A DNA stretch of 64,000 nt from a virus. The notes under the pieces were generated by a model. The model was not told where the DNA came from. It was given only the letters and a program-made list of their open reading frames with translations, and ran no database searches. Made by a program: the position numbers and the translations under genes. The DNA is taken from positions 1 to 64,000 of the IMG/VR virus record IMGVR_UViG_3300049491_000850, one strand, 5' to 3'. Shown piece after piece: positions 1 to 64,000 of the stretch; positions within the stretch are counted from its first letter, which is position 1, and the number at the start of each line of letters is the position of its first letter.

Positions 1-1364
1 GTTGTATCGCCAGTAGCACCATCATGAGTTATCGCTAACACCGTGTTCGGTATGATAATCGATGGATCACATGGATCAATATTATGGAACGTAGTACTGT
101 CAGCACTTACGGTGATATATTGTGTGAATCCACTGATAGGTTCAGGAGGACATTCGTAACCAATAGTCGGATTTACCACAAAAGTAAAACCACTAGCAAC
201 TTCTGCTTGGCTATTTTCATCAAATATTGTTTTAGGATTCAAGTCCCAATGGTATGAATGTTTCAGACCAAATGAACCACCACCCCAACTTACGTTGTAT
301 GGAACACCCAATTGTTTTTCTCTACTGTTTTTAAATCCTCTGAAATAGAACTCGGTGAAGTCTTCAATCTTCCATACTTGTCTACCATCAATGTGTACAT
401 AAAAATCACCAGTTCTTACAGGAGTACAATCTAAAAGAGTTTTATCGGTGATGTCTTCATAAGGATTGAAAGTGATGTCGATCATAGTCCAACCAGTTTT
501 AGTGATCGCATATGGCGACTCTTCTGACTGTACAATTCCTTTTGAATCAATTCTTGTGTATCCGATCTTACGATCAGAAGACAAGTAGAATGCCATTATA
601 TTGGCATCAATATCGTTATTTAAGTTTTCAATCTCAATCTCTTCTGTGTGGTTTTGATCCTGAATTGCTTTCTTGGTAACAGTTACTATTGTTTTAGAAT
701 CCAAGAAATTGTCTTCACTGGTAGTAACGCCACTCGTTAGTACTTCGGTATTTGTAACCAGATATGCTCCGCGTGAACCATAGGTCACTCCACTCGTTGT
801 TGCAGTGTATTGAACACACTCACCAGAGAACGATGGAATGTACTTGTCTTCTGCACGAGCACCTAATAACAAGAAATAACCATCATTGAACGACTCCGGT
901 GTTAAGTACACCAATGTTTCAATTGTAACTCCTTTGCCATATCTGTATGGTGCAACTTGGAAAGGGTAGTTCTTCAATTTGAAGAATCCTTGTAAATAAC
1001 CACCATCAAGCATGAAGTAATTACCTACCGTCAATCCAGTTGTTGGTGGGGTAACTCCGGTGATGTCATATCCGTCATAGAATGTTCCACCAGTAGGGGT
1101 GTTGTATCCAACACGGTAAAGAGTAAGTTTTGTATTTTGTGGTGATATTGTCATGGCATCAGTCATTTCATTGACTCTGCCGTTGTCAAAACCAGTTAAT
1201 CCGAAATCATATAGGAAAATGTCGCTCGAAAATGCACCAGACCATTTTGTTAAACTTACTGACGTGAATCCACTGTTTAAATCCCATGATTTTAAACTGG
1301 TTAGATCAATATGTATCGCCAAATTGTCGTTGATAATCGTACTAAGACATGATAAATCGCTCAT
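1..1364 (-). CDS. Large tail/baseplate-type virion protein, C-terminus beyond the left edge
   Basis: One frame stays open on the minus strand from the ATG at 1364 to base 1, giving at least 454 residues with no stop. The start (M-S-D-L-S-C-L) lies 13 bases after a sense-oriented TATTTATA, as at other virion genes here. The sequence is rich in Thr, Gly, Tyr and aromatic residues and looks beta-rich, with repeated Gly-Val-Thr/Thr-Gly segments, as in phage tail appendages. The stretch around residues 100-330 could be a concanavalin/LamG-like sandwich, but I cannot confirm this. It is divergent from the nucleotidyltransferase gene at 1474. Function is inferred from composition, promoter and context only; a tail fibre, baseplate wedge or host-binding protein are all possible. 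Confidence 0.7.
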   Translation of the reverse strand, partial: MSDLSCLSTIINDNLAIHIDLTSLKSWDLNSGFTSVSLTKWSGAFSSDIFLYDFGLTGFDNGRVNEMTDAMTISPQNTKLTLYRVGYNTPTGGTFYDGYDITGVTPPTTGLTVGNYFMLDGGYLQGFFKLKNYPFQVAPYRYGKGVTIETLVYLTPESFNDGYFLLLGARAEDKYIPSFSGECVQYTATTSGVTYGSRGAYLVTNTEVLTSGVTTSEDNFLDSKTIVTVTKKAIQDQNHTEEIEIENLNNDIDANIMAFYLSSDRKIGYTRIDSKGIVQSEESPYAITKTGWTMIDITFNPYEDITDKTLLDCTPVRTGDFYVHIDGRQVWKIEDFTEFYFRGFKNSREKQLGVPYNVSWGGGSFGLKHSYHWDLNPKTIFDENSQAEVASGFTFVVNPTIGYECPPEPISGFTQYITVSADSTTFHNIDPCDPSIIIPNTVLAITHDGATGDT

Positions 1365-1377
1365 TTTTAGACTTTTT

Positions 1378-1385
1378 TATAAATA
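1378..1385 (-). promoter_or_regulatory. Late-type promoter TATTTATA for the gene starting at 1364
   Basis: Reads GTATTTATA on the minus strand, 13 bases before the ATG at 1364. It is back-to-back with the motif at 1450, making a divergent pair. Confidence 0.7.
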
Positions 1386-1449
1386 CTAATCGGGAAATCG
1401 AAGGATAAGATTTTCTTGAATGATCCAGATTTGTTTGATCTATTTTCCG

Positions 1450-1457
1450 TATTTATA
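1450..1457 (+). promoter_or_regulatory. Late-type promoter TATTTATA for the gene at 1474
   Basis: GTATTTATA in sense orientation, 16 bases before the ATG at 1474. No Shine-Dalgarno sequence lies between. Confidence 0.75.
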
Positions 1458-1473
1458 AAAAAGTATACTTTCA

Positions 1474-2736
1474 ATGCAATTAGATAAGAATCCAGAAGTA
1501 CAACAAGTGGAAGCAAAAAAGAAACGCAGAACATTGCGTGGTGGTTTAGGCTTACCAATTGGCAGTCTTTTATTTGCAGCACCTCAATTCGCAAGTTATG
1601 AGGGTAATGGTGAAGGCGAAGGATTGGGTGAATCAACCGATGCATCAGGCATTAATGAAATGATTCATGTTGCCAAAGATTTACAAGAAACAATTAAAAA
1701 AAGCGGTAAGAATTATGAAGTGTACGATATTGAGGAAGCAGGTATTCCTTTGTACACGGCACAATTTGAACCAAACATGAACGATAAGCAAGTCGGTGCA
1801 TTCCCTCAAAATGAAGGAAAGAAATATTTGGCACACGTTAGAAATCCTGAAACAAATAAAATTGTTCAGATAGAATACGCCAATCCGGGACTACAAGTTG
1901 AGGAACCAAAAGAAAAGAAACCATTTGCCCCTAAAAAGAAAAAAGGTGGAACTCTACCTAGACATTGGTCGTCTAAATATTGGGCAGCAACTCCGGTAAA
2001 GAATTTGCTTGCTGAAATTATAAAACCGGACGAGATCGATGTAGCAACATTGAAGTTCAATGATGAACTCAATCCACTACTTTGGGAAGAAGACGGTAAG
2101 TTAAAGGAAGATGTGAGAAATCAACTTCTTAAAATTGCTGCCGAGTTTATTAAGTCATGCAAAATTGAAGAGTATAAGTACAATGACATTGTGTTCGTAG
2201 GTAGCATGGCTAACTACACGTATACACCACAGTCTGACATAGACATACATATTGTTGTCGAATTCTCTCAGTTCAAAGCAGACGAAGAAATACTTGGTGA
2301 GTACTTCGATGCAAAGAAAGACCTTTGGTCAAATAACCACGACATCAAGATTAATGGTCACGAAGTTGAATGTTACGTACAGAACTCGGAAGAACCATAT
2401 ACTTCTCTTGGTGTTTACTCATTAATGAAAGATGAATGGGTAAGAGAACCATTGAAGAAGATGGTTTCAGTTGACGAAGGAAACATTCAGGTTAAGGCAG
2501 CAGTCTACATGAATGCAATCGACAAATTGGAAGAACGTTTGAAAAATGGTGAAGACGTTGTTGAAGATTTGAAAAAAGTAAAAGATAAAATCAAGAATAT
2601 GAGAAAGAATGGTCTCTATAAAGAAGGAGAATATTCAACTGAGAACTTAGTATTTAAGGTTTTAAGAAACAGTGGATACCTTCAAAAACTCATTAACTTG
2701 AAAAATAATAACATGGATCAAAACCTATCCTTATAA
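1474..2736 (+). CDS. Nucleotidyltransferase-domain protein, probably virion-associated
   Basis: This 420-residue protein has a disordered, Lys-rich N-terminal half (residues 1-180) and a polymerase-beta-type nucleotidyltransferase domain. The signature is G243-S244 followed by S254-D255-I-D257, the metal-binding pair of this superfamily; a third acidic residue is probably supplied near residue 299 (HEVECY). The helix before it (about 195-225, DELNP...WEEDGKLKEDVR) resembles a segment seen in other phage nucleotidyltransferases. Substrate is unknown: nucleotidyl transfer to RNA, protein or small molecule are all possible. It follows a late-type promoter, and its stop overlaps the next start (TAATG at 2734-2738), so the two are probably translationally coupled. 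Being in a late virion operon suggests packaging into the particle or action during assembly; that is inference. Confidence 0.7.
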   Translation: MQLDKNPEVQQVEAKKKRRTLRGGLGLPIGSLLFAAPQFASYEGNGEGEGLGESTDASGINEMIHVAKDLQETIKKSGKNYEVYDIEEAGIPLYTAQFEPNMNDKQVGAFPQNEGKKYLAHVRNPETNKIVQIEYANPGLQVEEPKEKKPFAPKKKKGGTLPRHWSSKYWAATPVKNLLAEIIKPDEIDVATLKFNDELNPLLWEEDGKLKEDVRNQLLKIAAEFIKSCKIEEYKYNDIVFVGSMANYTYTPQSDIDIHIVVEFSQFKADEEILGEYFDAKKDLWSNNHDIKINGHEVECYVQNSEEPYTSLGVYSLMKDEWVREPLKKMVSVDEGNIQVKAAVYMNAIDKLEERLKNGEDVVEDLKKVKDKIKNMRKNGLYKEGEYSTENLVFKVLRNSGYLQKLINLKNNNMDQNLSL

Positions 2737-3983
2737 TGGCAAAGACATATTACATTACTGAGTCGCAATACAAAACTCTTCTTGAATCTAAACAACTTGA
2801 AAAGAAGAATTTAATTGCAATCTCAGAAGAAATTGATTTAAAGAGAAAAACTCTTACAGAAGCAAAAGCACTTAACGAAGGTGTTATTGATACTGTTAAA
2901 AAATATTTAAGAGCAGGTGCGTTAACTGCTGGTATTCTTGGATCGTTGCTTGCAGCACAGAAAGTTGATGCACAGCAATTACAACAAGCAGGTGTGCCAA
3001 CTGAATTAGTTCAGCAAGCAGTGCAACAAAGTGCAAAACATAATCCCGGTGAAATGAGTAACAAGCAGATAGAGCAGAGACTTGTTCAGATTATGAGACA
3101 AAACAATCTAGGTGGTTCTTTGAAATCATTTAATGCACTTGGACAACAACAGAAAGACAATATCATCAATGGTATCAAGACACAGATCAAATCATTGGAT
3201 GACATTAATAAAATAAGTATCGGTAATTGGACTGATAAGATGCAACAAGGTCAGAACGTAGTTCAATTCGATCAAACATCACGTCAAGAAATTAGAGTTG
3301 TTACTATAGATACAGTTTCATCAGTGCCAATGCAACAACATTTTGCAATGAACTCGATTAAACTTAGTAGTCCTCAAGAAACAAAGGCGACACTTGATTC
3401 ATTGGTATCATACTTCACAGAAATTGATTCAATCACTATCGAATCATCTTCAAGTACATTGAGAAATAAAGGTGAAGCAGAAGGAATGACTTGGCAACAA
3501 CTTTCACAAGCAAGAGGTGAAGCGATTCAACAATTACTTGTTGGTGATAATATAGACCTTGGTGGTGAAGGTGTGAACGTTGTAGGTAAAATTACAACTG
3601 ACATGATCACTATCAATAGTGCAGGTCAAAATGGTGATGGAACCAGTGGGCCTAAAAGTCCATATGAAGTTGGAGAGTTTGCACAAAACTATACTCAAAG
3701 AGGTATCGATCCTAAATTCTGGCAATCTGCTTCACAAGAAGAAGCGTTACCAGAAACACAATTAAGTCAGTATGGTCAATATCAATACGTAGTCGTTAAG
3801 ATTTACGGAAGAGTTGTTGAAACTGATACTCAAGACGTACCATCTTACAGATACATCGTGCTTCAAGTAAGCAAAGCAGGTGGAAAGGTTGAGACCGGAA
3901 GTAAAAAGAAAGTACAGGATGTTAGTAAGTGCCCTGTAAAAGTAAAGAAGCAGGACATTAAAAATGCCCCACTATATAAGTAA
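2736..3983 (+). CDS. OmpA-like domain protein with N-terminal propeptide-like segment and hydrophobic helix
   Basis: 415 residues. The N-terminus (ITESQYKTLL) is charged and helical; at 46-48 there is L-N-E, followed by a hydrophobic segment at about 58-75 ending in an AQ-like junction. L-x-E is the type of site cut by T4-family prohead proteases, so cleavage at E48 would expose the hydrophobic part. Residues about 205-270 resemble an OmpA/MotB C-terminal domain: a beta strand (ITIES), a loop, then LSQARGEAIQQLL, equivalent to the family LS..RA..V..L helix. Known members bind peptidoglycan. The gene is coupled to the nucleotidyltransferase at 1474 and ends at a strong terminator. A role in crossing or contacting the cell wall is inference; an internal head protein is an alternative. 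Confidence 0.6.
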   Translation: MAKTYYITESQYKTLLESKQLEKKNLIAISEEIDLKRKTLTEAKALNEGVIDTVKKYLRAGALTAGILGSLLAAQKVDAQQLQQAGVPTELVQQAVQQSAKHNPGEMSNKQIEQRLVQIMRQNNLGGSLKSFNALGQQQKDNIINGIKTQIKSLDDINKISIGNWTDKMQQGQNVVQFDQTSRQEIRVVTIDTVSSVPMQQHFAMNSIKLSSPQETKATLDSLVSYFTEIDSITIESSSSTLRNKGEAEGMTWQQLSQARGEAIQQLLVGDNIDLGGEGVNVVGKITTDMITINSAGQNGDGTSGPKSPYEVGEFAQNYTQRGIDPKFWQSASQEEALPETQLSQYGQYQYVVVKIYGRVVETDTQDVPSYRYIVLQVSKAGGKVETGSKKKVQDVSKCPVKVKKQDIKNAPLYK

Positions 3984-4017
3984 AAAAAGAAACCCCTTTC
4001 GGGGTTTTTTTATTTTT
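3982..4017. terminator. Bidirectional intrinsic terminator
   Basis: AACCCC-TTTC-GGGGTT stem-loop (3991-4006) flanked by an A-run on the left and a T-run on the right. It can end both the rightward gene at 2736 and the leftward gene at 4010. Confidence 0.85.
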
Positions 4018-4381
4018 GTTCTGGTGCAAAATATGTATTAACCTGTCGTTTCTTTTTAACTCTGTATACTTCTCCGTTCTTTAAGAAGAAGGTTATCCCC
4101 CTATTATCATCCGAAGTAACTACGGCACTAATCAGATCACTGTTGATTAAACTGTACTTCTCACGCGGATTGTAGTTTTTGATACTATCGAGTACCGGAT
4201 ATTCAATCAAGAATACCTGTACGGCAACAGTTTTTTTGTTTAGTTGTTGTTCTTTTGCGATTCTCACCGCAGATTCTCTATTTATAAGGTAAGCGGATTG
4301 ATATGATTTGACTGTCTTCTGTGCATTGGTTGTGACCGTAGTTAAAACCAGCATAGTGACCAATAATAGTAGCTTTTTCAT
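4010..4381 (-). CDS. Small secreted protein with Bacteroidetes-type signal peptide (moron candidate)
   Basis: 123 residues. It starts MKK, then a Leu-rich core and TTNA before Q21: a classic signal peptide with probable cleavage after A20; the NAQ ending is typical of Bacteroidetes exported proteins. The mature part (about 100 residues) is basic and predicted periplasmic or exported; I recognise no family. It is a single-gene unit with its own promoter (4404-4432) of the same class as the lipoprotein gene at 36755, plus a shared terminator, which is the layout of a moron. A role in changing the host envelope or excluding other phages is possible but not shown. It lies inside a virion region on the opposite strand. 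Confidence 0.7.
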   Translation of the reverse strand: MKKLLLLVTMLVLTTVTTNAQKTVKSYQSAYLINRESAVRIAKEQQLNKKTVAVQVFLIEYPVLDSIKNYNPREKYSLINSDLISAVVTSDDNRGITFFLKNGEVYRVKKKRQVNTYFAPEQK

Positions 4382-4403
4382 AATTTCATGTTTTACTTAT
4401 GGA

Positions 4404-4432
4404 ATTATACGGAGAAACTCGGTAAAAGTTGC
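4404..4432 (-). promoter_or_regulatory. Early-class promoter for the secreted protein gene
   Basis: On the minus strand: GCAACTTTTA, exactly 10 bases, then CCGTATAAT, about 22 bases before the ATG at 4381. Both boxes and the spacing match the unit at 36686-36714 ahead of the lipoprotein gene. Confidence 0.65.
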
Positions 4433-4482
4433 CCGAAAGTTACTATTTTTTACAGAAAAGTGTATTTTCAACCTCCCAATAG

Positions 4483-4490
4483 TATTTATA
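4483..4490 (+). promoter_or_regulatory. Late-type promoter TATTTATA for the gene at 4531
   Basis: AGTATTTATA, 40 bases before the ATG at 4531. It argues against the in-frame TTG at 4501, which would lie at or before the RNA start. Confidence 0.75.
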
Positions 4491-4530
4491 AAAAAAATAC
4501 TTGAATAACATTAATTTAAGAACTCATAAA

Positions 4531-6660
4531 ATGAGCAAAAGCAACTTACAAGAAAATTTTTATAAGAGATTGAAGCATCTAGGAGGCGTTGGGAGCAAAT
4601 CATCAAACAACCCCGCATCATCATTAAGTACTTCTACTCTTGTTGATTACACAAGATCAAGCGAAGGCGTGGCTCTTGGTATAGTTAAAGAAAACCACAA
4701 CTATTTCATCAAGACCTCAAGCAGTAAAGATGAAACTCTTGGTGCAGAACATTTCACTTACATTGGTGGAGTTGAAAACAAATTCAAGTATCAGTACAAT
4801 ACTTTATCAGAAGCAGAGAAGAACAGAAACTTCTACATTAAGACTTTGAATGAATCTGCTCACAAGCAATTCAAGAAAATCTCTATCAATGAAGGAGAAA
4901 ATATCGCTAAGGCTCAACCAAATGCAAACGTGGAGAATCCAGAAAAAGCACAAGGTGAAGCTGACAAAGGAAAAGGTAGTGCTCCATTGAAGGACACCGC
5001 ACCTACAAAAGAACCAGCAAAGGTTCCATCGGCAAAGGAAATTGTTGTTGACAAGACACAAGTTAAACCTAAGACTGTTGATGATACAAAATCAGGTGGT
5101 AAAGTTACAATTACCAACAAACAAGCAACCGCAAAAGTTGTAAAAGAAAATGAAGCAATCAAAGAATACGGCAACGAACATGAAGTTAGTGTTGACGATG
5201 CTTTGAAAAATAAAGTAGCTGAAAACTTCGGTCAGGAAGAATTTCCTCAAGAAGAACCAGCAGCAGCATTAGACGGTGCACCAGTAGCAGATGCTGGTAT
5301 TGGCGCAGGATCAGGTGATGAAAATCCAGAACTTGATGCAGCAGCAGCAGCGTTAGATGATATGGGCGCAGCAAGTGCAGAAGCACCAGCAGCACCAGAT
5401 GCAGGTTTAGGTGATGGCGCACCAGACGCAGGTCTTGGTGACGATTCAGGTCTTGGCGATGATTCAGGTTTACCTGATGATGGCATGGGCGGTGACGCTG
5501 GTGTTAGAGACATCGAAAAACTTACTGGCAAGGTTACACAAAAAATCAGATCAGCAACTCTTACTCCTGAAATGAGCAAAGGTTTGTTAAAATCATTCAT
5601 CACTTCGTTTGACGAAAAACTTGATGAAATGGATCACGAAGATAAGAAAGAATTAGCAGCCGCTATCATGAAAGAGAAATCTGATGATGATATGGGTATC
5701 AGCGATGATGCAGTAAGTGCGGATGCAGGTGCTGGTATCGGTGGTGGTTCTGAAATTGGAGGAACTAGTGATGCAGAAGAAAAAGAAATTGAAGAAACTA
5801 TCAATCAGCATTTAGCTGAAATGGGCATCGGGATGAATGAATCAGATGTTAACATTGAAGGTAGTGCAGAAAGTAGCGATACAAAGCCTTTCAAAGAATA
5901 CGTAAAAAGCAGAGGTTACAATCCTGAAAGAGTTGACGAAATCTCGTTAATGGAAATGGTAAGTTTAGTGAACGGTTATACTAACGAATGTGGAGACGCA
6001 ATCGCTCAGGCTGACGCACACGGTTTATCAGAATTCGTTACACCAGAAGTTAACGCTAAAGTTCAGGAATCAGGTAACTCACTTTTCGAAAATCTTATGA
6101 AGCCATTCGGTGAAAAGATTAAGAAAAATAAGAAAGCATACGCTTCTGAATCAGTAATCCCAACTATCAACGAAAACTTCGGTGAAGAAGAAGGTGGTGA
6201 AGAAGAGGAAGAAGACGATGCAGCAGCAGATACTGCAATTTTCGGAGCAGACAAAGACAACGATGGTGATGCAGATGCAGCTATCTCAGTTAGTTCAACC
6301 GAAGAAGAACCAGCAATCGAAGAACCATCAGTTGAAGCTGAACCAGTGTCAGCAATCTCAATTGCACCAGCAGCAGAAACTCTTGGCGCAGGTGCTCCGG
6401 GTGGATCAGAAGGCGGTTCTAAATCAGTAACTGTCGATCTTAACGCAAACACAATTAGCATGACTATGAATGAGTCAACTAAAGCTAAGTTGGAAAAAAT
6501 TGTTAAGAAGAAAATTGAAGAAGCATTGAACGGTAAGAAATCTCCAATCAACGAAGGTAAGAAATCAGCATTGTCAATTATGATTGACGAGTTGGTTAAC
6601 GAAGCAATCGTAAAGAGAAGAGCAAATATTGAGAAAGCACTTCTTAGACCAAGAACATAA
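4531..6660 (+). CDS. Large acidic Ala/Glu/Asp-rich virion or head-assembly protein
   Basis: 709 residues from the ATG at 4531; the upstream in-frame TTG at 4501 is rejected because the promoter ends at 4490. The N-terminal domain (about 1-120) is globular, with a YFIKT...FTYIGGVENKFKYQY pattern I have seen in other large T4-like phages. The middle and C-terminal parts are low-complexity Ala/Pro/Glu/Asp segments (for example repeated GLGDDSGLPDD) separating short helices. L-N-E or I-N-E motifs recur (TLNES, SINEG, TINEN, PINEG), candidate prohead-protease sites. It sits just before terminase and portal in a late operon with 6663. The composition fits an internal head or core protein that is trimmed during maturation; this is inference. 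Confidence 0.65.
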   Translation: MSKSNLQENFYKRLKHLGGVGSKSSNNPASSLSTSTLVDYTRSSEGVALGIVKENHNYFIKTSSSKDETLGAEHFTYIGGVENKFKYQYNTLSEAEKNRNFYIKTLNESAHKQFKKISINEGENIAKAQPNANVENPEKAQGEADKGKGSAPLKDTAPTKEPAKVPSAKEIVVDKTQVKPKTVDDTKSGGKVTITNKQATAKVVKENEAIKEYGNEHEVSVDDALKNKVAENFGQEEFPQEEPAAALDGAPVADAGIGAGSGDENPELDAAAAALDDMGAASAEAPAAPDAGLGDGAPDAGLGDDSGLGDDSGLPDDGMGGDAGVRDIEKLTGKVTQKIRSATLTPEMSKGLLKSFITSFDEKLDEMDHEDKKELAAAIMKEKSDDDMGISDDAVSADAGAGIGGGSEIGGTSDAEEKEIEETINQHLAEMGIGMNESDVNIEGSAESSDTKPFKEYVKSRGYNPERVDEISLMEMVSLVNGYTNECGDAIAQADAHGLSEFVTPEVNAKVQESGNSLFENLMKPFGEKIKKNKKAYASESVIPTINENFGEEEGGEEEEEDDAAADTAIFGADKDNDGDADAAISVSSTEEEPAIEEPSVEAEPVSAISIAPAAETLGAGAPGGSEGGSKSVTVDLNANTISMTMNESTKAKLEKIVKKKIEEALNGKKSPINEGKKSALSIMIDELVNEAIVKRRANIEKALLRPRT

Positions 6661-6662
6661 TA

Positions 6663-7166
6663 ATGACAGACACAACCGATTTAAGACTTATATTCGTTTT
6701 AAAAATCGGGATTAACACTAAGGGGGAGGGTCTTTATGAATTTATATTCAGTAAAGACCCTTCTGCCGTTGATGCCGAAGCGTGGGGATGGACAGCAATG
6801 CCAGCAAAAGGTAATGCCAATCCACCAGACGAAAAATCTATTGACTTAATCTTAGCATTGAAAACTGATAAGATCGATCTCATTTGTCTTCATGACTTGA
6901 ATGACAGAACATATCTTGATGGATACTACACCATTCAAGCCCTTGCATATGAAAATTTGGAAGATGATTCTGCCGACATCATGTACGAAGAAGTCGGAAT
7001 GCTAGTATTCCATTATGGAATGAAACTAAAAGAAGTACAAGACAGACTTTACACTCGTGATCTAATTTTCAAAGAATCCAAAGTCGAAAAATCAGAAACT
7101 GTTGCCATTGCTAATGACAATGAAGAGGATGATGATGACGAAGATGACATGGGTTTAATCGTATAA
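6663..7166 (+). CDS. Conserved-looking acidic protein upstream of terminase, function unknown
   Basis: 167 residues, starting two bases after the previous stop and so in the same transcript. The body (1-140) looks globular (LRLIFVLKIG, then ICLHDLNDRTYLDGYY and MLVFHYGMKLKEVQDRLY), and the C-terminus is an acidic tail (EEDDDDEDDMGLIV). I do not recognise the family. An acidic tail just before TerL could suggest a packaging or head-completion partner such as a small-terminase analogue, but there is no helix-turn-helix to support that. It ends at an intrinsic terminator. Confidence 0.65.
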   Translation: MTDTTDLRLIFVLKIGINTKGEGLYEFIFSKDPSAVDAEAWGWTAMPAKGNANPPDEKSIDLILALKTDKIDLICLHDLNDRTYLDGYYTIQALAYENLEDDSADIMYEEVGMLVFHYGMKLKEVQDRLYTRDLIFKESKVEKSETVAIANDNEEDDDDEDDMGLIV

Positions 7167-7167
7167 A

Positions 7168-7192
7168 AGAACGCTAACAGGCGTTTTTTTCA
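7168..7192 (+). terminator. Intrinsic terminator before terminase
   Basis: AACGC-TAACAG-GCGTT (7170-7185) followed by a T-run. Short stem but well placed between the gene ending at 7166 and the next promoter at 7201. Confidence 0.6.
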
Positions 7193-7200
7193 TTTATAGG

Positions 7201-7208
7201 TATTTATA
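7201..7208 (+). promoter_or_regulatory. Late-type promoter TATTTATA for terminase
   Basis: GGTATTTATAAT, 11 bases before the ATG at 7220. Confidence 0.75.
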
Positions 7209-7219
7209 ATAAAATATAA

Positions 7220-9238
7220 ATGGCTAAAAAGAAGAAAGTTGACGATGACGATCTTGAATTTGTACCAGATAACAACAAGAGAGCACTTACTCCCGAAGAA
7301 CTTGCAAAGATCGAGTTAAAGAAAAAAGTACGTGAACTCCGTGAGAAAACGATGAATCAAGTTCAGATCGTTGTTACAAAATCAGGAGAAGTTAAGACTG
7401 CCAATAAATTAACGTTACAAGAACAAACAGACGAGTATACTCGCTGTGCAATTGATCCAATATATTTCATTGAAACGTATCTCACCGTGTTCGATCAGAC
7501 CAGAGGTGAATCAGGGGAAATCGTACCATTCAAACTTTTCGATTTCCAAAAGTTACTTGTAAAAGCATATCTCAAAAACAAACAAAACATTGCTAACAAA
7601 TACAGACAGGCTGGTGTATCTACAACTACTTGTGCGTATATCGCTTGGTACTTAATGTTCAATCAGAATAGATACGTTGCCGTTATAGCGGATAAACTTG
7701 AAACTGCTAAGGACGAGTTGTTGTCTGAAATTATTGACTTCATTGAAACATGTCCTTCATACTTACGTCCAGAAATTGCTGGTAAGGATGCAAAGCACCA
7801 TAAGAAATATTCAAACGGTAGTCAGATTAAAGCGTTTGCTGCAACCAAACTTAGAGGGCCGACCCCGACATTAATGTTTTGGGATGAAACTGCGTGGACA
7901 GAAAAAGGTGATGACTTCTGGACATCTGCGAGACCTTCTGTAAACTCTACAGGTGGTCGTGTGATCTTCGTATCCACACCAAATGGTTTAGACTCCGTGT
8001 TCTATGCTACATTCGACAAGGCATCAAAAAAACAAAACGAATTTAATTCTATCGAATTATGGTGGTACAATGATCCCCGTTATAACATAGGATTATCATG
8101 GGTTAAGAATGAAGGAAAAGATTCCGAATTCAGAATCATAGATGAAAACTTCTCATTCGAGAAAAGAAAACAATTCATTCTTGATGGTTTCAAACCTATG
8201 AGTGATTGGTTCATTAAAGCAAAAATGGGTTACAATGGTAACCTACGTAAACTTGCTCAGGAAGTTGAGTGCTCGTTCTTAGGATCGGGTGAAAACTTCT
8301 TCTCAGAGGAATTTATTAAACGTATTGAAGATAATGAGTTGATGAAATTTATTTCCGAAGAATGGGAAGACAAACTCATGTGGATTTGGGAAGACCCTAT
8401 TCCGAACACGGCATACGTTATAGCAACTGACGTTTCTACCGGACACGGTGAAGACTTTTCAGCAGTTAACCTTCTCAAAATTAAAGACGTGATTGAAGAG
8501 ATCAACGTTGTCGATGCGTCAGGGAAAATTGCTAAAAAGAAAGTCAAAAGAAGAAAGACTGAACAGGTTGCTCAATACTACGGTAAAGTAACACCACAAT
8601 ACCTTGCTCAGATTGTTTACGCATACGGTGTGAAATACAACCATGCATATGCCGTGATCGATGTGACTGGTGGTGTTGGACTTGGTACGATGGAGAAACT
8701 ATTAGAATTCGGCTATCCACTCAAAAATGTTCATTACTCAGAAATTCAACACAAGCCTACCCGTGATCGTCTTAATCACTACGTTAAAACTGTTCAGAAA
8801 GAAGTTACACCGGGTGTATTTGTGAAGGTTGATTTAATTCCCGGATTCATGATTGGTAATAACCGTGCAATGGTTCTTCTTGAACTTGAACGTGCCGTTC
8901 GTATGATGGACATTATGATCCGTTCACTCAGAACCACTTCCGAAATGAAGACCTTCCAAAGTATTGGAGGATCACGTTTCGCAGAAGCGAAGAGAACATT
9001 CCACGATGACGACATATTATCACTTGCAATTGGTCAGTATGTGATTGCATTTGATATGACCAAAGGACTAACAAGTGACGAGAAAATAAAGAGCATGCTT
9101 GACGCAATTATGGTCGTAGGGGTGAACGATGCAATCCTTCAACCAGACGAAGCAAAAAGACGTGAACCTACGGACGTTCGCCCCCACGGGCCTAATCCCT
9201 ATGGTCAACATTCTTGGTTATTCAAAAATCTTAAATAA
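7220..9238 (+). CDS. terL: Terminase large subunit (T4 gp17-like packaging ATPase/nuclease)
   Basis: 672 residues, slightly longer than T4 gp17 (610). It drives ATP-dependent DNA translocation into the prohead and cuts concatemers. The ATPase part shows the variant Walker A at 129-137 (RQAGVSTTT), Walker B at 218-223 (LMFWDE, D222/E223) and a coupling motif VSTPNG at 251-256. The RNase-H-like nuclease part has D404 (ATDVSTG), D481 (AVIDVTGG) and the acidic cluster HDDD at 595-598. The N-terminal 60 residues are charged and probably bind partners. It has its own late-type promoter and is followed by the portal gene, the usual T4 arrangement. All catalytic elements are present, so it should be active. 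Confidence 0.95.
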   Translation: MAKKKKVDDDDLEFVPDNNKRALTPEELAKIELKKKVRELREKTMNQVQIVVTKSGEVKTANKLTLQEQTDEYTRCAIDPIYFIETYLTVFDQTRGESGEIVPFKLFDFQKLLVKAYLKNKQNIANKYRQAGVSTTTCAYIAWYLMFNQNRYVAVIADKLETAKDELLSEIIDFIETCPSYLRPEIAGKDAKHHKKYSNGSQIKAFAATKLRGPTPTLMFWDETAWTEKGDDFWTSARPSVNSTGGRVIFVSTPNGLDSVFYATFDKASKKQNEFNSIELWWYNDPRYNIGLSWVKNEGKDSEFRIIDENFSFEKRKQFILDGFKPMSDWFIKAKMGYNGNLRKLAQEVECSFLGSGENFFSEEFIKRIEDNELMKFISEEWEDKLMWIWEDPIPNTAYVIATDVSTGHGEDFSAVNLLKIKDVIEEINVVDASGKIAKKKVKRRKTEQVAQYYGKVTPQYLAQIVYAYGVKYNHAYAVIDVTGGVGLGTMEKLLEFGYPLKNVHYSEIQHKPTRDRLNHYVKTVQKEVTPGVFVKVDLIPGFMIGNNRAMVLLELERAVRMMDIMIRSLRTTSEMKTFQSIGGSRFAEAKRTFHDDDILSLAIGQYVIAFDMTKGLTSDEKIKSMLDAIMVVGVNDAILQPDEAKRREPTDVRPHGPNPYGQHSWLFKNLK

Positions 9239-9262
9239 TCTGACTTTTGGATGCAGACCTCG

Positions 9263-9270
9263 TATTTATA
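9263..9270 (+). promoter_or_regulatory. Late-type promoter TATTTATA for portal
   Basis: CGTATTTATA, 22 bases before the ATG at 9293, after a 54-base gap following terminase. Confidence 0.75.
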
Positions 9271-9292
9271 ATAAAGTATAATAAACTATAAA

Positions 9293-11212
9293 ATGGCAGA
9301 AACAAACAATAAGAAAACGATCTACCAAAACCTAAATAACTTCCTTAATTTGGACGGTGCAGGGTTATCGGCAAGCGATTTTCAAACTAATCCAGAGGAA
9401 AAGATACTTTTAAAGGCTGAAAATCCTCAAGACTTACGAGTTAAAGCACTCGAACTTCAACAGAAAGAAGTCGTTTTCGACAAATTCTTTAAGATTCAAC
9501 AGGCTGGTTTCCAAAAGGCGATGCAGTATGAAGCAGCACGTCTTCCTGCGTACATCGACTATGAAGGTATGGAATACTACCCACTTATCGCAAGTGCCTT
9601 GGATTTGCTTATGGAGGAATCCACAACCATCGGTGACGATGGAAAAATGCTTCGCATTTATTCAAAGAAAGAAAGAATCAAAGAAATATTGGAAGAGTTC
9701 TTCTACGGAACTTTGAACATCAACGTTAACCTTCCATTCTGGACAAGAAACTTGGTGAAGTACGGAGACAACTTCGTTTACTTACTTGGTGAAAAGGGTA
9801 AGGGTATCCGTTATGCAAGACAATTGGTTAATTACGACATGGAGCGTAAGGACGAATTCAAAGACAAAAAAGTTAGAACAATTTTCAAGAACCGTATTAC
9901 TGGTGACGAATTCAATCTATTCGAAATTGCCCATTTTAGATTACTTGGTGATGACAAATTTTTACCCTACGGTTCTTCTATCTTAAATAAGGTTCGTAGA
10001 GTGTTCAGACAGTTGATCATGGCAGAAGATGCTATGTTAACTTACCGTATTCTTCGTGCGGGTGAAAAGAGAGTATTCAAAGTTGACGTTGGTAACTTGG
10101 ATGATAAAGACATTGAAGCATACGTATTACGTGTAGCAGAGAAGTTTAAGAAACAACCACAAGTTTACAGAAACAACGGACAGATCGATTATAGATTTAA
10201 CATCCTTGGTAACGATGAAGACATCTTCATGCCAGTACGTGATGGTAAGTCAACCGTTATCGAAACATTACCGGGTGCAACCAATTTGGATGCTATCCAA
10301 GATATTACTTACTTGAGAGATAACTTATTCTCTGGTCTTGGTATTCCAAAACCATTCTTAGGTTTCCAAGGTTCTGCTGGTGAAGGTAAGAACTTGGCAC
10401 AGATGGATGTTCGTTTTGCTAAGAAAGTAAACCGTATTCAACAAGCCCTTATTCAGGAATTGAATAAGATGGCGATCATTCACTTGTACTTGAAAGGATT
10501 CGAAGACGATCTTCATGAATTCAGTTTGTCATTAACAAACCCTTCAACACAAGCGGATAAATTAAAAACAGAAACATTACAAGCGAAAGTTCAATTATAC
10601 AACGACTTAACAAGAACCGAAAGTTCTGGTATCGCTGCTGCCTCACATACTTGGGCAAAGAGAAACATATTCAACTGGTCAGATAAGGAAATCATGGAAG
10701 ACCTTAAAAACCAGAGAATGGAGAGAGCAATTTCAGTTGAATTGCAAGACACAGGAACATACATTCCTAAGACTGGTATCTTTGATACTGTCGATAAGAA
10801 GTATGGTACAACCAATCCGTTACCTGCTGCCGTTCCGGGCACACCTGCTGGTGGTGCTCCTGCGGAACCGGGTGAAGGTGCTGACACAGGAAATCCACCA
10901 CCGGAGGCTGGCGCAACTAATGCACCACAATCGGTTGGCGCGTTACCTGAACCTGCTGGTGCTCCTGCTGCTGGTGGTGCTCCATTACAAGAAAATTCTA
11001 AACCTAAGATGAATGAAAATTCATTTGAAGAGAAATTACAGATGCTTGTCGGTATGAAAAACAGACCACAAGATTCTGATAGTGAGGGTAGTGCCGATTC
11101 TTTATCAAAACGAGCAAAAGACCTGAATAAGGACGCTAAAAAAATGATAAACGAAATCGATCAAATGATACTAAAGGAAAATGAAGATAAGGACAATTCT
11201 TCAAGCAAATAG
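9293..11212 (+). CDS. Portal protein (T4 gp20-like)
   Basis: 639 residues. It forms the dodecameric ring at the packaging vertex through which DNA enters and leaves. Features of the gp20 family visible in order: a clip/wing start (EYYPLIASALDLLMEEST), FWTRNLVKYGDNFVYL at about 145-160, YRILRAGEKRVFKVDVGNL at about 250-270, and DITYLRDNLFSGLGIPKPFL at about 335-355. The C-terminal ~110 residues are an Ala/Pro/Gly-rich linker then a charged tail, longer than in T4 (524 residues); this tail contains KMNEN- and MINEI-like sites and may be trimmed. Position directly after terminase supports the call. Confidence 0.92.
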   Translation: MAETNNKKTIYQNLNNFLNLDGAGLSASDFQTNPEEKILLKAENPQDLRVKALELQQKEVVFDKFFKIQQAGFQKAMQYEAARLPAYIDYEGMEYYPLIASALDLLMEESTTIGDDGKMLRIYSKKERIKEILEEFFYGTLNINVNLPFWTRNLVKYGDNFVYLLGEKGKGIRYARQLVNYDMERKDEFKDKKVRTIFKNRITGDEFNLFEIAHFRLLGDDKFLPYGSSILNKVRRVFRQLIMAEDAMLTYRILRAGEKRVFKVDVGNLDDKDIEAYVLRVAEKFKKQPQVYRNNGQIDYRFNILGNDEDIFMPVRDGKSTVIETLPGATNLDAIQDITYLRDNLFSGLGIPKPFLGFQGSAGEGKNLAQMDVRFAKKVNRIQQALIQELNKMAIIHLYLKGFEDDLHEFSLSLTNPSTQADKLKTETLQAKVQLYNDLTRTESSGIAAASHTWAKRNIFNWSDKEIMEDLKNQRMERAISVELQDTGTYIPKTGIFDTVDKKYGTTNPLPAAVPGTPAGGAPAEPGEGADTGNPPPEAGATNAPQSVGALPEPAGAPAAGGAPLQENSKPKMNENSFEEKLQMLVGMKNRPQDSDSEGSADSLSKRAKDLNKDAKKMINEIDQMILKENEDKDNSSSK

Positions 11213-11215
11213 TAG

Positions 11216-11223
11216 TATTTATA
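11216..11223 (+). promoter_or_regulatory. Late-type promoter TATTTATA for the gene at 11240
   Basis: AGTATTTATA, 16 bases before the ATG at 11240. Confidence 0.7.
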
Positions 11224-11239
11224 GAAAACTTTCGGGATT

Positions 11240-12070
11240 ATGTCAAAGTACAATTTGGGTATTGTTAAAACTTCAATTTTAGGCAATTTGAATGAATCTG
11301 CTACGATTAAGCAGTTTGTCGGTCTGTTAAAAGAATCAAATCTTTTAAAGTTGGAATTTTCCATCTTTGACAACATCGAAAAAATGCACATCGTGAATGA
11401 GGATTTGGCTATCAAGTACATTGACGAGAACGTTAAGTTGTTGAAAGATGCTGGTTATACCAAAGAATTATTCGAAGCAGAAAACAAAAAATTCCTTCCT
11501 CTTATAGAAGGTGTTCAGTTCGTAACTACCGATAAAAAGGAACTATACGAAAAGACTCATACTTTACTCTATGAAAGTTTAAGTGGTAAGAAAGTCACTA
11601 ACGTTAACAAACTTCATGAAGCATTTTCATACGTTTTAGAATACATCAAGAATAACGACAAGAAACCTGTTGTTGAAACCGTTGAACTTCCTTCTACATT
11701 GAAGGATGTTGCGATCAATGAATTCATCGTGAAAACATCAATCCACGAATTCAATGAAAAATACGGTAAGTTACTTTCAGATGATGAAATGACTATTTTC
11801 AAATCAATCGTTGACAATTCTGTTGATTCACAAAGATCAACCTTTGCTACATTGAGAGAAAGTACAGTTACTTCATTGAAGAATTACTTATCTGAGTTGA
11901 GTGCAAAAGATAAGAGTAACACACCTATTCATGAACAAAGAGAACTTGATGAATACATCGACAAAACAATGAGTACCATTGCTAATGTCGAAAAACTTCC
12001 ATTCAACGAATCTACATATATGAAAGATGTCCTTGATCTTGTTGGTCTTAAAAACGATTTAAGCAACTAA
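11240..12070 (+). CDS. Helical protein after portal, putative head/core component
   Basis: 276 residues, almost entirely predicted helix, with many Lys/Glu and no Cys. It opens MSKYNLGIVKTSILGNLNESATIK, with an L-N-E motif near residue 17 like other head proteins here. I recognise no family. Its place between portal and the protease/scaffold/capsid block, with a late-type promoter, suggests a prohead core or internal head protein. Its 3' end overlaps the convergent lysin gene by 12 bases, with no clear terminator between them. Confidence 0.6.
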   Translation: MSKYNLGIVKTSILGNLNESATIKQFVGLLKESNLLKLEFSIFDNIEKMHIVNEDLAIKYIDENVKLLKDAGYTKELFEAENKKFLPLIEGVQFVTTDKKELYEKTHTLLYESLSGKKVTNVNKLHEAFSYVLEYIKNNDKKPVVETVELPSTLKDVAINEFIVKTSIHEFNEKYGKLLSDDEMTIFKSIVDNSVDSQRSTFATLRESTVTSLKNYLSELSAKDKSNTPIHEQRELDEYIDKTMSTIANVEKLPFNESTYMKDVLDLVGLKNDLSN

Positions 12071-13429
12071 AGGAATTTTATTCCCTTCAACTTTTGTTGG
12101 ATCAGTTCCATACGTATTCTGAGCAAGTGTTTTACACTCGTTAATTGTATATCTGTTTCCAAGATCGAAGTGAACCTGATCGCTAAACGTACCACCCCAT
12201 CTCAATCCTAATTTAGTTGCAATATCAACTACGCCTGTTTGTTTCCATTCGGCTATACTTTTATTGAAACTATAGTATAGACCATCTACCTTTGTACTGT
12301 AAATAGCAATATCAAGCGCAAGTCCATAGTTATGGTAACTACTTCCGGGATTTGAAGCCGGACGTGGTGGAATCATTGCACTATTTTCTCTCTTAATTCT
12401 TTCTTGTTCAGCAAATGTTCTGTAACCACTTGTGATTTGAACTTTAAATGGTGTTTGGTGTTCAACATTGTAAATGAATTGTCTAAACGTATCCTGCGCT
12501 ACTGGATGAAGTTGTTGAACCTTCTTTTCCTGTGCTTGTGTTAATGGAAAATCTCCACTTATCAAAACAGTCTGACTCAAGTTACGATAATTCACATCTG
12601 CTTGAGTGAAATCAATTTCGTATCCAAAACCAACAGGAATGAATGGCTCCTTACCTGCAAGGAGATTGAATATACGATTCACATAACCAATTCCTTCTTT
12701 GATATAATCACTTCCATACTTCTTTTGAGTCTTATCAATCAATTCATCATATGATTGTGATCTCAAATAACCACCTCTATTGTATGCGAACAATGAAGAC
12801 GCTGCAAGATTGTTATTTCTTTCACCAATAAAGTCCATGATATAGCACTGTGCTTTAATCATGATTCTTGGGTTATTGATAATATTTTGAAATAGTATTG
12901 ATCTATTGTTTTTTGCAAGTGCAGATGTTTCTTTTGTTGAAACAATTGTCTTATCTCTGGTACTGTAGTTTGGAATGATACTTCTGATGTCTGTGGTATC
13001 CCCTACAACATTGGTTGTCAGGATTTCAATCTCAGTCTCGAACTCATGTACGTTTTTAATGATCGTATCAAAGAATGCAGTGTCAATAAATTGGGTAACA
13101 CCCATAGCACCACCATTAGAATAAATCCATAGGTTGTATCCACTCTCTGCAAATGACTGTGCAGCAATAATATTCGCATCCAAAAGATAATCTTTAGAAT
13201 ATCTATTAAACCAACTTATAAGATTTTTTGCTAACTCTTGTGGAGTGGTAATTGGTTTGTTTGCTTCATCCACAGGAGTAGCAGTATAAACCGTAGTAGT
13301 TGGGTTATTGCTTTTTGGTAAAGAAAAATCACGTTTGCCAGCAAAACGATTATCTCCAAACGCACCTTTAGCCAAACATCTGTTAAGAACAAATTCTTCT
13401 CCTTTTTTTGTAAGTGGTTTAAATGCCAT
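12059..13429 (-). CDS. Two-domain peptidoglycan hydrolase: transglycosylase-like plus M15 endopeptidase (tail lysin)
   Basis: 456 residues. The N-terminal domain (about 60-260) is lysozyme/SLT-like: E95 in AESGYN, GAMGVTQF at 107-114 and YNRGGY at 216-221, the usual E...GAxGxxQf...YNxG series. The C-terminal domain (about 320-430) is a peptidase M15 (VanY/L-Ala-D-Glu type): SGYR at 334-337, SxHxxGxAxD with H366 and D373, and W411 with VHFD at 419-422 giving H420. So one protein could cut both glycan and peptide bonds. It starts one base after the hub gene stops, so the pair parallels T4 gp27-gp5, where the hub carries a lysozyme. There is no signal peptide; local cell-wall digestion during infection is likelier than release lysis, though both are possible. 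Confidence 0.85.
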   Translation of the reverse strand: MAFKPLTKKGEEFVLNRCLAKGAFGDNRFAGKRDFSLPKSNNPTTTVYTATPVDEANKPITTPQELAKNLISWFNRYSKDYLLDANIIAAQSFAESGYNLWIYSNGGAMGVTQFIDTAFFDTIIKNVHEFETEIEILTTNVVGDTTDIRSIIPNYSTRDKTIVSTKETSALAKNNRSILFQNIINNPRIMIKAQCYIMDFIGERNNNLAASSLFAYNRGGYLRSQSYDELIDKTQKKYGSDYIKEGIGYVNRIFNLLAGKEPFIPVGFGYEIDFTQADVNYRNLSQTVLISGDFPLTQAQEKKVQQLHPVAQDTFRQFIYNVEHQTPFKVQITSGYRTFAEQERIKRENSAMIPPRPASNPGSSYHNYGLALDIAIYSTKVDGLYYSFNKSIAEWKQTGVVDIATKLGLRWGGTFSDQVHFDLGNRYTINECKTLAQNTYGTDPTKVEGNKIPLVA

Positions 13430-13430
13430 A

Positions 13431-16400
13431 TTATTGTTGCGGACTTATTAATCTTCCGGTCATATCATTGGTTATTGGTGGATTCGTAGGGAATACACTT
13501 GTATTCGGGAATCCAGCACTACCAGTACTATTAGGGTTATTTCTATTTGTGCCATCACCAGCAGTAACACCCGCTTGATTAACAACACCATTTGTAATTG
13601 CATCACTATCGCCAGATTTAACACCAGCAGACGTAGAAAATTCAGTTACAAGTGGATTAGGATTTGTTCTTACTCTCACACCACTGAAATTAGTTTTCAT
13701 TGAGTTAGGAATAATATCATGCTCCACATCTAAAATTAAATACGCACCATTAAACATTGGAACATTCTCCAATAGGAAGTATTGGGTCGGCTGAATCATC
13801 ATATTCCCAAATCCTTGAACTTTACAGGTGTAACTTCTTTGCTCATACGTTGAGAACAAATTCTGTCCTTTTGGTACTGGCGATGATGCACTCTGATCTT
13901 GGGCAATCTCAGAAAGAATTGCAAGACTTTCGTTAGTCTCTTTGTGTTCGTTAGTATTCAATTCAATGCTCGTGAACATACTTTGATTTTGTCTTGCAAA
14001 ACCAACTTTAAATCCTTTCACATTGTTTACGTTATAATCTGGACTTCTCAATAAAGCATTTTCATCTTTGAAACCATCATCTTCGAATCCACTTAATGCG
14101 TCATCCAATTGTGATGACGTTCCACCAATATACATACAGATGAATGCTGGTGACTGACTTAATATTAATTCTCTCGAACTTCCATAAGTCTTAAATGATT
14201 TCTGCCATTCGTCCTGTTGGAAGTTAAGGAAGTTTTGTATTGGAAAGAATTCGAAACCATTTAACGCAAGTATTCTCGCCAATACACTAAAGACACTAAC
14301 ATCATAATCCTGTGACAATTCTACGATTGGTCTAAAATCAATAATCACTTTGTCTCCAATATCATTAAAGAATCTATCGATGAATAAGAATTCGTCTTGT
14401 GAATGATCTGCATTATCGCTCAGGTCAATCATATGTTTCCCACCAGCACCATAAGTAAATGTACTGTCCAATCCAACTATCCACTTATCAGCGATTGCTT
14501 TGAATGAATAATAGGTTTGTGTTTTGATGTCGTTATCTTGAATACTCTGTTGAAAATTAGCTTCAATCTTATTTAAATTTTGTTTCTTTTCTTCACAAAG
14601 TTTTATAACTTCTTTGAAGAACTGTCCAAAATAATTGTCGTTAATATTTTTATATGTTGAGATTTGATTTAATTCCTTTATAGGAACAAAGTTATTAACC
14701 GGGAGTGTTGATAATCCACCATCAGTCATATTTGTCGGTAAAAAGGTAATCTCAGTATAGTTTAATAAATATTGTTTTTGAATATACTTAACAAGTATTG
14801 AACTATAGTCCGTTTCAGTTTGTGAATTCAAATCACCTGCTGGTTCTAATCTACGTTGATATTGTTTTTTCTTCAATTCAACATCGGTAAGATTCAATGC
14901 TTGCACCTCAGTAATTAAAGAAAGGATTTTGGCATTAAGAGAATTGAAACCATTCTCATTTGTGGCAGATATAAAATCAACAAAATTACTTACCAAAAGA
15001 TCAACATCGTTTTTTGCAATGTTATTAATGTAAGTGCTATAAATATCAGCAGACAATCCTATTCCATATTTCTCTTTTGTATAGTCAATTGAAACGTCTG
15101 TTGCTGGTGGTGTTGGGAAATCGGTATTATAGAAATACGCATACGCACCCATGTTTAGGTGTGCAAATTTAGGTACTTCAATAACAGCAGGAAGTGCGAA
15201 TTTTTTATTTACCTCTGAATGGTAGTATGTCAATGAACCGCATAAACTACTCAATGTTATAAATGCTTTAATGTCAGTAGTAACAAGTGGGTCACTCAAT
15301 AGTGCTTTGAATTTCGCATCACTATAACCTAATCCAATTATGAATCTATCAAGTAGAGTGTTATCACCAGTAGTAATACCTAACACCTTTTTATTTTCAA
15401 TAAAATCACTATCGTATTTAGCACTATCCTCAGTGGCTTCGTCTTTAATGTACGCAATATTTTGTTTTGTAAAATCACTAAATCCGTGAGAGTCGAATAT
15501 TAAATTATTAATAATACCATCATCACCAACTTTATCGATAAATTCTTCAACAACGTTTACCTGACCATCTGATTCAGTTGAAGTACCTCCATTTGATTTG
15601 TTTCTCAATACAGGTTGACTGAACAACATCTCAAATCCATGATAGTCTTCATTTGCTCTGTTCTTAGTGATCTTTTGACCATTTATTAAAAGATAAGCAT
15701 CACCATGCACTGGATCGATTTGATCATCGAAATTAGCATAATGACTTGCACTTGATTCCAATGCAGTATAGAAACCATTAATATTTTTACCCCACTCAGT
15801 AGCTTGTGTTTCTAATGAACTTAATAATGTTGCGTCAACCATTGAGTTAACCAAATTAGTTGCTTCTGCTTGTGCAACATATTTAACAAGATCATCATTC
15901 TTGGTATTAATGTCAACACCTAAAAATTTGAAAAATTGAGATACAGCAGCAGCATCTGGTTTATAGTATAGATAAGCATAGCTATATTGACTTGCGATAT
16001 AGTAACGATTAATAAGTTCATTCACAACGGATTTTTCACTTGGTGATCCAATTACCTTGTATGTATTTTTGTATGGTGAATCAGCATTTAATCTACCATT
16101 TACAACAGAGTCTAAAGGATTCACTGGCAACCATTTATTATTACCGTCCTGATCAACACTCTCCTTTAGGTTTTCAATTTGCTCACTCTTAATAATATTT
16201 AAAAATGTGGTTATAAAATTTTCTACAAATTCAACTTCCGGGAAATATACATCTTCAAATCCAAGACCACTTTCGCCCGGATACGCACGTTCAGTTCTTG
16301 TAATTGTATTTCCACCAGAAGTACTATCGTTCACACTTGTAGTTTTAAGAACTAACGGAAAAGCGGATATGAAATCCTTTTTCGTGTTGTTGTTGGATAC

Positions 16401-17897
16401 AATTTGAGCAAAATTATTTTTATGTTCAGTTTCTGCTGCTTCACATACACCTCTTAAATCACCAAAAACAGTTTCAACATCATTGGTTATAATACCAAAC
16501 ACGTTACGTATAGTTGGAACAAATCCAAGGGTTCTGGTTGCAATGTCATTTATCTTATCCTTGAATGCTTTATTCTTGGTCGCATAGTCTTGCTGTTTAC
16601 CAACCAAATCCTGTCTTACTTGTGTGTAAAGTTTTGTAATATCAAGACCGATGAATTTTTGTCCTTTGAATGGTTGAAGATCATTCTCATTAAGTAACTT
16701 AATTGAATCGTCTTTGATGTCTGAGTTGACACGTTGTGCTTCTCTCAATAAATTATTACGCAATGATTTTGATACGTCTTTTATCTGCTGCATTTTGGCA
16801 GCACTTAAACTCTGATCAATCTTATTTGGTTTTTCAGCATACGAATAAAGTAAACATAATCTCTGATTGAAATTAACGTCATTAACTTCGTCTGGACTGA
16901 AACCCTTTATAGCATTATCATAAGTCAGTAACTTATCAATTTTTCTAATTGCTTGTGAATCATTCGTAGATGCATCAGAACCCGGTTCAGGACTATACGT
17001 ACCTGCCATGTTAAAGATGTGCATGTTAAAGTTAGTCTGTAAATCCGTGTTCACAAACGTCTTAAAATTTGCAATCTGATTAATTAATATTTGTGTTTCA
17101 GTGAAACCATCTTTAATCTCATTCAATTTGGATGCTTCTGCTGAATCAACTTTGAACTGATCAATATCATCGTAGAGTTTTTTGGCTCTAGTAATTAACT
17201 CTCTCGTATTCTTTGGTTTCTGTGCATAATTAAAATCAACACCAATGTTTGATTCACCACCCGGTGTAACTCCTTCTTTCATCAAAGGCATAATATCTAC
17301 ATACTTAAATAAGATGTCAGTTAACGGTGCATAACGTTGAGCAACAAAATTAGCATTGATGAAATAGTTTCCACTTGTCGCATCAAATCTCGTGTTCTGT
17401 TTTACAAGGTGAAGATTATATTTAATAGCCTTTCCATAGTATCCTTTAACAGTCAATTTAAAAATTGGTGGTGGGAAGCTATATATAACAGAGTACGGAC
17501 TTTTAGTTCCTAACGTTATTAATGACAAACCTTTGATGTCAACAAATTCAATATCAACAATAGGCATGTAACTGCTATTGGTTTTTATGTGAATGTTAGT
17601 TATACCAAAACCTTCAAAGGGAGTTGCTTTTGTTCCATCAAGTGTGTTTGTCCATTTCGTGGTGTATTGACCGGACTCGTTGTCAAATCCCATCAAATTT
17701 ATTTTGACTGCATCTTCGGCAGAATCAAGAGTAGTTCTACCCACACCATTACTGGTAAGGATGCTTGCACCTCTTCGTTCTGCGGTTAATTCAGCAAAAA
17801 TGAACATATCCGAATAATCGGGAGAAGCATTTAAACCCAAGTTTACAAGGGAACCAGATGCATTAATGTCGTTAGGATCGATAATATTTGTCGCCAT
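13431..17897 (-). CDS. Very large baseplate hub-like protein
   Basis: 1488 residues, far larger than T4 gp27 (391). N-terminal residues about 85-200 (GFGITNIHIKTN..., then FPPPIFKLTVKGYYG) form a beta-rich domain with a conserved look. A long helical/coil middle (200-1150) follows. Residues about 1250-1450 resemble a gpD/gp27-type hub end (QGFGNMMIQPTQYF, then FNGAYLILDVEHDI). The C-terminus is a disordered Gly/Asn/Thr tail. It is co-transcribed with the two-domain lysin downstream, which supports a hub role. The late-type promoter overlaps a divergent region with the prohead protease. The exact T4 counterpart cannot be fixed from sequence alone; a wedge or hub-wedge fusion is an alternative. 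Confidence 0.65.
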   Translation of the reverse strand: MATNIIDPNDINASGSLVNLGLNASPDYSDMFIFAELTAERRGASILTSNGVGRTTLDSAEDAVKINLMGFDNESGQYTTKWTNTLDGTKATPFEGFGITNIHIKTNSSYMPIVDIEFVDIKGLSLITLGTKSPYSVIYSFPPPIFKLTVKGYYGKAIKYNLHLVKQNTRFDATSGNYFINANFVAQRYAPLTDILFKYVDIMPLMKEGVTPGGESNIGVDFNYAQKPKNTRELITRAKKLYDDIDQFKVDSAEASKLNEIKDGFTETQILINQIANFKTFVNTDLQTNFNMHIFNMAGTYSPEPGSDASTNDSQAIRKIDKLLTYDNAIKGFSPDEVNDVNFNQRLCLLYSYAEKPNKIDQSLSAAKMQQIKDVSKSLRNNLLREAQRVNSDIKDDSIKLLNENDLQPFKGQKFIGLDITKLYTQVRQDLVGKQQDYATKNKAFKDKINDIATRTLGFVPTIRNVFGIITNDVETVFGDLRGVCEAAETEHKNNFAQIVSNNNTKKDFISAFPLVLKTTSVNDSTSGGNTITRTERAYPGESGLGFEDVYFPEVEFVENFITTFLNIIKSEQIENLKESVDQDGNNKWLPVNPLDSVVNGRLNADSPYKNTYKVIGSPSEKSVVNELINRYYIASQYSYAYLYYKPDAAAVSQFFKFLGVDINTKNDDLVKYVAQAEATNLVNSMVDATLLSSLETQATEWGKNINGFYTALESSASHYANFDDQIDPVHGDAYLLINGQKITKNRANEDYHGFEMLFSQPVLRNKSNGGTSTESDGQVNVVEEFIDKVGDDGIINNLIFDSHGFSDFTKQNIAYIKDEATEDSAKYDSDFIENKKVLGITTGDNTLLDRFIIGLGYSDAKFKALLSDPLVTTDIKAFITLSSLCGSLTYYHSEVNKKFALPAVIEVPKFAHLNMGAYAYFYNTDFPTPPATDVSIDYTKEKYGIGLSADIYSTYINNIAKNDVDLLVSNFVDFISATNENGFNSLNAKILSLITEVQALNLTDVELKKKQYQRRLEPAGDLNSQTETDYSSILVKYIQKQYLLNYTEITFLPTNMTDGGLSTLPVNNFVPIKELNQISTYKNINDNYFGQFFKEVIKLCEEKKQNLNKIEANFQQSIQDNDIKTQTYYSFKAIADKWIVGLDSTFTYGAGGKHMIDLSDNADHSQDEFLFIDRFFNDIGDKVIIDFRPIVELSQDYDVSVFSVLARILALNGFEFFPIQNFLNFQQDEWQKSFKTYGSSRELILSQSPAFICMYIGGTSSQLDDALSGFEDDGFKDENALLRSPDYNVNNVKGFKVGFARQNQSMFTSIELNTNEHKETNESLAILSEIAQDQSASSPVPKGQNLFSTYEQRSYTCKVQGFGNMMIQPTQYFLLENVPMFNGAYLILDVEHDIIPNSMKTNFSGVRVRTNPNPLVTEFSTSAGVKSGDSDAITNGVVNQAGVTAGDGTNRNNPNSTGSAGFPNTSVFPTNPPITNDMTGRLISPQQ

Positions 17898-17905
17898 AGT
17901 ATACT

Positions 17906-17913
17906 CATAAATA
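17906..17913 (-). promoter_or_regulatory. Late-type promoter TATTTATG for the hub gene
   Basis: CTATTTATG on the minus strand, only 8 bases before the ATG at 17897; divergent with the motif at 17934. Confidence 0.65.
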
Positions 17914-17933
17914 GTAATTAGGCTTTTTTCAAC

Positions 17934-17941
17934 TATTTATT
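17934..17941 (+). promoter_or_regulatory. Late-type promoter TATTTATT for the prohead protease
   Basis: CTATTTATT. An in-frame TTG begins at 17941 inside the motif, so the usable start is the ATG at 17980, 38 bases downstream. Confidence 0.65.
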
Positions 17942-17979
17942 TGAAAACCCTAACACAATCAACAAATATATCGAAAAAG

Positions 17980-18708
17980 ATGCTTAGAACGAAGAATATT
18001 AGAGAAGCAAAAATTCTACAAAATGGTGATAGTGGTTTTGGTTTGCTTATCGAAAGCGATGCTGGTTATCTTGACAAATCTCTTAATAAAGATTTAGTCG
18101 ATAAACTGCTTAGTGAAGGATACCAAATCAAAGAGAACGAACCTGTTCTTGTAAACTGCATTCTACAGAAGTGGGGAGTGAAGAATAAGAATGGTAGAAT
18201 CTATCCGAAGGACGTATTAGTTCCAGAGGTTGGAAGATATATGGAGGTAGTCGAACTCGGTTCAGCTATTTCAGAAGCGGATCACCCTGAGAACTCAGTA
18301 GTATCGTTACATAACGTAGCACACATGATTAAGAAAATGTGGTGGGGTACTGGCGAGAATCAAAACGTATTATACGGAACACTTGAAATCATCACATCAC
18401 CGGGATACCATAAATATGGTGTTTGTAGTATGGTCGGAGACAAGATTGTTGAGTATTTAAAGAGAGGTATCCGTTTAGGTATATCTAGTAGAGGGGTTGG
18501 ATCATTGAAAGAAATTGCAGGTGAGAACATAGTTCAGAAAGATTTTGAACTTATATGTTTTGACTTAGTAGCTTCTCCAAGTACTCCGGGAGCATATTTA
18601 TTTCCAGAGAATCCAAGTGTAATGAAAGAACAAGTTGTTACTAAAGGTGGTATTATCACCGAAAGACATAAAAAAATAATGAATGGGATGAACAGATTTC
18701 TTCTGTAA
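17980..18708 (+). CDS. Prohead maturation protease (T4 gp21-like)
   Basis: 242 residues from the ATG at 17980. The longer frame from TTG 17941 is rejected because that codon is part of the promoter. This serine protease family cuts scaffold and capsid proteins inside the prohead, usually after L-x-E or I-x-E. Visible hallmarks: ADHPEN with H102 as the probable catalytic His, and LGISSRG with S169/S170 as the nucleophile region, followed by a conserved FDLVASPSTPGAY segment near 205-217. The T4 order protease-scaffold-capsid is kept here. T4 gp21 is 212 residues, so the length fits. Confidence 0.9.
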   Translation: MLRTKNIREAKILQNGDSGFGLLIESDAGYLDKSLNKDLVDKLLSEGYQIKENEPVLVNCILQKWGVKNKNGRIYPKDVLVPEVGRYMEVVELGSAISEADHPENSVVSLHNVAHMIKKMWWGTGENQNVLYGTLEIITSPGYHKYGVCSMVGDKIVEYLKRGIRLGISSRGVGSLKEIAGENIVQKDFELICFDLVASPSTPGAYLFPENPSVMKEQVVTKGGIITERHKKIMNGMNRFLL

Positions 18709-18762
18709 GTCCGATTTTTTACGGTAAACAATAAAAATTTATACTTTTCAAAAAATGGATCG

Positions 18763-18770
18763 TATTTATT
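18763..18770 (+). promoter_or_regulatory. Late-type promoter TATTTATT for scaffold and capsid genes
   Basis: CGTATTTATT, 32 bases before the ATG at 18803. No separate motif precedes the capsid gene at 20312. Confidence 0.65.
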
Positions 18771-18802
18771 AATAACTCAAAAACGCAAAAAGTTTTTAGG
18801 AT

Positions 18803-20281
18803 ATGGCAAAAGAAAATAACGTAACCGAATCAGTTTTAGAAAAAGCAGTTCTTGAATACAAGCAGATCGTTGAGGTCGCTAAGAAACGTATTACAGAAGG
18901 GCACTCAAAAGAACTTGATGAAATGATTACGAAACTTTTAAAAGAAAACGAAAACGTATCACTATACAAAGAGCCGGAAACGGTGAAAGAAGAGTTCCAG
19001 TCTACTGGAATAGCACAACAAGAACCTGCTCCCGCAGGTGTAGAGGCGATCAACATGAAAGAAGCCTCAATGAAAGAAATAGAAGAAGCATTTGATGCTG
19101 CAAGTGATGACGATGAATTTAAAGTAGTGAAAGCCGATGACACCAACGGTAATTTTTCTCTTTCAGATATTGAAGGCGAAGTTAACGAAGTGATGTCAGA
19201 GATTCAAGCTGCTGAGGGTTTAGGTCAAGTAGACGCTTCTGGTCAACCAGAAGAAATCGACAATCTAACTAAATTTAAACAACTCCATGAAGAAATGGGT
19301 AAAATGATCGAAGCTATGGACGCTGAAAAAAATGACATCGCATTGAAAGAACAATTCCACAGTAAAATGCAGGAAACTTTCGGTGAAGGTTACGAAAATA
19401 AAATTGGAATGAACGAATGTGGTAAAATGTTCGAAACATTCAAATCAAAAGTAAGCGAATCACCAGTAGCAACAAGTGCAACAGCACCTGCTGCTCCGAT
19501 TCAAGAAAACAAGGATGGTAAAACATTCATGCCTAAATCAAACGTGCCGGGTACACACAGTCCTAACAGTGTTGCAGGTGGCGGTGCTTTCCCAAGCACA
19601 GCAGTTCCAGCAGAAAAATCGCTTACAAAAGCGGTTGTTAAGGAAGGTGATGTAGCACCAGTAGGTGCACCAGCAGTTGACGAGACACACGGTGTTGGCT
19701 TATCAGTTAATAAATTAACTGGTGGTGACAAAAATCCGGGTCTTGATCACAAGGAGTATGCAAAAGACAAAGTAAGATTGGCATTGCAGAAGGAGCAAAA
19801 CGAAAAATTACAAAAAAGAATCAACTCATTAGTTAACGAAAACTTCGAACTTACTAAGAGTGCAAACAAAGGTAAAGATAAAGTCGCTGAGATTAAAAAA
19901 ATCAACGAGTCTTACAAGGATGCAATCGAAAAGTACAGAAAGCAACTTAACGAAATGGCGTTGGTATCTACAAACATCGCTAATGTTAACAACATCTTGG
20001 TAAACGAAAGTCTTGCACTTTCATTCGAAGATAAGAAAAATATTATCAATGAATTCAAACAGGTAAATACTGTCGAAGCATCAGACTCTACTTACAAGAA
20101 ATTGATTAAGGAATACTCTGAGGCTAAGAAAACCATCAAAGAATCTGTTGAGCAGAAAATCCAAGGCTCTGCAATTGAAGCGTCTTCGTCAGAAGAAGTT
20201 CAAGCAGGAGTTAAGGGTGACACACTCAATGAGCATGTTAATAAGATAAAATCGCTTATTAGCTATAAACACAAGAAATAA
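18803..20281 (+). CDS. Prohead core scaffolding protein (T4 gp22-like)
   Basis: 492 residues, very rich in Glu, Lys and Ala, with coiled-coil stretches (about 1-60, 150-200, 330-400) and a Pro/Ala/Gly linker (about 225-320). It contains several V-N-E, L-N-E and I-N-E motifs (for example VNENF, QLNEM, VNESL, TLNEH) that the neighbouring protease could cut. It lies between the protease and the major capsid protein, exactly as gp22 does in T4. It would form the assembly core and be degraded before packaging. Identification rests on position and composition rather than on sequence similarity. Confidence 0.75.
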   Translation: MAKENNVTESVLEKAVLEYKQIVEVAKKRITEGHSKELDEMITKLLKENENVSLYKEPETVKEEFQSTGIAQQEPAPAGVEAINMKEASMKEIEEAFDAASDDDEFKVVKADDTNGNFSLSDIEGEVNEVMSEIQAAEGLGQVDASGQPEEIDNLTKFKQLHEEMGKMIEAMDAEKNDIALKEQFHSKMQETFGEGYENKIGMNECGKMFETFKSKVSESPVATSATAPAAPIQENKDGKTFMPKSNVPGTHSPNSVAGGGAFPSTAVPAEKSLTKAVVKEGDVAPVGAPAVDETHGVGLSVNKLTGGDKNPGLDHKEYAKDKVRLALQKEQNEKLQKRINSLVNENFELTKSANKGKDKVAEIKKINESYKDAIEKYRKQLNEMALVSTNIANVNNILVNESLALSFEDKKNIINEFKQVNTVEASDSTYKKLIKEYSEAKKTIKESVEQKIQGSAIEASSSEEVQAGVKGDTLNEHVNKIKSLISYKHKK

Positions 20282-20311
20282 CCCAAAAAACCAAAACAAA
20301 AAATTCACAAA

Positions 20312-21973
20312 ATGAGTCTTTTATTAGAAAGCACCGAAGTTGGTAACATCGGTCTTAAACAATTGAGAGAGCACAGAGAACTTACTACTCAGAGATGGGA
20401 AAAGGTAGGTCTTTTGGAAGGTCTTGACGGAAACGTTAAAGAAAACTGCGCTCTTTTATTTGAAAACCAATTATCTTGGATGCAATTAAATGAATCAACT
20501 GACTCTGCGTCAAGCGGATCATTTGAAACTGTTGCATTCCCTGTAATCAGAAGAGTGTTCGCTAAACTTTTAGCAAACGAAATCGTATCAGTTCAAGCAT
20601 TGAACTTGCCAATCGGTAAACTTTACTACATTAATCCAAAGATTTCTGTACGTACCAATACTAATGGTCATACATCACCTGATGGTGCATATAGCAACGC
20701 TGCTACTGCAAACCCTGCAAACAAAACTCAGTTTGAAACTCGTTCATTGTATGATGCGTTCTACGCTTCATCATATAGCGATGAAGGAACTGGTTTGTTC
20801 GATAGAAACAAAGGTAAATTCACCCTTGCAACTGGTGCTACTACATTGGCTCCCGCTTATGTAGCTGGTGACAAGTATGTAACTGCTGAAATCACTGGTT
20901 TCGTAACTACAAACCAAGGTAAATTGGTAGGCCCTCAAGGTGTGCCAATGGATACAGAAGCATTTTTGGCTTCGTTAGTTATCACTAACAACCAAACATT
21001 AGTTGCTCCTGCTCCTTATCAAGCATCATCTTTAGCAATCGGTTCATCTTTGCCTTACCACGTTAAGGTTCAGAAATACGGTTCAGCTATCGTTGACACA
21101 ACTGGTAAATTAATCGTTATCATCGATCTTTCGTTCGGTGGAACTAACGGTTATCAAGCATTGACTGCTGCAACAACTCCTACTTTCAACTTCTCATACA
21201 GAGTTTACTCTGATCTTGAAGAAGATTCTGAAATGGCAGAAGTAACCTTCGGTCTTGATGAAGTAACAGTATCTGTTGAGCCTCGTAAAATGAGAGCACA
21301 GTGGACTCCTGAATTAGCACAAGACGTGTCAGCGTTCCACAACATTGACGCAGAAGCTGAATTGACAGCATTATTGTCAGAGCAAATGGCTGCTGAAATC
21401 GACCGTGAAATCCTTAGAGATTTGCGTAGAGGTGCAGCATGGGTAACTCGTTGGGATTACAACGGTTTGCGTAAGCAATCAACTAACTACTACGGAACTC
21501 AGAAGGACTGGAACCAAACTTTGATCACTAAGATCAACCAGATTTCTGCTCAAATCCATAAGTCAACTCTTAGAGGTGGCGCATCATGGGTAGTAGTATC
21601 ACCTGAATTGTCTGCTGTACTTGATGACTTAGAATACTTCCACGTATCTAATGCTTCACCTGAGCAAGATAAGTACAACATGGGTATCGAGAAGATCGGT
21701 GTGTTGTCTGGACGTTACCAAGTGTACCGTGATCCATATGCTCCTGCTAACACATTGTTAGTTGGTCACAAAGGATCATCTATCCTTGAAAGCGGTTACA
21801 TCTACGCACCATACGTGCCGATGCAATTAACTCCGGTTATGTACAATCCGTTCGACTTCAAGCCGATCAGAGGTATCATGACTAGATACGCTAAGAAGTT
21901 CATCTTGAACCGTTACTACGGTAAAATCCTTGCGGATGGTCTTGAGACTTTCGGAATCGGTGACTTAATGTAA
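20312..21973 (+). CDS. Major capsid protein (T4 gp23-like)
   Basis: 553 residues (T4 gp23 has 521). The N-terminus resembles gp23 in layout: a helical propeptide with LLFENQ at 48-53 (T4 has IFENQ), then A-x-P-V-I-R-R-V-F at about 73-83, the start of the HK97-like core. L59-N60-E61 precedes a Ser/Thr-rich stretch and is the best candidate for maturation cleavage, in a position similar to the T4 site after residue 65. The C-terminal part (FDFKPIRGIMTRYAKKFI) is conserved in this family. The 30-base leader is almost pure A/C, typical of strongly translated Bacteroidetes genes. A strong terminator follows. Confidence 0.93.
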   Translation: MSLLLESTEVGNIGLKQLREHRELTTQRWEKVGLLEGLDGNVKENCALLFENQLSWMQLNESTDSASSGSFETVAFPVIRRVFAKLLANEIVSVQALNLPIGKLYYINPKISVRTNTNGHTSPDGAYSNAATANPANKTQFETRSLYDAFYASSYSDEGTGLFDRNKGKFTLATGATTLAPAYVAGDKYVTAEITGFVTTNQGKLVGPQGVPMDTEAFLASLVITNNQTLVAPAPYQASSLAIGSSLPYHVKVQKYGSAIVDTTGKLIVIIDLSFGGTNGYQALTAATTPTFNFSYRVYSDLEEDSEMAEVTFGLDEVTVSVEPRKMRAQWTPELAQDVSAFHNIDAEAELTALLSEQMAAEIDREILRDLRRGAAWVTRWDYNGLRKQSTNYYGTQKDWNQTLITKINQISAQIHKSTLRGGASWVVVSPELSAVLDDLEYFHVSNASPEQDKYNMGIEKIGVLSGRYQVYRDPYAPANTLLVGHKGSSILESGYIYAPYVPMQLTPVMYNPFDFKPIRGIMTRYAKKFILNRYYGKILADGLETFGIGDLM

Positions 21974-21994
21974 TCTACATTATAGTAATATAAA

Positions 21995-22028
21995 GAAAAA
22001 AGGGTTGTGAAAACAACCCTTTTTTTTT
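21995..22028 (+). terminator. Strong intrinsic terminator after the capsid gene
   Basis: AGGGTTGT-GAAA-ACAACCCT (22001-22020): an 8-bp stem on a GAAA tetraloop followed by nine T. Confidence 0.9.
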
Positions 22029-22049
22029 GTCCTTAGAAAACCTAAAAAG

Positions 22050-22057
22050 TATTTATA
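22050..22057 (+). promoter_or_regulatory. Late-type promoter TATTTATA for the membrane protein pair
   Basis: AGTATTTATAA, 17 bases before the ATG at 22075. An in-frame TTG at 22027 lies upstream of it and is rejected. Confidence 0.7.
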
Positions 22058-22074
22058 AACGAAGAAACGTTATT

Positions 22075-22371
22075 ATGATTTTGAATTTCCTAAAATTTTT
22101 GACTCTATCATTTATCCTCCTACAAGAAATAGCAGGAATTGATGCTGGCGAAGCGATAAACAGTCTTCGTCAAAATAATGCTGTTGTTGGTTTGCTATAC
22201 TTCATTGTCGTGGTAGAAGCAGCAGTTATTGTTAAATTATGGAGTATGGTTAATACACTTCAAAAGGAAAGAGTGGAAGATTTGAAAGCGAGAATTCAAG
22301 CAGAAGAAGACCTTAGAAAAGAAATTCAAGAAGTTTACACTAAACTAAACCTCGAAAACCGTAGAAAGTAA
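22075..22371 (+). CDS. Small two-helix membrane protein, holin candidate
   Basis: 98 residues from the ATG at 22075. Hydrophobic segments at about 3-18 and 37-58 are separated by a short polar loop, followed by a charged coiled-coil tail (60-98, rich in Glu/Lys/Arg). Size, two membrane segments and charged C-terminus fit a class II holin, but many phage membrane proteins look alike. It is followed one base later by a second membrane protein (22373), so the two form a late-expressed pair. No endolysin adjoins them; the nearest lysin is the baseplate-type gene at 12059. Function is therefore tentative. Confidence 0.65.
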   Translation: MILNFLKFLTLSFILLQEIAGIDAGEAINSLRQNNAVVGLLYFIVVVEAAVIVKLWSMVNTLQKERVEDLKARIQAEEDLRKEIQEVYTKLNLENRRK

Positions 22372-22372
22372 T

Positions 22373-22762
22373 ATGAGCACAGAGAACAAATCACAATTAT
22401 TGAGTAAAATCGCGATGGGTGGATTTTTTGCATTCATCCTATTATTCGTATCGCTTAGTTCATACGTATATTTCAACAACAGTACAAACGTAGCGATCAA
22501 AATTCAATCGGATAACGAAGTGAATAAAGAAAAGACTGCGGTTAACGAAGCATTGACCAAGACTCTTGTTATGAAAAACGACACTATCGTAAACTTCAAA
22601 ACAGAAGTAAAGAAAAAGGACAGTGTTCTTGTTAAGAAGGTAGAGTTATACGAGAAGAGATTGAAATTGGTTGAACATACTAGAGATTCACTTGCTAAGA
22701 TTCTTAGCAAGTTTAAACAAAGTGATATTCAACCAATTGACCGTGCAAAAACAGACAACTAA
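22373..22762 (+). CDS. Single-pass membrane protein with coiled-coil ectodomain (i-spanin-like or holin partner)
   Basis: 129 residues. There is a short polar N-terminus, one membrane segment at about 13-33 (AMGGFFAFILLFVSLSSYVYF), then about 95 residues of Lys/Glu-rich helix. The topology (N-in, periplasmic helix) is that of an inner-membrane spanin, though no outer-membrane spanin lipoprotein is embedded or adjacent. It could equally be an antiholin or an unrelated membrane anchor. It is the second gene of a late two-gene unit and overlaps the end of the convergent helicase gene by four bases. Confidence 0.6.
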   Translation: MSTENKSQLLSKIAMGGFFAFILLFVSLSSYVYFNNSTNVAIKIQSDNEVNKEKTAVNEALTKTLVMKNDTIVNFKTEVKKKDSVLVKKVELYEKRLKLVEHTRDSLAKILSKFKQSDIQPIDRAKTDN

Positions 22763-24291
22763 GCCATCGTTACTGGTCTAGTTACTCCTGCATGTTCAGA
22801 CACCGATTGGTGAATATCATCTTCACGCCAATCAACATCATAAACCAGTTCTTTTTTAGCACGGGTAATCGCAATGTATTTGAGGTTCATTTCCTGTTGA
22901 TACATACATCCTTTTGACACACCTAATGGTATCTCGTCAGGACGCACAATAAACACTCTGTTAGCCTCCAATCCTTTTGCCTTGTGAACGGTGCTCAAGA
23001 TGATTCCATCCTCTATACTGTCACGGAAAATGCCTGTAATGACCTGTTTCAATTCGTCTACCGTGTTCACCATTTTCATGAGGAATTTCAATACCTCAGT
23101 CTTATCATTGAGCATCACAAACCCGGTATGTTCATCCACATTAAACACCCCAACCTTTTGGAGTTTTTCCCGGAAAGTATTCAGGTTATTGGTCAACTGT
23201 GCACCTAACTGTGCAAGCGAGTTTGCACCATCCGTCATATGAACTAAATTGATACCGAAATCACTTCCTTTGATGGTTGCCTTTTTCTTCATTACAAGGA
23301 AGTTAAAGAACAGTCTGACAAGTGGTAGTGTTTTCCTTGCCAAGATGAAATCGCCTTCCTCAGCCTCTTCTATTGCGCTGCCAGTGCGTACTATACCGTC
23401 TTCGGCAGTTTCCATTGCTTTGATGTCTGGAACGATTTTATTCGCCTCCAAGACAATGTTCTTTGCACAACGGAAAGTCGTGGTTAATGGAAACACCTTT
23501 ATGTTTGGAAGTCTGGTTAGACTCTCGAACGAAGAAGTATCTGCACCAGTAAACCCGTAGATTCCCTGTAGATCATCCCCGCAAAATATTAATCTGGTAG
23601 TAGGTGTTTTTGTTACCTTATCCCATTTCAACAATTTCTTGATCATCTCATGTTGAGCACGGCACAAATCCTGTGCTTCGTCAATCATCACATAGTCCTG
23701 TGGAAATAACCAGATTTTCTTATCCACGCATGGAAGATAAACCTGATCAACGAAGTCTGCCGTGTTCTTATCGTTCAGCATTTCCTCAAGAATAAGGAAC
23801 GCTCTTCCCGTGTCCTCCAAATCAAATTTTATGTCGTGCTTATCAGCAAGATCAATCACCTTCATCTTATCGAAGGTAAGTGTCAAACGAATTAGATCGA
23901 CCATCTTCTTCATGTTGCCAACGTATTCAACTACGTTATTAACCTGAGACAAGTCCCACTTCTTCATCTGTCTGTTAAGCACCTTATCAACCTTGAATTC
24001 ATCAAGTTTGCAATCCGGGTATTTTCTTAATATACCAGACCATCCCAAACCGTGAGAAGTATAGATGAAGACCTTACTATCGATCTTCCCTTCTACTTGC
24101 TTCTGTTTTAATTCTTTTTGAATGTGCCTGTTGAAGGCAAGAAAAGTTTTTGAAGCACCTTGGGGGATAATATTTGAAATGTTAACAAGGGTGGTGGTTT
24201 TTCCTGATCCTGCACGAGCACGGATCAGCATGTGACAATCATCATAACGTACACAATCGTAGATTGCTAATTGTTCTTCGGTGTCTTGCAT
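22759..24291 (-). CDS. UvrD/Rep-type superfamily 1 helicase
   Basis: 510 residues. All SF1A motifs are present: Q-motif-like EEQLAIYD at 5-12, Walker A ARAGSGKTT at 25-33 (K31), Walker B VMIDEAQD at 201-208, motif III-like GDDLQGIYGF near 237-247, motif IV TTTFRCAKN, motif V STVHKAKGLE (about 443-452) and motif VI YIAITRAKKEL (about 475-485). The protein would unwind DNA 3'-5' during phage replication or repair; it is a compact form without the long 2B insertions of host UvrD. It is the last gene of a leftward operon (25154 to 22759) and overlaps the small gene before it by about 50 bases. Confidence 0.88.
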   Translation of the reverse strand: MQDTEEQLAIYDCVRYDDCHMLIRARAGSGKTTTLVNISNIIPQGASKTFLAFNRHIQKELKQKQVEGKIDSKVFIYTSHGLGWSGILRKYPDCKLDEFKVDKVLNRQMKKWDLSQVNNVVEYVGNMKKMVDLIRLTLTFDKMKVIDLADKHDIKFDLEDTGRAFLILEEMLNDKNTADFVDQVYLPCVDKKIWLFPQDYVMIDEAQDLCRAQHEMIKKLLKWDKVTKTPTTRLIFCGDDLQGIYGFTGADTSSFESLTRLPNIKVFPLTTTFRCAKNIVLEANKIVPDIKAMETAEDGIVRTGSAIEEAEEGDFILARKTLPLVRLFFNFLVMKKKATIKGSDFGINLVHMTDGANSLAQLGAQLTNNLNTFREKLQKVGVFNVDEHTGFVMLNDKTEVLKFLMKMVNTVDELKQVITGIFRDSIEDGIILSTVHKAKGLEANRVFIVRPDEIPLGVSKGCMYQQEMNLKYIAITRAKKELVYDVDWREDDIHQSVSEHAGVTRPVTMA

Positions 24292-24460
24292 TATCTTCGT
24301 ATTTGAATTTTTCGTATTTCTTTAAAAGACTCTTGATATGTGCTTTCGTACAAGTGAACGCTTGTTTCATAGTGGCATAGCCTTTACGCTTCACCGACCA
24401 ATTAAGGTAAATGTACCACAACTCGTAATAGAACTTCTGATATTGTAAATGTTTTTTCAT
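24242..24460 (-). CDS. Small basic protein in helicase operon
   Basis: 72 residues, strongly basic, with aromatic residues in the N-terminal half and a possible helix-turn-helix at about 31-50 (MKQAFTCTKAHIKSLLKKY). Its ATG overlaps the previous stop by four bases (ATGA), a sign of translational coupling, which is the main reason to accept it. The C-terminal 16 residues overlap the helicase start, an unusually long overlap, so the frame could be fortuitous. No family recognised. Confidence 0.5.
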   Translation of the reverse strand: MKKHLQYQKFYYELWYIYLNWSVKRKGYATMKQAFTCTKAHIKSLLKKYEKFKYEDNARHRRTISNLRLCTL

Positions 24461-24942
24461 GAAAGAGTCCAGTGTTCGTTATCAACTCCACCCTTTAATT
24501 CATAAATCTCTCCATCGCGAAGAACTCTCACTCTCAATCCTTCCACTCGTTTGAATATTCTATCTTGGAAGATGATGCCGTTATAATTCAGGTCGTCACG
24601 TTCTTCGATAGTATCAACGCTAATATCGTATTCCTTATTGATCAAACGATCAGCAATGTCAAGGAGATCAAATTGTTCTCTAATGGTTTTGGCAAAAATA
24701 TTTGAAAACCGAATTAACTCGTCTTCTAAATTAAGCAATCTTTCGATCTCTCCGGGTGGGAGTGGTCTACGTTCAGGGTCTTTTTGGTAGGCTAAAATGG
24801 TTTGTGCTACAAACGTTCTACACAGTTCGATTGCCATGAACTTGTGTTCGATGAAGGACATCTCTCTATCTGTTTCGTTCAGAGGTGAGATGTAGGGTCT
24901 TCCGTCTTCGCCTATTTTTATTTCGTACTGGAAATTAAACAT
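24457..24942 (-). CDS. Unknown 161-residue protein in helicase operon
   Basis: Mixed helical and beta content. Helices occupy about 28-105 (including a Pro-rich turn RRPLPPGEIERLLNLEDEL), and the C-terminus is beta-like (GLRVRVLRDGEIYELKGG). No motif recognised. The start shares one base with the preceding stop (TGATG), and the stop overlaps the next start, so it is an integral part of the leftward operon. Being co-transcribed with a helicase hints at DNA metabolism, nothing more. Confidence 0.65.
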   Translation of the reverse strand: MFNFQYEIKIGEDGRPYISPLNETDREMSFIEHKFMAIELCRTFVAQTILAYQKDPERRPLPPGEIERLLNLEDELIRFSNIFAKTIREQFDLLDIADRLINKEYDISVDTIEERDDLNYNGIIFQDRIFKRVEGLRVRVLRDGEIYELKGGVDNEHWTLS

Positions 24943-25154
24943 CAGTTCATTCGTTGTTTATAGTTCAGAATTTTTTGACAGATTTCAAAATTCTCCTGAT
25001 CTTCATGAAACTTAATTAATCTTTCAATCAAATTCTCACCGTGTTCGATCTTCAAAGTTGGTGTAGAATAGTGGTCTAATTCGAAAACTACGAACCTTGT
25101 TACCATCCAATAGAATTCTTCCATTCTAAGCCCATTATTCGGTTCTAAAAACAT
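24942..25154 (-). CDS. Small first protein of the helicase operon
   Basis: 70 residues from the ATG at 25154, or 60 from an internal ATG at 25124. The latter is worth noting because a promoter-like pair (GCTACTTTTA-N10-CATTATTAC, 25156-25184) ends right at the first ATG and would start RNA inside the first ten codons. The protein is acidic, mostly helical, ending EICQKILNYKQRMN. No family recognised. It is divergent from the neck protein gene at 25190. Confidence 0.6.
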   Translation of the reverse strand: MFLEPNNGLRMEEFYWMVTRFVVFELDHYSTPTLKIEHGENLIERLIKFHEDQENFEICQKILNYKQRMN

Positions 25155-25155
25155 G

Positions 25156-25184
25156 GTAATAATGAGTATTTATGTAAAAGTAGC
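25156..25184 (-). promoter_or_regulatory. Possible early-class promoter for the helicase operon
   Basis: Minus strand GCTACTTTTA, 10 bases, CATTATTAC. The upstream box fits the class well, the downstream box less so. Its spacer contains the rightward TATTTATG motif at 25167. Confidence 0.4.
25167..25174 (+). promoter_or_regulatory. Late-type promoter TATTTATG for the neck genes
   Basis: GAGTATTTATG, 15 bases before the ATG at 25190. Confidence 0.65.
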
Positions 25185-25189
25185 GATTT

Positions 25190-26308
25190 ATGTCTCAAAT
25201 ATCAAAAACCGATAGAAAAAAATTATACCTACAAGTTAAGCACGAATTGGGGTATCCATTGCGTCCATTCGAACTAAAGGAAGAAATGCTTGATTCATAT
25301 TACGATATGGCACTTGAAGATTATAGTACTATCGTGAACCAGTGGTTGATTGAACAATCATGGGTAAGTCTCCAAGGTTTAGAAGTGGATAGCGCGAACT
25401 TTATCGAAGCATACACCAATAAGAACAATGATTTCATGCGTAGTTTCACCTATGCGTATTCGAAGCAGGTTGGTTTAGGTATGAATGCTCCATCGGGAGA
25501 TACATGGCATTTGAAGAAAGATTTTATTATTGTATCTGCCGACACTCAGGTTTATTCTATTCCTGCCGGGAGAGAAATTAATGAAATACTTTGGGTTACA
25601 CCTCCACAAATCGATCAAGGTCAAGTCGATCCGTTTGCATTAACAAACTGGTCAGCAGGATCAATGGGATGGTCATACTTAGGTAGACCAGCTAACTATA
25701 TGCAACCTACTTATTCTTTGCTTTTATCAGCGCAGGATCGTAGCACAAAGAAAAGAATATTACAATCTGAATTAACATACAGAGTAACTGGTGGGCCGAA
25801 CGGCACTAAGTTGCTTTACCTTTATCCGATTCCGGGAACAAGACCAGAAATTACAAACGGTTGGGGTAAGCATATGGAAGGTTCAAAAGTATGGTACTTC
25901 TACTACAACACAAATAACAAAGGTCGCAAGAAATGTCTTGAGCAAAATAGTGATGCAATCAAATTACCAAGTGATGCTCCAATAGATGTATTGAAATGGG
26001 CTAACTTGAATAGTGTTGCAAAAACAAATGTCAGAGATTTATTAATCTCAAGAGTTAAGACTAATATCGGTAACATCAGAGGTTACTACAGTGGTGACGT
26101 TGGTGCTACTACCAAACAATTGACTTTGGATTATCGTATGCTTCAAGAGCAAGGTGAGAATTTGAAGGAGCAAGTGAGAACCACTCTTCTTGAGTCATTA
26201 AATAAACTTTCTCTTGTTCAAATGACTAGAGACAGAGCAGAAATTGCTGCTAACGTAAATAAAGAAAGAGGATTCCAGCCTCCAATGTTCCCTATCGTAA
26301 CAATGTAA
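25190..26308 (+). CDS. Putative neck/head-completion protein (T4 gp13-like position)
   Basis: 372 residues. The N-terminal region (TDRKKLYLQVKHELGYP..., with repeated Tyr) is helical; the middle (about 110-240) is beta-rich with aromatic residues, and the C-terminus is helical (about 300-360). I recognise the general pattern of neck proteins in large T4-like phages, not a definite motif. The pair with 26310, which looks like a gp14-type neck protein, and the late-type promoter support the call. It would join the portal to the tail. An alternative is an adaptor or connector of another type. Confidence 0.6.
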   Translation: MSQISKTDRKKLYLQVKHELGYPLRPFELKEEMLDSYYDMALEDYSTIVNQWLIEQSWVSLQGLEVDSANFIEAYTNKNNDFMRSFTYAYSKQVGLGMNAPSGDTWHLKKDFIIVSADTQVYSIPAGREINEILWVTPPQIDQGQVDPFALTNWSAGSMGWSYLGRPANYMQPTYSLLLSAQDRSTKKRILQSELTYRVTGGPNGTKLLYLYPIPGTRPEITNGWGKHMEGSKVWYFYYNTNNKGRKKCLEQNSDAIKLPSDAPIDVLKWANLNSVAKTNVRDLLISRVKTNIGNIRGYYSGDVGATTKQLTLDYRMLQEQGENLKEQVRTTLLESLNKLSLVQMTRDRAEIAANVNKERGFQPPMFPIVTM

Positions 26309-26309
26309 C

Positions 26310-26849
26310 ATGACAAAGAAGAGAAAAGATCATATTGATTTTGAAGAAGAAAGATACGGATTGTTCATGTCTGACAACAGCTATGACCTTGACGTTATGT
26401 ACGGTAGAGAATATTTGAAAGTGGATAGTCCTTTCTACATCAACTATTACAAGATCAACATTCTTAAAACTAAGGTTGATGATTTATACGGTGAGTCTAA
26501 ACCAGCCGATAAGAAATTCTTTGCCCCTGTCAGAATTAATGTCATGATGGACATTGAAGAAGGTGCAGAAAAATTTATGAGTGAGACAGGTATTCTTCGC
26601 GATGATGTTGGTAATCTAATCTTTGGTGTCTTCGAAGAAGAATTGAGAGAGAAAGGTATTGACTTTATCCTTGGTGACTATGTATCGATCAACGTATCAG
26701 GTAAGAGAGAAAGATTTTTTGAGATTGTTAATCCAAACTATGTGAGTGATTCAACCACAAAGTCGAGAGGTGGTTTCAGAAATGATTATTGGAAGGCAAT
26801 TGAAGCAACTCCTGTTAAGGAAGATGTTGTGCCTGACATTATGAATTAA
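26310..26849 (+). CDS. Putative neck protein (T4 gp14-like)
   Basis: 179 residues, starting one base after the previous stop. The region LKTKVDDLYGESKPADKKFFAPVRI (about 50-75), followed by an IEEGAEKFMSETG segment and a beta-rich part (DYVSINVSGKRERFFEIVNPNY), fits the neck family that has a D.LYGES.K.F..P.. pattern in T4-like phages. The function would be sealing the packaged head and docking the tail. The C-terminus overlaps the convergent small membrane protein gene by 11 bases. Confidence 0.6.
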   Translation: MTKKRKDHIDFEEERYGLFMSDNSYDLDVMYGREYLKVDSPFYINYYKINILKTKVDDLYGESKPADKKFFAPVRINVMMDIEEGAEKFMSETGILRDDVGNLIFGVFEEELREKGIDFILGDYVSINVSGKRERFFEIVNPNYVSDSTTKSRGGFRNDYWKAIEATPVKEDVVPDIMN

Positions 26850-27108
26850 TTCTTGCTTCGATTATTTTTCTAATTCGTTCCAATTCGGCAATAATAAACT
26901 CGTGCTGCTCTTTTGAGTGTATTTTCAATTCATGAGAATATTTTATATACATGTCAGCAGCAAATTCTAAGAATTCTAAATCTTTCTTAGAAAGAAAAAT
27001 TGCTTGTTGTTCTAACTCTTTATTTGCCTTGGTAAGTTTTCTAACTTTAATCCATAACAAAACAGCTATAACAACAAGCAATAATAATATTGCCAGCAAT
27101 ATTTCCAT
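26839..27108 (-). CDS. Small membrane-anchored coiled-coil protein
   Basis: 89 residues: a very hydrophobic N-terminal segment (3-22, Leu/Val/Ile) followed by a basic turn and a long charged helix to the C-terminus. This is a single-pass anchor with a coiled-coil domain; no family recognised. It is the last gene of the leftward accessory operon, three bases after the ThyX-like gene. An i-spanin-like role is conceivable from topology but unsupported by a partner. Confidence 0.6.
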   Translation of the reverse strand: MEILLAILLLLVVIAVLLWIKVRKLTKANKELEQQAIFLSKKDLEFLEFAADMYIKYSHELKIHSKEQHEFIIAELERIRKIIEARINS

Positions 27109-27111
27109 TTC

Positions 27112-28098
27112 TTATTTCAATTGTACTCTTTCATCTTTTCTGTTTTCATTAAACAATGTCTTACGGAATTGAATGAATCCTCTAAAGTTACCTGACCATC
27201 CCCATGTTCCGTCTTCTCCGTCATCAGCATTAAAAGATGATTTCATGTTGAATTCAGATTCTGTCATTGCACGACCTGCGTGTTCGAATGGTGAGTAGTG
27301 ACCAGACTTTTCAAGTTTATCAAACAATTTTACATCATTGTCGTAATTATCAGGCTTACCTTCTTCACCAACTACCGTGTACGATACTCTCGCGCAACGT
27401 GCGATGGCAATCTTAATTTTGTACTTATCAATAAGTGCTTGATTACCTTTTGAAATACCACCGTGTGCTTCTTGGTAACTTAATATTGGATCAAATACAC
27501 CATGATCTTTTTCAATCAATGTGCGTAACGCTTGTTCATCTATCTTATCACCGAAAGGAGTATGCCATTCACCATCCTTCAATAAAACAGGATCGGAGGC
27601 ATTGTATGCTTCAAGCATTTCATACGCCAACTTCTGAATATGAATGTCAGCAAATTCACTACATCTTAACGAGAAGAAGTTTTCAAACTCCGTACCCGAT
27701 AAAATTACTGTGTGCCACATGAACGGTTCAAGAATACGATTAACCAATTGCTTGGTCAGTCCTAACTTATTTAAGATTAGAGCAGAGACAATCGCAAACT
27801 TTGATGCAAGAATCCAGAAGAATTTGATCAAACTTATCTTCCAACCAGAGAAGTATTCGTTACCCTGCATTCCGCTATGGTCTTTCATCCAAGCGATTGG
27901 AATGAATGGATTAGTTCGAACAGATTTAACCATTTTTTTGAATGGGATCGCTCGGCTACTCGCTGAGTTTTTACTAAGCATCCGGTGAGTATTCAACTCA
28001 GCAAGGATATATCTAGGGAAAGTGAGGACGAAAGTCGTTAACCTGTTGTCGAACTGATTTTTTGAGTCGGCAACAATTTGCGCACTAATTTTGGTCAT
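27112..28098 (-). CDS. ThyX-like flavin-dependent thymidylate synthase family protein
   Basis: 328 residues. The ThyX signature RHRx7S is represented by T37-H38-R39 with S47 (NTHRMLSKNSASSR), plus R49. ThyX makes dTMP from dUMP with flavin and methylene-tetrahydrofolate, which would serve phage DNA synthesis. The C-terminal part (about 250-300: ARVSY, HYSPFEHAGRAM) matches the family H.SP.EH region. Two oddities: the first signature Arg is Thr, and about 70-100 extra residues, with a hydrophobic stretch at about 88-115, separate the signature from the rest (usual length is near 230). It may be active with altered flavin binding, or a modified-base relative; I cannot tell. Confidence 0.75.
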   Translation of the reverse strand: MTKISAQIVADSKNQFDNRLTTFVLTFPRYILAELNTHRMLSKNSASSRAIPFKKMVKSVRTNPFIPIAWMKDHSGMQGNEYFSGWKISLIKFFWILASKFAIVSALILNKLGLTKQLVNRILEPFMWHTVILSGTEFENFFSLRCSEFADIHIQKLAYEMLEAYNASDPVLLKDGEWHTPFGDKIDEQALRTLIEKDHGVFDPILSYQEAHGGISKGNQALIDKYKIKIAIARCARVSYTVVGEEGKPDNYDNDVKLFDKLEKSGHYSPFEHAGRAMTESEFNMKSSFNADDGEDGTWGWSGNFRGFIQFRKTLFNENRKDERVQLK

Positions 28099-28113
28099 TA
28101 AAAATTGACGGTA

Positions 28114-29310
28114 CTAAGAATAAAGTGATTTCCTAATCGAAATTAAGGTATCGTTCAGATACTCAAAATCGGGAATTTCGGGCAAGTTACTGTTTTTATA
28201 CAATTCTGGCAAGTCTTTTACAATTTTTTCGGCATACTCCATAGCTACATCATATTCAACCTTTCCATACTTAATATCCATCAAAAATTGACGGTCATCT
28301 GTACGTCTAAGAATCAGCCCTTTACCCTCACCAATCTCCTTTGCCACGCTTAATAGGCGTACACAATGGGAAATATTCTTGGTATCATAATCCTGCTTCA
28401 AGTTGTTCCTATAACGTTCTGGATTGCGTTTATTCACCCAATTCCAATACTGTTCATAATCTTTGCAATGCTTGATATAACCGTCCTTATTATAAGAGAT
28501 ATTACCAAGAAAAAGAATCTCGCCTTCTGGCACATTTTCCATTTTAGGTACAGATGAAAGTCTAATCTCATTGGAGTTCTCCAATTCAATTCCTTTAAAC
28601 CCATAACCCATAGGTAATCCTGCTTGTCTTCTATTTCCCTTTACGATTTCGATGTCATATTCATTGAGATCACTTCCGAATAAATTAGCTTGTACTCTAT
28701 CGTAATAGAGTGCATATGAATCTCTGGCGTTCGTTAGTGCCACAACACCACAAAATCTTTGATCATACCCCTGAGTTTCTAACCATGCTTTGAGATCACG
28801 AGTCTTTCCAGCCTCCATCAATTTACAAAAATCCAAAGGAGTTTTACGTACCTCACCAACCGGATTATTTATTTTTTTATTTAAACCACGAGCCTTCTTG
28901 ATCTGTGCAATCGCATATTCACCAAACGATTTCTCACACTTCTTAGATAAGATGCGCGACATATCAAGATTTTTAAATTGGCTGCTATAATCTTGTGCTT
29001 TGATTGCAACAAGTAATTCTAAAACGTTTGGATTATTGTTGTTCAACAGTTCGAAGAACTTTCCAATTTCCATATAGGTAATATCATCCTTCTGCGGTTC
29101 GTCCTTTTCAACTACATCTTTGAATGATGCATCAATGCGATAGTTAAGGGAATAGAAGTCATCTTTATGTAAATGAAAAAGTCCATAAACATCTTCGTCA
29201 GATTCTTCATTATTAAGATTGAACGCATAACTTCCAATAACAGTCTTGGCAAGGATAAGACGATTATCCTTGATGAAATCTTCCGTATATTTTGATTTTA
29301 AATAACTCAT
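28114..29310 (-). CDS. RlaP/YcgL-type nucleotidyltransferase
   Basis: 398 residues from the ATG at 29310, which overlaps the previous stop as ATGA; a longer TTG start at 29337 is rejected. The N-terminal domain has the polymerase-beta-superfamily pattern G26-S27 ... S37-D38-E-D40 followed by VYGLF, close to the GSRAYG...SD.D.RG form of the RNA-ligase-associated (RlaP, YcgL) family. The family size (about 250-400) fits. Members are predicted to transfer nucleotides to RNA or other targets; no RNA ligase is visible in this window. It lies in an accessory operon with a second nucleotidyltransferase-fold protein (30967) and an HD hydrolase (29925). Confidence 0.75.
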   Translation of the reverse strand: MSYLKSKYTEDFIKDNRLILAKTVIGSYAFNLNNEESDEDVYGLFHLHKDDFYSLNYRIDASFKDVVEKDEPQKDDITYMEIGKFFELLNNNNPNVLELLVAIKAQDYSSQFKNLDMSRILSKKCEKSFGEYAIAQIKKARGLNKKINNPVGEVRKTPLDFCKLMEAGKTRDLKAWLETQGYDQRFCGVVALTNARDSYALYYDRVQANLFGSDLNEYDIEIVKGNRRQAGLPMGYGFKGIELENSNEIRLSSVPKMENVPEGEILFLGNISYNKDGYIKHCKDYEQYWNWVNKRNPERYRNNLKQDYDTKNISHCVRLLSVAKEIGEGKGLILRRTDDRQFLMDIKYGKVEYDVAMEYAEKIVKDLPELYKNSNLPEIPDFEYLNDTLISIRKSLYS

Positions 29311-29513
29311 TTTACTTGTTGGTTTATTCTTGCGCAATATGTTTTCGTTCTAATGCCACAATGTTGGCACAACCAAAACCATTTCTGAAAAAGTTTTCTT
29401 CTAAACAAACTCACATTACTATTGTCAGCCACCTGTTGAAGATGTCCCGGACAATTTGCACAAATAACATCAGCTTCTTCGTGTTTTTCAGCATGCTCAA
29501 TTATTTTACTCAC
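29307..29513 (-). CDS. Small putative zinc-binding protein
   Basis: 68 residues with two CxxC knuckles: C18-A-N-C21 and C49-Q-H-C52, plus C60. This is a zinc-ribbon-like arrangement. The start overlaps the upstream gene by 8 bases and the stop overlaps the downstream start by 4 bases, so it belongs to a tightly packed operon. The linker between the knuckles is basic and aromatic, possibly for nucleic-acid contact. Function unknown. Confidence 0.65.
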   Translation of the reverse strand: MSKIIEHAEKHEEADVICANCPGHLQQVADNSNVSLFRRKLFQKWFWLCQHCGIRTKTYCARINQQVK

Positions 29514-29928
29514 TTAATTTTTCTTTGCTTTTTAAAATTACCTCGTCACTAAGTTTGTAGGCGAGTACTGCTTCTTGTTGATAATGTGAAATAGTGAATT
29601 TAATAATACTCAACATCTCTTTTCTTGTACATTTTATACGCACAGGAATCATTCTGTCTTTGAACCTCAAATTATCAGGACTAACCCATTCACCTTTCAC
29701 GGTTTTCATGATGGTAATTCCACCAGAAACATGAATAACAAATTCATCCCATGCCTTATGGTGTTCATACGTAAATTCCTGAGTTTTGTTGGACGCAGGG
29801 ACAAGTATTTCCCACATTTTTACTCCCCATAGCTTTTTAAGCGTTTTTAGGGTTCTTTCGAATGCAATGAGTGTTATTATTGAGAAAAATAAGAATTGAA
29901 TCCAATGTTCCCCTAATTCTGCGCTCAT
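29506..29928 (-). CDS. Membrane-anchored small domain protein, function unknown
   Basis: 140 residues. One hydrophobic segment at about 8-24 (WIQFLFFSIITLIAF), a basic turn, then a soluble domain of about 100 residues starting MWEILVP. The domain has a compact conserved look (HVSGGITIMKTVKGEW, RMIPVRIKCTRKEML, then HYQQEAVLAYKLSDEV) that I have seen in bacterial and phage proteins without known function. It overlaps its neighbours by 4 and 8 bases in the leftward operon. Confidence 0.6.
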   Translation of the reverse strand: MSAELGEHWIQFLFFSIITLIAFERTLKTLKKLWGVKMWEILVPASNKTQEFTYEHHKAWDEFVIHVSGGITIMKTVKGEWVSPDNLRFKDRMIPVRIKCTRKEMLSIIKFTISHYQQEAVLAYKLSDEVILKSKEKLSE

Positions 29929-30530
29929 GATAATTGTCTTTTAATATCTGAATTGTACAGTGCCTCAGTGAACAAAATTTGCATGTAGTCAAACATCAAG
30001 ATATAGTGACTGTCAAACAGTTCACCACTAAACTTTTCTTGTTCTTCACTATACATCTTGGCTTTTCCACCGTATTCAATGTTACCGATACGATCACAGA
30101 ACTTAACAAAACGTGCACCTTCAACATTACGAATGTCATTGTATACTTCTGGTGACATACGTTCATCACGGTTTCTTCCACGACCATTGTTTGTTACAGC
30201 ACGAACAATCTCAGCTATCTGAACACCAATCTCCGGTGATAAACCTTTAAAGATTTTCAGAATATCATTGTAAGAAAGACGAGCATCCTCAATTGAATCG
30301 TGAAGCCAACATGCTGCGATTACAAGAGGTCTCATATGCATTGGCACTAAGTGAATGAAACGATATGCAACATCAACAACGTGCGATAAATGTATCGTAT
30401 AAGACACATCACCATACTTATGATTGGTATCGTTATGACCCTGTGTTGCTGCTTTGATTGCTCTCTTTATAATTTCAACATGATGAATGTTAAAATTATA
30501 CTTCTCGTTGAATCTGATTAACTTATCCAT
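29925..30530 (-). CDS. HD-domain phosphohydrolase of SpoT/MESH1 type
   Basis: 201 residues. HD motifs: H47 in YTIHLSHV, H77-D78 in CWLHDSIEDA with E81-D82, and a later Asp in FVKFCDRIGNI (about 140-150). The LHD.IED arrangement is typical of SpoT hydrolase and MESH1, which remove pyrophosphate from (p)ppGpp; the synthetase domain is absent. A phage enzyme of this kind could lower alarmone or related nucleotide signals during infection, but the substrate is inferred from family only. It is in an operon with nucleotidyltransferase-fold proteins (30967, 28114), so acting on a product of those enzymes is another possibility. Confidence 0.78.
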   Translation of the reverse strand: MDKLIRFNEKYNFNIHHVEIIKRAIKAATQGHNDTNHKYGDVSYTIHLSHVVDVAYRFIHLVPMHMRPLVIAACWLHDSIEDARLSYNDILKIFKGLSPEIGVQIAEIVRAVTNNGRGRNRDERMSPEVYNDIRNVEGARFVKFCDRIGNIEYGGKAKMYSEEQEKFSGELFDSHYILMFDYMQILFTEALYNSDIKRQLS

Positions 30531-30964
30531 TACTTTATCTTTAGTTTTGCCTTATCCATTAACTCCTGTAATTCAGGTGTAATACTGTCCTGATTGATTG
30601 CACCATGTTCGTCCATATAGGCTCTTATCTTATCCCATGCATCCAAATGTGCAAGAAGACCGGGATAAACATTCTCAGCAGTACCCATGATCAATACTTC
30701 TGAATTTTTTCCATATTCAAATGCATACCAAATTTTCCCACCATCGAAAGATAAAAGATTATAACATAACATTTCATCGTTATTCAGACGAGTACCACCA
30801 TGCTTGGTCAAGTAGGTAGTCTCATAATTTTTTACGATCTCCAATTGTTTGTTCAATTCCTTTTTTGTGGTAGTCGCAAGACCTACAAAAAATAAAACGA
30901 TAAGTATAAGTAAACCTACAAATAATAGCATTACGTACTCACCTCTCTTTGTTGTATCTTCCAT
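30530..30964 (-). CDS. Single-pass membrane protein, function unknown
   Basis: 144 residues. A short charged N-terminus, a strongly hydrophobic segment at about 11-30 (VMLLFVGLLILIVLFFVGLA), then a soluble domain of about 110 residues with mixed helix and strand and a charged C-terminus. No family recognised. The stop shares one base with the start of the HD hydrolase (TAATG), so translation is probably coupled; a membrane partner for that enzyme is conceivable. Confidence 0.6.
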   Translation of the reverse strand: MEDTTKRGEYVMLLFVGLLILIVLFFVGLATTTKKELNKQLEIVKNYETTYLTKHGGTRLNNDEMLCYNLLSFDGGKIWYAFEYGKNSEVLIMGTAENVYPGLLAHLDAWDKIRAYMDEHGAINQDSITPELQELMDKAKLKIK

Positions 30965-30966
30965 AA

Positions 30967-31947
30967 TTATTTTGTTGCGTGTAATAAAATATCTTGTTCA
31001 ATTTCTTTCTTGGTAGCACCTAAAATGAAATCTTCAAATGCCTGAATATCTTTGAACCCTTCTTTATAATTGTTCATGAAAACTCCAAGTTCTTTTCCAG
31101 TAATACCAGTCAATTCCATGATGATTCCACCATTAAACTTCTTGGATAATTTTTCAAGTATCTCTTGTCTAAGGACATGCTTCTCGTAGGCTTCCTTTAA
31201 ATTTGTTTCAAAGTACATATCGATGTCCGGTATGTAATTTTCTCTAGGCTGAATAAAAGGATAGTTCTTAGTGATCTTGTTGGTTTCCAAATACTCAAGA
31301 AATTTCACAAAATCAGGTCTTTCAGTTGCTCTTTTTCTTACATTGAAAAATGCTGGATCATAAGAGTTACTACAAAACATTGGACTTGAGACCACGTAAT
31401 CAAATATATCCTCAACGGAATTAAATCCTTGTTTCCAACGAAGATATGATAACCCGATGAAATCTAATATTCTTGCCATGTCTCGACTAACAATGATCTC
31501 TTTGGAGACATGGTTATTATAGCCACGCAAAACATAAAATAAACCTGCTTCACCGTATCTCAAATTAAATTTGTGATATATTCTACCAATCAAGTTCCCA
31601 AGAATATTGTACGACATGAAGTTTAAGCTACTTTCAAATTCCGATGTTGGTGTCATGAAGAAATCAACTTGGAAATTCTGATAGAGCATCGACATCACGT
31701 TTCGAACTTTGTGTGTTTCAACTACTCCTAAATCGTTACATATCTCGACAAACCAATTAGGTCGATTCAATACAATGCCAGCATCAAGAATAATATCCAC
31801 ATCACCATAATCGGCTTTACTGTGGTAGGGTGTTGGTATTCCATATCTTTCACCGAAGTGTTTGTCCAATATGGGTTTGAGTGAAGCAAGAATTTCTTCG
31901 TACCTCTCTTTATCAACTCGTCCGGCTTTAAATAAATTACCTCCCAT
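30967..31947 (-). CDS. Phage nucleotidyltransferase-fold protein
   Basis: 326 residues. The N-terminus MGGNLF and the region A45-D46-Y-G-D49-V-D51, with D95 in FQVDFF, give a polymerase-beta-like triad (D49, D51, D95). The usual Gly-Ser before the first Asp is replaced by H-S-K (42-44), so the nucleotide site is atypical. The C-terminal 200 residues are helical and of unknown role. Similar proteins occur in large phages, sometimes annotated as nucleotidyltransferase; substrate unknown. Its start shares one base with the preceding stop. This is the third such fold in the window. Confidence 0.65.
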   Translation of the reverse strand: MGGNLFKAGRVDKERYEEILASLKPILDKHFGERYGIPTPYHSKADYGDVDIILDAGIVLNRPNWFVEICNDLGVVETHKVRNVMSMLYQNFQVDFFMTPTSEFESSLNFMSYNILGNLIGRIYHKFNLRYGEAGLFYVLRGYNNHVSKEIIVSRDMARILDFIGLSYLRWKQGFNSVEDIFDYVVSSPMFCSNSYDPAFFNVRKRATERPDFVKFLEYLETNKITKNYPFIQPRENYIPDIDMYFETNLKEAYEKHVLRQEILEKLSKKFNGGIIMELTGITGKELGVFMNNYKEGFKDIQAFEDFILGATKKEIEQDILLHATK

Positions 31948-32207
31948 TACTCGTAACTTTCGTTTTTTAAAACTCCAATTAATTTTATTAAATCATCTGG
32001 TGTTATTGCTTCTTCTGCTTTTGTTTGAAACTCGTCAAATAACTTTTCATAGTTATTCAATGTTGTTTCATTATCTGATACTATTTTCAAAGCATGTCTT
32101 GCTTGGAATCCACTATCTTTTATGATTTGATCATTTTTATAGTTTGCTTCTTCCGCGTAAAACTTTAACGCTTCACTCAATAACTTAATTAAACTTTCGA
32201 CCTGCAT
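31947..32207 (-). CDS. Small helical protein
   Basis: 86 residues, acidic, nearly all helix (LIKLLSEALKFYAEEANY... ending LIKLIGVLKNESYE). No motif recognised. It overlaps the upstream gene by 19 bases and shares one base with the nucleotidyltransferase start downstream. The tight spacing is the main evidence that it is real. Confidence 0.55.
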   Translation of the reverse strand: MQVESLIKLLSEALKFYAEEANYKNDQIIKDSGFQARHALKIVSDNETTLNNYEKLFDEFQTKAEEAITPDDLIKLIGVLKNESYE

Positions 32208-32545
32208 GCTATGTCAATCTTTTTTAATGCTTCTTTGAGAGGTAGGTTATACAGACCTCCCTTATCGATGTCGTCCATGATGTTTATACTCAGTAACGTA
32301 TCGTGTTTTCTTTTTTCATCAACTTCAAGATAAATAAATTTGTGCTCCTTTATTAAAAGAACCGACAAAGTATTGAATCTTGTGATACTTGGTCTGATGT
32401 CTTCCAAGCTATGTTTATACACACTGTTCAAAATAGTGCGAAAATCGTTCTCGTATTTTTCCCTATTTTCAAGTCCCTTGACTTTCAGTTCATTCTCAAA
32501 ATCTTCAAAGATTTTGCGTTTTTGTACCCTTCCTGCGTTTATCAT
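32189..32545 (-). CDS. Small protein, first gene of accessory operon
   Basis: 118 residues, charged; helical N-terminal half, then a beta-rich segment (LSVLLIKEHKFIYLEVDE). No family recognised. A promoter-like sequence (AGAACAAATC-N10-ACGTATAAT, 32563-32591) lies just upstream, in the gap after the KTSC gene, so this is probably the first gene of the leftward unit that runs to 26839. Confidence 0.6.
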   Translation of the reverse strand: MINAGRVQKRKIFEDFENELKVKGLENREKYENDFRTILNSVYKHSLEDIRPSITRFNTLSVLLIKEHKFIYLEVDEKRKHDTLLSINIMDDIDKGGLYNLPLKEALKKIDIACRSKV

Positions 32546-32562
32546 ATTCGTCCGTTTATTGG

Positions 32563-32591
32563 ATTATACGTAAACTATCAGGATTTGTTCT
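32563..32591 (-). promoter_or_regulatory. Possible early-class promoter for the accessory operon
   Basis: Minus strand ACGTATAAT matches the downstream box at 8 of 9 positions; the upstream box is a poor match. It lies 17 bases before the ATG at 32545. Confidence 0.45.
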
Positions 32592-32925
32592 TCTCTTCCA
32601 GCAATTGTTTTTGCTCTTCGATCAATTTTAACATGTCTTTTTTCTCAAATTCGTACAATTTATACTCCCGAAAGTAGGTACAATTCGGGTTTTTTGCAAT
32701 ATTTTTTGAGAAGTAAACACCCTGAGAATCAGAATTTTCGAACCCAACATATAGTTCGGCATCCACGCTGGCATACGAATAAACCACACCTTTCTTAAAA
32801 ATAATGAAAAGCATCTTCTTTCCGGGCAAATAAATCGACTTCATGATGTTTGATGAATCGAAAAGTGCCTCATAAAACAACTCCTGTGTTTCTTCGTCTC
32901 TTAATTCCTTGCGTTCGAGTAGCAT
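32578..32925 (-). CDS. KTSC-domain protein
   Basis: 115 residues. Residues about 28-95 fit the KTSC pattern: SSNIMKSIYLPGKKMLFIIFKKG, then VVYSYASV, and GVYFSKNI near the end. The KTSC domain is a short module found alone or fused in phages and bacteria and thought to interact with nucleic acid or RNA-modifying partners; function is not established. A charged helical tail follows. It is divergent from the gene at 32950, and its leader contains TATAAATA, the opposite reading of that gene's late-type promoter. Confidence 0.65.
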   Translation of the reverse strand: MLLERKELRDEETQELFYEALFDSSNIMKSIYLPGKKMLFIIFKKGVVYSYASVDAELYVGFENSDSQGVYFSKNIAKNPNCTYFREYKLYEFEKKDMLKLIEEQKQLLEEKNKS

Positions 32926-32933
32926 TTGCTAAG

Positions 32934-32941
32934 TATTTATA
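32934..32941 (+). promoter_or_regulatory. Late-type promoter TATTTATA for the gene at 32950
   Basis: AGTATTTATAG, only 8 bases before the ATG at 32950; a near-leaderless message is implied. Confidence 0.65.
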
Positions 32942-32949
32942 GTTGAATT

Positions 32950-33717
32950 ATGGCACTACCTAAGAAAAAAACGGATTTTGTTCTTAACCCTCCAAAAGTT
33001 GGATCGGAGTATTTGAATTATGGCATGGAAAGAATTGAAGAACTTATGATCAAAACAGATAAGAGAACCAATTATTTACCAAAAACCATAGGTCTAAAAG
33101 ACATCGATCAAGCAGCCTTCGATTTCGTTAAAAACAAAGATATGAAAATTATCATTGATGGGAAAGACGTGCCTGTTATATTTTTGACCAACGAAAGATG
33201 GGCAGAATTCTCGAAAACTTGGCAATATGTTGACCTTGACAAGAATCTTCTTACACCATTCATTACTATCGTAAGATCAGGTGAAGCGGAAGGTACTCGC
33301 CTTGGTAAAAGATGGAACGTTGCTCAAAGAAGATGTTTCAGATATTTGGATGTGCCTATTCTTGATGAAGGTGAAACAATAAATCTTCGTTTCAAAATTC
33401 CAGAACCGATCAATGTAGATGTTAACTTCGATATTCGTCTGTTCACGAAATATCAAAACGATCTTAATACTTTTGATGAAAAGGTTTTAAGAACTTTTGC
33501 AAGCAGACAAGCCTATACTTGGATCAAAGGAAACCCTATGCCTATTGTTCACGAATCGTCAGGTACTCCCGGAAATTCTGTTCAAGATGTCAAAGGGGAT
33601 AGAATGTATGTGAAGCAACATCAAATCAGAGTGCAAGGTTTTATTCAATCAGATAAAGATTTTCAAATTACAAAAACAACAAGACTACCGAATATTGGTA
33701 TTACCAATGTCGATTAA
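32950..33717 (+). CDS. Putative tail completion/sheath-stabiliser protein (T4 gp15-like)
   Basis: 255 residues. N-terminal 40 residues are basic and unstructured; the core (about 75-220) is beta-rich with conserved-looking aromatic segments (VIFLTNERWAEFSKTWQYVD, RKKCF-like RRCFRYLDVPIL, then FRFKIPEPINV-like). The C-terminus ends with strands (HQIRVQGFIQSDKDFQITKTTRLPNIGI). T4 gp15 (272 residues) is of similar size and seals the upper end of the tail. I assign this from size, late-type promoter and context, not from a diagnostic motif; a tail terminator (gp3 role) is an alternative. Confidence 0.5.
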   Translation: MALPKKKTDFVLNPPKVGSEYLNYGMERIEELMIKTDKRTNYLPKTIGLKDIDQAAFDFVKNKDMKIIIDGKDVPVIFLTNERWAEFSKTWQYVDLDKNLLTPFITIVRSGEAEGTRLGKRWNVAQRRCFRYLDVPILDEGETINLRFKIPEPINVDVNFDIRLFTKYQNDLNTFDEKVLRTFASRQAYTWIKGNPMPIVHESSGTPGNSVQDVKGDRMYVKQHQIRVQGFIQSDKDFQITKTTRLPNIGITNVD

Positions 33718-33840
33718 TCTTTCAATTTCATTTTTTGAAAAAATTATTTCTTGATCATCGATACCAATCATAATTTTTGGTGTTACCACACTATAATTTT
33801 CTCTAATGAGATATTCTATTATTTCGTTTTCAATACTCAC
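33685..33840 (-). CDS. Tentative short ORF with GTG start
   Basis: A 51-codon minus-strand frame starting GTG (V-S-I-E-N-E-I-I) and ending in TAG, inside the gap left of the terminator at 33841. Amino-acid composition is protein-like (balanced Glu/Lys/Ile/Asn). It overlaps the 3' end of the gene at 32950 by 33 bases and has no visible promoter; it begins right after a terminator hairpin. It may be chance. Confidence 0.28.
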   Translation of the reverse strand: MSIENEIIEYLIRENYSVVTPKIMIGIDDQEIIFSKNEIERLIDIGNTNIR

Positions 33841-33879
33841 AAAAAAGGGTTAAATTTTTACAAATCTAACCCTTTTTTT
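33841..33879. terminator. Bidirectional intrinsic terminator
   Basis: AGGGTTA...TAACCCT stem (33846-33873, AAATTT/AAAT extending it) with A-run left and T-run right; serves the converging genes at 32950 and 33895. Confidence 0.85.
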
Positions 33880-33894
33880 GTTCCTTTAAAATTC

Positions 33895-34692
33895 TTATAC
33901 TACGCCTAGTTGTGCTAATATTCTTGGTAAGACTTGTCTTGCTGCTGCCACTAATTCACCAGCCTTGATTGAAGATAATCCACCTTCTGCTGCTGCCAAT
34001 CCTGCCTGACCAGTTGCGCCAGCATGAAGTGCTCCTGTTGCACCAACACCAAAGAATGATGCAATGATTCCATAGAACACTAATTTATTTACCATTTTTC
34101 TTTTTGCTGGATCAAGTTTTTGTGTTACTGGTGCAAGTGCTTTATCAATAAGATGCTCATATGTATGGTGCATTTTATCCCCAAAATCTTTTGCTTTCTG
34201 ACCAAATTGTGAAAGATCACCACTACCAACTTTCTTACCTAAAAATGATGCTGCTGCACCAATTAATTTTGTGATTGCTGGAAGTGCCAATGCAGTACCA
34301 CCAATTAATGAAAACAATGCTTCATCTAATTCTTGGGACTCTTGAATTGGTTGTGTTGGTACAGTACCTTGGACTGTTTGAGTTGGCGATACTGGTTGCT
34401 GAGGTTGTACCGTTTGTTGAGCACTTACAGGTTGTTGTAATTGATCAGGTTGACCCGCCAATTCTAATTGACCATCCTTATCACCTGTAGTTTTAGCAGC
34501 ATTTGCCAAGGCATTTGGAAGTTCTCCCATTACCTGATTTAATGCTGCCGTAACTTGTTGTTCGAATGCGGCTTCTTCATTTGGATCAATGGTTTCATTA
34601 GTCACGATACTTTCGTTCATTGACTTTTTACCGTTGTATCCGGTCAAATATTTCATTCTGCTGATATGTTCGTTCAGACTACTTTTTCTCAT
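33895..34692 (-). CDS. Virion protein with Gln/Pro linker and hydrophobic segments, possible ejected protein
   Basis: 265 residues. The N-terminus carries L6-N7-E8 and further M-N-E/T-N-E motifs; residues 75-118 are a Gln/Pro/Thr-rich linker; L122-D123-E124 is followed directly by a hydrophobic segment (125-150), and two more hydrophobic Gly/Ala-rich segments occur at about 203-225 and 228-245. Cleavage after E124 by the prohead protease would release a small membrane-active domain. The pattern resembles the OmpA-like protein at 2736 (L-N-E then hydrophobic helix). It is transcribed from a late-type promoter. A role in genome ejection is inference. Confidence 0.6.
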   Translation of the reverse strand: MRKSSLNEHISRMKYLTGYNGKKSMNESIVTNETIDPNEEAAFEQQVTAALNQVMGELPNALANAAKTTGDKDGQLELAGQPDQLQQPVSAQQTVQPQQPVSPTQTVQGTVPTQPIQESQELDEALFSLIGGTALALPAITKLIGAAASFLGKKVGSGDLSQFGQKAKDFGDKMHHTYEHLIDKALAPVTQKLDPAKRKMVNKLVFYGIIASFFGVGATGALHAGATGQAGLAAAEGGLSSIKAGELVAAARQVLPRILAQLGVV

Positions 34693-34709
34693 AAAAACTG
34701 CGATTTCTC

Positions 34710-34717
34710 TATAAATA
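34710..34717 (-). promoter_or_regulatory. Late-type promoter TATTTATA for the gene at 34692
   Basis: AGTATTTATAG on the minus strand, 17 bases before the ATG at 34692. Confidence 0.7.
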
Positions 34718-34718
34718 C

Positions 34719-35495
34719 TTAAATTGTAATGTAACTTCCGCTATTGTCAAACGTATTTCCAGAAGGATAATTAGGTTTTTCAACCGGAATCGACTGCACC
34801 GTAGCATTGACGAACGAGTCGTATACAGGGTTAAGTAATTCTCTCAATACTATTGGTGTGTAAACTGGCACGAAACTATATTGAAGCGTATTGGGGTTAA
34901 TGTTAATTTTGTGATAAAGTTTCTCCTGTGTTGTGACAGCAGGTGCATTTTGATTAAAGAAGGAGTAAAACTTACCAGACTTTGCAGAATAAAATAAAAA
35001 CTTAATATAGAAATCTCTACTAGTTCCACTCATGCTATCTAAAACAGATTGTGCAACATAGAGATTAGAAAATTCATTGTCAGCATTGAAGGTGTAACTT
35101 GCCACCAGATTACTTTTTGCAAAATCAAAACCGTTATAGTATCCAGTATGTTTTTTGCTTTGCACTTCATCTCTAAACGAATCAAATAATTGAATCACAT
35201 AGAAACTGTTTTTTGCTGCAACAGTGTTGTAGTCAGTGAAACCAGTAAATTCCAACGGTGCTACTTTATTACTTGTATATATTGTACCATTCCAAAACTG
35301 AAATTGAATTATTGCAGAGGCACTTGGAAGTATTCTTCTTGTTTCAGCATCAGTAACATCATTGATTGAAGTATCTGTTTCATCTTCCACAGCTTTTGTT
35401 ACATCATCATCATAACCCAATAGGTTTCCAATTCCTTTAAGTGGAATCATTATACTCTGATCATTATCCGTTAATCTAATTGAAATCTTTTTCAT
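34719..35495 (-). CDS. Beta-rich tail/baseplate structural protein
   Basis: 258 residues from the ATG at 35495, which shares a base with the preceding stop (TAATG), the usual coupling in this genome; an ATG three codons earlier at 35504 is also possible. The protein is rich in Asn, Thr, Ser, Tyr and Phe, and looks beta-structured with an acidic N-terminal section (DDDVTKAVEDETD). No family recognised. It is co-transcribed with 35495-36649. Confidence 0.6.
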   Translation of the reverse strand: MKKISIRLTDNDQSIMIPLKGIGNLLGYDDDVTKAVEDETDTSINDVTDAETRRILPSASAIIQFQFWNGTIYTSNKVAPLEFTGFTDYNTVAAKNSFYVIQLFDSFRDEVQSKKHTGYYNGFDFAKSNLVASYTFNADNEFSNLYVAQSVLDSMSGTSRDFYIKFLFYSAKSGKFYSFFNQNAPAVTTQEKLYHKININPNTLQYSFVPVYTPIVLRELLNPVYDSFVNATVQSIPVEKPNYPSGNTFDNSGSYITI

Positions 35496-36649
35496 TAGGT
35501 GCATCTATTACCTAAACCACTCAAAGGAGTGTTCGGTTTAGTATTAAGTTTAGAGTTAGGGCCGAACTTGATTGCGCTGAACACACTGTTGGTATTTGCA
35601 TGATCAGGATCAGGTGTCAATGGCAACGTAATTGGAGTGAATACGTAATGTCTTTTATTAACAAACGGATAATCAACTCCCGAATTAGTTATTGGATCGA
35701 TATAACCGTTAGGTAGAATATCTCTCCACACATAATTACCATTTCCGTCTGGTATTAACGTTGCATATGAAGGAATAGTAAAATCGTTTTCAGTTCCACC
35801 TGAAATATTCGCAGTGATTACTTCATCACCGAAATCTCTAAGTTTGATTGGAATGAACGGATTATACTTGAACTGTAACACACCAACATCGTAAGGAAAT
35901 GTTATATAGTTTGTCATTCTTTTTTCAACCGTTTGACTGAAAGATAAGAGTTGATAATTAACAACGTCACCCATCAATACGTCACCAACATTGTAGCCAG
36001 TACTCATATTATAGACAACATCTTCGTATGTTTCAGTTATCCAATTATAATATTTATAAGTTTCGGGCGTACCGTTTCCGTTCGTTCTTTTCTTATAGAC
36101 AAAATGTAAATAAAGTTCTGTAAACGGAAATCCAAAAGAATCTCTATACCCTTCAAGACTAAAGTCAATGTTGAACCCATAATTATAATTAAAATTGAAG
36201 AAGATATTTCTCCCGAAGCCAGCCTTGAATACTTCCCCGTTTCCCAACTTAGTTGCAACAACGTAATTTCTTATATAAGAGTCTCCACTTATATGTGTAT
36301 GCCCGGTTGACGGGTAACATAGGTACATGTCAAATGAATATGGTAGGTTTTTCGTATTACCACTTAATTCATCCCCAAGTCTTGGTGGAGTGAAGAAATC
36401 GGTTAACACTTTGTATTGACGTTTTAGTCCATTAATAATAGAGATAAAATCCGCTCTGCCGTAAACACGATATGTTTCGCTCTCTTGTCTCTCTGCATCA
36501 AATAACGCTGCCACATCAATAACTGAGGATTCATTATAGGAAAGGATTTCCATTGAAGAGTTTGTGAGTTCAATATTAATGTTCTGGTCAACATTAATAG
36601 CATCCACATTCTTCTTCGAACCCAACTGTATGATCAAATTTTCATCCAT
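35495..36649 (-). CDS. Beta-rich tail/baseplate structural protein
   Basis: 384 residues, Tyr/Phe/Asn/Gly-rich and predicted beta, typical of tail-appendage or baseplate components. N-terminus MDENLIIQLGSKKNVD; repeated aromatic segments such as NIFFNFNYNYGFNIDF. It ends with a Pro/Thr-rich stretch. The ATG lies only four bases after the late-type promoter, so its message may start at or very near the ATG. No enzymatic motif seen. Confidence 0.6.
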   Translation of the reverse strand: MDENLIIQLGSKKNVDAINVDQNINIELTNSSMEILSYNESSVIDVAALFDAERQESETYRVYGRADFISIINGLKRQYKVLTDFFTPPRLGDELSGNTKNLPYSFDMYLCYPSTGHTHISGDSYIRNYVVATKLGNGEVFKAGFGRNIFFNFNYNYGFNIDFSLEGYRDSFGFPFTELYLHFVYKKRTNGNGTPETYKYYNWITETYEDVVYNMSTGYNVGDVLMGDVVNYQLLSFSQTVEKRMTNYITFPYDVGVLQFKYNPFIPIKLRDFGDEVITANISGGTENDFTIPSYATLIPDGNGNYVWRDILPNGYIDPITNSGVDYPFVNKRHYVFTPITLPLTPDPDHANTNSVFSAIKFGPNSKLNTKPNTPLSGLGNRCT

Positions 36650-36653
36650 ATCC

Positions 36654-36661
36654 TATAAATA
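36654..36661 (-). promoter_or_regulatory. Late-type promoter TATTTATA, four bases before the start codon
   Basis: CTATTTATAGG on the minus strand with the ATG at 36649. The shortest spacing in the window. Confidence 0.65.
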
Positions 36662-36685
36662 GTTCAAAAAATTATTGGGTTTTGC

Positions 36686-36714
36686 GCAACCTTTAATCAA
36701 AACCCCCGTATAAT
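36686..36714 (+). promoter_or_regulatory. Early-class promoter for the lipoprotein gene
   Basis: GCAACCTTTA, exactly 10 bases, CCGTATAAT. Same boxes and spacing as 4404-4432. The ATG is 40 bases downstream with an A-rich leader. Confidence 0.65.
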
Positions 36715-36754
36715 ACAATAGAAAGCAATTAAAAACTTTAAAAAAACAAGAATT

Positions 36755-37279
36755 ATGAAAAACAAGAATTTAGTATCCCTTTTGGCAATCGCAATGATCG
36801 CCCTCTTTTCAGTAACTTTAACAAGTTGCGGTGATGAATCGGAAGACCCTAAACCAGCAACGAAGACTGACCTGCAAAAGGTTCAGGAAGCGATTGCAGG
36901 TTCTACATGGACACTTGAGACTGCTACAGTTGAAACTGGTTCTCAAAGTTATCACTACAATGGTGATTGTGATTTTACCGTGTTCGCTGGTAACACTGCA
37001 CTTGCCACTAACTCAACTGATTTTGCATACACTTTCAGTGCTGATGGTACTAAGGTATCTTATGTTGAACAGTGTGGTTCACAAACAGGTACTAATATTC
37101 CGTACACTGTTACGCAATCAGGTAACGTTTATACTGTTACTTATAAGCACGGATCGTCAGACGTTAAATTTGAACTTCTTACTCAACTTGAGGATATTAA
37201 TGACACTGAGATAAATGTGAAACGAGTTTCCCCGCTTTATGGTGGAGCAACATACGTGAAACTTATCTTCGCAAAATAA
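36755..37279 (+). CDS. Lipoprotein with Bacteroidetes surface-export-like signal (moron candidate)
   Basis: 174 residues. Signal peptide 1-24 with lipobox L22-T23-S24-C25; after Cys comes GDESED, an acidic run like the lipoprotein export signals that send lipoproteins to the cell surface in Bacteroidetes. The mature part (about 55-174) is beta-rich (STWTLETATVETG, YTFSADGTKVSY, PYTVTQSGNVYTVTY) and resembles the lipocalin-like domains common in Bacteroidetes lipoproteins. It is a single-gene unit with its own promoter and terminator, inside late structural genes on the opposite strand. Surface change or superinfection exclusion is plausible and untested. Confidence 0.75.
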   Translation: MKNKNLVSLLAIAMIALFSVTLTSCGDESEDPKPATKTDLQKVQEAIAGSTWTLETATVETGSQSYHYNGDCDFTVFAGNTALATNSTDFAYTFSADGTKVSYVEQCGSQTGTNIPYTVTQSGNVYTVTYKHGSSDVKFELLTQLEDINDTEINVKRVSPLYGGATYVKLIFAK

Positions 37280-37297
37280 GCCCCACTTTAAATAAAC

Positions 37298-37329
37298 AAA
37301 AAAGCCTCCCGATAAAGGAGGCTTTTTTT
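37298..37329. terminator. Bidirectional intrinsic terminator
   Basis: AAGCCTCC-CGATAAA-GGAGGCTT with A-run left and T-run right; between the lipoprotein gene and the end of the leftward gene at 37328. Confidence 0.88.
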
Positions 37330-39514
37330 ATGCACTTATAATTCCATTCTCTAGTAAGAATCGAATGATGTCAGAAGTTTTAATACCACGATAGAAGTAT
37401 GACGAACCAGAAGTCTTTTTTGGATAGTCACCTTCCAATGCGTTAGGGCCGGAAAACACAACATCACCAGAAGTAAATCCTTTTTGATCTGGAATTGATT
37501 GTACAATTTTAACCAAATCACTTTGTGGCACTTCAACAAATGTTGCTTTGTGCATATCTGATCTCAAGAAATATGATAAATCGGTTCTAAAGCCAACAAC
37601 TCGATATGGATTTGTGATTGTCATATCAGTACCACTACCATAATCAGTTGACAATAATCTAGTAACGTCATACGTACCAGCAGTGTAATTAGCAATTTGT
37701 GGAAAGTATATACAAAAGTTTAACCATTCAGCACCAAAAACTGGTCTGTTTGGAAGTATTTCACCACCACCACTACCTCCTTTTCCCCAATCTGCAATTC
37801 CATTGTATGCAAACCCTTCATCAACATCAGCACTTGGATAAAATTCAGGGAATGCATCGACATCTGCTTGAGTAACCACATCTCCTACGTTACCAGCATT
37901 CCACCAGATGCTTTGAGTAATGTCATCAAATCTAATTGGTTCATTGCTAACACCTTCGTATTCCTTCATCAAACCATGATATTTTGATATTGTATATATT
38001 TTCCCACCAGTGAACTTAAAAAATTGTTTACGCCATGCTTCATTCAATGCAAGACGATCAGCCTGATTTTTTCCGGCAACAGTTCCGGCTCTTTCAGAAG
38101 TAAATGTTTTAAGATCAGTAACTCCCGCATAATAATTAGATACTGCATATTGAGGTATTTTTAAACGACCTCTATCACTTCTATCTCTATCAGTTCTCGA
38201 TCTGCCGGGTGGATTATTATAAAAATCTAATTCAGGTGCATAGTTAATAATGAACATTCCATAAAAATCAGTGAATATTCCTGCTGGATCATCTTCTGTT
38301 GTCGGAACGAGAACACCAAATTCATCAACAACCATTTTATTTCTATTACATGGCAGTGTTAAAATAAAAACACCATCATCAATAATTTCACCATATTGTG
38401 TTTTAGCTAATAATTGAATATCACTCTGTGTATTGATATTGGCTGCGGTGAATATGTTAAGGTTCACAGTGGTATCAACTGAGGTGCTAACAGGACTAAT
38501 TTCTGATTCTGTTATATTGGGATTTATCGTGTATACGTCAATTGAATATTTACCGATTCTTTTTGATGCGATACCGTTATTAAATTTTACACCTTGATTT
38601 CTCGTTGAACCATTAGCCTCTAAAGTTCTATTAATACTCATGGCAGACATTGAGTCATCTCTATCACCAAAGAAATTATCATAACCCCACACAGCATCAT
38701 AGTTGTCTGTGAATCCTGCACCGAACACGGTTACAGAAGTTACGAGTGTTGCTTTGATTTTAAAATCCTGACGAGTAATACCTATTTCGAAATTATCCGA
38801 GTCACCCCAAAAAGGTCTTACGTCAACACTTACATTTTGTAAATCAATACTTGGAATGTTATCTAAGTCAGTACTGAATTTAATTTTATTTCCGTTGAAC
38901 AATTGTTCAGCATAACCTAATTGACTAACCATTGTTGCCGGAGTCATTGAGTATTGACCAATGTCAGTGATGTCAACTGACATGTGAACGGTTTGAATAC
39001 CTATTGGTGCTCCAAAAATCATATAGTCACCTGATTGATTGGTGACAGTTGTGAACTTGTAGTATTTCTGATACACCTCCAAATAAGTTGGATTGGTTGT
39101 GAATTCCTCTTTGGTAGCAAAGGTTCCTACTGGAACTGCTGGTGCATACGAACCTACTATAAGGAATGGATTGTTAACTGCAACTCTTGGTAGCAAGTTA
39201 TATTTCACACCATCAAGGTTTTTATCACGGGGAGACGTATAGGGATAGATCGCAGTAATCTCTGAATTAGCTGCATCTTCATCCGACAACGGGATGAAAA
39301 CCGAAATCTTTGCATTTGGGATACCGATACCTCCATTTGCTACAACTCTACCCACGATTACACCATAATCCGAATTGAAGGTTCCATAGATGTCTTTTTG
39401 ACTGATTTTGAGCGATAATATCTCAAAAAAATCAACATCGTTTTCTAGTTTAGTTGTTAAGTATTTATCTGTACCTCCTACGGTGGTTCTGATTCTGACA
39501 GACTTATTTGACAT
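37328..39514 (-). CDS. Large baseplate/tail protein with carboxypeptidase-regulatory-like domain
   Basis: 728 residues. Near the N-terminus (about 48-75, GVIVGRVVANGGIGIPNAKISVF) and again at about 155-180 (TNQSGDYMIFGAPIGIQTVHM) are the halves of a CarboxypepD_reg-like beta sandwich, a fold common in Bacteroidetes outer-membrane proteins (SusC/TonB family). The rest is beta-rich with Asn/Thr/Asp, plus a basic patch (RSRTDRDRSDRGR). No enzymatic residues seen. It could bind the host surface or shape the baseplate. It has a late-type promoter and sits just before the divergent sheath gene. Confidence 0.65.
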   Translation of the reverse strand: MSNKSVRIRTTVGGTDKYLTTKLENDVDFFEILSLKISQKDIYGTFNSDYGVIVGRVVANGGIGIPNAKISVFIPLSDEDAANSEITAIYPYTSPRDKNLDGVKYNLLPRVAVNNPFLIVGSYAPAVPVGTFATKEEFTTNPTYLEVYQKYYKFTTVTNQSGDYMIFGAPIGIQTVHMSVDITDIGQYSMTPATMVSQLGYAEQLFNGNKIKFSTDLDNIPSIDLQNVSVDVRPFWGDSDNFEIGITRQDFKIKATLVTSVTVFGAGFTDNYDAVWGYDNFFGDRDDSMSAMSINRTLEANGSTRNQGVKFNNGIASKRIGKYSIDVYTINPNITESEISPVSTSVDTTVNLNIFTAANINTQSDIQLLAKTQYGEIIDDGVFILTLPCNRNKMVVDEFGVLVPTTEDDPAGIFTDFYGMFIINYAPELDFYNNPPGRSRTDRDRSDRGRLKIPQYAVSNYYAGVTDLKTFTSERAGTVAGKNQADRLALNEAWRKQFFKFTGGKIYTISKYHGLMKEYEGVSNEPIRFDDITQSIWWNAGNVGDVVTQADVDAFPEFYPSADVDEGFAYNGIADWGKGGSGGGEILPNRPVFGAEWLNFCIYFPQIANYTAGTYDVTRLLSTDYGSGTDMTITNPYRVVGFRTDLSYFLRSDMHKATFVEVPQSDLVKIVQSIPDQKGFTSGDVVFSGPNALEGDYPKKTSGSSYFYRGIKTSDIIRFLLENGIISA

Positions 39515-39531
39515 AGTTTGATATTATACTT

Positions 39532-39539
39532 TATAAATA
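39532..39539 (-). promoter_or_regulatory. Late-type promoter TATTTATA for the gene at 39514
   Basis: GTATTTATAA on the minus strand, 17 bases before the ATG at 39514; divergent with 39579. Confidence 0.7.
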
Positions 39540-39578
39540 CAAATCTAAGAAATTAACTGATTTTGTTCGCAGAGAAAG

Positions 39579-39586
39579 TATTTATA
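39579..39586 (+). promoter_or_regulatory. Late-type promoter TATTTATA for tail sheath
   Basis: AGTATTTATAA, 62 bases before the ATG at 39649; the longest leader of this class and strongly A-rich near the ATG. Confidence 0.7.
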
Positions 39587-39648
39587 AAAAAATGTTGAAT
39601 TCAGGACAAGGGATTTAATAACAATAAACTAAAATTCAATAACAAAAC

Positions 39649-42387
39649 ATGGCAAGTAATTTTGTATTCGTGTCTCCGGGAGTAAAATTCAAAGAAAGAG
39701 ACCTTTCATTTGTTTCAAAAAACGTTGGTTTGACCACCCTTGGATTGGTTGGTGAAACTCCAAAGGGGCCTGCATTTCAGCCAATTACAATATCAAGCAA
39801 AGGCGATTTTTCGACTAGATTCGGAAGTCAATCAGTAGAAAAATTCCCTAACGATGGAGGTCTTAAATTTCAACTTCCTTATGTTGCAAACTCATATTTA
39901 GACGAATCAGATCAACTTGTAGTTACAAGAGTTCTTGGTCGTTCAGGTTATCAGGCAGGTACTGCTTGGGGTTTGAGAGTTAGTGCTGGTGTTGATATTT
40001 CAACTACTGGTGTAACTTCAACAGGTTCAACCACAGAAAATTTCTCTGGTGGTGTATACTTAGGTACTACGATTACTAACGTAGGACAAACTGGCGTAAT
40101 CTTCACAGGTTTCACAAAAATAAGTTCAACTACTTTCTCAACTGTTCTTAGAGAATTCACTGTACAAACTTTGGTTGCCGGAAGCGGTAGCACAAGTGTA
40201 CAATTGAGTACTATTAGTGGTTCATCACTTTCAGAATTTGAAGGTATGGTGGTAGCTATCGTAAGATCAAGAGGTAGTGTTGAAGATATTGTTGATGGTT
40301 CTCCTATCACTACTTTCCAAGCAACACAACTCCAAATGACTGCTAACGCAACAACAATTGGTGCTGGTGATATGTTCGGTAAGTTTACATTAGCAGCAGG
40401 TACTGGCACAACAGCAAGCACTGAAAGCTATGTAGTATCATTGAATCCTGATGCAAGAGAATTCATAGTAAACGTACTTGGTGACAAGCCTAAAGGCAAA
40501 AACACTAAGATTTATGTTGAATCTGTATATCCTGACTTAATTAAGAAATTAGATGCTGATGGTGTTGTGTACGGTATTAGTACATCAATCATCAATGCAA
40601 CCACAAATACATTCACTGATTACAGAGAAGATTTCAAAACACCTGAAACTCCTTATATAGTGTCAGAATTAAGAGGTAACATAATCGAAAGATTATTCAA
40701 GTTTGTCTCTATCTCTGATGGTAATGCAGCGAACCAAGAAATTAAAATTTCATTGGCGAACATCGATCCTATCACAAAACAATTTGATATTATCGTTCGT
40801 GATTTCTATGATACTGACGATGCACTCGTAGTTCTTGAATCATTCAGAAACTGTTCAATGCAGAAAGGCTTGAACAACTACGTTGGTAACAGAGTTGGTA
40901 CTATCGATGGTGAGTACAGTATTCAAAGTAACTTTATCGTTCTTGATATTGATCCTAACGCTCCGGGCGATTCTTATCCTGCTGGATTCGAAGGTTATAT
41001 CGTATTCGATTGGTCTTCATCTTCAACTGGTTCTGGAACACAAGGTATTTCACCTGAGATCGTTTACAAAAACGAATACGCAGCAACAGATAGAGTAAAC
41101 AGAGTATACTTAGGTGTATCTGAAAGAGCATTTGACGGAGACAACTTGATCGGTACTGGTATCGACCAAAACTTCTTTAACTATAACGGACTTGACATCA
41201 GTTCTACTGATGACGCTCCAAGCGGTTATGTGAAAACTAAAGGTTTCCACATGGACGCAGAAGCAACTGGCGCAACCTATATGGATGGTTTAGCTGTAAT
41301 CGGATCATTCGTGGTCGGTGCAGGAACATTCCAAGGTGCAGCAGATATAACTAACCCTAACAACCCTTACTTTGCTAAGAATGCAAGAAAGTTCACATTC
41401 GTTCCTTACGGTGGATTTGATGGTTGGAATGAACACAGAGACAGAAGAACTACTACTGACCTTTACAAAAAGGGTGGTGTATATGATGGTGTACCTGTTG
41501 GTGCAACACCAAACAACGACTTCCAAGCATGGGAAATTGCAATTGCAACTTTCAGAAATAGCGAAGACGTAACAATCAATTTGTTTGCTACTCCGGGTCT
41601 TAACTGGTCAGATAACATCGGTATTATCAACGATACTATCGAAATGATCGAACAGGTAAGAGGTGACTCATTGTATGTAATCGATGCACCTGATCTTCCA
41701 GATGCTCCGGGCTTGGCTCAGGACATCGTTGATCTTCTTGACGATACTGATATTGACTCTAACTATAGTGCAACATTCTATCCTTGGGTTCAAATCAAAG
41801 ACTCTATCAACAATCAGAATGTTTACATTCCACCTACAGGTGAAGTTGTAAGAGCAATTGCTTTCACAGATAACGTGAAGTTCCCTTGGTTCGCACCTGC
41901 TGGTTTGCAGAGAGGTGTTACTGATGCAATCAGAACAAGAAGAAAATTATCAAGTGATGAAAGAGACACATTGTATGATGGTAGAATTAACCCTATGGCG
42001 ACATTCCCTGATACTGGTGTATCTATCTTCGGACAGAAAACTTTGCAAGTTGCAGAAACATCATTGAACAGAATCAACGTAAGAAGATTATTGCTTCAAT
42101 TGAGAGTATTGATTTCTAACGTTGCAGTTAGATTACTTTTCGAACAAAACGATCAAACAACAATCGATGAATTCTTAGCTAAAGTTAATCCAATCTTGGA
42201 AACTGTTAAGAGAGAAAGAGGTCTTGAAGACTTTAAGGTTGTAATGGATCAATCAAATAACACTCCTGAAACAAGAGACAGAAATGAACTTTATGGTGAA
42301 ATCTTCATCAAGCCTACTAAGGCAGTTGAATTTATCGGTATTACCTTCACCATCACTCCTTCTGGTGCTTCTTTCGATAGTATTTAA
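39649..42387 (+). CDS. Tail sheath protein (T4 gp18-like)
   Basis: 912 residues, larger than T4 gp18 (659), probably through extra surface domains in the middle. The N-terminus (SPGVKFKERDLSFV, then TTLGLVGETPKGPAFQP) is the sheath family start. The C-terminal part (about 780-910: RINVRRLLLQLRVLI, then LYGEIFIKPTKAVEFI) is the conserved core that makes the contractile lattice. The sheath shortens on infection to drive the tube through the envelope. The leader is A-rich, fitting high expression; the tube gene follows with its own promoter. Confidence 0.93.
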   Translation: MASNFVFVSPGVKFKERDLSFVSKNVGLTTLGLVGETPKGPAFQPITISSKGDFSTRFGSQSVEKFPNDGGLKFQLPYVANSYLDESDQLVVTRVLGRSGYQAGTAWGLRVSAGVDISTTGVTSTGSTTENFSGGVYLGTTITNVGQTGVIFTGFTKISSTTFSTVLREFTVQTLVAGSGSTSVQLSTISGSSLSEFEGMVVAIVRSRGSVEDIVDGSPITTFQATQLQMTANATTIGAGDMFGKFTLAAGTGTTASTESYVVSLNPDAREFIVNVLGDKPKGKNTKIYVESVYPDLIKKLDADGVVYGISTSIINATTNTFTDYREDFKTPETPYIVSELRGNIIERLFKFVSISDGNAANQEIKISLANIDPITKQFDIIVRDFYDTDDALVVLESFRNCSMQKGLNNYVGNRVGTIDGEYSIQSNFIVLDIDPNAPGDSYPAGFEGYIVFDWSSSSTGSGTQGISPEIVYKNEYAATDRVNRVYLGVSERAFDGDNLIGTGIDQNFFNYNGLDISSTDDAPSGYVKTKGFHMDAEATGATYMDGLAVIGSFVVGAGTFQGAADITNPNNPYFAKNARKFTFVPYGGFDGWNEHRDRRTTTDLYKKGGVYDGVPVGATPNNDFQAWEIAIATFRNSEDVTINLFATPGLNWSDNIGIINDTIEMIEQVRGDSLYVIDAPDLPDAPGLAQDIVDLLDDTDIDSNYSATFYPWVQIKDSINNQNVYIPPTGEVVRAIAFTDNVKFPWFAPAGLQRGVTDAIRTRRKLSSDERDTLYDGRINPMATFPDTGVSIFGQKTLQVAETSLNRINVRRLLLQLRVLISNVAVRLLFEQNDQTTIDEFLAKVNPILETVKRERGLEDFKVVMDQSNNTPETRDRNELYGEIFIKPTKAVEFIGITFTITPSGASFDSI

Positions 42388-42395
42388 TTTGAGAG

Positions 42396-42403
42396 TATTT
42401 ATT
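42396..42403 (+). promoter_or_regulatory. Late-type promoter TATTTATT for tail tube
   Basis: GAGTATTTATT, 38 bases before the ATG at 42442, with an A-rich leader. Confidence 0.65.
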
Positions 42404-42441
42404 TGAAAAGTGAATAACATAAAAAAAATTGAATTAATAAA

Positions 42442-42930
42442 ATGGCAGAATTACTAAGAGGCATACCAGTTGACTTTGAACCTAAAAGAAAAAATAGATT
42501 CGTTTTAGAGTTCCCAACTGAACTCGGTATTGAAGTTTGGAAAGTACAATCTTGTACAGCACCTAAAATCGAAGTTAATCCTGTAGAAGTACATTGGATA
42601 AACACTGTTAACTATGTGGCAGGTAAAGGTAAGTGGGGGGCTTGTGATATTACCTTCATCGATACCCAAGGGCCATCAACTACTACTCAATTAATGGAAT
42701 GGCTTCGTCTCGAATTCGAATCATTAACAGGTAGAATGGGTTATGCAGCAGGTTATAAGAAAACTCTTATCTTGAAAGCACTCGATCCAACAGGTGTTGA
42801 AGTTGAGAAGTGGGAAATGAGAGAGTGTATGATCACTTCATTAGACATGGGTGAATTTGCACACGATGATGACGGATTGAAAATCATCAGCATGACAGTA
42901 CAACCTTTCATGTGTATCCACAACTACTAA
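42442..42930 (+). CDS. Tail tube protein (T4 gp19-like)
   Basis: 162 residues (T4 gp19: 163). It forms the hexameric rings of the inner tube. Family features: N-terminal PKRKNRFVLEFP (about 14-25), a central KWGACDITFIDTQGPSTTTQLMEWL-type helix region and a C-terminal beta strand (IISMTVQPFMCIHNY). It directly follows the sheath gene, as in T4, and ends before a strong terminator. Confidence 0.92.
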   Translation: MAELLRGIPVDFEPKRKNRFVLEFPTELGIEVWKVQSCTAPKIEVNPVEVHWINTVNYVAGKGKWGACDITFIDTQGPSTTTQLMEWLRLEFESLTGRMGYAAGYKKTLILKALDPTGVEVEKWEMRECMITSLDMGEFAHDDDGLKIISMTVQPFMCIHNY

Positions 42931-42963
42931 GCCTTTATTACCTTAGAGGGACTGTTATAGTAA

Positions 42964-42999
42964 CAAAAAAAGCCAGTATCGCTACTGGCTTTTTTTTAT
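42964..42999. terminator. Bidirectional intrinsic terminator
   Basis: AGCCAGTA-TCGC-TACTGGCT (42971-42990) with A-run left and T-run right; serves the tube gene and the leftward gene at 43019. Confidence 0.9.
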
Positions 43000-43018
43000 T
43001 TCTATTGTTGTGATCTTC

Positions 43019-43222
43019 TTATTTTGCAATGGTGTAAACCACTTCATTTGCTTTGTTGTAATTTGTAAGGATATTAGTATATCCATCGTTATTACGAAGA
43101 TCAGCGATTGTTGCTCTCAAGTTTACAACTTTGAAACGTGATGCAGCAGATTTGCGTGTTACTTTTTGACCAGATTCCAACGCTGAAAGAACCTTAGCCT
43201 TTTTACTTTTTGTTTTTGACAT
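43019..43222 (-). CDS. Small winged-helix/HTH-type DNA-binding protein
   Basis: 67 residues, basic. Residues about 8-45 read as helix-turn-helix: KVLSALESGQKVTRKSAASRFKV, followed by NLRATIADLRNN (recognition-type helix) and a short beta wing (YTNILTN...EVVYTIAK). This layout is common in small phage proteins that bind DNA. A class-2-type promoter (43237-43265) fits separate, probably early, expression rather than late. Target unknown. Confidence 0.7.
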   Translation of the reverse strand: MSKTKSKKAKVLSALESGQKVTRKSAASRFKVVNLRATIADLRNNDGYTNILTNYNKANEVVYTIAK

Positions 43223-43236
43223 AAGAATTGTTGTTA

Positions 43237-43265
43237 ATTATTAATGTTAGAACTGTAAAGTTAGC
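43237..43265 (-). promoter_or_regulatory. Early-class promoter for the small HTH gene
   Basis: Minus strand GCTAACTTTA, 10 bases, ATTAATAAT. The upstream box fits, the downstream box partly; spacing is identical to 36686-36714. Confidence 0.5.
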
Positions 43266-43286
43266 AACTTTTTTGATTCTACCAAA

Positions 43287-44048
43287 TTATCTTTCCAATT
43301 GTTCTGGTGTATAGTCGGTTAATCTTGACCAGTCAGCATCAAAAATCTCGTCAGCAAAGCCATAGTCAATAGCCTCATTTGCAGTAAGATATACATCTTC
43401 TTCCTTGTCCATACGGCTACGGAGCCACTTTCTTATGTAAATTTGTGTCTTTTGAGCCAATTTTCCATGTTGTTTCATAGACTTGGCGTAGATGTCAAGC
43501 ATTATCTTCTCGGCAGTACGCTCGAATTTCACAGCCGAACGAACCTGCTTCACCGTGCCCTCCATTCCAAAGGTTCCATCGTGGAACATAAAATATGAAT
43601 TTGGCATCATCACACGTTTATTTCCTGCTTGAAAAATTAGCGATGACATTGAACGGGCATGTGTGTAATTGATAATCGTAACGGGCCATGGGAACGATCT
43701 GATTGCATCATAGATTGCCATCCCTTCCGACCAATCACCACCTCTGGTTTTCATATGAATAACAAGTGGCTTCATTGGATTTCTTCTCATACACATATTG
43801 ATATTACGGATGAATCTATTTGCCATCACGTATTCAACACCGGGTTCAGTTGCAGCATCAACACCGCCTCCCATTGTGTATCCTTCAATTCCAAAAAGGT
43901 AGATATGATTTGAAATTAAATCGATGTCATTCTCTAAAACGTAGTAGAGCGGATCATCTTGTCTGATCTTTAATTTGTGGTCAAGTTTATAGTTTCTCTC
44001 CGTCTTTCTTCTTTTTGGTTTAGTTGTTGGTGTACTAGTACCTTTCAT
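43287..44048 (-). CDS. ClpP-like serine protease
   Basis: 253 residues. The ClpP fold is recognisable: HMKTRGGDWSEGMAIYDAI (substrate-groove region, about 98-116), nucleophile S133 in ARSMSSLI, H156 in YFMFHDG, and D214 in RMDKEEDVYLTANEA, aligning with the E. coli ClpP Asp in DTERDRFLSAPEA. So the Ser-His-Asp triad seems complete. A basic N-terminal tail (1-30) precedes the fold. It could degrade host or phage proteins, or process virion parts, alongside the separate gp21-like protease. It is the last gene of the late leftward unit starting at 48371. Confidence 0.82.
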   Translation of the reverse strand: MKGTSTPTTKPKRRKTERNYKLDHKLKIRQDDPLYYVLENDIDLISNHIYLFGIEGYTMGGGVDAATEPGVEYVMANRFIRNINMCMRRNPMKPLVIHMKTRGGDWSEGMAIYDAIRSFPWPVTIINYTHARSMSSLIFQAGNKRVMMPNSYFMFHDGTFGMEGTVKQVRSAVKFERTAEKIMLDIYAKSMKQHGKLAQKTQIYIRKWLRSRMDKEEDVYLTANEAIDYGFADEIFDADWSRLTDYTPEQLER

Positions 44049-44052
44049 TAAC

Positions 44053-44883
44053 TTAAAACATTTTGGACATCATCATATTTATTTCCAGACTGTAGTCGTT
44101 GCATTCTATGACCTTGTAGTTATCGTTAACTTCATTGAACCATACGATGTAACAACCGTCTATCTTTATTCCCGTGTTCCTCTCTAAAATCCTCTTATAC
44201 GTTGTCAACTGTAACGAGTATATTTCGAATTCACAATCATGAAGGTGAGAAACAACTCTCTTCATTTTTTGATTGTATTTGTTTACTTTATTAAGTTCTT
44301 TGTTCGTCTTCCAATCCCACACCTGAAAGCATTGCTTCTTCACATTCCAGAAGAGAATATCCATCATCCCGGAAAGTTCCCATTCTTCATCGAAGACAAC
44401 GAACTCGGTTTTGATCGGTATTAACTTACCGAAACTATCGGCATAAAAATTATCAACGTATGTTTTAACAATCTTAAATTCCTCTTCGATTGTTGTCAAT
44501 CCTTGTTTAGCAAGGATGTCAATATTCTTTTGTCCCAATTGTGCCAGTACTCGTTCATTGTCGTACTTGTACACTTTGTTGTTGTACAGTAATTCGGCAT
44601 AATTGTGCACGGCTGATCCTTTGATCTGAGACTTTATATTCAATGCCTTCCAATAATCAAGAACTTCTTCTTGAGTCATGTTCAGTTCATCTTTCTTTCT
44701 ATCTGACCAGTAATTACTGTCAAATTCTTCCACATATTTATGCAGAATAGTCGTTACTGAAATTAGGTTCTTATCACCTACGTAATACTTATGTATATCA
44801 TCATGGAACTTGATACGATTAAATTTCGTAAATATTTCCATAGGAATTGGTATTCCCGACAAGTCACCACGTATTTCACCCAT
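44053..44883 (-). CDS. PD-(D/E)XK (RecB/Cas4-type) nuclease
   Basis: 276 residues. Motifs in order: G89-S-A-V-H93 (helix GSAVHNYAELLY), E160 in IKTEFVVFD, G-M-M-D175 in LSGMMDILF, D190-W-K192 in VWDWKTNKE, and Q225-L-x-x-Y229 in YSLQLTTYK. This is the RecB-family exonuclease pattern, with no helicase or iron-sulphur Cys cluster. Possible uses are host DNA degradation, recombination or DNA end processing. It sits between baseplate genes and the ClpP-like protease in a late operon, a curious place for a DNA enzyme. Confidence 0.82.
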   Translation of the reverse strand: MGEIRGDLSGIPIPMEIFTKFNRIKFHDDIHKYYVGDKNLISVTTILHKYVEEFDSNYWSDRKKDELNMTQEEVLDYWKALNIKSQIKGSAVHNYAELLYNNKVYKYDNERVLAQLGQKNIDILAKQGLTTIEEEFKIVKTYVDNFYADSFGKLIPIKTEFVVFDEEWELSGMMDILFWNVKKQCFQVWDWKTNKELNKVNKYNQKMKRVVSHLHDCEFEIYSLQLTTYKRILERNTGIKIDGCYIVWFNEVNDNYKVIECNDYSLEINMMMSKMF

Positions 44884-44892
44884 AGCGTGAAA

Positions 44893-45180
44893 TTAGTGAT
44901 TATGAATAGCATATCCAAATTTTACACTAATATTTGAGTCTTTTTCGGAGTAGCTTTCTACCTTAGAAACTTCCCATTTTTCCACAACACAACCATCCTT
45001 TTGAACACCTTCAACCGTGAAACTCAATGGTTTATCTTTTACAATGTCACATGGACTAACCAGTCTAAATTTAAATGGTTCCCAACCATGTCGTCCACTA
45101 TTACTAAATTTAATTGTTGGATTTTTCTCAAATACAATTTCATGCATTTTTCCGATAGAATATGATAGGTAGTATTTCAT
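44893..45180 (-). CDS. Small beta-rich protein, function unknown
   Basis: 95 residues, beta-rich with scattered Lys/Glu (YLSYSIGKMHEIVFE, PFKFRLVSPCDIVKDKPLSFTVEG). No family recognised. Its start shares a base with the stop of the spike-like gene upstream, so it is co-translated with baseplate genes; a small accessory baseplate component is possible. Confidence 0.6.
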   Translation of the reverse strand: MKYYLSYSIGKMHEIVFEKNPTIKFSNSGRHGWEPFKFRLVSPCDIVKDKPLSFTVEGVQKDGCVVEKWEVSKVESYSEKDSNISVKFGYAIHNH

Positions 45181-46067
45181 TAGTTTATTCGAATATTAGG
45201 TTGAAGTATTTTAGAAAAATCTATCTTTTGCAATTGAACTATAATACCTGCTTTATCGGCAGCGAGACCACTATACCCATGAATATGTTGGAGTATTGCA
45301 TCACGAATAATCTCCATTGCTTGAACAGCAAGGTCTCCACGCATGGTAGGGTGTGACTGTTCAAAGATTCTATTGATTTCGTCCTGATCTAAACCGTTTG
45401 TTTTGAATTTTGGTGTACCATCATGTGATAAGAATGCGATCTTATCAGCCATTTGCACCATAGTACTTTGAGTCTTCTTATTCTCCAATTGGAAGAAGTC
45501 CATCTGGATGAATGCAGGGTTCTCTTTATTCAAAGCAAGTACGTTGTCGATCTGGTGTTTACCACATCTGAGTACAACTTGCTTTTCTTTAAGCATTATG
45601 TCGGTATTATCACGTCCAACAAGAGCAATATCCTTTGCTGTTGGGAATACACCTGCTGCATCGGGATACGAAGACGGATTAGCCTCCGGTGTTATTGTTG
45701 AAATGTTGGTTGTGGATAATGCAGTGAAGTATCCATCGTATTTAACCTTCTGAGGTTGTGAAATAACACTTCCCATCCAATGTCTACCTCTTTGTGGGTA
45801 TCGCGTATCCTCAATGAATATACGAACCACTTCACCTACTTGAGGAATTACCCAAAAGAACTTCGGTAACATCGGCATAGCCAATGGAAGTTGTTGATTT
45901 GGTGTTTTGTTGTCAAAGTCAGGAATTTTAACACGAATACGACCACCTTCATTAGGATCATCGATACTAACTACCTCACCATAGTAGATATTTCTAACAA
46001 GATTTTCTTTGTTAGTTTCCTTTCGGTAAGGACTGCTGGTCTGTAAATGTTTTTTCTCGTAAGACAT
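45180..46067 (-). CDS. Baseplate spike/hub protein with gp5-type OB fold
   Basis: 295 residues. The N-terminal part (about 24-115) is an OB fold of the gp5/VgrG type: IYYGEVVSIDDPNEGGRIRVKIP, then FFWVIPQVGEVVRIFIED and GRHWMGSVI. T4 gp5 has the same OB start but then a lysozyme domain; here the rest is short, with a helical C-terminus and no lysozyme, and the lytic activities are in the protein at 12059. It belongs to the membrane-puncturing tip. It is followed by a one-base-overlapping small gene and preceded by a short coiled-coil gene. Confidence 0.78.
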   Translation of the reverse strand: MSYEKKHLQTSSPYRKETNKENLVRNIYYGEVVSIDDPNEGGRIRVKIPDFDNKTPNQQLPLAMPMLPKFFWVIPQVGEVVRIFIEDTRYPQRGRHWMGSVISQPQKVKYDGYFTALSTTNISTITPEANPSSYPDAAGVFPTAKDIALVGRDNTDIMLKEKQVVLRCGKHQIDNVLALNKENPAFIQMDFFQLENKKTQSTMVQMADKIAFLSHDGTPKFKTNGLDQDEINRIFEQSHPTMRGDLAVQAMEIIRDAILQHIHGYSGLAADKAGIIVQLQKIDFSKILQPNIRIN

Positions 46068-46255
46068 TACTTAATTATATTTTTTAGATTGTCAACATAT
46101 TTTTGTTCGACATCATACATTCTTGATTGAAGATTATTATACTGTTCTTCGAGTACTTTTGTTGCATCAAGTATTTGAAGCATCTCACGCTTAATCTCTT
46201 CGTGTTCTGCCTGTAAATTTTTTGATATATCGATATAGACTTGTTGTTCTTCCAT
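46067..46255 (-). CDS. Small coiled-coil protein in baseplate cluster
   Basis: 62 residues, almost one helix with heptad-like hydrophobics (ISKNLQAEHEEIKREMLQILDATKVLEEQYNNL). It shares single bases with the stops/starts of both neighbours, so it belongs to a coupled baseplate operon. Probably a small oligomeric tip or hub accessory. No family recognised. Confidence 0.6.
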   Translation of the reverse strand: MEEQQVYIDISKNLQAEHEEIKREMLQILDATKVLEEQYNNLQSRMYDVEQKYVDNLKNIIK

Positions 46256-46665
46256 TATTGTATTACCGCGTATCCTGTTGTTAAGGTGATGGTTGAACCA
46301 ATTACTGTCACAGGGCCGCCACTGTTCGCACCAGCAGCACTCAAAGTTGTTCCCGGTGGAATTGCTACTGTTATTTTTGCGTCTTCCTGAAATCCTCTAA
46401 TGATCTCTTCGACAGCAATACGCCACATTAATTCATCAGGGTTTACCGCGCCACTCGGTAATGCCCCAACAGGAATACCAGCCTCTGGTTTTCTTTGTAT
46501 GATTCTACTTGCAATCTTTGTCGGTGATAATCCGGTTCTTCTTTGTGCACCAACTAAAATCAATGGGGTTGGTATTGAAGCCGATGAACTATTGTTCTGA
46601 ATCTTCAAGATTTTCTTTATACCACCAAGGATAGAAGTTAATTTACCAAAATCTATTGCTGCCAT
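46255..46665 (-). CDS. Small baseplate-cluster structural protein
   Basis: 136 residues. Helical first 30 residues, then a Pro/Gly/Ser-rich part with LILVGAQRRTGLSP, an amphipathic helix (NPDELMWRIAVEEIIRGFQEDAKI) and a beta C-terminus rich in Gly, Thr and Val. No enzyme motif. Its place between OB-fold spike and the 46669 protein implies a tail-tip or baseplate role. Confidence 0.6.
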   Translation of the reverse strand: MAAIDFGKLTSILGGIKKILKIQNNSSSASIPTPLILVGAQRRTGLSPTKIASRIIQRKPEAGIPVGALPSGAVNPDELMWRIAVEEIIRGFQEDAKITVAIPPGTTLSAAGANSGGPVTVIGSTITLTTGYAVIQ

Positions 46666-46668
46666 TTC

Positions 46669-47970
46669 TTACGTAAATAAACTTTGTATAATGCGAATGA
46701 ACGCGGAAATCTTTTCTTTCAATAATAAACTCGCAACTGGAATGATCAACTTAACCAATTCCGTTTTCAATAGATTGAAAATGAATTCATTTAATAATGC
46801 ACCTGCTGAATCAGCTAAACACTTCACAAAATTCTTCTGTGAGTTAATATCGTCAGTTGTATTACTAGGCGTGTTCGGATTGTCATTGTTCTTAAATCCG
46901 TTAAGGATCATGATCAACGCTCTAATCTGAGGTGTTGCCGTCAATGCGAATACAATCGCATTTAATATCGTTTTGATTAGTCTCTTAAAGAAACCATCTC
47001 TTACTGCATTTTTATTTTTTGGATTAACTTGTTCTGGATTTTTACCGAAACTATTCTCCATTACCTTATTGTAGTTGTTACCTACGAACACGGGATCAGT
47101 ACTACCAGTGTTTTGAGAAATCAAATCCAAGATGTCATCTAAAAATAATGAACTATCAATAATAGAACATCCCACATCTACAGCTACTATTCCGTTTGAC
47201 TTATCCTTTGCCAATCTTTGAATAGAGGCAATTTCTTCATCACTCAATCCAGCAACATCAGCACCATCGATCAATTGTTGAATCAATTGTCTTACCTTCT
47301 CTTCCTCTACCATGTTATTCAAAGGTTTCTTACTTGCCTTTGAAGCAGTGCCGTAGATAACATCCATAACTGCCGTAGTGAATTCTTTCTCATTGATAAT
47401 AGTCATACCATCAATCAAACCAGTTGTAAAACCACCGATAGTATCACCGGGATTGGTTGGTTTAAATGTCATCGTATCGGTGACATCATCGTAATTCATT
47501 TTGAGATTTCCGAAAATATTATCGCTACCCGGTGTAAGCATTGCGTTATACGCTACTTTATCAAAACCGTTAGGATTGTCTGCATAGGTTAATGAACCAG
47601 CAGCCGAAGACGGATCGGTTTTTAACTTACCGAACATATCTAATTTCTTTGCCGGAACGGTATAGCCAGCATTAAATCCTGCTGGCAATACTTGGTTCGA
47701 GTTGGGTGTATTTGATTGTTTCTTTAACGCACCTTTTAACTGTGGTTCTACACTACGGATGAACTTGGTCATAATATTACCAGTCGCTCTCTGTAATGCT
47801 TCACTACCTATCGTTGCTGTAAGTAAATCCAGCATGAACGGAATAGGTTCGTTCTTTGTGTTGACCGAAGGGAACGTAAAATTCGAATCAGGTAGTTTCG
47901 CAGTCTTCCCGATGGAAGTTAAAACACTGATTTCGGTAACAATTGATTTTTTGTCATTTACGATACCCAT
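46669..47970 (-). CDS. Baseplate-cluster structural protein
   Basis: 433 residues. The N-terminal 220 residues are mixed with many Asn/Thr/Pro; the C-terminal 130 residues are strongly hydrophobic helices (GFFKRLIKTILNAIVFALTATP, LLKTELVKLIIPVASLLLKEKI). No family recognised. The hydrophobic C-terminus is unusual for a baseplate protein and might interact with a membrane or a tube. It is in the leftward late operon, five bases after the gene at 47976. Confidence 0.6.
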   Translation of the reverse strand: MGIVNDKKSIVTEISVLTSIGKTAKLPDSNFTFPSVNTKNEPIPFMLDLLTATIGSEALQRATGNIMTKFIRSVEPQLKGALKKQSNTPNSNQVLPAGFNAGYTVPAKKLDMFGKLKTDPSSAAGSLTYADNPNGFDKVAYNAMLTPGSDNIFGNLKMNYDDVTDTMTFKPTNPGDTIGGFTTGLIDGMTIINEKEFTTAVMDVIYGTASKASKKPLNNMVEEEKVRQLIQQLIDGADVAGLSDEEIASIQRLAKDKSNGIVAVDVGCSIIDSSLFLDDILDLISQNTGSTDPVFVGNNYNKVMENSFGKNPEQVNPKNKNAVRDGFFKRLIKTILNAIVFALTATPQIRALIMILNGFKNNDNPNTPSNTTDDINSQKNFVKCLADSAGALLNEFIFNLLKTELVKLIIPVASLLLKEKISAFIRIIQSLFT

Positions 47971-47975
47971 TTCTT

Positions 47976-48371
47976 TTAGATATTAACTTCGCCTCTTTCT
48001 CTTGCTTCCTCAATCAATTTTCTAAGGTTGTTTTTTGCCTCTTCTGAAAGAGTTTCACCTTCGTCACTGCTTGATTGATTTTTAGATTGATTTCCTGCTG
48101 AGTTAGATTTGTCTTTAACGAACACGATGTCGCTCAATACTTTCATCAAAGCAATTTTTTGATCTTGGTTTCTCGCCAATGCGTTAATAAGACTTACGAT
48201 TTCTTTACCAGTCGCAGCTATTTCACCCTGTTCTTTAACCTTTGAATTCCAAACGTTAAACAACGCAACAATGGTTGATCTGATTTGGTGAGCATCATTG
48301 TACGTTTCCTGCATCAAGTCCTTGACGCTCTTTTCGTTCAATTCAATGCTTTTGCGCTTAATTCTTGCCAT
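47976..48371 (-). CDS. Small helical protein, first gene of late baseplate operon
   Basis: 131 residues, almost all helical and charged, with a Ser/Asn/Gln-rich linker at about 95-108 and an acidic C-terminal helix. Size and helical build would fit a small terminase or an assembly chaperone, but no DNA-binding motif is seen. It has a late-type promoter (48386) and leads the operon that runs to 43287. Confidence 0.6.
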   Translation of the reverse strand: MARIKRKSIELNEKSVKDLMQETYNDAHQIRSTIVALFNVWNSKVKEQGEIAATGKEIVSLINALARNQDQKIALMKVLSDIVFVKDKSNSAGNQSKNQSSSDEGETLSEEAKNNLRKLIEEARERGEVNI

Positions 48372-48385
48372 ACTATTAGTTTTTC

Positions 48386-48393
48386 TATAAATA
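48386..48393 (-). promoter_or_regulatory. Late-type promoter TATTTATA for the baseplate operon
   Basis: CTATTTATAG on the minus strand, 14 bases before the ATG at 48371. Confidence 0.7.
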
Positions 48394-48406
48394 GTTGACC
48401 CGAAAA

Positions 48407-49306
48407 TTAATTCTCATTGAAAAACCCGCTCTTTTCAAGGAAATAGAGTTCCCTGAATTGCTTCATGGACGATCTGATCTCCTTTGTAGATAGATTGGTT
48501 TGTTCTTTAAGATATAAAAGAATCTTATTTTTGGTGAAATTATTGGAGACTTTTCGATTGTACTTTCCTACCACACTATCTTCTAAGAAGAGGATATTCC
48601 AGTTCGCCATGACATTAATGATTGCTTCACCAACAATAGTTTCATTCTTTTTCAATGTCTTATCAGTGTCAATCTTAACCCGGAGACTCTTAATGATTTT
48701 CTCAATCAACTCCTGCAATTCAAGTTCGTCACTATAATCCATTTCATACATATACTCGTCCTTCTTTTCAATTTCCTCATGGAAATCTTCAAAGGCTAGG
48801 TTCTGTACTTTTTCACGATAACTTGTCTTACCATGATCTTTAAAGAAATTTCGAACAATCGTCTGACAATAGCTGAACGCTTTTGATTCAAAGATTCGAT
48901 AGTTACATTTACTGTTACCAGTAGCTAAATAACCAGCTAAACCTTTCTTCGCATCCTCAATGAAAAAATATCTACCTTCATGCAAAGGGCACTTTGTCCA
49001 CTTTACATCTTCTTCTGCTTTCTTATCTCTATACTCAACAATAAACGGACGATACTTCACCATCTGTTCCACTAAGTGAGACATTGCATAAAATTCCAAA
49101 TCAACACTTTCGTAGTTACCTATATGTATTGGATAACGTCTCAAAATTGATTCCACCATTCTTCTGAATGGCTTCTCCAAAACTGTACGGTATAACATAT
49201 TGCGTTCGGCAGCAGAATCGGACATCACATATTTCAATGATGCATCTTCTTCTCTATCTCCAAAATATAATTTTACTGTATCAACACTCTTCTTCTTTCT
49301 TGGCAT
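48407..49306 (-). CDS. Putative late sigma factor (T4 gp55-like, sigma-70 region 2-like)
   Basis: 299 residues. Residues about 40-85 (helical, FRRMVESILRRYPI then DLEFYAMSHLVEQMVKY) and 138-160 (RIFESKAFSYCQTIVRNFFKDH) resemble the sigma region 2 pattern of gp55-type factors, where F..x.AF.Y....I.N.F is the region that contacts the core polymerase and the -10 element. T4 gp55 (185 residues) directs late transcription from TATAAATA. Here it would be the natural reader of the TATTTATA promoters. It is the last gene of the leftward PhoH operon, which starts from the other promoter class, so it could be made before the late genes. Inference from a short motif; the C-terminal 100 residues are unassigned. 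Confidence 0.6.
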   Translation of the reverse strand: MPRKKKSVDTVKLYFGDREEDASLKYVMSDSAAERNMLYRTVLEKPFRRMVESILRRYPIHIGNYESVDLEFYAMSHLVEQMVKYRPFIVEYRDKKAEEDVKWTKCPLHEGRYFFIEDAKKGLAGYLATGNSKCNYRIFESKAFSYCQTIVRNFFKDHGKTSYREKVQNLAFEDFHEEIEKKDEYMYEMDYSDELELQELIEKIIKSLRVKIDTDKTLKKNETIVGEAIINVMANWNILFLEDSVVGKYNRKVSNNFTKNKILLYLKEQTNLSTKEIRSSMKQFRELYFLEKSGFFNEN

Positions 49307-49328
49307 ACCATATTGTAGAAACTTTAAG

Positions 49329-50153
49329 TTATTCTGCTACAGTTTCTACAAGCGATGCTTTGCGGGTTGTGTCAATTACTCTATCAGCGAAAAAATGTGA
49401 TTCTTTCTTTGCAGTTTCAAACCAAAATCTTCTGTCATCATTTGTTAATACTGCACCAAGACCCATGAACAAACTTCCATCACGATTAATGACGTGCTTG
49501 TATCCGAATTTAGGGATGGTATAGATTTTATTTCCGTTATTTAAGAATCTTAGAATAAACTCGTATGTGAATGACAATACGATGTTTGACTTTAATCCAC
49601 CAACAGCAACGAAGTCGCTTTTCTTGAAAATCGCTCCACCAAGTGTATAGTATGAGAAATCACCTAACGACTTCGCATTCAAATAGCCCAACACACCATT
49701 TTCACCAACATATCCTTTTGACCAGATATTTTGATTTACTAATTGAAGTGGTGAGTTATTCTTATCGTCAACATCAATAGTGATTGGAAGGAATAACGAT
49801 ACGTCTGTAAGTCCATCAATGTACTTATCTACATTTCTGAAATAGAATGTACTATATTCATCATCAAATTCTAAGACTGAGAAGAAATCGGTGGTACTGT
49901 TTTTCACACCGAAGTTTACCTGACCACAAAAGTCAGTTTTTTCTTCATTCTTAATTGTAGTTACTTTCTCGCCAAAATTCTTTTCGGCAAGATATGCTAA
50001 TAGACCACCTTCTTCTGCTCTGTGTGTATACACGATAAGCAAACTAGGGTTTGATCCAACCTGCATTAATACTGATTGGACAGCAAGGTCTAAATATTTC
50101 TTTGTGTTTTCACCGAACTCATGGATCGGCAATATTACTGTTACTTTACTCAT
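49329..50153 (-). CDS. GT-A type glycosyltransferase (family 2-like)
   Basis: 274 residues. It begins with a Rossmann-like strand (MSKVTVILPIHEFGENTKKYL) and has the metal-binding motif EFDDE at 95-99, typical of GT2-type enzymes that move sugar from a nucleotide donor. C-terminal helices are likely to form the acceptor side. Its partner at 50179 (GT-B type) is upstream, so the two may act in sequence. The acceptor is unknown: virion protein, DNA or host glycan are all possible. Confidence 0.72.
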   Translation of the reverse strand: MSKVTVILPIHEFGENTKKYLDLAVQSVLMQVGSNPSLLIVYTHRAEEGGLLAYLAEKNFGEKVTTIKNEEKTDFCGQVNFGVKNSTTDFFSVLEFDDEYSTFYFRNVDKYIDGLTDVSLFLPITIDVDDKNNSPLQLVNQNIWSKGYVGENGVLGYLNAKSLGDFSYYTLGGAIFKKSDFVAVGGLKSNIVLSFTYEFILRFLNNGNKIYTIPKFGYKHVINRDGSLFMGLGAVLTNDDRRFWFETAKKESHFFADRVIDTTRKASLVETVAE

Positions 50154-50178
50154 TTCTTATTTAAGTTTTCGTTTGATA

Positions 50179-51318
50179 TTATGCTTCAACTGCTGGTGTT
50201 TCAACTGCTACTGGTTCAGCCGCATCTTGTTGTTCTAAGGCTTCAAGTGTTCTTGCTAACGCTTCTTTTCTTTCAGCGAAATATTCTCCGTAGATTGCTG
50301 TTAATTGTTCGCCAGAAATTTCTGGTGTATAAGGATCAGCAAGTTTCTTCATTTCAGCATAGATGTTATCACCGATTTCATCATCAAGAAATTTTCTTAA
50401 TGTATCGGCAATCAATACTGGCAATTGGAAGAAGTCATCAGTCCATACTCCACAGTTCTCAACTGGTTTGCCATCAGCACCAATTAAATATTCAGGAGTA
50501 ATGTCAGGAATCAATGAAATAGGAATCGTACCTACCTTCATACATTCTAATGGGAACAAAGCATGACTTGAAATTCTATCAATCCAAAGTGCAGCGAAGT
50601 TTTTACCTAGCTTATCAGCAAAGTCTTTTCTTCTCAAATGCTTTGGTGGTTTAGATTCAGTTACCATTGGTTCGAAGTTAACCCATCTGTATTGTGGGTA
50701 TTTCGACAAGAACAATTTAACGATCTTATCTAATTCTCTTTCATTTCTAACCAAGATTGAAATCACTGGTTGCTTCAACGGATACTTATCTGTGAAGTAT
50801 GCTGGCACAGAAACATTGTAATGTTTAATTCTGAATTTCCCTTTACCGAAAAACTCGTCAACAAATCTTACCATTGTCTTACTAGTTGTAAGAACATTAC
50901 TGATCTTAAAGTTTGACCAGTCATAACCCGGTAACAATGCCTTGGTTGTGTTGTCAACCGATTGAAACAATACTACACGCATACATGGAAGTTCTTTAGT
51001 TTGCTCCATTACGTTTGTAAAGATTTCAGGGATAACCAATAAATCTTCCGGTGATACTGTTAATTTGTTAGACTCCATTGAAACGTGTTCAAGGGCAGTT
51101 AATTCAGGTTCAATGAAATCAGGTTTCTCAAACTTTGCAGTTTCAGTCAACATGATCACAGTGTAACCCAAGTTCTTCAATACTGTTCCATGAAAATATA
51201 ATTCATAGATAGATGCAGCAGGAACTCCATGCACATCAGGTACGAAAAACATGATCTTATTTTTCTTAGCATCGATATTTGCAATCGATAATTTTAATTT
51301 ATCAACATTACTACTCAT
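50179..51318 (-). CDS. GT-B type glycosyltransferase (family 4/1-like)
   Basis: 379 residues. The N-terminal half (KIMFFVPDVHGVPAASIYELYFHG, KNLGYTVIMLTETA) and the C-terminal half (ALWIDRISSHALFPLECMKVGTIPI, about 245-270, with the acidic residues expected of an E-x7-E donor site) have the two-Rossmann layout of GT-B enzymes. An Ala/Glu-rich C-terminal tail follows. It lies between the GT2-like gene and a HAD-like gene in the PhoH-to-sigma operon, so sugar chemistry is clustered here. Donor and acceptor unknown. Confidence 0.65.
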   Translation of the reverse strand: MSSNVDKLKLSIANIDAKKNKIMFFVPDVHGVPAASIYELYFHGTVLKNLGYTVIMLTETAKFEKPDFIEPELTALEHVSMESNKLTVSPEDLLVIPEIFTNVMEQTKELPCMRVVLFQSVDNTTKALLPGYDWSNFKISNVLTTSKTMVRFVDEFFGKGKFRIKHYNVSVPAYFTDKYPLKQPVISILVRNERELDKIVKLFLSKYPQYRWVNFEPMVTESKPPKHLRRKDFADKLGKNFAALWIDRISSHALFPLECMKVGTIPISLIPDITPEYLIGADGKPVENCGVWTDDFFQLPVLIADTLRKFLDDEIGDNIYAEMKKLADPYTPEISGEQLTAIYGEYFAERKEALARTLEALEQQDAAEPVAVETPAVEA

Positions 51319-51321
51319 TTC

Positions 51322-52107
51322 TTATTTGTTTAAATTTAATTTATAGTCGATGAATCCTTGGAATGCCTTTGCAGGTACTGATCCTTCTTCATCTGCCTCA
51401 GAACCTGTCAATCCGAACACTGTTCCAATGTCACTAGTGTAATCAGCATCGCTTCCAATGTTATATTCACGAGTCAACTTAATCGTTACTTTTCCTTCTG
51501 GCTTATTGTCAAGCATATCAGGATTTGTGGTCATTACCCAATCAAACTTCTCCCATGCTTCTTCATCAGAGTAAACGAACACAATGTTCTTTATCTCAAT
51601 TCTCATTTTACTCAAAAAGAATAAAGTTGAAGGGATTGCTGCTTTCTTAGTTCTACAGTACAGATATACTTCGAAGTTATCAGCAAAGAGTTTCAAGAAT
51701 GTGTTAAGATCAACATCGGCATTTTGGTACAACTTAGGTGCACTACCGTGGATTTGATAACAATAATCCTCATAAAGAAATTTCTCAAACATTTCATCAC
51801 CAGACAAAACTTTTGTCTCAGTATTAAATGCAAAATCATCCACACCAGCACGACCTGTTGCTTCATCGACAACATATTCCTTTGGCGAAATCTTTTGCAG
51901 AGTTTCGTTTGTAAGGAATTCATCAGTTACGAATTGTTCAACGATTTCAGTTTCTTTGAATTCGTAGTGGTTTCTTAAATTATAGGTGTTGAATGGTTCA
52001 GTAATCTTTCCATTGTCACCAAATTCATCATCATAGTAGCGATCAAACGCTAACCATTTTGCTCTCAATATTTCATCAATATCGATTCCTAATCTCGGTT
52101 TACTCAT
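51322..52107 (-). CDS. HAD-superfamily-like phosphatase/nucleotidase
   Basis: 261 residues. The N-terminus LGIDIDEILR gives the HAD motif I pair D9/D11 (DxD). Motif II/III equivalents are less clear (VYLYCRTKK; VFVYSDEEAWEKFDWVMT near 180-200). A 5'-nucleotidase or sugar-phosphate phosphatase are possible substrates; the neighbouring glycosyltransferases favour a sugar-related role. Its stop lies three bases before the next gene and its start overlaps the previous stop as ATGA. Confidence 0.55.
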   Translation of the reverse strand: MSKPRLGIDIDEILRAKWLAFDRYYDDEFGDNGKITEPFNTYNLRNHYEFKETEIVEQFVTDEFLTNETLQKISPKEYVVDEATGRAGVDDFAFNTETKVLSGDEMFEKFLYEDYCYQIHGSAPKLYQNADVDLNTFLKLFADNFEVYLYCRTKKAAIPSTLFFLSKMRIEIKNIVFVYSDEEAWEKFDWVMTTNPDMLDNKPEGKVTIKLTREYNIGSDADYTSDIGTVFGLTGSEADEEGSVPAKAFQGFIDYKLNLNK

Positions 52108-52508
52108 TGTTCTTTTTTCTTTTTATTATGTGATATAGGTACGATGATCACGTTATCGTTTTCAATAACAGTCGTCAGTACATTATTTATTTCATTTAAT
52201 CCTTCATGCATATATAGTGGATCGATAAACACTTTAAAATCTCTATCCTCAGTATCAATGTGTTTTATAAATTCACCAAGTTTCATTGTCGGTGCTTCTC
52301 TTACTGGTGGCACGAATACCAATCCTTCGCTCATACGTTCATCGTAATCAACACTCTCAGGATAATAATCATACATCAATCTAAAGTCACACTTGAATTC
52401 TTTACTAAGTTTCAAGAGGAAAGCATCGATCTCTTTGCTTATTTTTGGTTCTCTTAATTTTTTATCAACATCAGTCATTTTACGTTTGTACTCGTCATCA
52501 AGATTCAT
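52104..52508 (-). CDS. Unknown 134-residue protein
   Basis: Charged protein, helical N-terminal third (about 1-45) then beta-rich, with KFHKDFKVFID-like segments and a basic Lys-rich tail. No motif recognised. It shares bases with both neighbours (one with 52508, four with 52104), so it is a coupled member of the leftward operon. Confidence 0.6.
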   Translation of the reverse strand: MNLDDEYKRKMTDVDKKLREPKISKEIDAFLLKLSKEFKCDFRLMYDYYPESVDYDERMSEGLVFVPPVREAPTMKLGEFIKHIDTEDRDFKVFIDPLYMHEGLNEINNVLTTVIENDNVIIVPISHNKKKKEQ

Positions 52509-52792
52509 TACTCCCCCTTCTTATTTTCAATAAAATGATCAATATGTTCAGTGAGAACGTCCAACTTTATTCTATATTCACGATACACTTCTGCATCGAC
52601 AATAAACTTTGGATTCAATGATTCAATTACTGTTCCACCACCTCTTCTTGGTATGACGAATGTTGTTGCTTCTATTTTGTCAACAACGTCTTTCGGAAAA
52701 AGTGAAGCAGCAACATGTTGGACATGTTCATCTGCCTCACGTCCTTCTAACGTTTCAACATCAACATACAGCACTAAAATTAATTTATCCAT
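52508..52792 (-). CDS. Unknown 94-residue protein
   Basis: Begins MDKLILVLYVDVETLEG, a strand-like start, then helices and a conserved-looking central segment (FVIPRRGGGTVIESLNPKFI). No family recognised. It overlaps the PhoH gene by 8 bases and shares one base with the next start. Confidence 0.6.
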   Translation of the reverse strand: MDKLILVLYVDVETLEGREADEHVQHVAASLFPKDVVDKIEATTFVIPRRGGGTVIESLNPKFIVDAEVYREYRIKLDVLTEHIDHFIENKKGE

Positions 52793-53591
52793 GTAACCTT
52801 ACTCTACTATTTTGTACTACAGGAACAGTATTATAATGTTCCTTAAATTTTGATTCGATTGTCTTGATAATAGGATTACGACAATTTTCATCATTTTCAT
52901 CCATCGAAATACAACCCATGTCAGGCACTTCATTGAAAATCTTCAATAAGACTTCAAGTGAACTATCTTGTTTATTTCTCAAGTCAATTTGATTGGTATC
53001 TCCAAGACAAATGATTTTTGAATTTTCTCCGATACGCGTTAATAATGTTCTTGCATTATCAACACTTACGTTTTGAGTTTCATCAAGAATAATGATTGCA
53101 TTATCTAAGTTTGTTCCTCTTATATATGCTAATGGCAAAAAGTGAATGATACTACTATCAAACAAACCATCAACATTTGAATTCGAGAATAACTTCTTTG
53201 CATTACTCTTGAAACTTTCCATGTAAGGGTCAACCTTCTCTCTCAAATCACCTTTCAAGAATCCAAGTTCTTCGTTCTTTAATACAGTGACCGATTTAAC
53301 AAGTAGAATTTTCTGGTAGAAATTACTTCTCTCCTTTAATAAAGAGAGTGCCATATAAATAGCACAAATTGTCTTTCCACTTCCCGCAGGGCCGGCACAA
53401 ATCGTGATCTGATTGTCCTTTATGGACTTCAACAACTTCTTTTGACTGTCATTTTTCGCACTCAAGTTTACCTTTTCGACAATCATATTGCCGATTAAGT
53501 CCTTCTGTCGTTCGTTTATCTCCGATTTGGTGATCTCGAATGATTGCGTACCGTTCTTCTTTTTTGTTGTGGCAACTTTAGTTTTACCCAT
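52785..53591 (-). CDS. PhoH-like ATPase
   Basis: 268 residues. Walker A is G67-P-A-G-S-G-K73-T74 and Walker B IIILDE with D170-E171 followed by TQN, both matching PhoH family form; a sensor-type CLGDTNQIDL lies at about 195-205. PhoH-like proteins are RNA-helicase-like/ATPases widespread in phages; their function is not settled. It is the first gene of the operon that ends with the sigma-like gene, and has a class-2 promoter upstream (53636-53664). Confidence 0.85.
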   Translation of the reverse strand: MGKTKVATTKKKNGTQSFEITKSEINERQKDLIGNMIVEKVNLSAKNDSQKKLLKSIKDNQITICAGPAGSGKTICAIYMALSLLKERSNFYQKILLVKSVTVLKNEELGFLKGDLREKVDPYMESFKSNAKKLFSNSNVDGLFDSSIIHFLPLAYIRGTNLDNAIIILDETQNVSVDNARTLLTRIGENSKIICLGDTNQIDLRNKQDSSLEVLLKIFNEVPDMGCISMDENDENCRNPIIKTIESKFKEHYNTVPVVQNSRVRLHG

Positions 53592-53635
53592 TAAAAACCA
53601 TTAGAAAGTTTAAATAATTTTTTCCCCTGTATATA

Positions 53636-53664
53636 GTTATACGGAAAACTTAATTAAATCTTGA
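53636..53664 (-). promoter_or_regulatory. Early-class promoter for the PhoH-to-sigma operon
   Basis: Minus strand TCAAGATTTA, exactly 10 bases, CCGTATAAC, about 44 bases before the ATG at 53591. The downstream box is almost identical to the two moron promoters. Confidence 0.6.
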
Positions 53665-53683
53665 ATTAAAAATTAAATTTTAG

Positions 53684-53691
53684 TATTTATT
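53684..53691 (+). promoter_or_regulatory. Late-type promoter TATTTATT for the gene at 53708
   Basis: TAGTATTTATT, 16 bases before the ATG at 53708; divergent with the PhoH operon promoter. Confidence 0.65.
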
Positions 53692-53707
53692 ATAAAAAAG
53701 TATAACT

Positions 53708-54841
53708 ATGAGTGAAAATAAAGATGTAAAAGGAGCAATGAGTGAATTCTATAAAAAGAAGGAACAGACTCCAAGTCAAAATGAAAATAGTAGTGTGGTA
53801 GTCCTATCAAATAACAACCCAACTGCTTCATTACCAAAGTATGACGCTGGTTCTTACAATAGAAATGTTACCGATCAAATGGATGATCAAGACTTGGTTG
53901 TTGGATTTGACACGGTTAGACTTCCATCGAAAGGTGTATTCTATAGAAATAAGGTATCCGAAGTCGTAGTTGAATATTTAACATCAAAAGATGAAGATAT
54001 TCTTACAACACCTGCTCTTATTGAGAACAATACTTTAATTGACGTTCTTTTAAAGAACAAAATCAAAACCAAAGGTATTGAAGTTGAAGAAATGTTGGGT
54101 GGTGATAAGAATGCCATTCTTGTATTCTTGAGAGCATCGTCATACGGTAAAAACTATGATGTTGTTGTTACCGATCCATTCGGTGGTAACTCTTTCAGAG
54201 CAACCGTAGACCTTACTAAGTTGAAATATAAGGAGATCGATATTCTCCCGGACGAAAATCTACATTTCACGGTTGAACTACCAATGCGTAAGAAATTTGT
54301 TAAGTTCAAATTGATCACGGACAATGACTTAAAGAGAATCTTCAAACAAGCAGAAACCAAGAAAGAAGCAACTGGTCAACCATTCTTAGAATTACTTAGT
54401 ATGCGTTTGAAAGCAGCTATTGTGAGTGTCGATGGTAAGACTGATCGTACATACATCTCCAAGTTTGTAGATGCTATGCCAGCACTTGATTCATTAACGC
54501 TTAGACGTAAAATTGATGAAGTTACACCGGACGTAGACTATAAATATGAGTTCGTTTCACCTGCCGGGTATCCATTCGAAGCATCCATATCGTTAGGAGT
54601 CGAGTTTTTTTTGCCCAAAAATTTAGCGGGGAAGTACAAAGAGATGGTAATGCAGGAAATCTACATCCTGACCAAACATGCCAACTTCTCCGCAGAATAT
54701 GTAGAAAATCTTCCTACATGGAAGAGACGCTATTACATAGATTTGCTCGAACGAGAAGTAGACGAAGTAAAGAAACAACAAGAGGCGCAAAGTCGAAAAT
54801 CGCGATCATCGCCTTCCAGATCAGCACCAAGACGCAGATAA
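53708..54841 (+). CDS. Baseplate hub/tape-measure accessory protein (T4 gp26-like)
   Basis: 377 residues. N-terminal 60 residues are disordered; the core has LPSKGVFYRN (about 77-86), SKDEDILTTPALIENNTLIDVLL (about 97-120) and a repeat of K...FL.AS.YGKNYDVVV, a pattern I associate with T4-like baseplate hub components of the gp26 type. The C-terminus is Lys/Arg/Ser-rich. It lies immediately upstream of the tape measure gene, where tail-length chaperones and hub assembly factors are usual. A separate terminator and promoter separate it from the tape measure. Confidence 0.55.
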   Translation: MSENKDVKGAMSEFYKKKEQTPSQNENSSVVVLSNNNPTASLPKYDAGSYNRNVTDQMDDQDLVVGFDTVRLPSKGVFYRNKVSEVVVEYLTSKDEDILTTPALIENNTLIDVLLKNKIKTKGIEVEEMLGGDKNAILVFLRASSYGKNYDVVVTDPFGGNSFRATVDLTKLKYKEIDILPDENLHFTVELPMRKKFVKFKLITDNDLKRIFKQAETKKEATGQPFLELLSMRLKAAIVSVDGKTDRTYISKFVDAMPALDSLTLRRKIDEVTPDVDYKYEFVSPAGYPFEASISLGVEFFLPKNLAGKYKEMVMQEIYILTKHANFSAEYVENLPTWKRRYYIDLLEREVDEVKKQQEAQSRKSRSSPSRSAPRRR

Positions 54842-54847
54842 TGAAAG

Positions 54848-54880
54848 AATCCAGTTTAAAGACTGGATTTTTCGTTTTTA
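54848..54880 (+). terminator. Intrinsic terminator before the tape measure gene
   Basis: AATCCAGT-TTAAAG-ACTGGATT (54848-54869) followed by TTTCGTTTTT. Confidence 0.8.
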
Positions 54881-54882
54881 CC

Positions 54883-54890
54883 TATTTATG
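54883..54890 (+). promoter_or_regulatory. Late-type promoter TATTTATG for tape measure
   Basis: CTATTTATG, 16 bases before the ATG at 54907. Confidence 0.65.
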
Positions 54891-54906
54891 AATAGAATAA
54901 TCCATC

Positions 54907-57396
54907 ATGGCAAAAAAGGTAGGAAAAAGCGAAGTCGATAAGCTGGTAGAAGAACGTACCCGTAACTACAACCTATTGGTTGACCTTCAAAAAAAGGAGT
55001 ACGAAAGTCTTACCCAAATTTTTAACATTGAATCCCAAAGACAAAAATTATTACTTGAAACTCTAAAACTAGAGAACGATAGAAATACTCGATTTGCCGA
55101 ACTTAAAAAACTACAAGAAGATGCTGCCAAGGGTGTTGTTAGTGTTAGTAAAACTACGTTAACCGCACTTGAAAAACAATTAAAGAGAGAACAGGAAAAA
55201 ATCGTTAAACTAAAAACTCAAGAGAAGATTTTGAGAGTAATGAGTAGCATTAAATTACCTGACTTCGGTTCTTTAGGTTCTCTAGGTCTTGATGATAAAG
55301 ACATCCGTAACACAGTTATGGAATTAGGTAAGGGTGTCCAAAGCAGTCAACAAATACGTGATGCATTTTATGATGCAGCACCAAAGGCAGCACAATTAGG
55401 TGCAAGCATGAAAGACCTTTATGCAACTCAAAAAGCATACACAGATGAATCAGGTCGTGCAGTTGCATTGACTGCTCAACAATTAGTCAATATCACTGAG
55501 ATAGGAAAAGGTACAACTCTTGGGGTTGAAGCGGCAGGACAACTTGCAGCACAATTCGAATTGCTTGGTATGAACACGGAAAGAACAAAAGATGTTGTTC
55601 AAAGTATCGTAGACTCTTCTGAAAGAATGGGTGTAAACGTAAATAAGGTTTTGAAAACAATGTCATCTAATTTCAAGACATTGAATACATATGCATTCAA
55701 GGATGGCGTAAAAGGTATGGCGAAGATGGCTCAGTACGCTGAGAAATTTAAAATATCAATTGACGATTCTCTTAGTAGTGCTGACATGGCAAGAAATCTT
55801 GATGGTGCAGTTCAAATGGCTGCAACATTGAATACTCTTGGTGGTAAGTTTGCACAATCTGATCCATTCGAATTATTCCACTTATCAAGAAATGATCCAG
55901 CTAAATATACACAGAAAATTAATGAGATGACCAAAGGTATGGCACAACTTGTTAAGACTGGTGATCAATTCGAATTTAAAATTACTCCTGTTGACTTAGA
56001 CAGAATTAGTGTCGCAGCAGAAGCTACTGGTCAGAAGTTTGAAACAATGGTTGAACAAGCACAACGTATGGCTGAGATTCAACAGATGAATAAACAGTTA
56101 ATGGGCACAGCATTCTCTGCTCAAGATCGTGAATTAATTCAAGGTCTTGCGAAACTTGATTCAAAGTCTGGTATATACAAAGTATTAGGACAAGACATAT
56201 CTAAACTTTCTGCACAACAAGTTGAATCTTTAAAAGTTCAACAAACTACTTTGAAAGATCGTGCAGAAGCAGTTCAAACATTTAACGAGAAATTTGAAAA
56301 TACAATTAACTCTATGAAGTTAACATTGTTACCAATTCTTGATGGTATCAATGCTGTCTTCGACACAATACATCCATACTTAAAAGGTATTGCTGATTTT
56401 ATGGCTAACCAACCTAAGTGGGTTAAGTCAGGTTTAGGATTTGCAGGTGCTTTACTTGCAGGTGGTATGTTATTAGGAAAAGCAGCATCAGCATTTAAGT
56501 CAATTCCTTTCTTAGGAAAACTTATAGGTAGTGGTGCAGCTAAAGGAGTGGGTGGTGCAGTAGGTGGAGCAGCAAAAGGTGCTGGTGGCGCACTTGGTGG
56601 TGCGGTAGGTAAAGGTGGAGGATTAGCAGGTGGTGCTGGAATTGGTTTAGCATCGGCTGGTATCGGTGCAGGTATTGCAGTGGCAGCAGCAGGTATTTCT
56701 AAACTCGCTGATTCAATGGCTAAGTTAGATAAAGATCAGGTTGAAGCACTTGAAACAATAGCAGTCACATTGGCAGTATCGTTTCCACTTGCAGCTATAG
56801 GTATTGGTATTCTTGCAGCAGTGGCTGCGCCAGCAGCTATACCGTTGTTAGCATTAGGTGCAGCAATCTTCGCGATTGGTGCAGGTATTGGTGTGGCTTC
56901 GGCTGGTATTGGATATATGGCAACTGGTTTTGGAACTCTTCTTCAACAAGCAAGTCCTGAAAAAGTATTTGCTCTTGCAGCAGGTGTATCGGCATTAGGT
57001 GCTTCAATGGCAGCGTTGGCTGGTGGAAGTATTTTAGCTTTATTCTCTGGTGGTGGAGCGTTTGCAATGTTGGGATTACTTTCTACTCGTGCTGATGCAT
57101 TTGAAAGAATAGGTAATGCCATGAAAAACATTGCTGTTGTTCTTAACTCTGATGGTGAAGGTTTATCCAAACTTAAAGAAACTCTTGATTCTATTCAAAA
57201 TATAAATTCAGGTGGTGGAATGCTTGGCGAGTTGAAGTCTCTTTTCAAAGAAGGTATTAAAGTTAAGTTTGATGAAAAGAATGTTTCAATGAGTGTTAAT
57301 GTTTCTCTTGAAGTTGATTCTGAGGTTATAGCTAGAAAGACTGCTAAGAAGATAGTTGTATTACACAAGGACTATCAGGACGGTAAGGCAGGTTAA
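54907..57396 (+). CDS. Tail tape measure protein
   Basis: 829 residues. Coiled coil at about 1-110 (KLVEERTRNYNLLVDLQKKEY...), an amphipathic helical middle to about 510, and a Gly/Ala-rich hydrophobic part at about 515-720 with repeated GAG/GGA/IGAG blocks that may contact membrane. The C-terminus is basic and helical. Tape measure length scales with tail length at roughly 0.15 nm per residue, which would give a tail near 124 nm, if all residues count; this is inference. It follows the hub accessory gene and precedes the structured non-coding region. Confidence 0.85.
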   Translation: MAKKVGKSEVDKLVEERTRNYNLLVDLQKKEYESLTQIFNIESQRQKLLLETLKLENDRNTRFAELKKLQEDAAKGVVSVSKTTLTALEKQLKREQEKIVKLKTQEKILRVMSSIKLPDFGSLGSLGLDDKDIRNTVMELGKGVQSSQQIRDAFYDAAPKAAQLGASMKDLYATQKAYTDESGRAVALTAQQLVNITEIGKGTTLGVEAAGQLAAQFELLGMNTERTKDVVQSIVDSSERMGVNVNKVLKTMSSNFKTLNTYAFKDGVKGMAKMAQYAEKFKISIDDSLSSADMARNLDGAVQMAATLNTLGGKFAQSDPFELFHLSRNDPAKYTQKINEMTKGMAQLVKTGDQFEFKITPVDLDRISVAAEATGQKFETMVEQAQRMAEIQQMNKQLMGTAFSAQDRELIQGLAKLDSKSGIYKVLGQDISKLSAQQVESLKVQQTTLKDRAEAVQTFNEKFENTINSMKLTLLPILDGINAVFDTIHPYLKGIADFMANQPKWVKSGLGFAGALLAGGMLLGKAASAFKSIPFLGKLIGSGAAKGVGGAVGGAAKGAGGALGGAVGKGGGLAGGAGIGLASAGIGAGIAVAAAGISKLADSMAKLDKDQVEALETIAVTLAVSFPLAAIGIGILAAVAAPAAIPLLALGAAIFAIGAGIGVASAGIGYMATGFGTLLQQASPEKVFALAAGVSALGASMAALAGGSILALFSGGGAFAMLGLLSTRADAFERIGNAMKNIAVVLNSDGEGLSKLKETLDSIQNINSGGGMLGELKSLFKEGIKVKFDEKNVSMSVNVSLEVDSEVIARKTAKKIVVLHKDYQDGKAG

Positions 57397-57607
57397 AACC
57401 CCTTAATAGTTATTAATTAATATTAAGTTTAAATATCAATAGGAATTCTGTGGTTGAGATTAGTACATAAGAGGACTATACCCTAATCTTTACGATTGAG
57501 TTTAGTCTTATGTACTATTGATTTAACATCAATGAGGTCTGAGTATATCGACCAGTACCTTTACATCATAGGTTGAGTAAAGTCTCTTGCTAATTACGAT
57601 AATCTCC

Positions 57608-57615
57608 TATTTATC
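57608..57615 (+). promoter_or_regulatory. Late-type motif TATTTATC inside the non-coding region
   Basis: CTATTTATCG, about 30 bases before the last hairpin (57647). If used, a short RNA of about 65-70 bases could be made. One last-base variant of the class; no gene start follows nearby. Confidence 0.4.
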
Positions 57616-57646
57616 GCTATTCTCCCTCCAAGATTTAAGAGCAGGT

Positions 57647-57691
57647 GGCAACTGTGAATAGAACCCCGCACAGTAGTTGCCTTTTATACTT
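57647..57691 (+). terminator. Possible terminator hairpin at the end of the structured region
   Basis: GGCAA...TTGCC with an inner CTGTG/CACAG stem, followed by TTTTATACTT. Weaker T-run than the other terminators here. Confidence 0.45.
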
Positions 57692-57827
57692 TCTTAACGC
57701 TGTCGTATTATTTAAGCCGACCATCAAGAAATGCAATAATAGCGATAAAACCGAAGAAAACAAATAAAGTTTCGAATACGCCCCTTAACTACTTGAAAAT
57801 TAGGTGGAAAAGATAATCAAAAACACG

Positions 57828-57835
57828 TATTTATG
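57828..57835 (+). promoter_or_regulatory. Late-type promoter TATTTATG, five bases before the ATG at 57841
   Basis: CGTATTTATG ends at 57835 and the ATG is at 57841; the message may be leaderless. Confidence 0.65.
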
Positions 57836-57840
57836 ATGGA

Positions 57841-60765
57841 ATGGGAAACATTAGAACAAATCCGCAGTACGAACAAATAAGAACGTTTTTAGAGACTAGA
57901 AACCTCTTTACGCCTGAGAATCCGTATGAACTCAACAGTCCAAAACTGGTTAGAGCAATCAATAGCATAGTTGGATTAGTTCCCGGAAAATCTTTTGACC
58001 TTAGCAATACTGTTATCGGTCGATTGATGGGGCCTAACACTCCAATCGCAGCCATTGGACTTCAACAATACAGTAAGCATCTTGCTCAAAGTGTTGTTAG
58101 TAACGTCATGTCCGATTCAATCCCATCGGTGAACTTTACAAATCTTTTTGATGGTGATCCAACAACAAGATTACTTACAAAGAAAGAAGATTATCGTATC
58201 ACGAGAGATGAAACTAAAACTTCTATCGGAAGACTTCTTGAAGACATTACAAATCAACAACCAAAACTATCATCAACTATTTTTACTGGTCGTGGTAGTT
58301 TAGCACCATTCGATAAATTTCCAAATCAGTTTGATTACATCCGTAACACAGGTAAGGGACAATTAAATCAGTACTACGCAAGTATTGATAAAAACTTATA
58401 TATTCAATCAAGCGAAGATTTTCTTCAAGTAGCAGAAAATCAAGGCTACAAAATAAATAAAGTAACAAAGGCATTATTAAATAAATCATACTTCCCAACA
58501 AACGATCCTGCAAACTTTCCAGATGGACAAGCAGCTTCTGATGACGTTCGTTCTGAGATGGTTTTATTTAGAGAAGATAATCCAGCACAAAGTGTTTCTG
58601 AATATGCTAGTGCTGCTGTTACTGATGCAATGGGTAGAACGAAAAAATCGTTAACACCTAATCTTGCACAGAACTTACCGAATCAAGAACGTGCTGATGA
58701 TTTTGAATTCGATGAAAATAGTTTCGGATTCACAGATGATATTGATAATCAAATTGTGTGGGGTCGTGACACAGAACTTCAATCGAAGTATGGTGTGAGA
58801 TCAGGAGCACTTCTTTATACTAAAGGTTTGTTACAAGCAAGAGGTTCGAGAGGTTACTTCGATCAAACAAAGAAAAAATTCACTGATCCAAAAGGTCAGT
58901 TAATGTATAACGGTTCACCGTTGACCAGAGAACTTGATGGAACTGTAAACAGAAACAGACAAAGTACAATTCTTGATCCATACGATAGATATGCGAAAGC
59001 AATTAGATTTACTGGTAATTCATTTTATGATGCACCAGCAGAATCTGTCATCAACAGAGCAGTAATACCTAAGTTCCATCCAATCATCGATACGAGTAGT
59101 AAGGTTAACAATAGAAATCTTATGTTCAGTATTGAAAACCTTGCATACATTTTGAATGATAAAGGTTATCTTGGTGATTCACTTGGAACAAAAGTTCCTG
59201 AAAGTGAAGTTGGTTATAACAAAGGTAGATTAATGTGGTTTGCTCCTTACGATGTTGAAGTAAGTGAAACTGCTGCTGCAAAATATGAATCAACACAATT
59301 TATTGGACGTAGTGAACCAGTATACTCTTACCAGTCTTCTGAAAGAAGTGCACGTCTTAGTTTTAAATTGATTATTGACTATCCACCACAAGTTGATGGA
59401 AAATCACATGGTGACAACGCCAAGTTCTTTGCGTTCGGTGGTAAGTTCAATGAGAATGCATTGAAGAACGTTGATATTGATAAAGAAGTAGCTTCGTTAT
59501 CCGAACTGGAAACCAGACTGGCTTCAATTCAACCAACAGAAACATTATTGCCACCTGATAATTTACAGGCTGGTGATAAAGCGATATTCTTTTTCCATAA
59601 CGATGGACGAAGTGTAGAACAAGACATTACTCTTGGCTATGAAGATGGTATTGATAACCCCGGAGAAGAAAATGATGATTCATTGAATGCACCTTTCGTT
59701 GCTGCGGTTAATACTATTGTTACTCAAATTTTAACACCTGAGACTTACAAGTATTACAACATAAGTTTTCTTGGTCGTGCTAGTAGACTTTACTACAATG
59801 AGGCAAAAGAAAAGGGTTACAACAAACAATTAGGTTTGGATAGAGCAAGTAGTTTATTGAAGTATGTGGAAACTAAATTTGTTGCTGCAAATAAAGGATT
59901 GACTTTTGCAAAAGCAGGAATCAAGACTAACATTGCAACGATTGGTTCTGACAGTGGTTCAACAGAAGGTAAACTCGAAAAAAATATTTCATTGCTTAAA
60001 GTAAAGCAGGAAAGAAATGCCGTTGTTAGATTAACACCGAACGGAACACTTGAAAAGAAGACCGTAGCATTAACTCCTAGCCAACTTCAAGATAAAGCAA
60101 CATTAGAACAACAGATTCACGATAAGAAGGATTTAATTGCGATAGCAACAAAAGCACAATCCAACGAACGTATCTTCACCGAGAGAAATATCGGTGATAG
60201 AGCATTCAGAGGATTTGAAGCAATGAAGAAGATTACGTTATCTCCTGTATTCCACTCACAGACACCGGAAGACTTCCATAGAAGATTAACGTTCTTGCAT
60301 CAGTGCACAAGACAAGGTAATGCCGTGGTCAATAAAGCAACAGAAGAAACTGGCGTATCGGTTCCAAGAAACTCCGTGTTCGGTAGACCACCAATCTGCG
60401 TATTACGTTTAGGTGATATGTATCACAGTAAGGTAGTTATTGAAACCGTTGACTTTGATTTCACTGAATCGATTTGGGATGTGAATCCAGAAGGTATGGG
60501 TATGCAGTTCATGATTGCCAACATTGATATTTCAATGAAGATCATCGGTGGTCAATCACTCAAAGGTGCTATCGATGTTATCCAGAACGCAGAATCGTTC
60601 AACTACTATGCAAATTCAACTTACTATGGTGATGGTGTTTACAAGTCAGCGAGAAAAGTAGAAGACGCACAAGTCCAAGGTGACAAGACCTTGATAAACG
60701 CTAAACAGCAAGCACGTTTCGGTAAGAACACGGATGGCGATTCTGGTGCTTACGTTCCACTTTAA
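57841..60765 (+). CDS. Large baseplate protein with internal OmpA-like domain
   Basis: 974 residues. The N-terminal 80 residues are helical; the middle is Asn/Asp/Arg-rich. At about 577-690 lies an OmpA-like peptidoglycan-binding fold: a strand pattern (AIFFFHNDG) then YNISFLGRASRLYYN (about 640-655), followed by YNKQLGLDRASSLLKYVETKF (about 660-680), matching the family N..LS..RA..V..Y helix. The C-terminus (about 815-945) has a conserved-looking segment with FHRRLTFLHQCTRQGN, then FGRPPICVLRLGDMYHSKVVI and MKIIGGQSLKGAIDVIQN, typical of baseplate components in large phages. It may anchor the baseplate to peptidoglycan; that is inference from the fold. Confidence 0.65.
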   Translation: MGNIRTNPQYEQIRTFLETRNLFTPENPYELNSPKLVRAINSIVGLVPGKSFDLSNTVIGRLMGPNTPIAAIGLQQYSKHLAQSVVSNVMSDSIPSVNFTNLFDGDPTTRLLTKKEDYRITRDETKTSIGRLLEDITNQQPKLSSTIFTGRGSLAPFDKFPNQFDYIRNTGKGQLNQYYASIDKNLYIQSSEDFLQVAENQGYKINKVTKALLNKSYFPTNDPANFPDGQAASDDVRSEMVLFREDNPAQSVSEYASAAVTDAMGRTKKSLTPNLAQNLPNQERADDFEFDENSFGFTDDIDNQIVWGRDTELQSKYGVRSGALLYTKGLLQARGSRGYFDQTKKKFTDPKGQLMYNGSPLTRELDGTVNRNRQSTILDPYDRYAKAIRFTGNSFYDAPAESVINRAVIPKFHPIIDTSSKVNNRNLMFSIENLAYILNDKGYLGDSLGTKVPESEVGYNKGRLMWFAPYDVEVSETAAAKYESTQFIGRSEPVYSYQSSERSARLSFKLIIDYPPQVDGKSHGDNAKFFAFGGKFNENALKNVDIDKEVASLSELETRLASIQPTETLLPPDNLQAGDKAIFFFHNDGRSVEQDITLGYEDGIDNPGEENDDSLNAPFVAAVNTIVTQILTPETYKYYNISFLGRASRLYYNEAKEKGYNKQLGLDRASSLLKYVETKFVAANKGLTFAKAGIKTNIATIGSDSGSTEGKLEKNISLLKVKQERNAVVRLTPNGTLEKKTVALTPSQLQDKATLEQQIHDKKDLIAIATKAQSNERIFTERNIGDRAFRGFEAMKKITLSPVFHSQTPEDFHRRLTFLHQCTRQGNAVVNKATEETGVSVPRNSVFGRPPICVLRLGDMYHSKVVIETVDFDFTESIWDVNPEGMGMQFMIANIDISMKIIGGQSLKGAIDVIQNAESFNYYANSTYYGDGVYKSARKVEDAQVQGDKTLINAKQQARFGKNTDGDSGAYVPL

Positions 60766-60777
60766 AAGATTTGAATT

Positions 60778-61092
60778 ATGGCAAGACAAGATTACGATAG
60801 ATACGAGATTATGAAGAACACGGACGGGACAATCGACTGGTTGCCGTTCGTTAAAATTTCTGACAGTCCTTCCGACCTTAGTGAGGTATGGGTTTTGGGT
60901 CGTAGTAGATTGGATAAGTTAGCGTTACGTTATTACAACAATCCTTTTTACGATTTTTTCATCCTTTACGCCAATCCGCAATATGCTGACCAGTTCGACA
61001 TCCCGGACGGGGCATTGATCAGAATTCCATTTCCAATAGATCGTGTCAAAATGGAATACGAAACTTTTTTGAGAAATTTTAAGGAAAGTTAA
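60778..61092 (+). CDS. Small baseplate wedge protein (T4 gp53/LysM-like)
   Basis: 104 residues. It opens with RQDYDRYEIMKN, then a region with D.L..RYYNNPFYDFFILYANP (about 45-67), DQFDIPDGALIRIPFPID (about 72-89). The DxLaxrYYxxpxxxxxIxxAN...PxGxxIxIP form is the LysM-like fold of gp53-type wedge proteins, which help lock the baseplate. T4 gp53 has 196 residues, so only its LysM part would be represented. It follows the large OmpA-domain baseplate gene by 12 bases. Confidence 0.6.
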   Translation: MARQDYDRYEIMKNTDGTIDWLPFVKISDSPSDLSEVWVLGRSRLDKLALRYYNNPFYDFFILYANPQYADQFDIPDGALIRIPFPIDRVKMEYETFLRNFKES

Positions 61093-61116
61093 GGTTTTTC
61101 GATATATTTGCTTTAT

Positions 61117-61827
61117 ATGAAAAATTTATCGGTCGTTTTCAGCAGTCATTTCACTGATGCTGAAAATGAAAAATTTATAGCCCATCTTAAAGCAACGGCA
61201 GGTGTTAACATTCATGTTGAATGCGTGAAGAATATGAATGAGTATTCTTTACCACAGGCATATAACCTTGCGTGGAAGAAATTGGATGACTTAGGTAGAG
61301 GGCAAGACATTATTGTTTTTTGTCACAACGATTTAACAATTCGTACAGAGAATTGGGGTAAGAAATTACTCGGATTGTTTAAGACGTTTTCTGATTATGA
61401 TATTCTTGGAATTGCAGGAACAACTGAACTAAACGCACACGGTTGCTGGTGGTTAGATAATGGTGGGAAAGAAATGAACCGTACCAAGATGTTCGGTCGT
61501 GTTTGGCACACAAATGGAATCCGGGAATGGGAGAGTGTTTACTCTGAAAATATTCATGGTGTACAACCAGTAGTAATTGTCGATGGATTATTCATTGCCG
61601 TAAATGGTGAGACTGTAGTTAAGCGTTTCAACGAAGACTTCAAAGGGTTTCACTTCTACGATATTACATTTAGTTTCGACAACTATATTGAAGGATGTAA
61701 CATTGGCGTTATTGACAAAATTTCAGTGCTTCACCAATCTGTTGGTCAAACAAACCAAAGTTGGGAATTGAACAGACAGCAATTCGCATCAACTTATGCC
61801 GAAGAATTGCCTGTTCAACATGATTAA
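61117..61827 (+). CDS. Glycosyltransferase-like protein (GT2-type, DxD region CHND)
   Basis: 236 residues from the ATG at 61117; a TTG at 61108 is also open but is less likely. The sequence SVVFSSHFTDAENEKFIAHLKATAGVN-type start and C69-H-N-D72 (the metal-binding DxD equivalent), then DILGIAGTTELN and GWWLDNGG-like segment, fit the PF13712-type family 2 glycosyltransferases. The C-terminus (FDNYIEGCNIGVIDKISVLHQSVGQTN) also fits. It starts a chain of four overlapping genes; the next start lies 8 bases inside it. Confidence 0.65.
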   Translation: MKNLSVVFSSHFTDAENEKFIAHLKATAGVNIHVECVKNMNEYSLPQAYNLAWKKLDDLGRGQDIIVFCHNDLTIRTENWGKKLLGLFKTFSDYDILGIAGTTELNAHGCWWLDNGGKEMNRTKMFGRVWHTNGIREWESVYSENIHGVQPVVIVDGLFIAVNGETVVKRFNEDFKGFHFYDITFSFDNYIEGCNIGVIDKISVLHQSVGQTNQSWELNRQQFASTYAEELPVQHD

Positions 61828-62473
61828 CATTGACAAACTACATGAAGACTTTGACGATACATTACCGATCTCGGTGATTGTACCTATGAGTGATAAGAGA
61901 AGCCATTTTTTTAACAATATGGTTTATCCACTTCTTGAAGCAAATAGACCTGCTGAGATTATTGTAAACAATAATTTTGGTGGTGCACCAAAAAAGAGAA
62001 ATGAAGGATTTGAGAAATCAACCCAACCGTTTCTCTTTTTCTGTGATGACGACATCCTTCTTCCGAAGAATTATCTTGAAAGACTATACAAGTTATTACT
62101 TGCCAATCCTAATAAAGCATATGCTTACACCGGGTATCATGGTATCGTAATGCATCCGAACAGTCATCCAATGAGAGGAAATTTTAATATTCCATCAATT
62201 CCTTTCAATGGCGATAACTTGAGACACGGAAATTATATTTCAACCATGTCTCTTGTTCGTAGAGACTTGTTTCCAAAATTTGATGAATCTTTGAAAAGAT
62301 TACAAGATTGGGATGTTTGGTTAACAATGCTTGGGAATGGTCATGAAGGGATTTTGTTGGAAGGTGCGGAAAATATGTTTTATGCGTATTACTTAGATGA
62401 AGGAATTACATCAAACGGAAATAATGAACGTGAAGCATTGATGGCAGTTGCACAAAAACATAAATTGTACTAA
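61820..62473 (+). CDS. GT2-type glycosyltransferase
   Basis: 217 residues from the ATG at 61820, overlapping the previous stop by 8 bases. Rossmann-like start (LPISVIVPMSDKRSHFF) and metal motif CDDD at 75-78 (FFCDDDILLP). The C-terminal half contains DWDVWLTMLGNG, a common family 2 element near the acceptor site. Donor and acceptor unknown. Its stop shares one base with the next start (TAATG). Confidence 0.7.
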   Translation: MINIDKLHEDFDDTLPISVIVPMSDKRSHFFNNMVYPLLEANRPAEIIVNNNFGGAPKKRNEGFEKSTQPFLFFCDDDILLPKNYLERLYKLLLANPNKAYAYTGYHGIVMHPNSHPMRGNFNIPSIPFNGDNLRHGNYISTMSLVRRDLFPKFDESLKRLQDWDVWLTMLGNGHEGILLEGAENMFYAYYLDEGITSNGNNEREALMAVAQKHKLY

Positions 62474-63615
62474 TGAAACGAGAAAAAACCAACATCAAGA
62501 AGATAATAAAGGCAAAAATAAATCTAAGTGAAAAGAAAAGCACTGGAAAACCGATATTAACTCAAAAGAGACCGCAGGTAATTACTGCGCGAGAAAGAAT
62601 TATGGAAGAGTACAGAGAGACCCCAATCAAAAAACACAGTAAACAAGATACTGCATATCACCTTGGAAGTCCAAATGTGAATAATACTGATGAAAATGGT
62701 AAACCGATACCATTAAAAAGTTATAGTAAGCAAGAAACTGCTTATGCACTGAGTAATCCAAATTCCAAAAAGCCAGAACCAATTGCACAAATACCGAAAA
62801 TAAAGAAACCACATGTAGACATTCCTGTTGTGTTAAAAGATTATGGCACTTACGTTAAAAAAGAAGATGTTGAAGTTGATTTGGTAATTTGTGTTTGTTC
62901 TGTTGAAAGATATGATAAGGTTAAAAGACTTTTAGATCAGATTTATAGCCAAGAAACCAAGTACACTTTTCAATTTAATTTAATGGATGATGGTTCTTTT
63001 GATGAAAGATATAAAGAATTACCACAATTGTTTCCGAAACTTAATTATATAAGAAATGTAGTAAACGGTGGAAAAATGAATTACTGGCGAACAGTCAACA
63101 GACTATGGAGTATCGCTAGTAAAAAGAATTCACATGCATTTATGCAAATTGATGATGACTTCATACTATGTGAAAATTTCATTGACAGAGCAATGGATGA
63201 ATTCTTCAAGAAGAAAGAAGAGAACAATCAATTCATGGTATTCACTTATCATGTTTATGGATATGATCGCAATAAACCACCTGCTGATTGGTGGTATAAT
63301 GGTGTATCAATAGCAATTGACGGAGGAACAATATTCGATAGTCGATTTGCAAGTCTTTGGAATTTCAATGTCAACATTGGAGAGAGATATATTGCAGAAC
63401 ATACAAGTACTTTTGTTTGGGACACTATTGTTCAATACATAAGAGATTTTGGTGTTCGTGTTTATCGTTTCCCAAAGTCACTAGCATGGCATGATGGTAA
63501 TTTTGATTCGAAACTACATTTCGAGACAAGAAAAATAAAGAAATCGTATACGAAGAATTTTATCGATGGCGATGATAAGTATGACCTTGATAAAGAATTT
63601 AATGAAGTCGCATGA
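62473..63615 (+). CDS. GT2-type glycosyltransferase with disordered N-terminal repeats
   Basis: 380 residues. The first 130 residues are Lys/Pro-rich and unstructured with a repeated motif SKQ(D/E)TAYxL at about 56-64 and 85-93. A GT2 domain follows (about 135-360): VDLVICVCSVERYDKVKRLL, NLMDDGSFDERY and QIDDDFIL (D227-D229), the metal motif. The N-terminal repeats may dock the enzyme to a partner or be substrate-like; this is speculation. It overlaps the next start (ATGA at 63612). Confidence 0.7.
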   Translation: MKREKTNIKKIIKAKINLSEKKSTGKPILTQKRPQVITARERIMEEYRETPIKKHSKQDTAYHLGSPNVNNTDENGKPIPLKSYSKQETAYALSNPNSKKPEPIAQIPKIKKPHVDIPVVLKDYGTYVKKEDVEVDLVICVCSVERYDKVKRLLDQIYSQETKYTFQFNLMDDGSFDERYKELPQLFPKLNYIRNVVNGGKMNYWRTVNRLWSIASKKNSHAFMQIDDDFILCENFIDRAMDEFFKKKEENNQFMVFTYHVYGYDRNKPPADWWYNGVSIAIDGGTIFDSRFASLWNFNVNIGERYIAEHTSTFVWDTIVQYIRDFGVRVYRFPKSLAWHDGNFDSKLHFETRKIKKSYTKNFIDGDDKYDLDKEFNEVA

Positions 63616-64000
63616 GTATAAGTGTAATACTAAACGTATATAAGAGACCAGATAAATTGGAAGAACAGATTCGTGCAATAAAGGCACAATCAATTCCTAT
63701 TAAAAGTGAAGATATTCACGTTTGGTATAATAAAAGTGATGTCCCACAGGTCTTACCACAAGATAAGGCAATTAAGACTTATCAAAGTAGTTGGAATACA
63801 AAGTTTCATGGAAGATTTACAATTCCACTTCTTTGCAGAACGAAATACATCGCAATTTTTGATGATGATATTCTTCCATACAAAGATTGGTTGAAGAATT
63901 GTGTTGAATCAATTGAAAAGAAGGAAGGAATTTATGGGGCAAGTGGTGTTCTGCTTAATACACCACAGTCATATCGTAATCATGTGAAGTACGGTTGGAA
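63612..64000 (+). CDS. GT2-type glycosyltransferase, cut by right edge
   Basis: The frame from the ATG at 63612 is open to the window end (129 codons seen). Start MSISVILNVYKRPDKLEEQI resembles other GT2 members, and FDDDIL at 83-88 carries the metal-binding Asp cluster. ATG overlaps the previous stop as ATGA. No downstream sequence is available. Fourth in the row of glycosyltransferases starting at 61117. Confidence 0.72.
   Translation, partial: MSISVILNVYKRPDKLEEQIRAIKAQSIPIKSEDIHVWYNKSDVPQVLPQDKAIKTYQSSWNTKFHGRFTIPLLCRTKYIAIFDDDILPYKDWLKNCVESIEKKEGIYGASGVLLNTPQSYRNHVKYGW

Follow-up and report, generated by a model that had tools for sequence, protein, structure and literature searches.

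Does a small HD-domain gene in the virus record IMGVR_UViG_3300049491_000850 encode an alarmone hydrolase, and, if so, is it one of the SpoT/MESH1 type or a member of another branch? We analyzed positions 1 to 64,000 of this record (hereafter the window), which is part of a virus record with a total of 95,515 bases. A preliminary description had attributed the DNA to a phage, and genes for a tail sheath, a terminase, a portal and a major head protein, present in the window as in a tailed phage, bear this out. The HD gene and the neighbouring genes considered here are as follows.

27112..28098, minus strand: ThyX-type thymidylate synthase
28114..29337, minus strand: RlaP-type nucleotidyltransferase (RNA repair pathway family), E = 5.2e-13
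29506..29928, minus strand: downstream neighbour, ATGA overlap with the HD gene; S-AdoMet lyase match of 17.4 bits, under the cut-off of 28
29925..30530, minus strand: HD-domain small-alarmone-hydrolase-like protein (phrog_990), 201 aa, ATG start
30530..30964, minus strand: upstream neighbour, overlaps the HD start; 144 aa, with an N-terminal segment that looks hydrophobic by eye
30967..31947, minus strand: phrog_24943 protein, 326 aa, E = 1.2e-29; labelled DNA polymerase, nucleotidyltransferase-like by eye

The HD gene and its surroundings

The reading frame of the HD gene is intact and, as judged from the ORF call, the span of the phrog match and the structure model, the HD domain occupies most of the 201 aa. 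The start of the gene overlaps the stop of the upstream gene (TAATG at 30530) and its stop overlaps the start of the downstream gene (ATGA at 29928), an arrangement that looks as in a translationally coupled operon. Base composition gives no sign of a recent transfer of the HD gene, whose GC content (36.3%) is nearly equal to that of the window (36.6%). A megablast search with 25 kb of the window against phages gave no match. Genes for a UDP-N-acetylglucosamine 2-epimerase and a ribonucleotide reductase are located in the same record beyond 64 kb (L013:5414-6439, L014:676-2385).

The HD gene is part of a minus-strand block (approx. 26839-32925) that lies between plus-strand ORFs and holds the ThyX, RlaP, HD and phrog_24943 genes as well as a gene for a KTSC-domain protein and several unknowns. 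The upstream neighbour matched no Pfam family, and the structure model of the downstream neighbour reached a pLDDT of 39.5, while a PDB search with this neighbour gave a best E-value of 0.75; translation of this downstream gene may in fact begin at an internal ATG (29817) that follows GGGGAG. A homologue of the phrog_24943 protein is present in locus L085.

For the neighbourhood of related HD genes, a simple ORF caller picked 266 genes within two places of the HD gene, of which 148 were selected and 141, covering 77 loci, were scanned. A conserved gene neighbourhood was rejected, as any one Pfam family matched at most 2 of the 141 first neighbours (E <= 1e-4); likewise, an operon common to the relatives was rejected, as among 15 genes of the window only two, apart from the HD gene itself, were matched, each in one fetched locus. 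The 141 first neighbours include one RtcB, one PNKP phosphatase and tRNA synthetases, for which we claim no enrichment. As the first neighbours of the 77 relatives have no gene family in common, context does not name the substrate.

Active-site residues and the base-side loop

The LHDSIED motif, the first His and the late Asp named in the preliminary description are all found in the 201 aa ORF; the motif provides H77, D78, E81 and D82, and the two other residues are H47, upstream, and D146. The predicted metal ligands (H47, H77, D78 and D146) align with the reference chains. By transfer of roles from SpoT/RelSeq structures and mutants, Y44, E81, D82 and N150 are predicted to be catalytic residues and, likewise from SpoT/RelSeq, K143 and R147 are predicted to contact the 3'-pyrophosphate. 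A. baumannii SpoT is reported to require R45, Y51, E82, D83 and N147 for activity (R45A abolishes hydrolysis) and to suffer a five- to tenfold cost from the loss of K140 or R144. In RelSeq, Mn2+ is described as held by H53, H77 and D144, and hydrolysis as abolished by R44Q and D78A. SpoT residues Y51, E82, D83, N147, K140 and R144 correspond to Y44, E81, D82, N150, K143 and R147 of the HD protein, all of which are present.

The sole residue of the SpoT/RelSeq list that is missing from the HD protein is the base-stacking Arg (R44 in RelSeq, R45 in SpoT). The base-side loop of the HD protein is N36-H37-K38-Y39-G40, and in the stretch NHKYGDVSY either Lys or Tyr falls at the position of the stacking Arg, depending on the placement of the gap. 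The loop region reads KYGDVSYTIHL in the HD protein, YG..PY..HL in many phage relatives and RK..PY..HP in Rel/SpoT. The YG loop in place of Arg is the one uncommon feature of the HD protein. The small alarmone hydrolase (SAH) of P. aeruginosa (PaSAH) also has no stacking Arg, and absence of this residue thus does not exclude alarmone cleavage.

A search of IMG/VR viral contigs with the DNA pattern H..Q.YG..PY..H[LI] yielded at least 120 stretches. Among the 120 listed, 116 have HD..ED, 113 of them also K..D...N with the expected spacing and 81 the Arg in addition; of the 4 listed ORFs without HDxxED, two are fragments < 50 aa. The window protein itself fails the pattern (His for Gln and Ser for Pro). 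Pattern ORFs were preselected for an HD-like motif and a length of 130-229 aa (114 of 120 entered, 6 dropped). In 89 non-redundant phage rows, H77, D78, D82, K143 and D146 are each conserved in 89/89, E81 and N150 in 88/89 and R147 in 60/89. As the search pattern fixes H32, Q37, Y39, G40, P43, Y44 and H47 in 78 of the 89 rows, these columns are not independent.

We also compared 21 hand-picked phage proteins that were not chosen by the YG pattern (three were found by window peptide patterns, including CWLHDSIE). In this sample, HDxxED is present in 20/21, K143 in 20/21, and D146 and N150 in all 21. Column 39 is Tyr in 15/21 proteins, four of which have an RKYTG type of loop; the other six have different letters at this column, several with an Arg-bearing loop. 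Since the sample is mixed at position 39, the YG loop marks a branch and not all phage members. The one protein without HDxxED is from Tenacibaculum phage PTm5, a close relative of the window protein in which Ser replaces E81, so that activity may not be universal in the family. The PTm1 copy is shorter and has a divergent C-terminus (PTm5 and PTm1 loci L004:5974-6564 and L011:4974-5495). Another family member (L116) reads LHHSIED, with His replacing the Asp of the HD pair.

By eye, the phage proteins can be divided into type A, which includes the window protein, is longer and typically ends ADRIAN...MY..E...F, and type B, which is shorter and ends DT..NL...KY..QL. A search with one type A member (E <= 1e-4) gave matches in 419 of 50,697 phage records; near-copies and proteins with other loop types account for many of these. 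Two viral scans by peptide pattern found nothing, and two further scans of this kind found only copies of known phages (L015, L016). Overall, the sequence comparisons are best explained if the HD protein belongs to a phage-rich YG-loop branch.

One type A gene, in L118 (5808-6290, minus strand, GTG start assumed), is located 10 bases downstream of a gene on the same strand (6301-7842), whose 513 aa phage product combines an LPD1 polyvalent-protein domain with a RelA_SpoT synthetase domain (59.6 bits, cut-off 27). In MuF toxin modules, Aph1 hydrolases are reported to give immunity by cutting pppApp. The L118 pair resembles these modules and, by analogy, may be toxin-immunity-like, as a single case.

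Family, fold and position in the tree

The best family of the HD protein is phrog_990 (PHROGs; 'metal-dependent phosphohydrolase', E = 9e-19, residues 18-175), whose label names no substrate; this profile match is far beyond chance. Nine of 10 other phage proteins scanned also match phrog_990, the tenth being BBI90576.1. With Pfam HD_4, the HD protein scored 16.6 bits, under the gathering cut-off of 27.2; this model would not have sufficed to identify it and had no match when run against the whole record. NCBIfam spoT_relA scored 22 bits, and phmmer matched the HD protein to Rel and Mesh1 in the PDB at 1e-4 to 2e-4. The synthetase family PF04607 had zero matches across the 95,515-base record, which may be a fragment, and the HD domain fills the protein; the claim that a synthetase domain is lacking is thus upheld.

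A tblastn search (E <= 0.01) matched the HD protein to 84 of 50,697 phage records, with Tenacibaculum phages PTm5 and PTm1 at the top (36-37% identity), followed by an uncultured 735 kb phage (33.5%) and Tenacibaculum phage pT24 (33%). The closest sequence in the collections searched is a non-phage protein from Parabacteroides distasonis (40% identity over 128 residues), which has IEDAR..YND and GRNR.ER in common with the HD protein. As this relative is the nearest and these motifs are in common, the phage likely has a Bacteroidota-like host. The Parabacteroides gene is on 'plasmid 12' (L145, NZ_OY725757.1 121314-141736), the genes of which look chromosomal (SusD-type, sulfatases), and is flanked by genes for an ATP-binding protein and a sigma factor. 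In the phylum of a Bacteroidota bacterium MAG (G002), 92 of 296 genomes matched at E <= 1e-4, all but 9 of these in frames > 700 aa, i.e., in long Rel/SpoT. In an unverified record of Listeria phage LM 4-11-1 (L184), those stretches of the HD protein that were compared are almost the same as in Lmo0812, and this record may therefore hold host DNA.

Profile A3, built from 57 type A sequences including the window protein, matched PaSAH best among PDB entries (6.5e-26), followed by S. aureus Rel (2.8e-24), fly Mesh1 (3.2e-24) and human MESH1 (7.8e-23), with Aph1 (7smg) far behind at 1.6e-13. A smaller profile (A1) matched Lmo0812 best (2.3e-19), with PaSAH at 5e-19. The best PDB match of a type B profile (23 sequences) was the (p)ppApp hydrolase Aph1 (1.9e-24).

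The AlphaFold2 model of the HD protein (57 sequences) has a pLDDT of 91.4 and a pTM of 0.88; its least certain part is the base-side loop (residues 31-40, mean pLDDT 68). In VIA-align, which here rescored Foldseek's own candidates and is not a full search, the best match was PaSAH (6yvc, 6z3n and 6z3o; Z = 18.1, rmsd 2.2, 163 aligned), followed by MESH1 (Z = 16.9), the SAHs TdAct, C. glutamicum RelH and L. levettii (16.2-15.9), Rel/SpoT (15.5 and below) and Aph1 (14.2). Alarmone hydrolases or Rel/SpoT fill the first 21 places (Z = 18.1 to 13.1), and the first HD protein from outside this class is YpgQ, with a Z of 12.7 that ties with 13.1; unrelated HD proteins reach scores as good as those of several Rel/RelA entries (Z = 12.5 to 9.4) and of Lmo0812 (10.8). 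Foldseek also puts PaSAH first, with weak E-values (best 1.9e-3, none < 0.001; TM 0.71 and 0.80). Judged from the model, the fold gap between alarmone hydrolases and other HD enzymes is real and, for a helical fold, not large.

A main tree with 103 rows was computed without PaSpo, the SAH of Salmonella phage SSU5; in this tree bootstrap values are unsettled and long branches occur (PaSAH, 2.0). It places type B, Aph1 and PaSAH on one side and type A, Rel and MESH1 on the other (100/97). A separate set (96/95) comprises Rel, MESH1, Lmo0812 and the RKYTG phage proteins L001-L003. The window protein is outside this set and groups with the Tenacibaculum phages (99/35) and Parabacteroides (94/13), with weak SH-aLRT support in both cases. 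In a quick tree with 56 rows, to which PaSpo was added and from which PaSAH, type B and part of type A were left out, forcing the window protein into a Rel/MESH1/PaSpo set costs 47 log units (p-AU = 0.039); as this set was named after the first tree had been seen, the test is weak evidence. The set itself was neither recovered as a clade in the 56-row tree nor rejected (8 log units, P = 0.389). Overall, placement of the window protein outside Rel/MESH1, with the Tenacibaculum phages and Parabacteroides, has weak to moderate support.

Compared to the hydrolase domains of MESH1, SpoT and Rel, the HD protein has the same fold and the same catalytic residues at the positions compared, but not the RK loop or the HP motif. 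Orthology to SpoT or MESH1 was rejected on the separate tree branch, the absence of the RK loop and stacking Arg, and the p-AU value, which is marginal. From the SpoT/MESH1-like label of the preliminary description we thus retain an alarmone-hydrolase fold with its catalytic residues, but not SpoT or MESH1 proper. Membership of the window protein in Aph1 was also rejected, given the A3 matches to 7smg and PaSAH and the position of Aph1 with type B.

Two SAHs are among the closest known counterparts. PaSAH, the best A3 and fold match, resembles the HD protein in having no stacking Arg, HL for HP, CDR..N and Y..E, but differs in its LSGSPLPY loop and its long branch with type B, and is 17% identical over the model. 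PaSpo, reported to remove the toxSAS mark from tRNA, is like the HD protein a phage SAH with K-Y at K38-Y39 (99.3% hhalign probability against A3), but is 26% identical over 118 aa and has an RKYTG..YINHP loop and L for R147. On domain make-up, ligands, contacts and modelled fold, the HD protein is within the broad SAH class that comprises PaSAH, PaSpo, Aph1 and MESH1.

Predicted reaction and competing explanations

Taking sequence and model together, we consider it probable that the HD protein is a Mn2+-dependent 3'-pyrophosphohydrolase of an RSH-type product, i.e., an enzyme of the SAH class within the phage-rich YG-loop branch; its activity, metal, substrate, host and benefit are those that we infer. 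A single metal ion would be coordinated by H47, H77, D78 and D146, water would be activated by Y44 and E81/D82, and the 3'-pyrophosphate would be held by K143, R147 and N150, while the base would be capped by the K38-Y39-G40 loop instead of the Rel/SpoT arginine. The substrate would be (p)ppGpp, (p)ppApp or a tRNA that carries a pyrophosphate at the 3' CCA end, yielding GDP/GTP, ADP/ATP or chargeable tRNA, respectively. In an infected Bacteroidota-like host, a starvation- or toxSAS-type shutdown of growth and translation would thereby be lifted. The enzyme may serve either to relieve the stringent response or to undo toxSAS-type defence, as both roles fit.

A narrower proposal is that the YG-loop branch is a dedicated counter-defence, which would erase the toxSAS-type 3'-pyrophosphate from tRNA ends, or (p)ppApp, with base recognition by the Tyr; in this phage it would act from one operon together with nucleotidyltransferases of RNA repair, by which tRNA 3' ends are rebuilt. 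We regard this proposal as unlikely.

It is similarly improbable that the HD protein is a 2'/3'-phosphatase of NADPH or PAPS, as human MESH1 can be, which would place it in phage metabolism and not in alarmone control. MESH1 structures with NADPH (5vxa, Z = 16.8) and PAPS (9chy, Z = 16.8) are among the best fold matches, the record also holds thyX and ribonucleotide reductase, and a Xanthomonas SAH is reported to act on NADPH besides alarmones; however, this enzyme is described as > 100-fold less efficient on NADPH than on alarmones, and the HD protein is located outside the MESH1 branch.

Even less is to be said for a dNTP or NMP hydrolase of the HD superfamily at large that acts on the nucleotide pool, as the dATPase of diaminopurine phages does. 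A dATPase activity has been described for small HD enzymes of phages (PMC8515928) and would go well with the same thyX and ribonucleotide reductase genes, but HDxxED together with K..DR..N, and the closeness of profile and fold to alarmone hydrolases, make such an activity very unlikely. There is only a slim chance of a non-cutting nucleotide or RNA binder (a decoy or degenerate member), for which the missing E81 of PTm5, the shorter and C-terminally divergent PTm1 copy and a base loop unlike that of Rel/SpoT can be cited, since every catalytic position compared is intact in the window protein.

The reading as a YG-loop alarmone hydrolase joins similar proposals for other phages. Iyer et al. 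2021 (PMC7824862) predicted an HD-alarmone phosphodiesterase (PDease) in jumbo phages as a counter to nucleotide defence, i.e., the same prediction and proposed role as here. The protein cited there, BBI90576.1, is a different PTm1 protein (0.5% probability against A3, as a single sequence); the PTm1 relative of the window protein is BBI90623.1. For Pseudomonas phage Adele, which like the window phage has a predicted HD SAH and is described as lytic, the published account (PMC12846349) names a small alarmone hydrolase and leaves its substrate preference open; PseuPha1, of the same genus as Adele, has a YGETNFPY loop and Ser at R147. As a caution, (p)ppGpp is reported to be neither bound nor cut by a cyanophage MazG that had been implicated in its removal (PMC6850273). 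The open-licence literature searched yielded no assay of a YG-loop member.

SAH-type enzymes of phages are thus already known from PaSpo and from the jumbo-phage prediction; uncommon here is the YG loop in place of Arg. This loop difference is a concrete, testable reason to expect an altered base preference, and the substrate of the YG-loop branch would show whether it is the stringent response, toxSAS defence or neither of the two that these phages counter.
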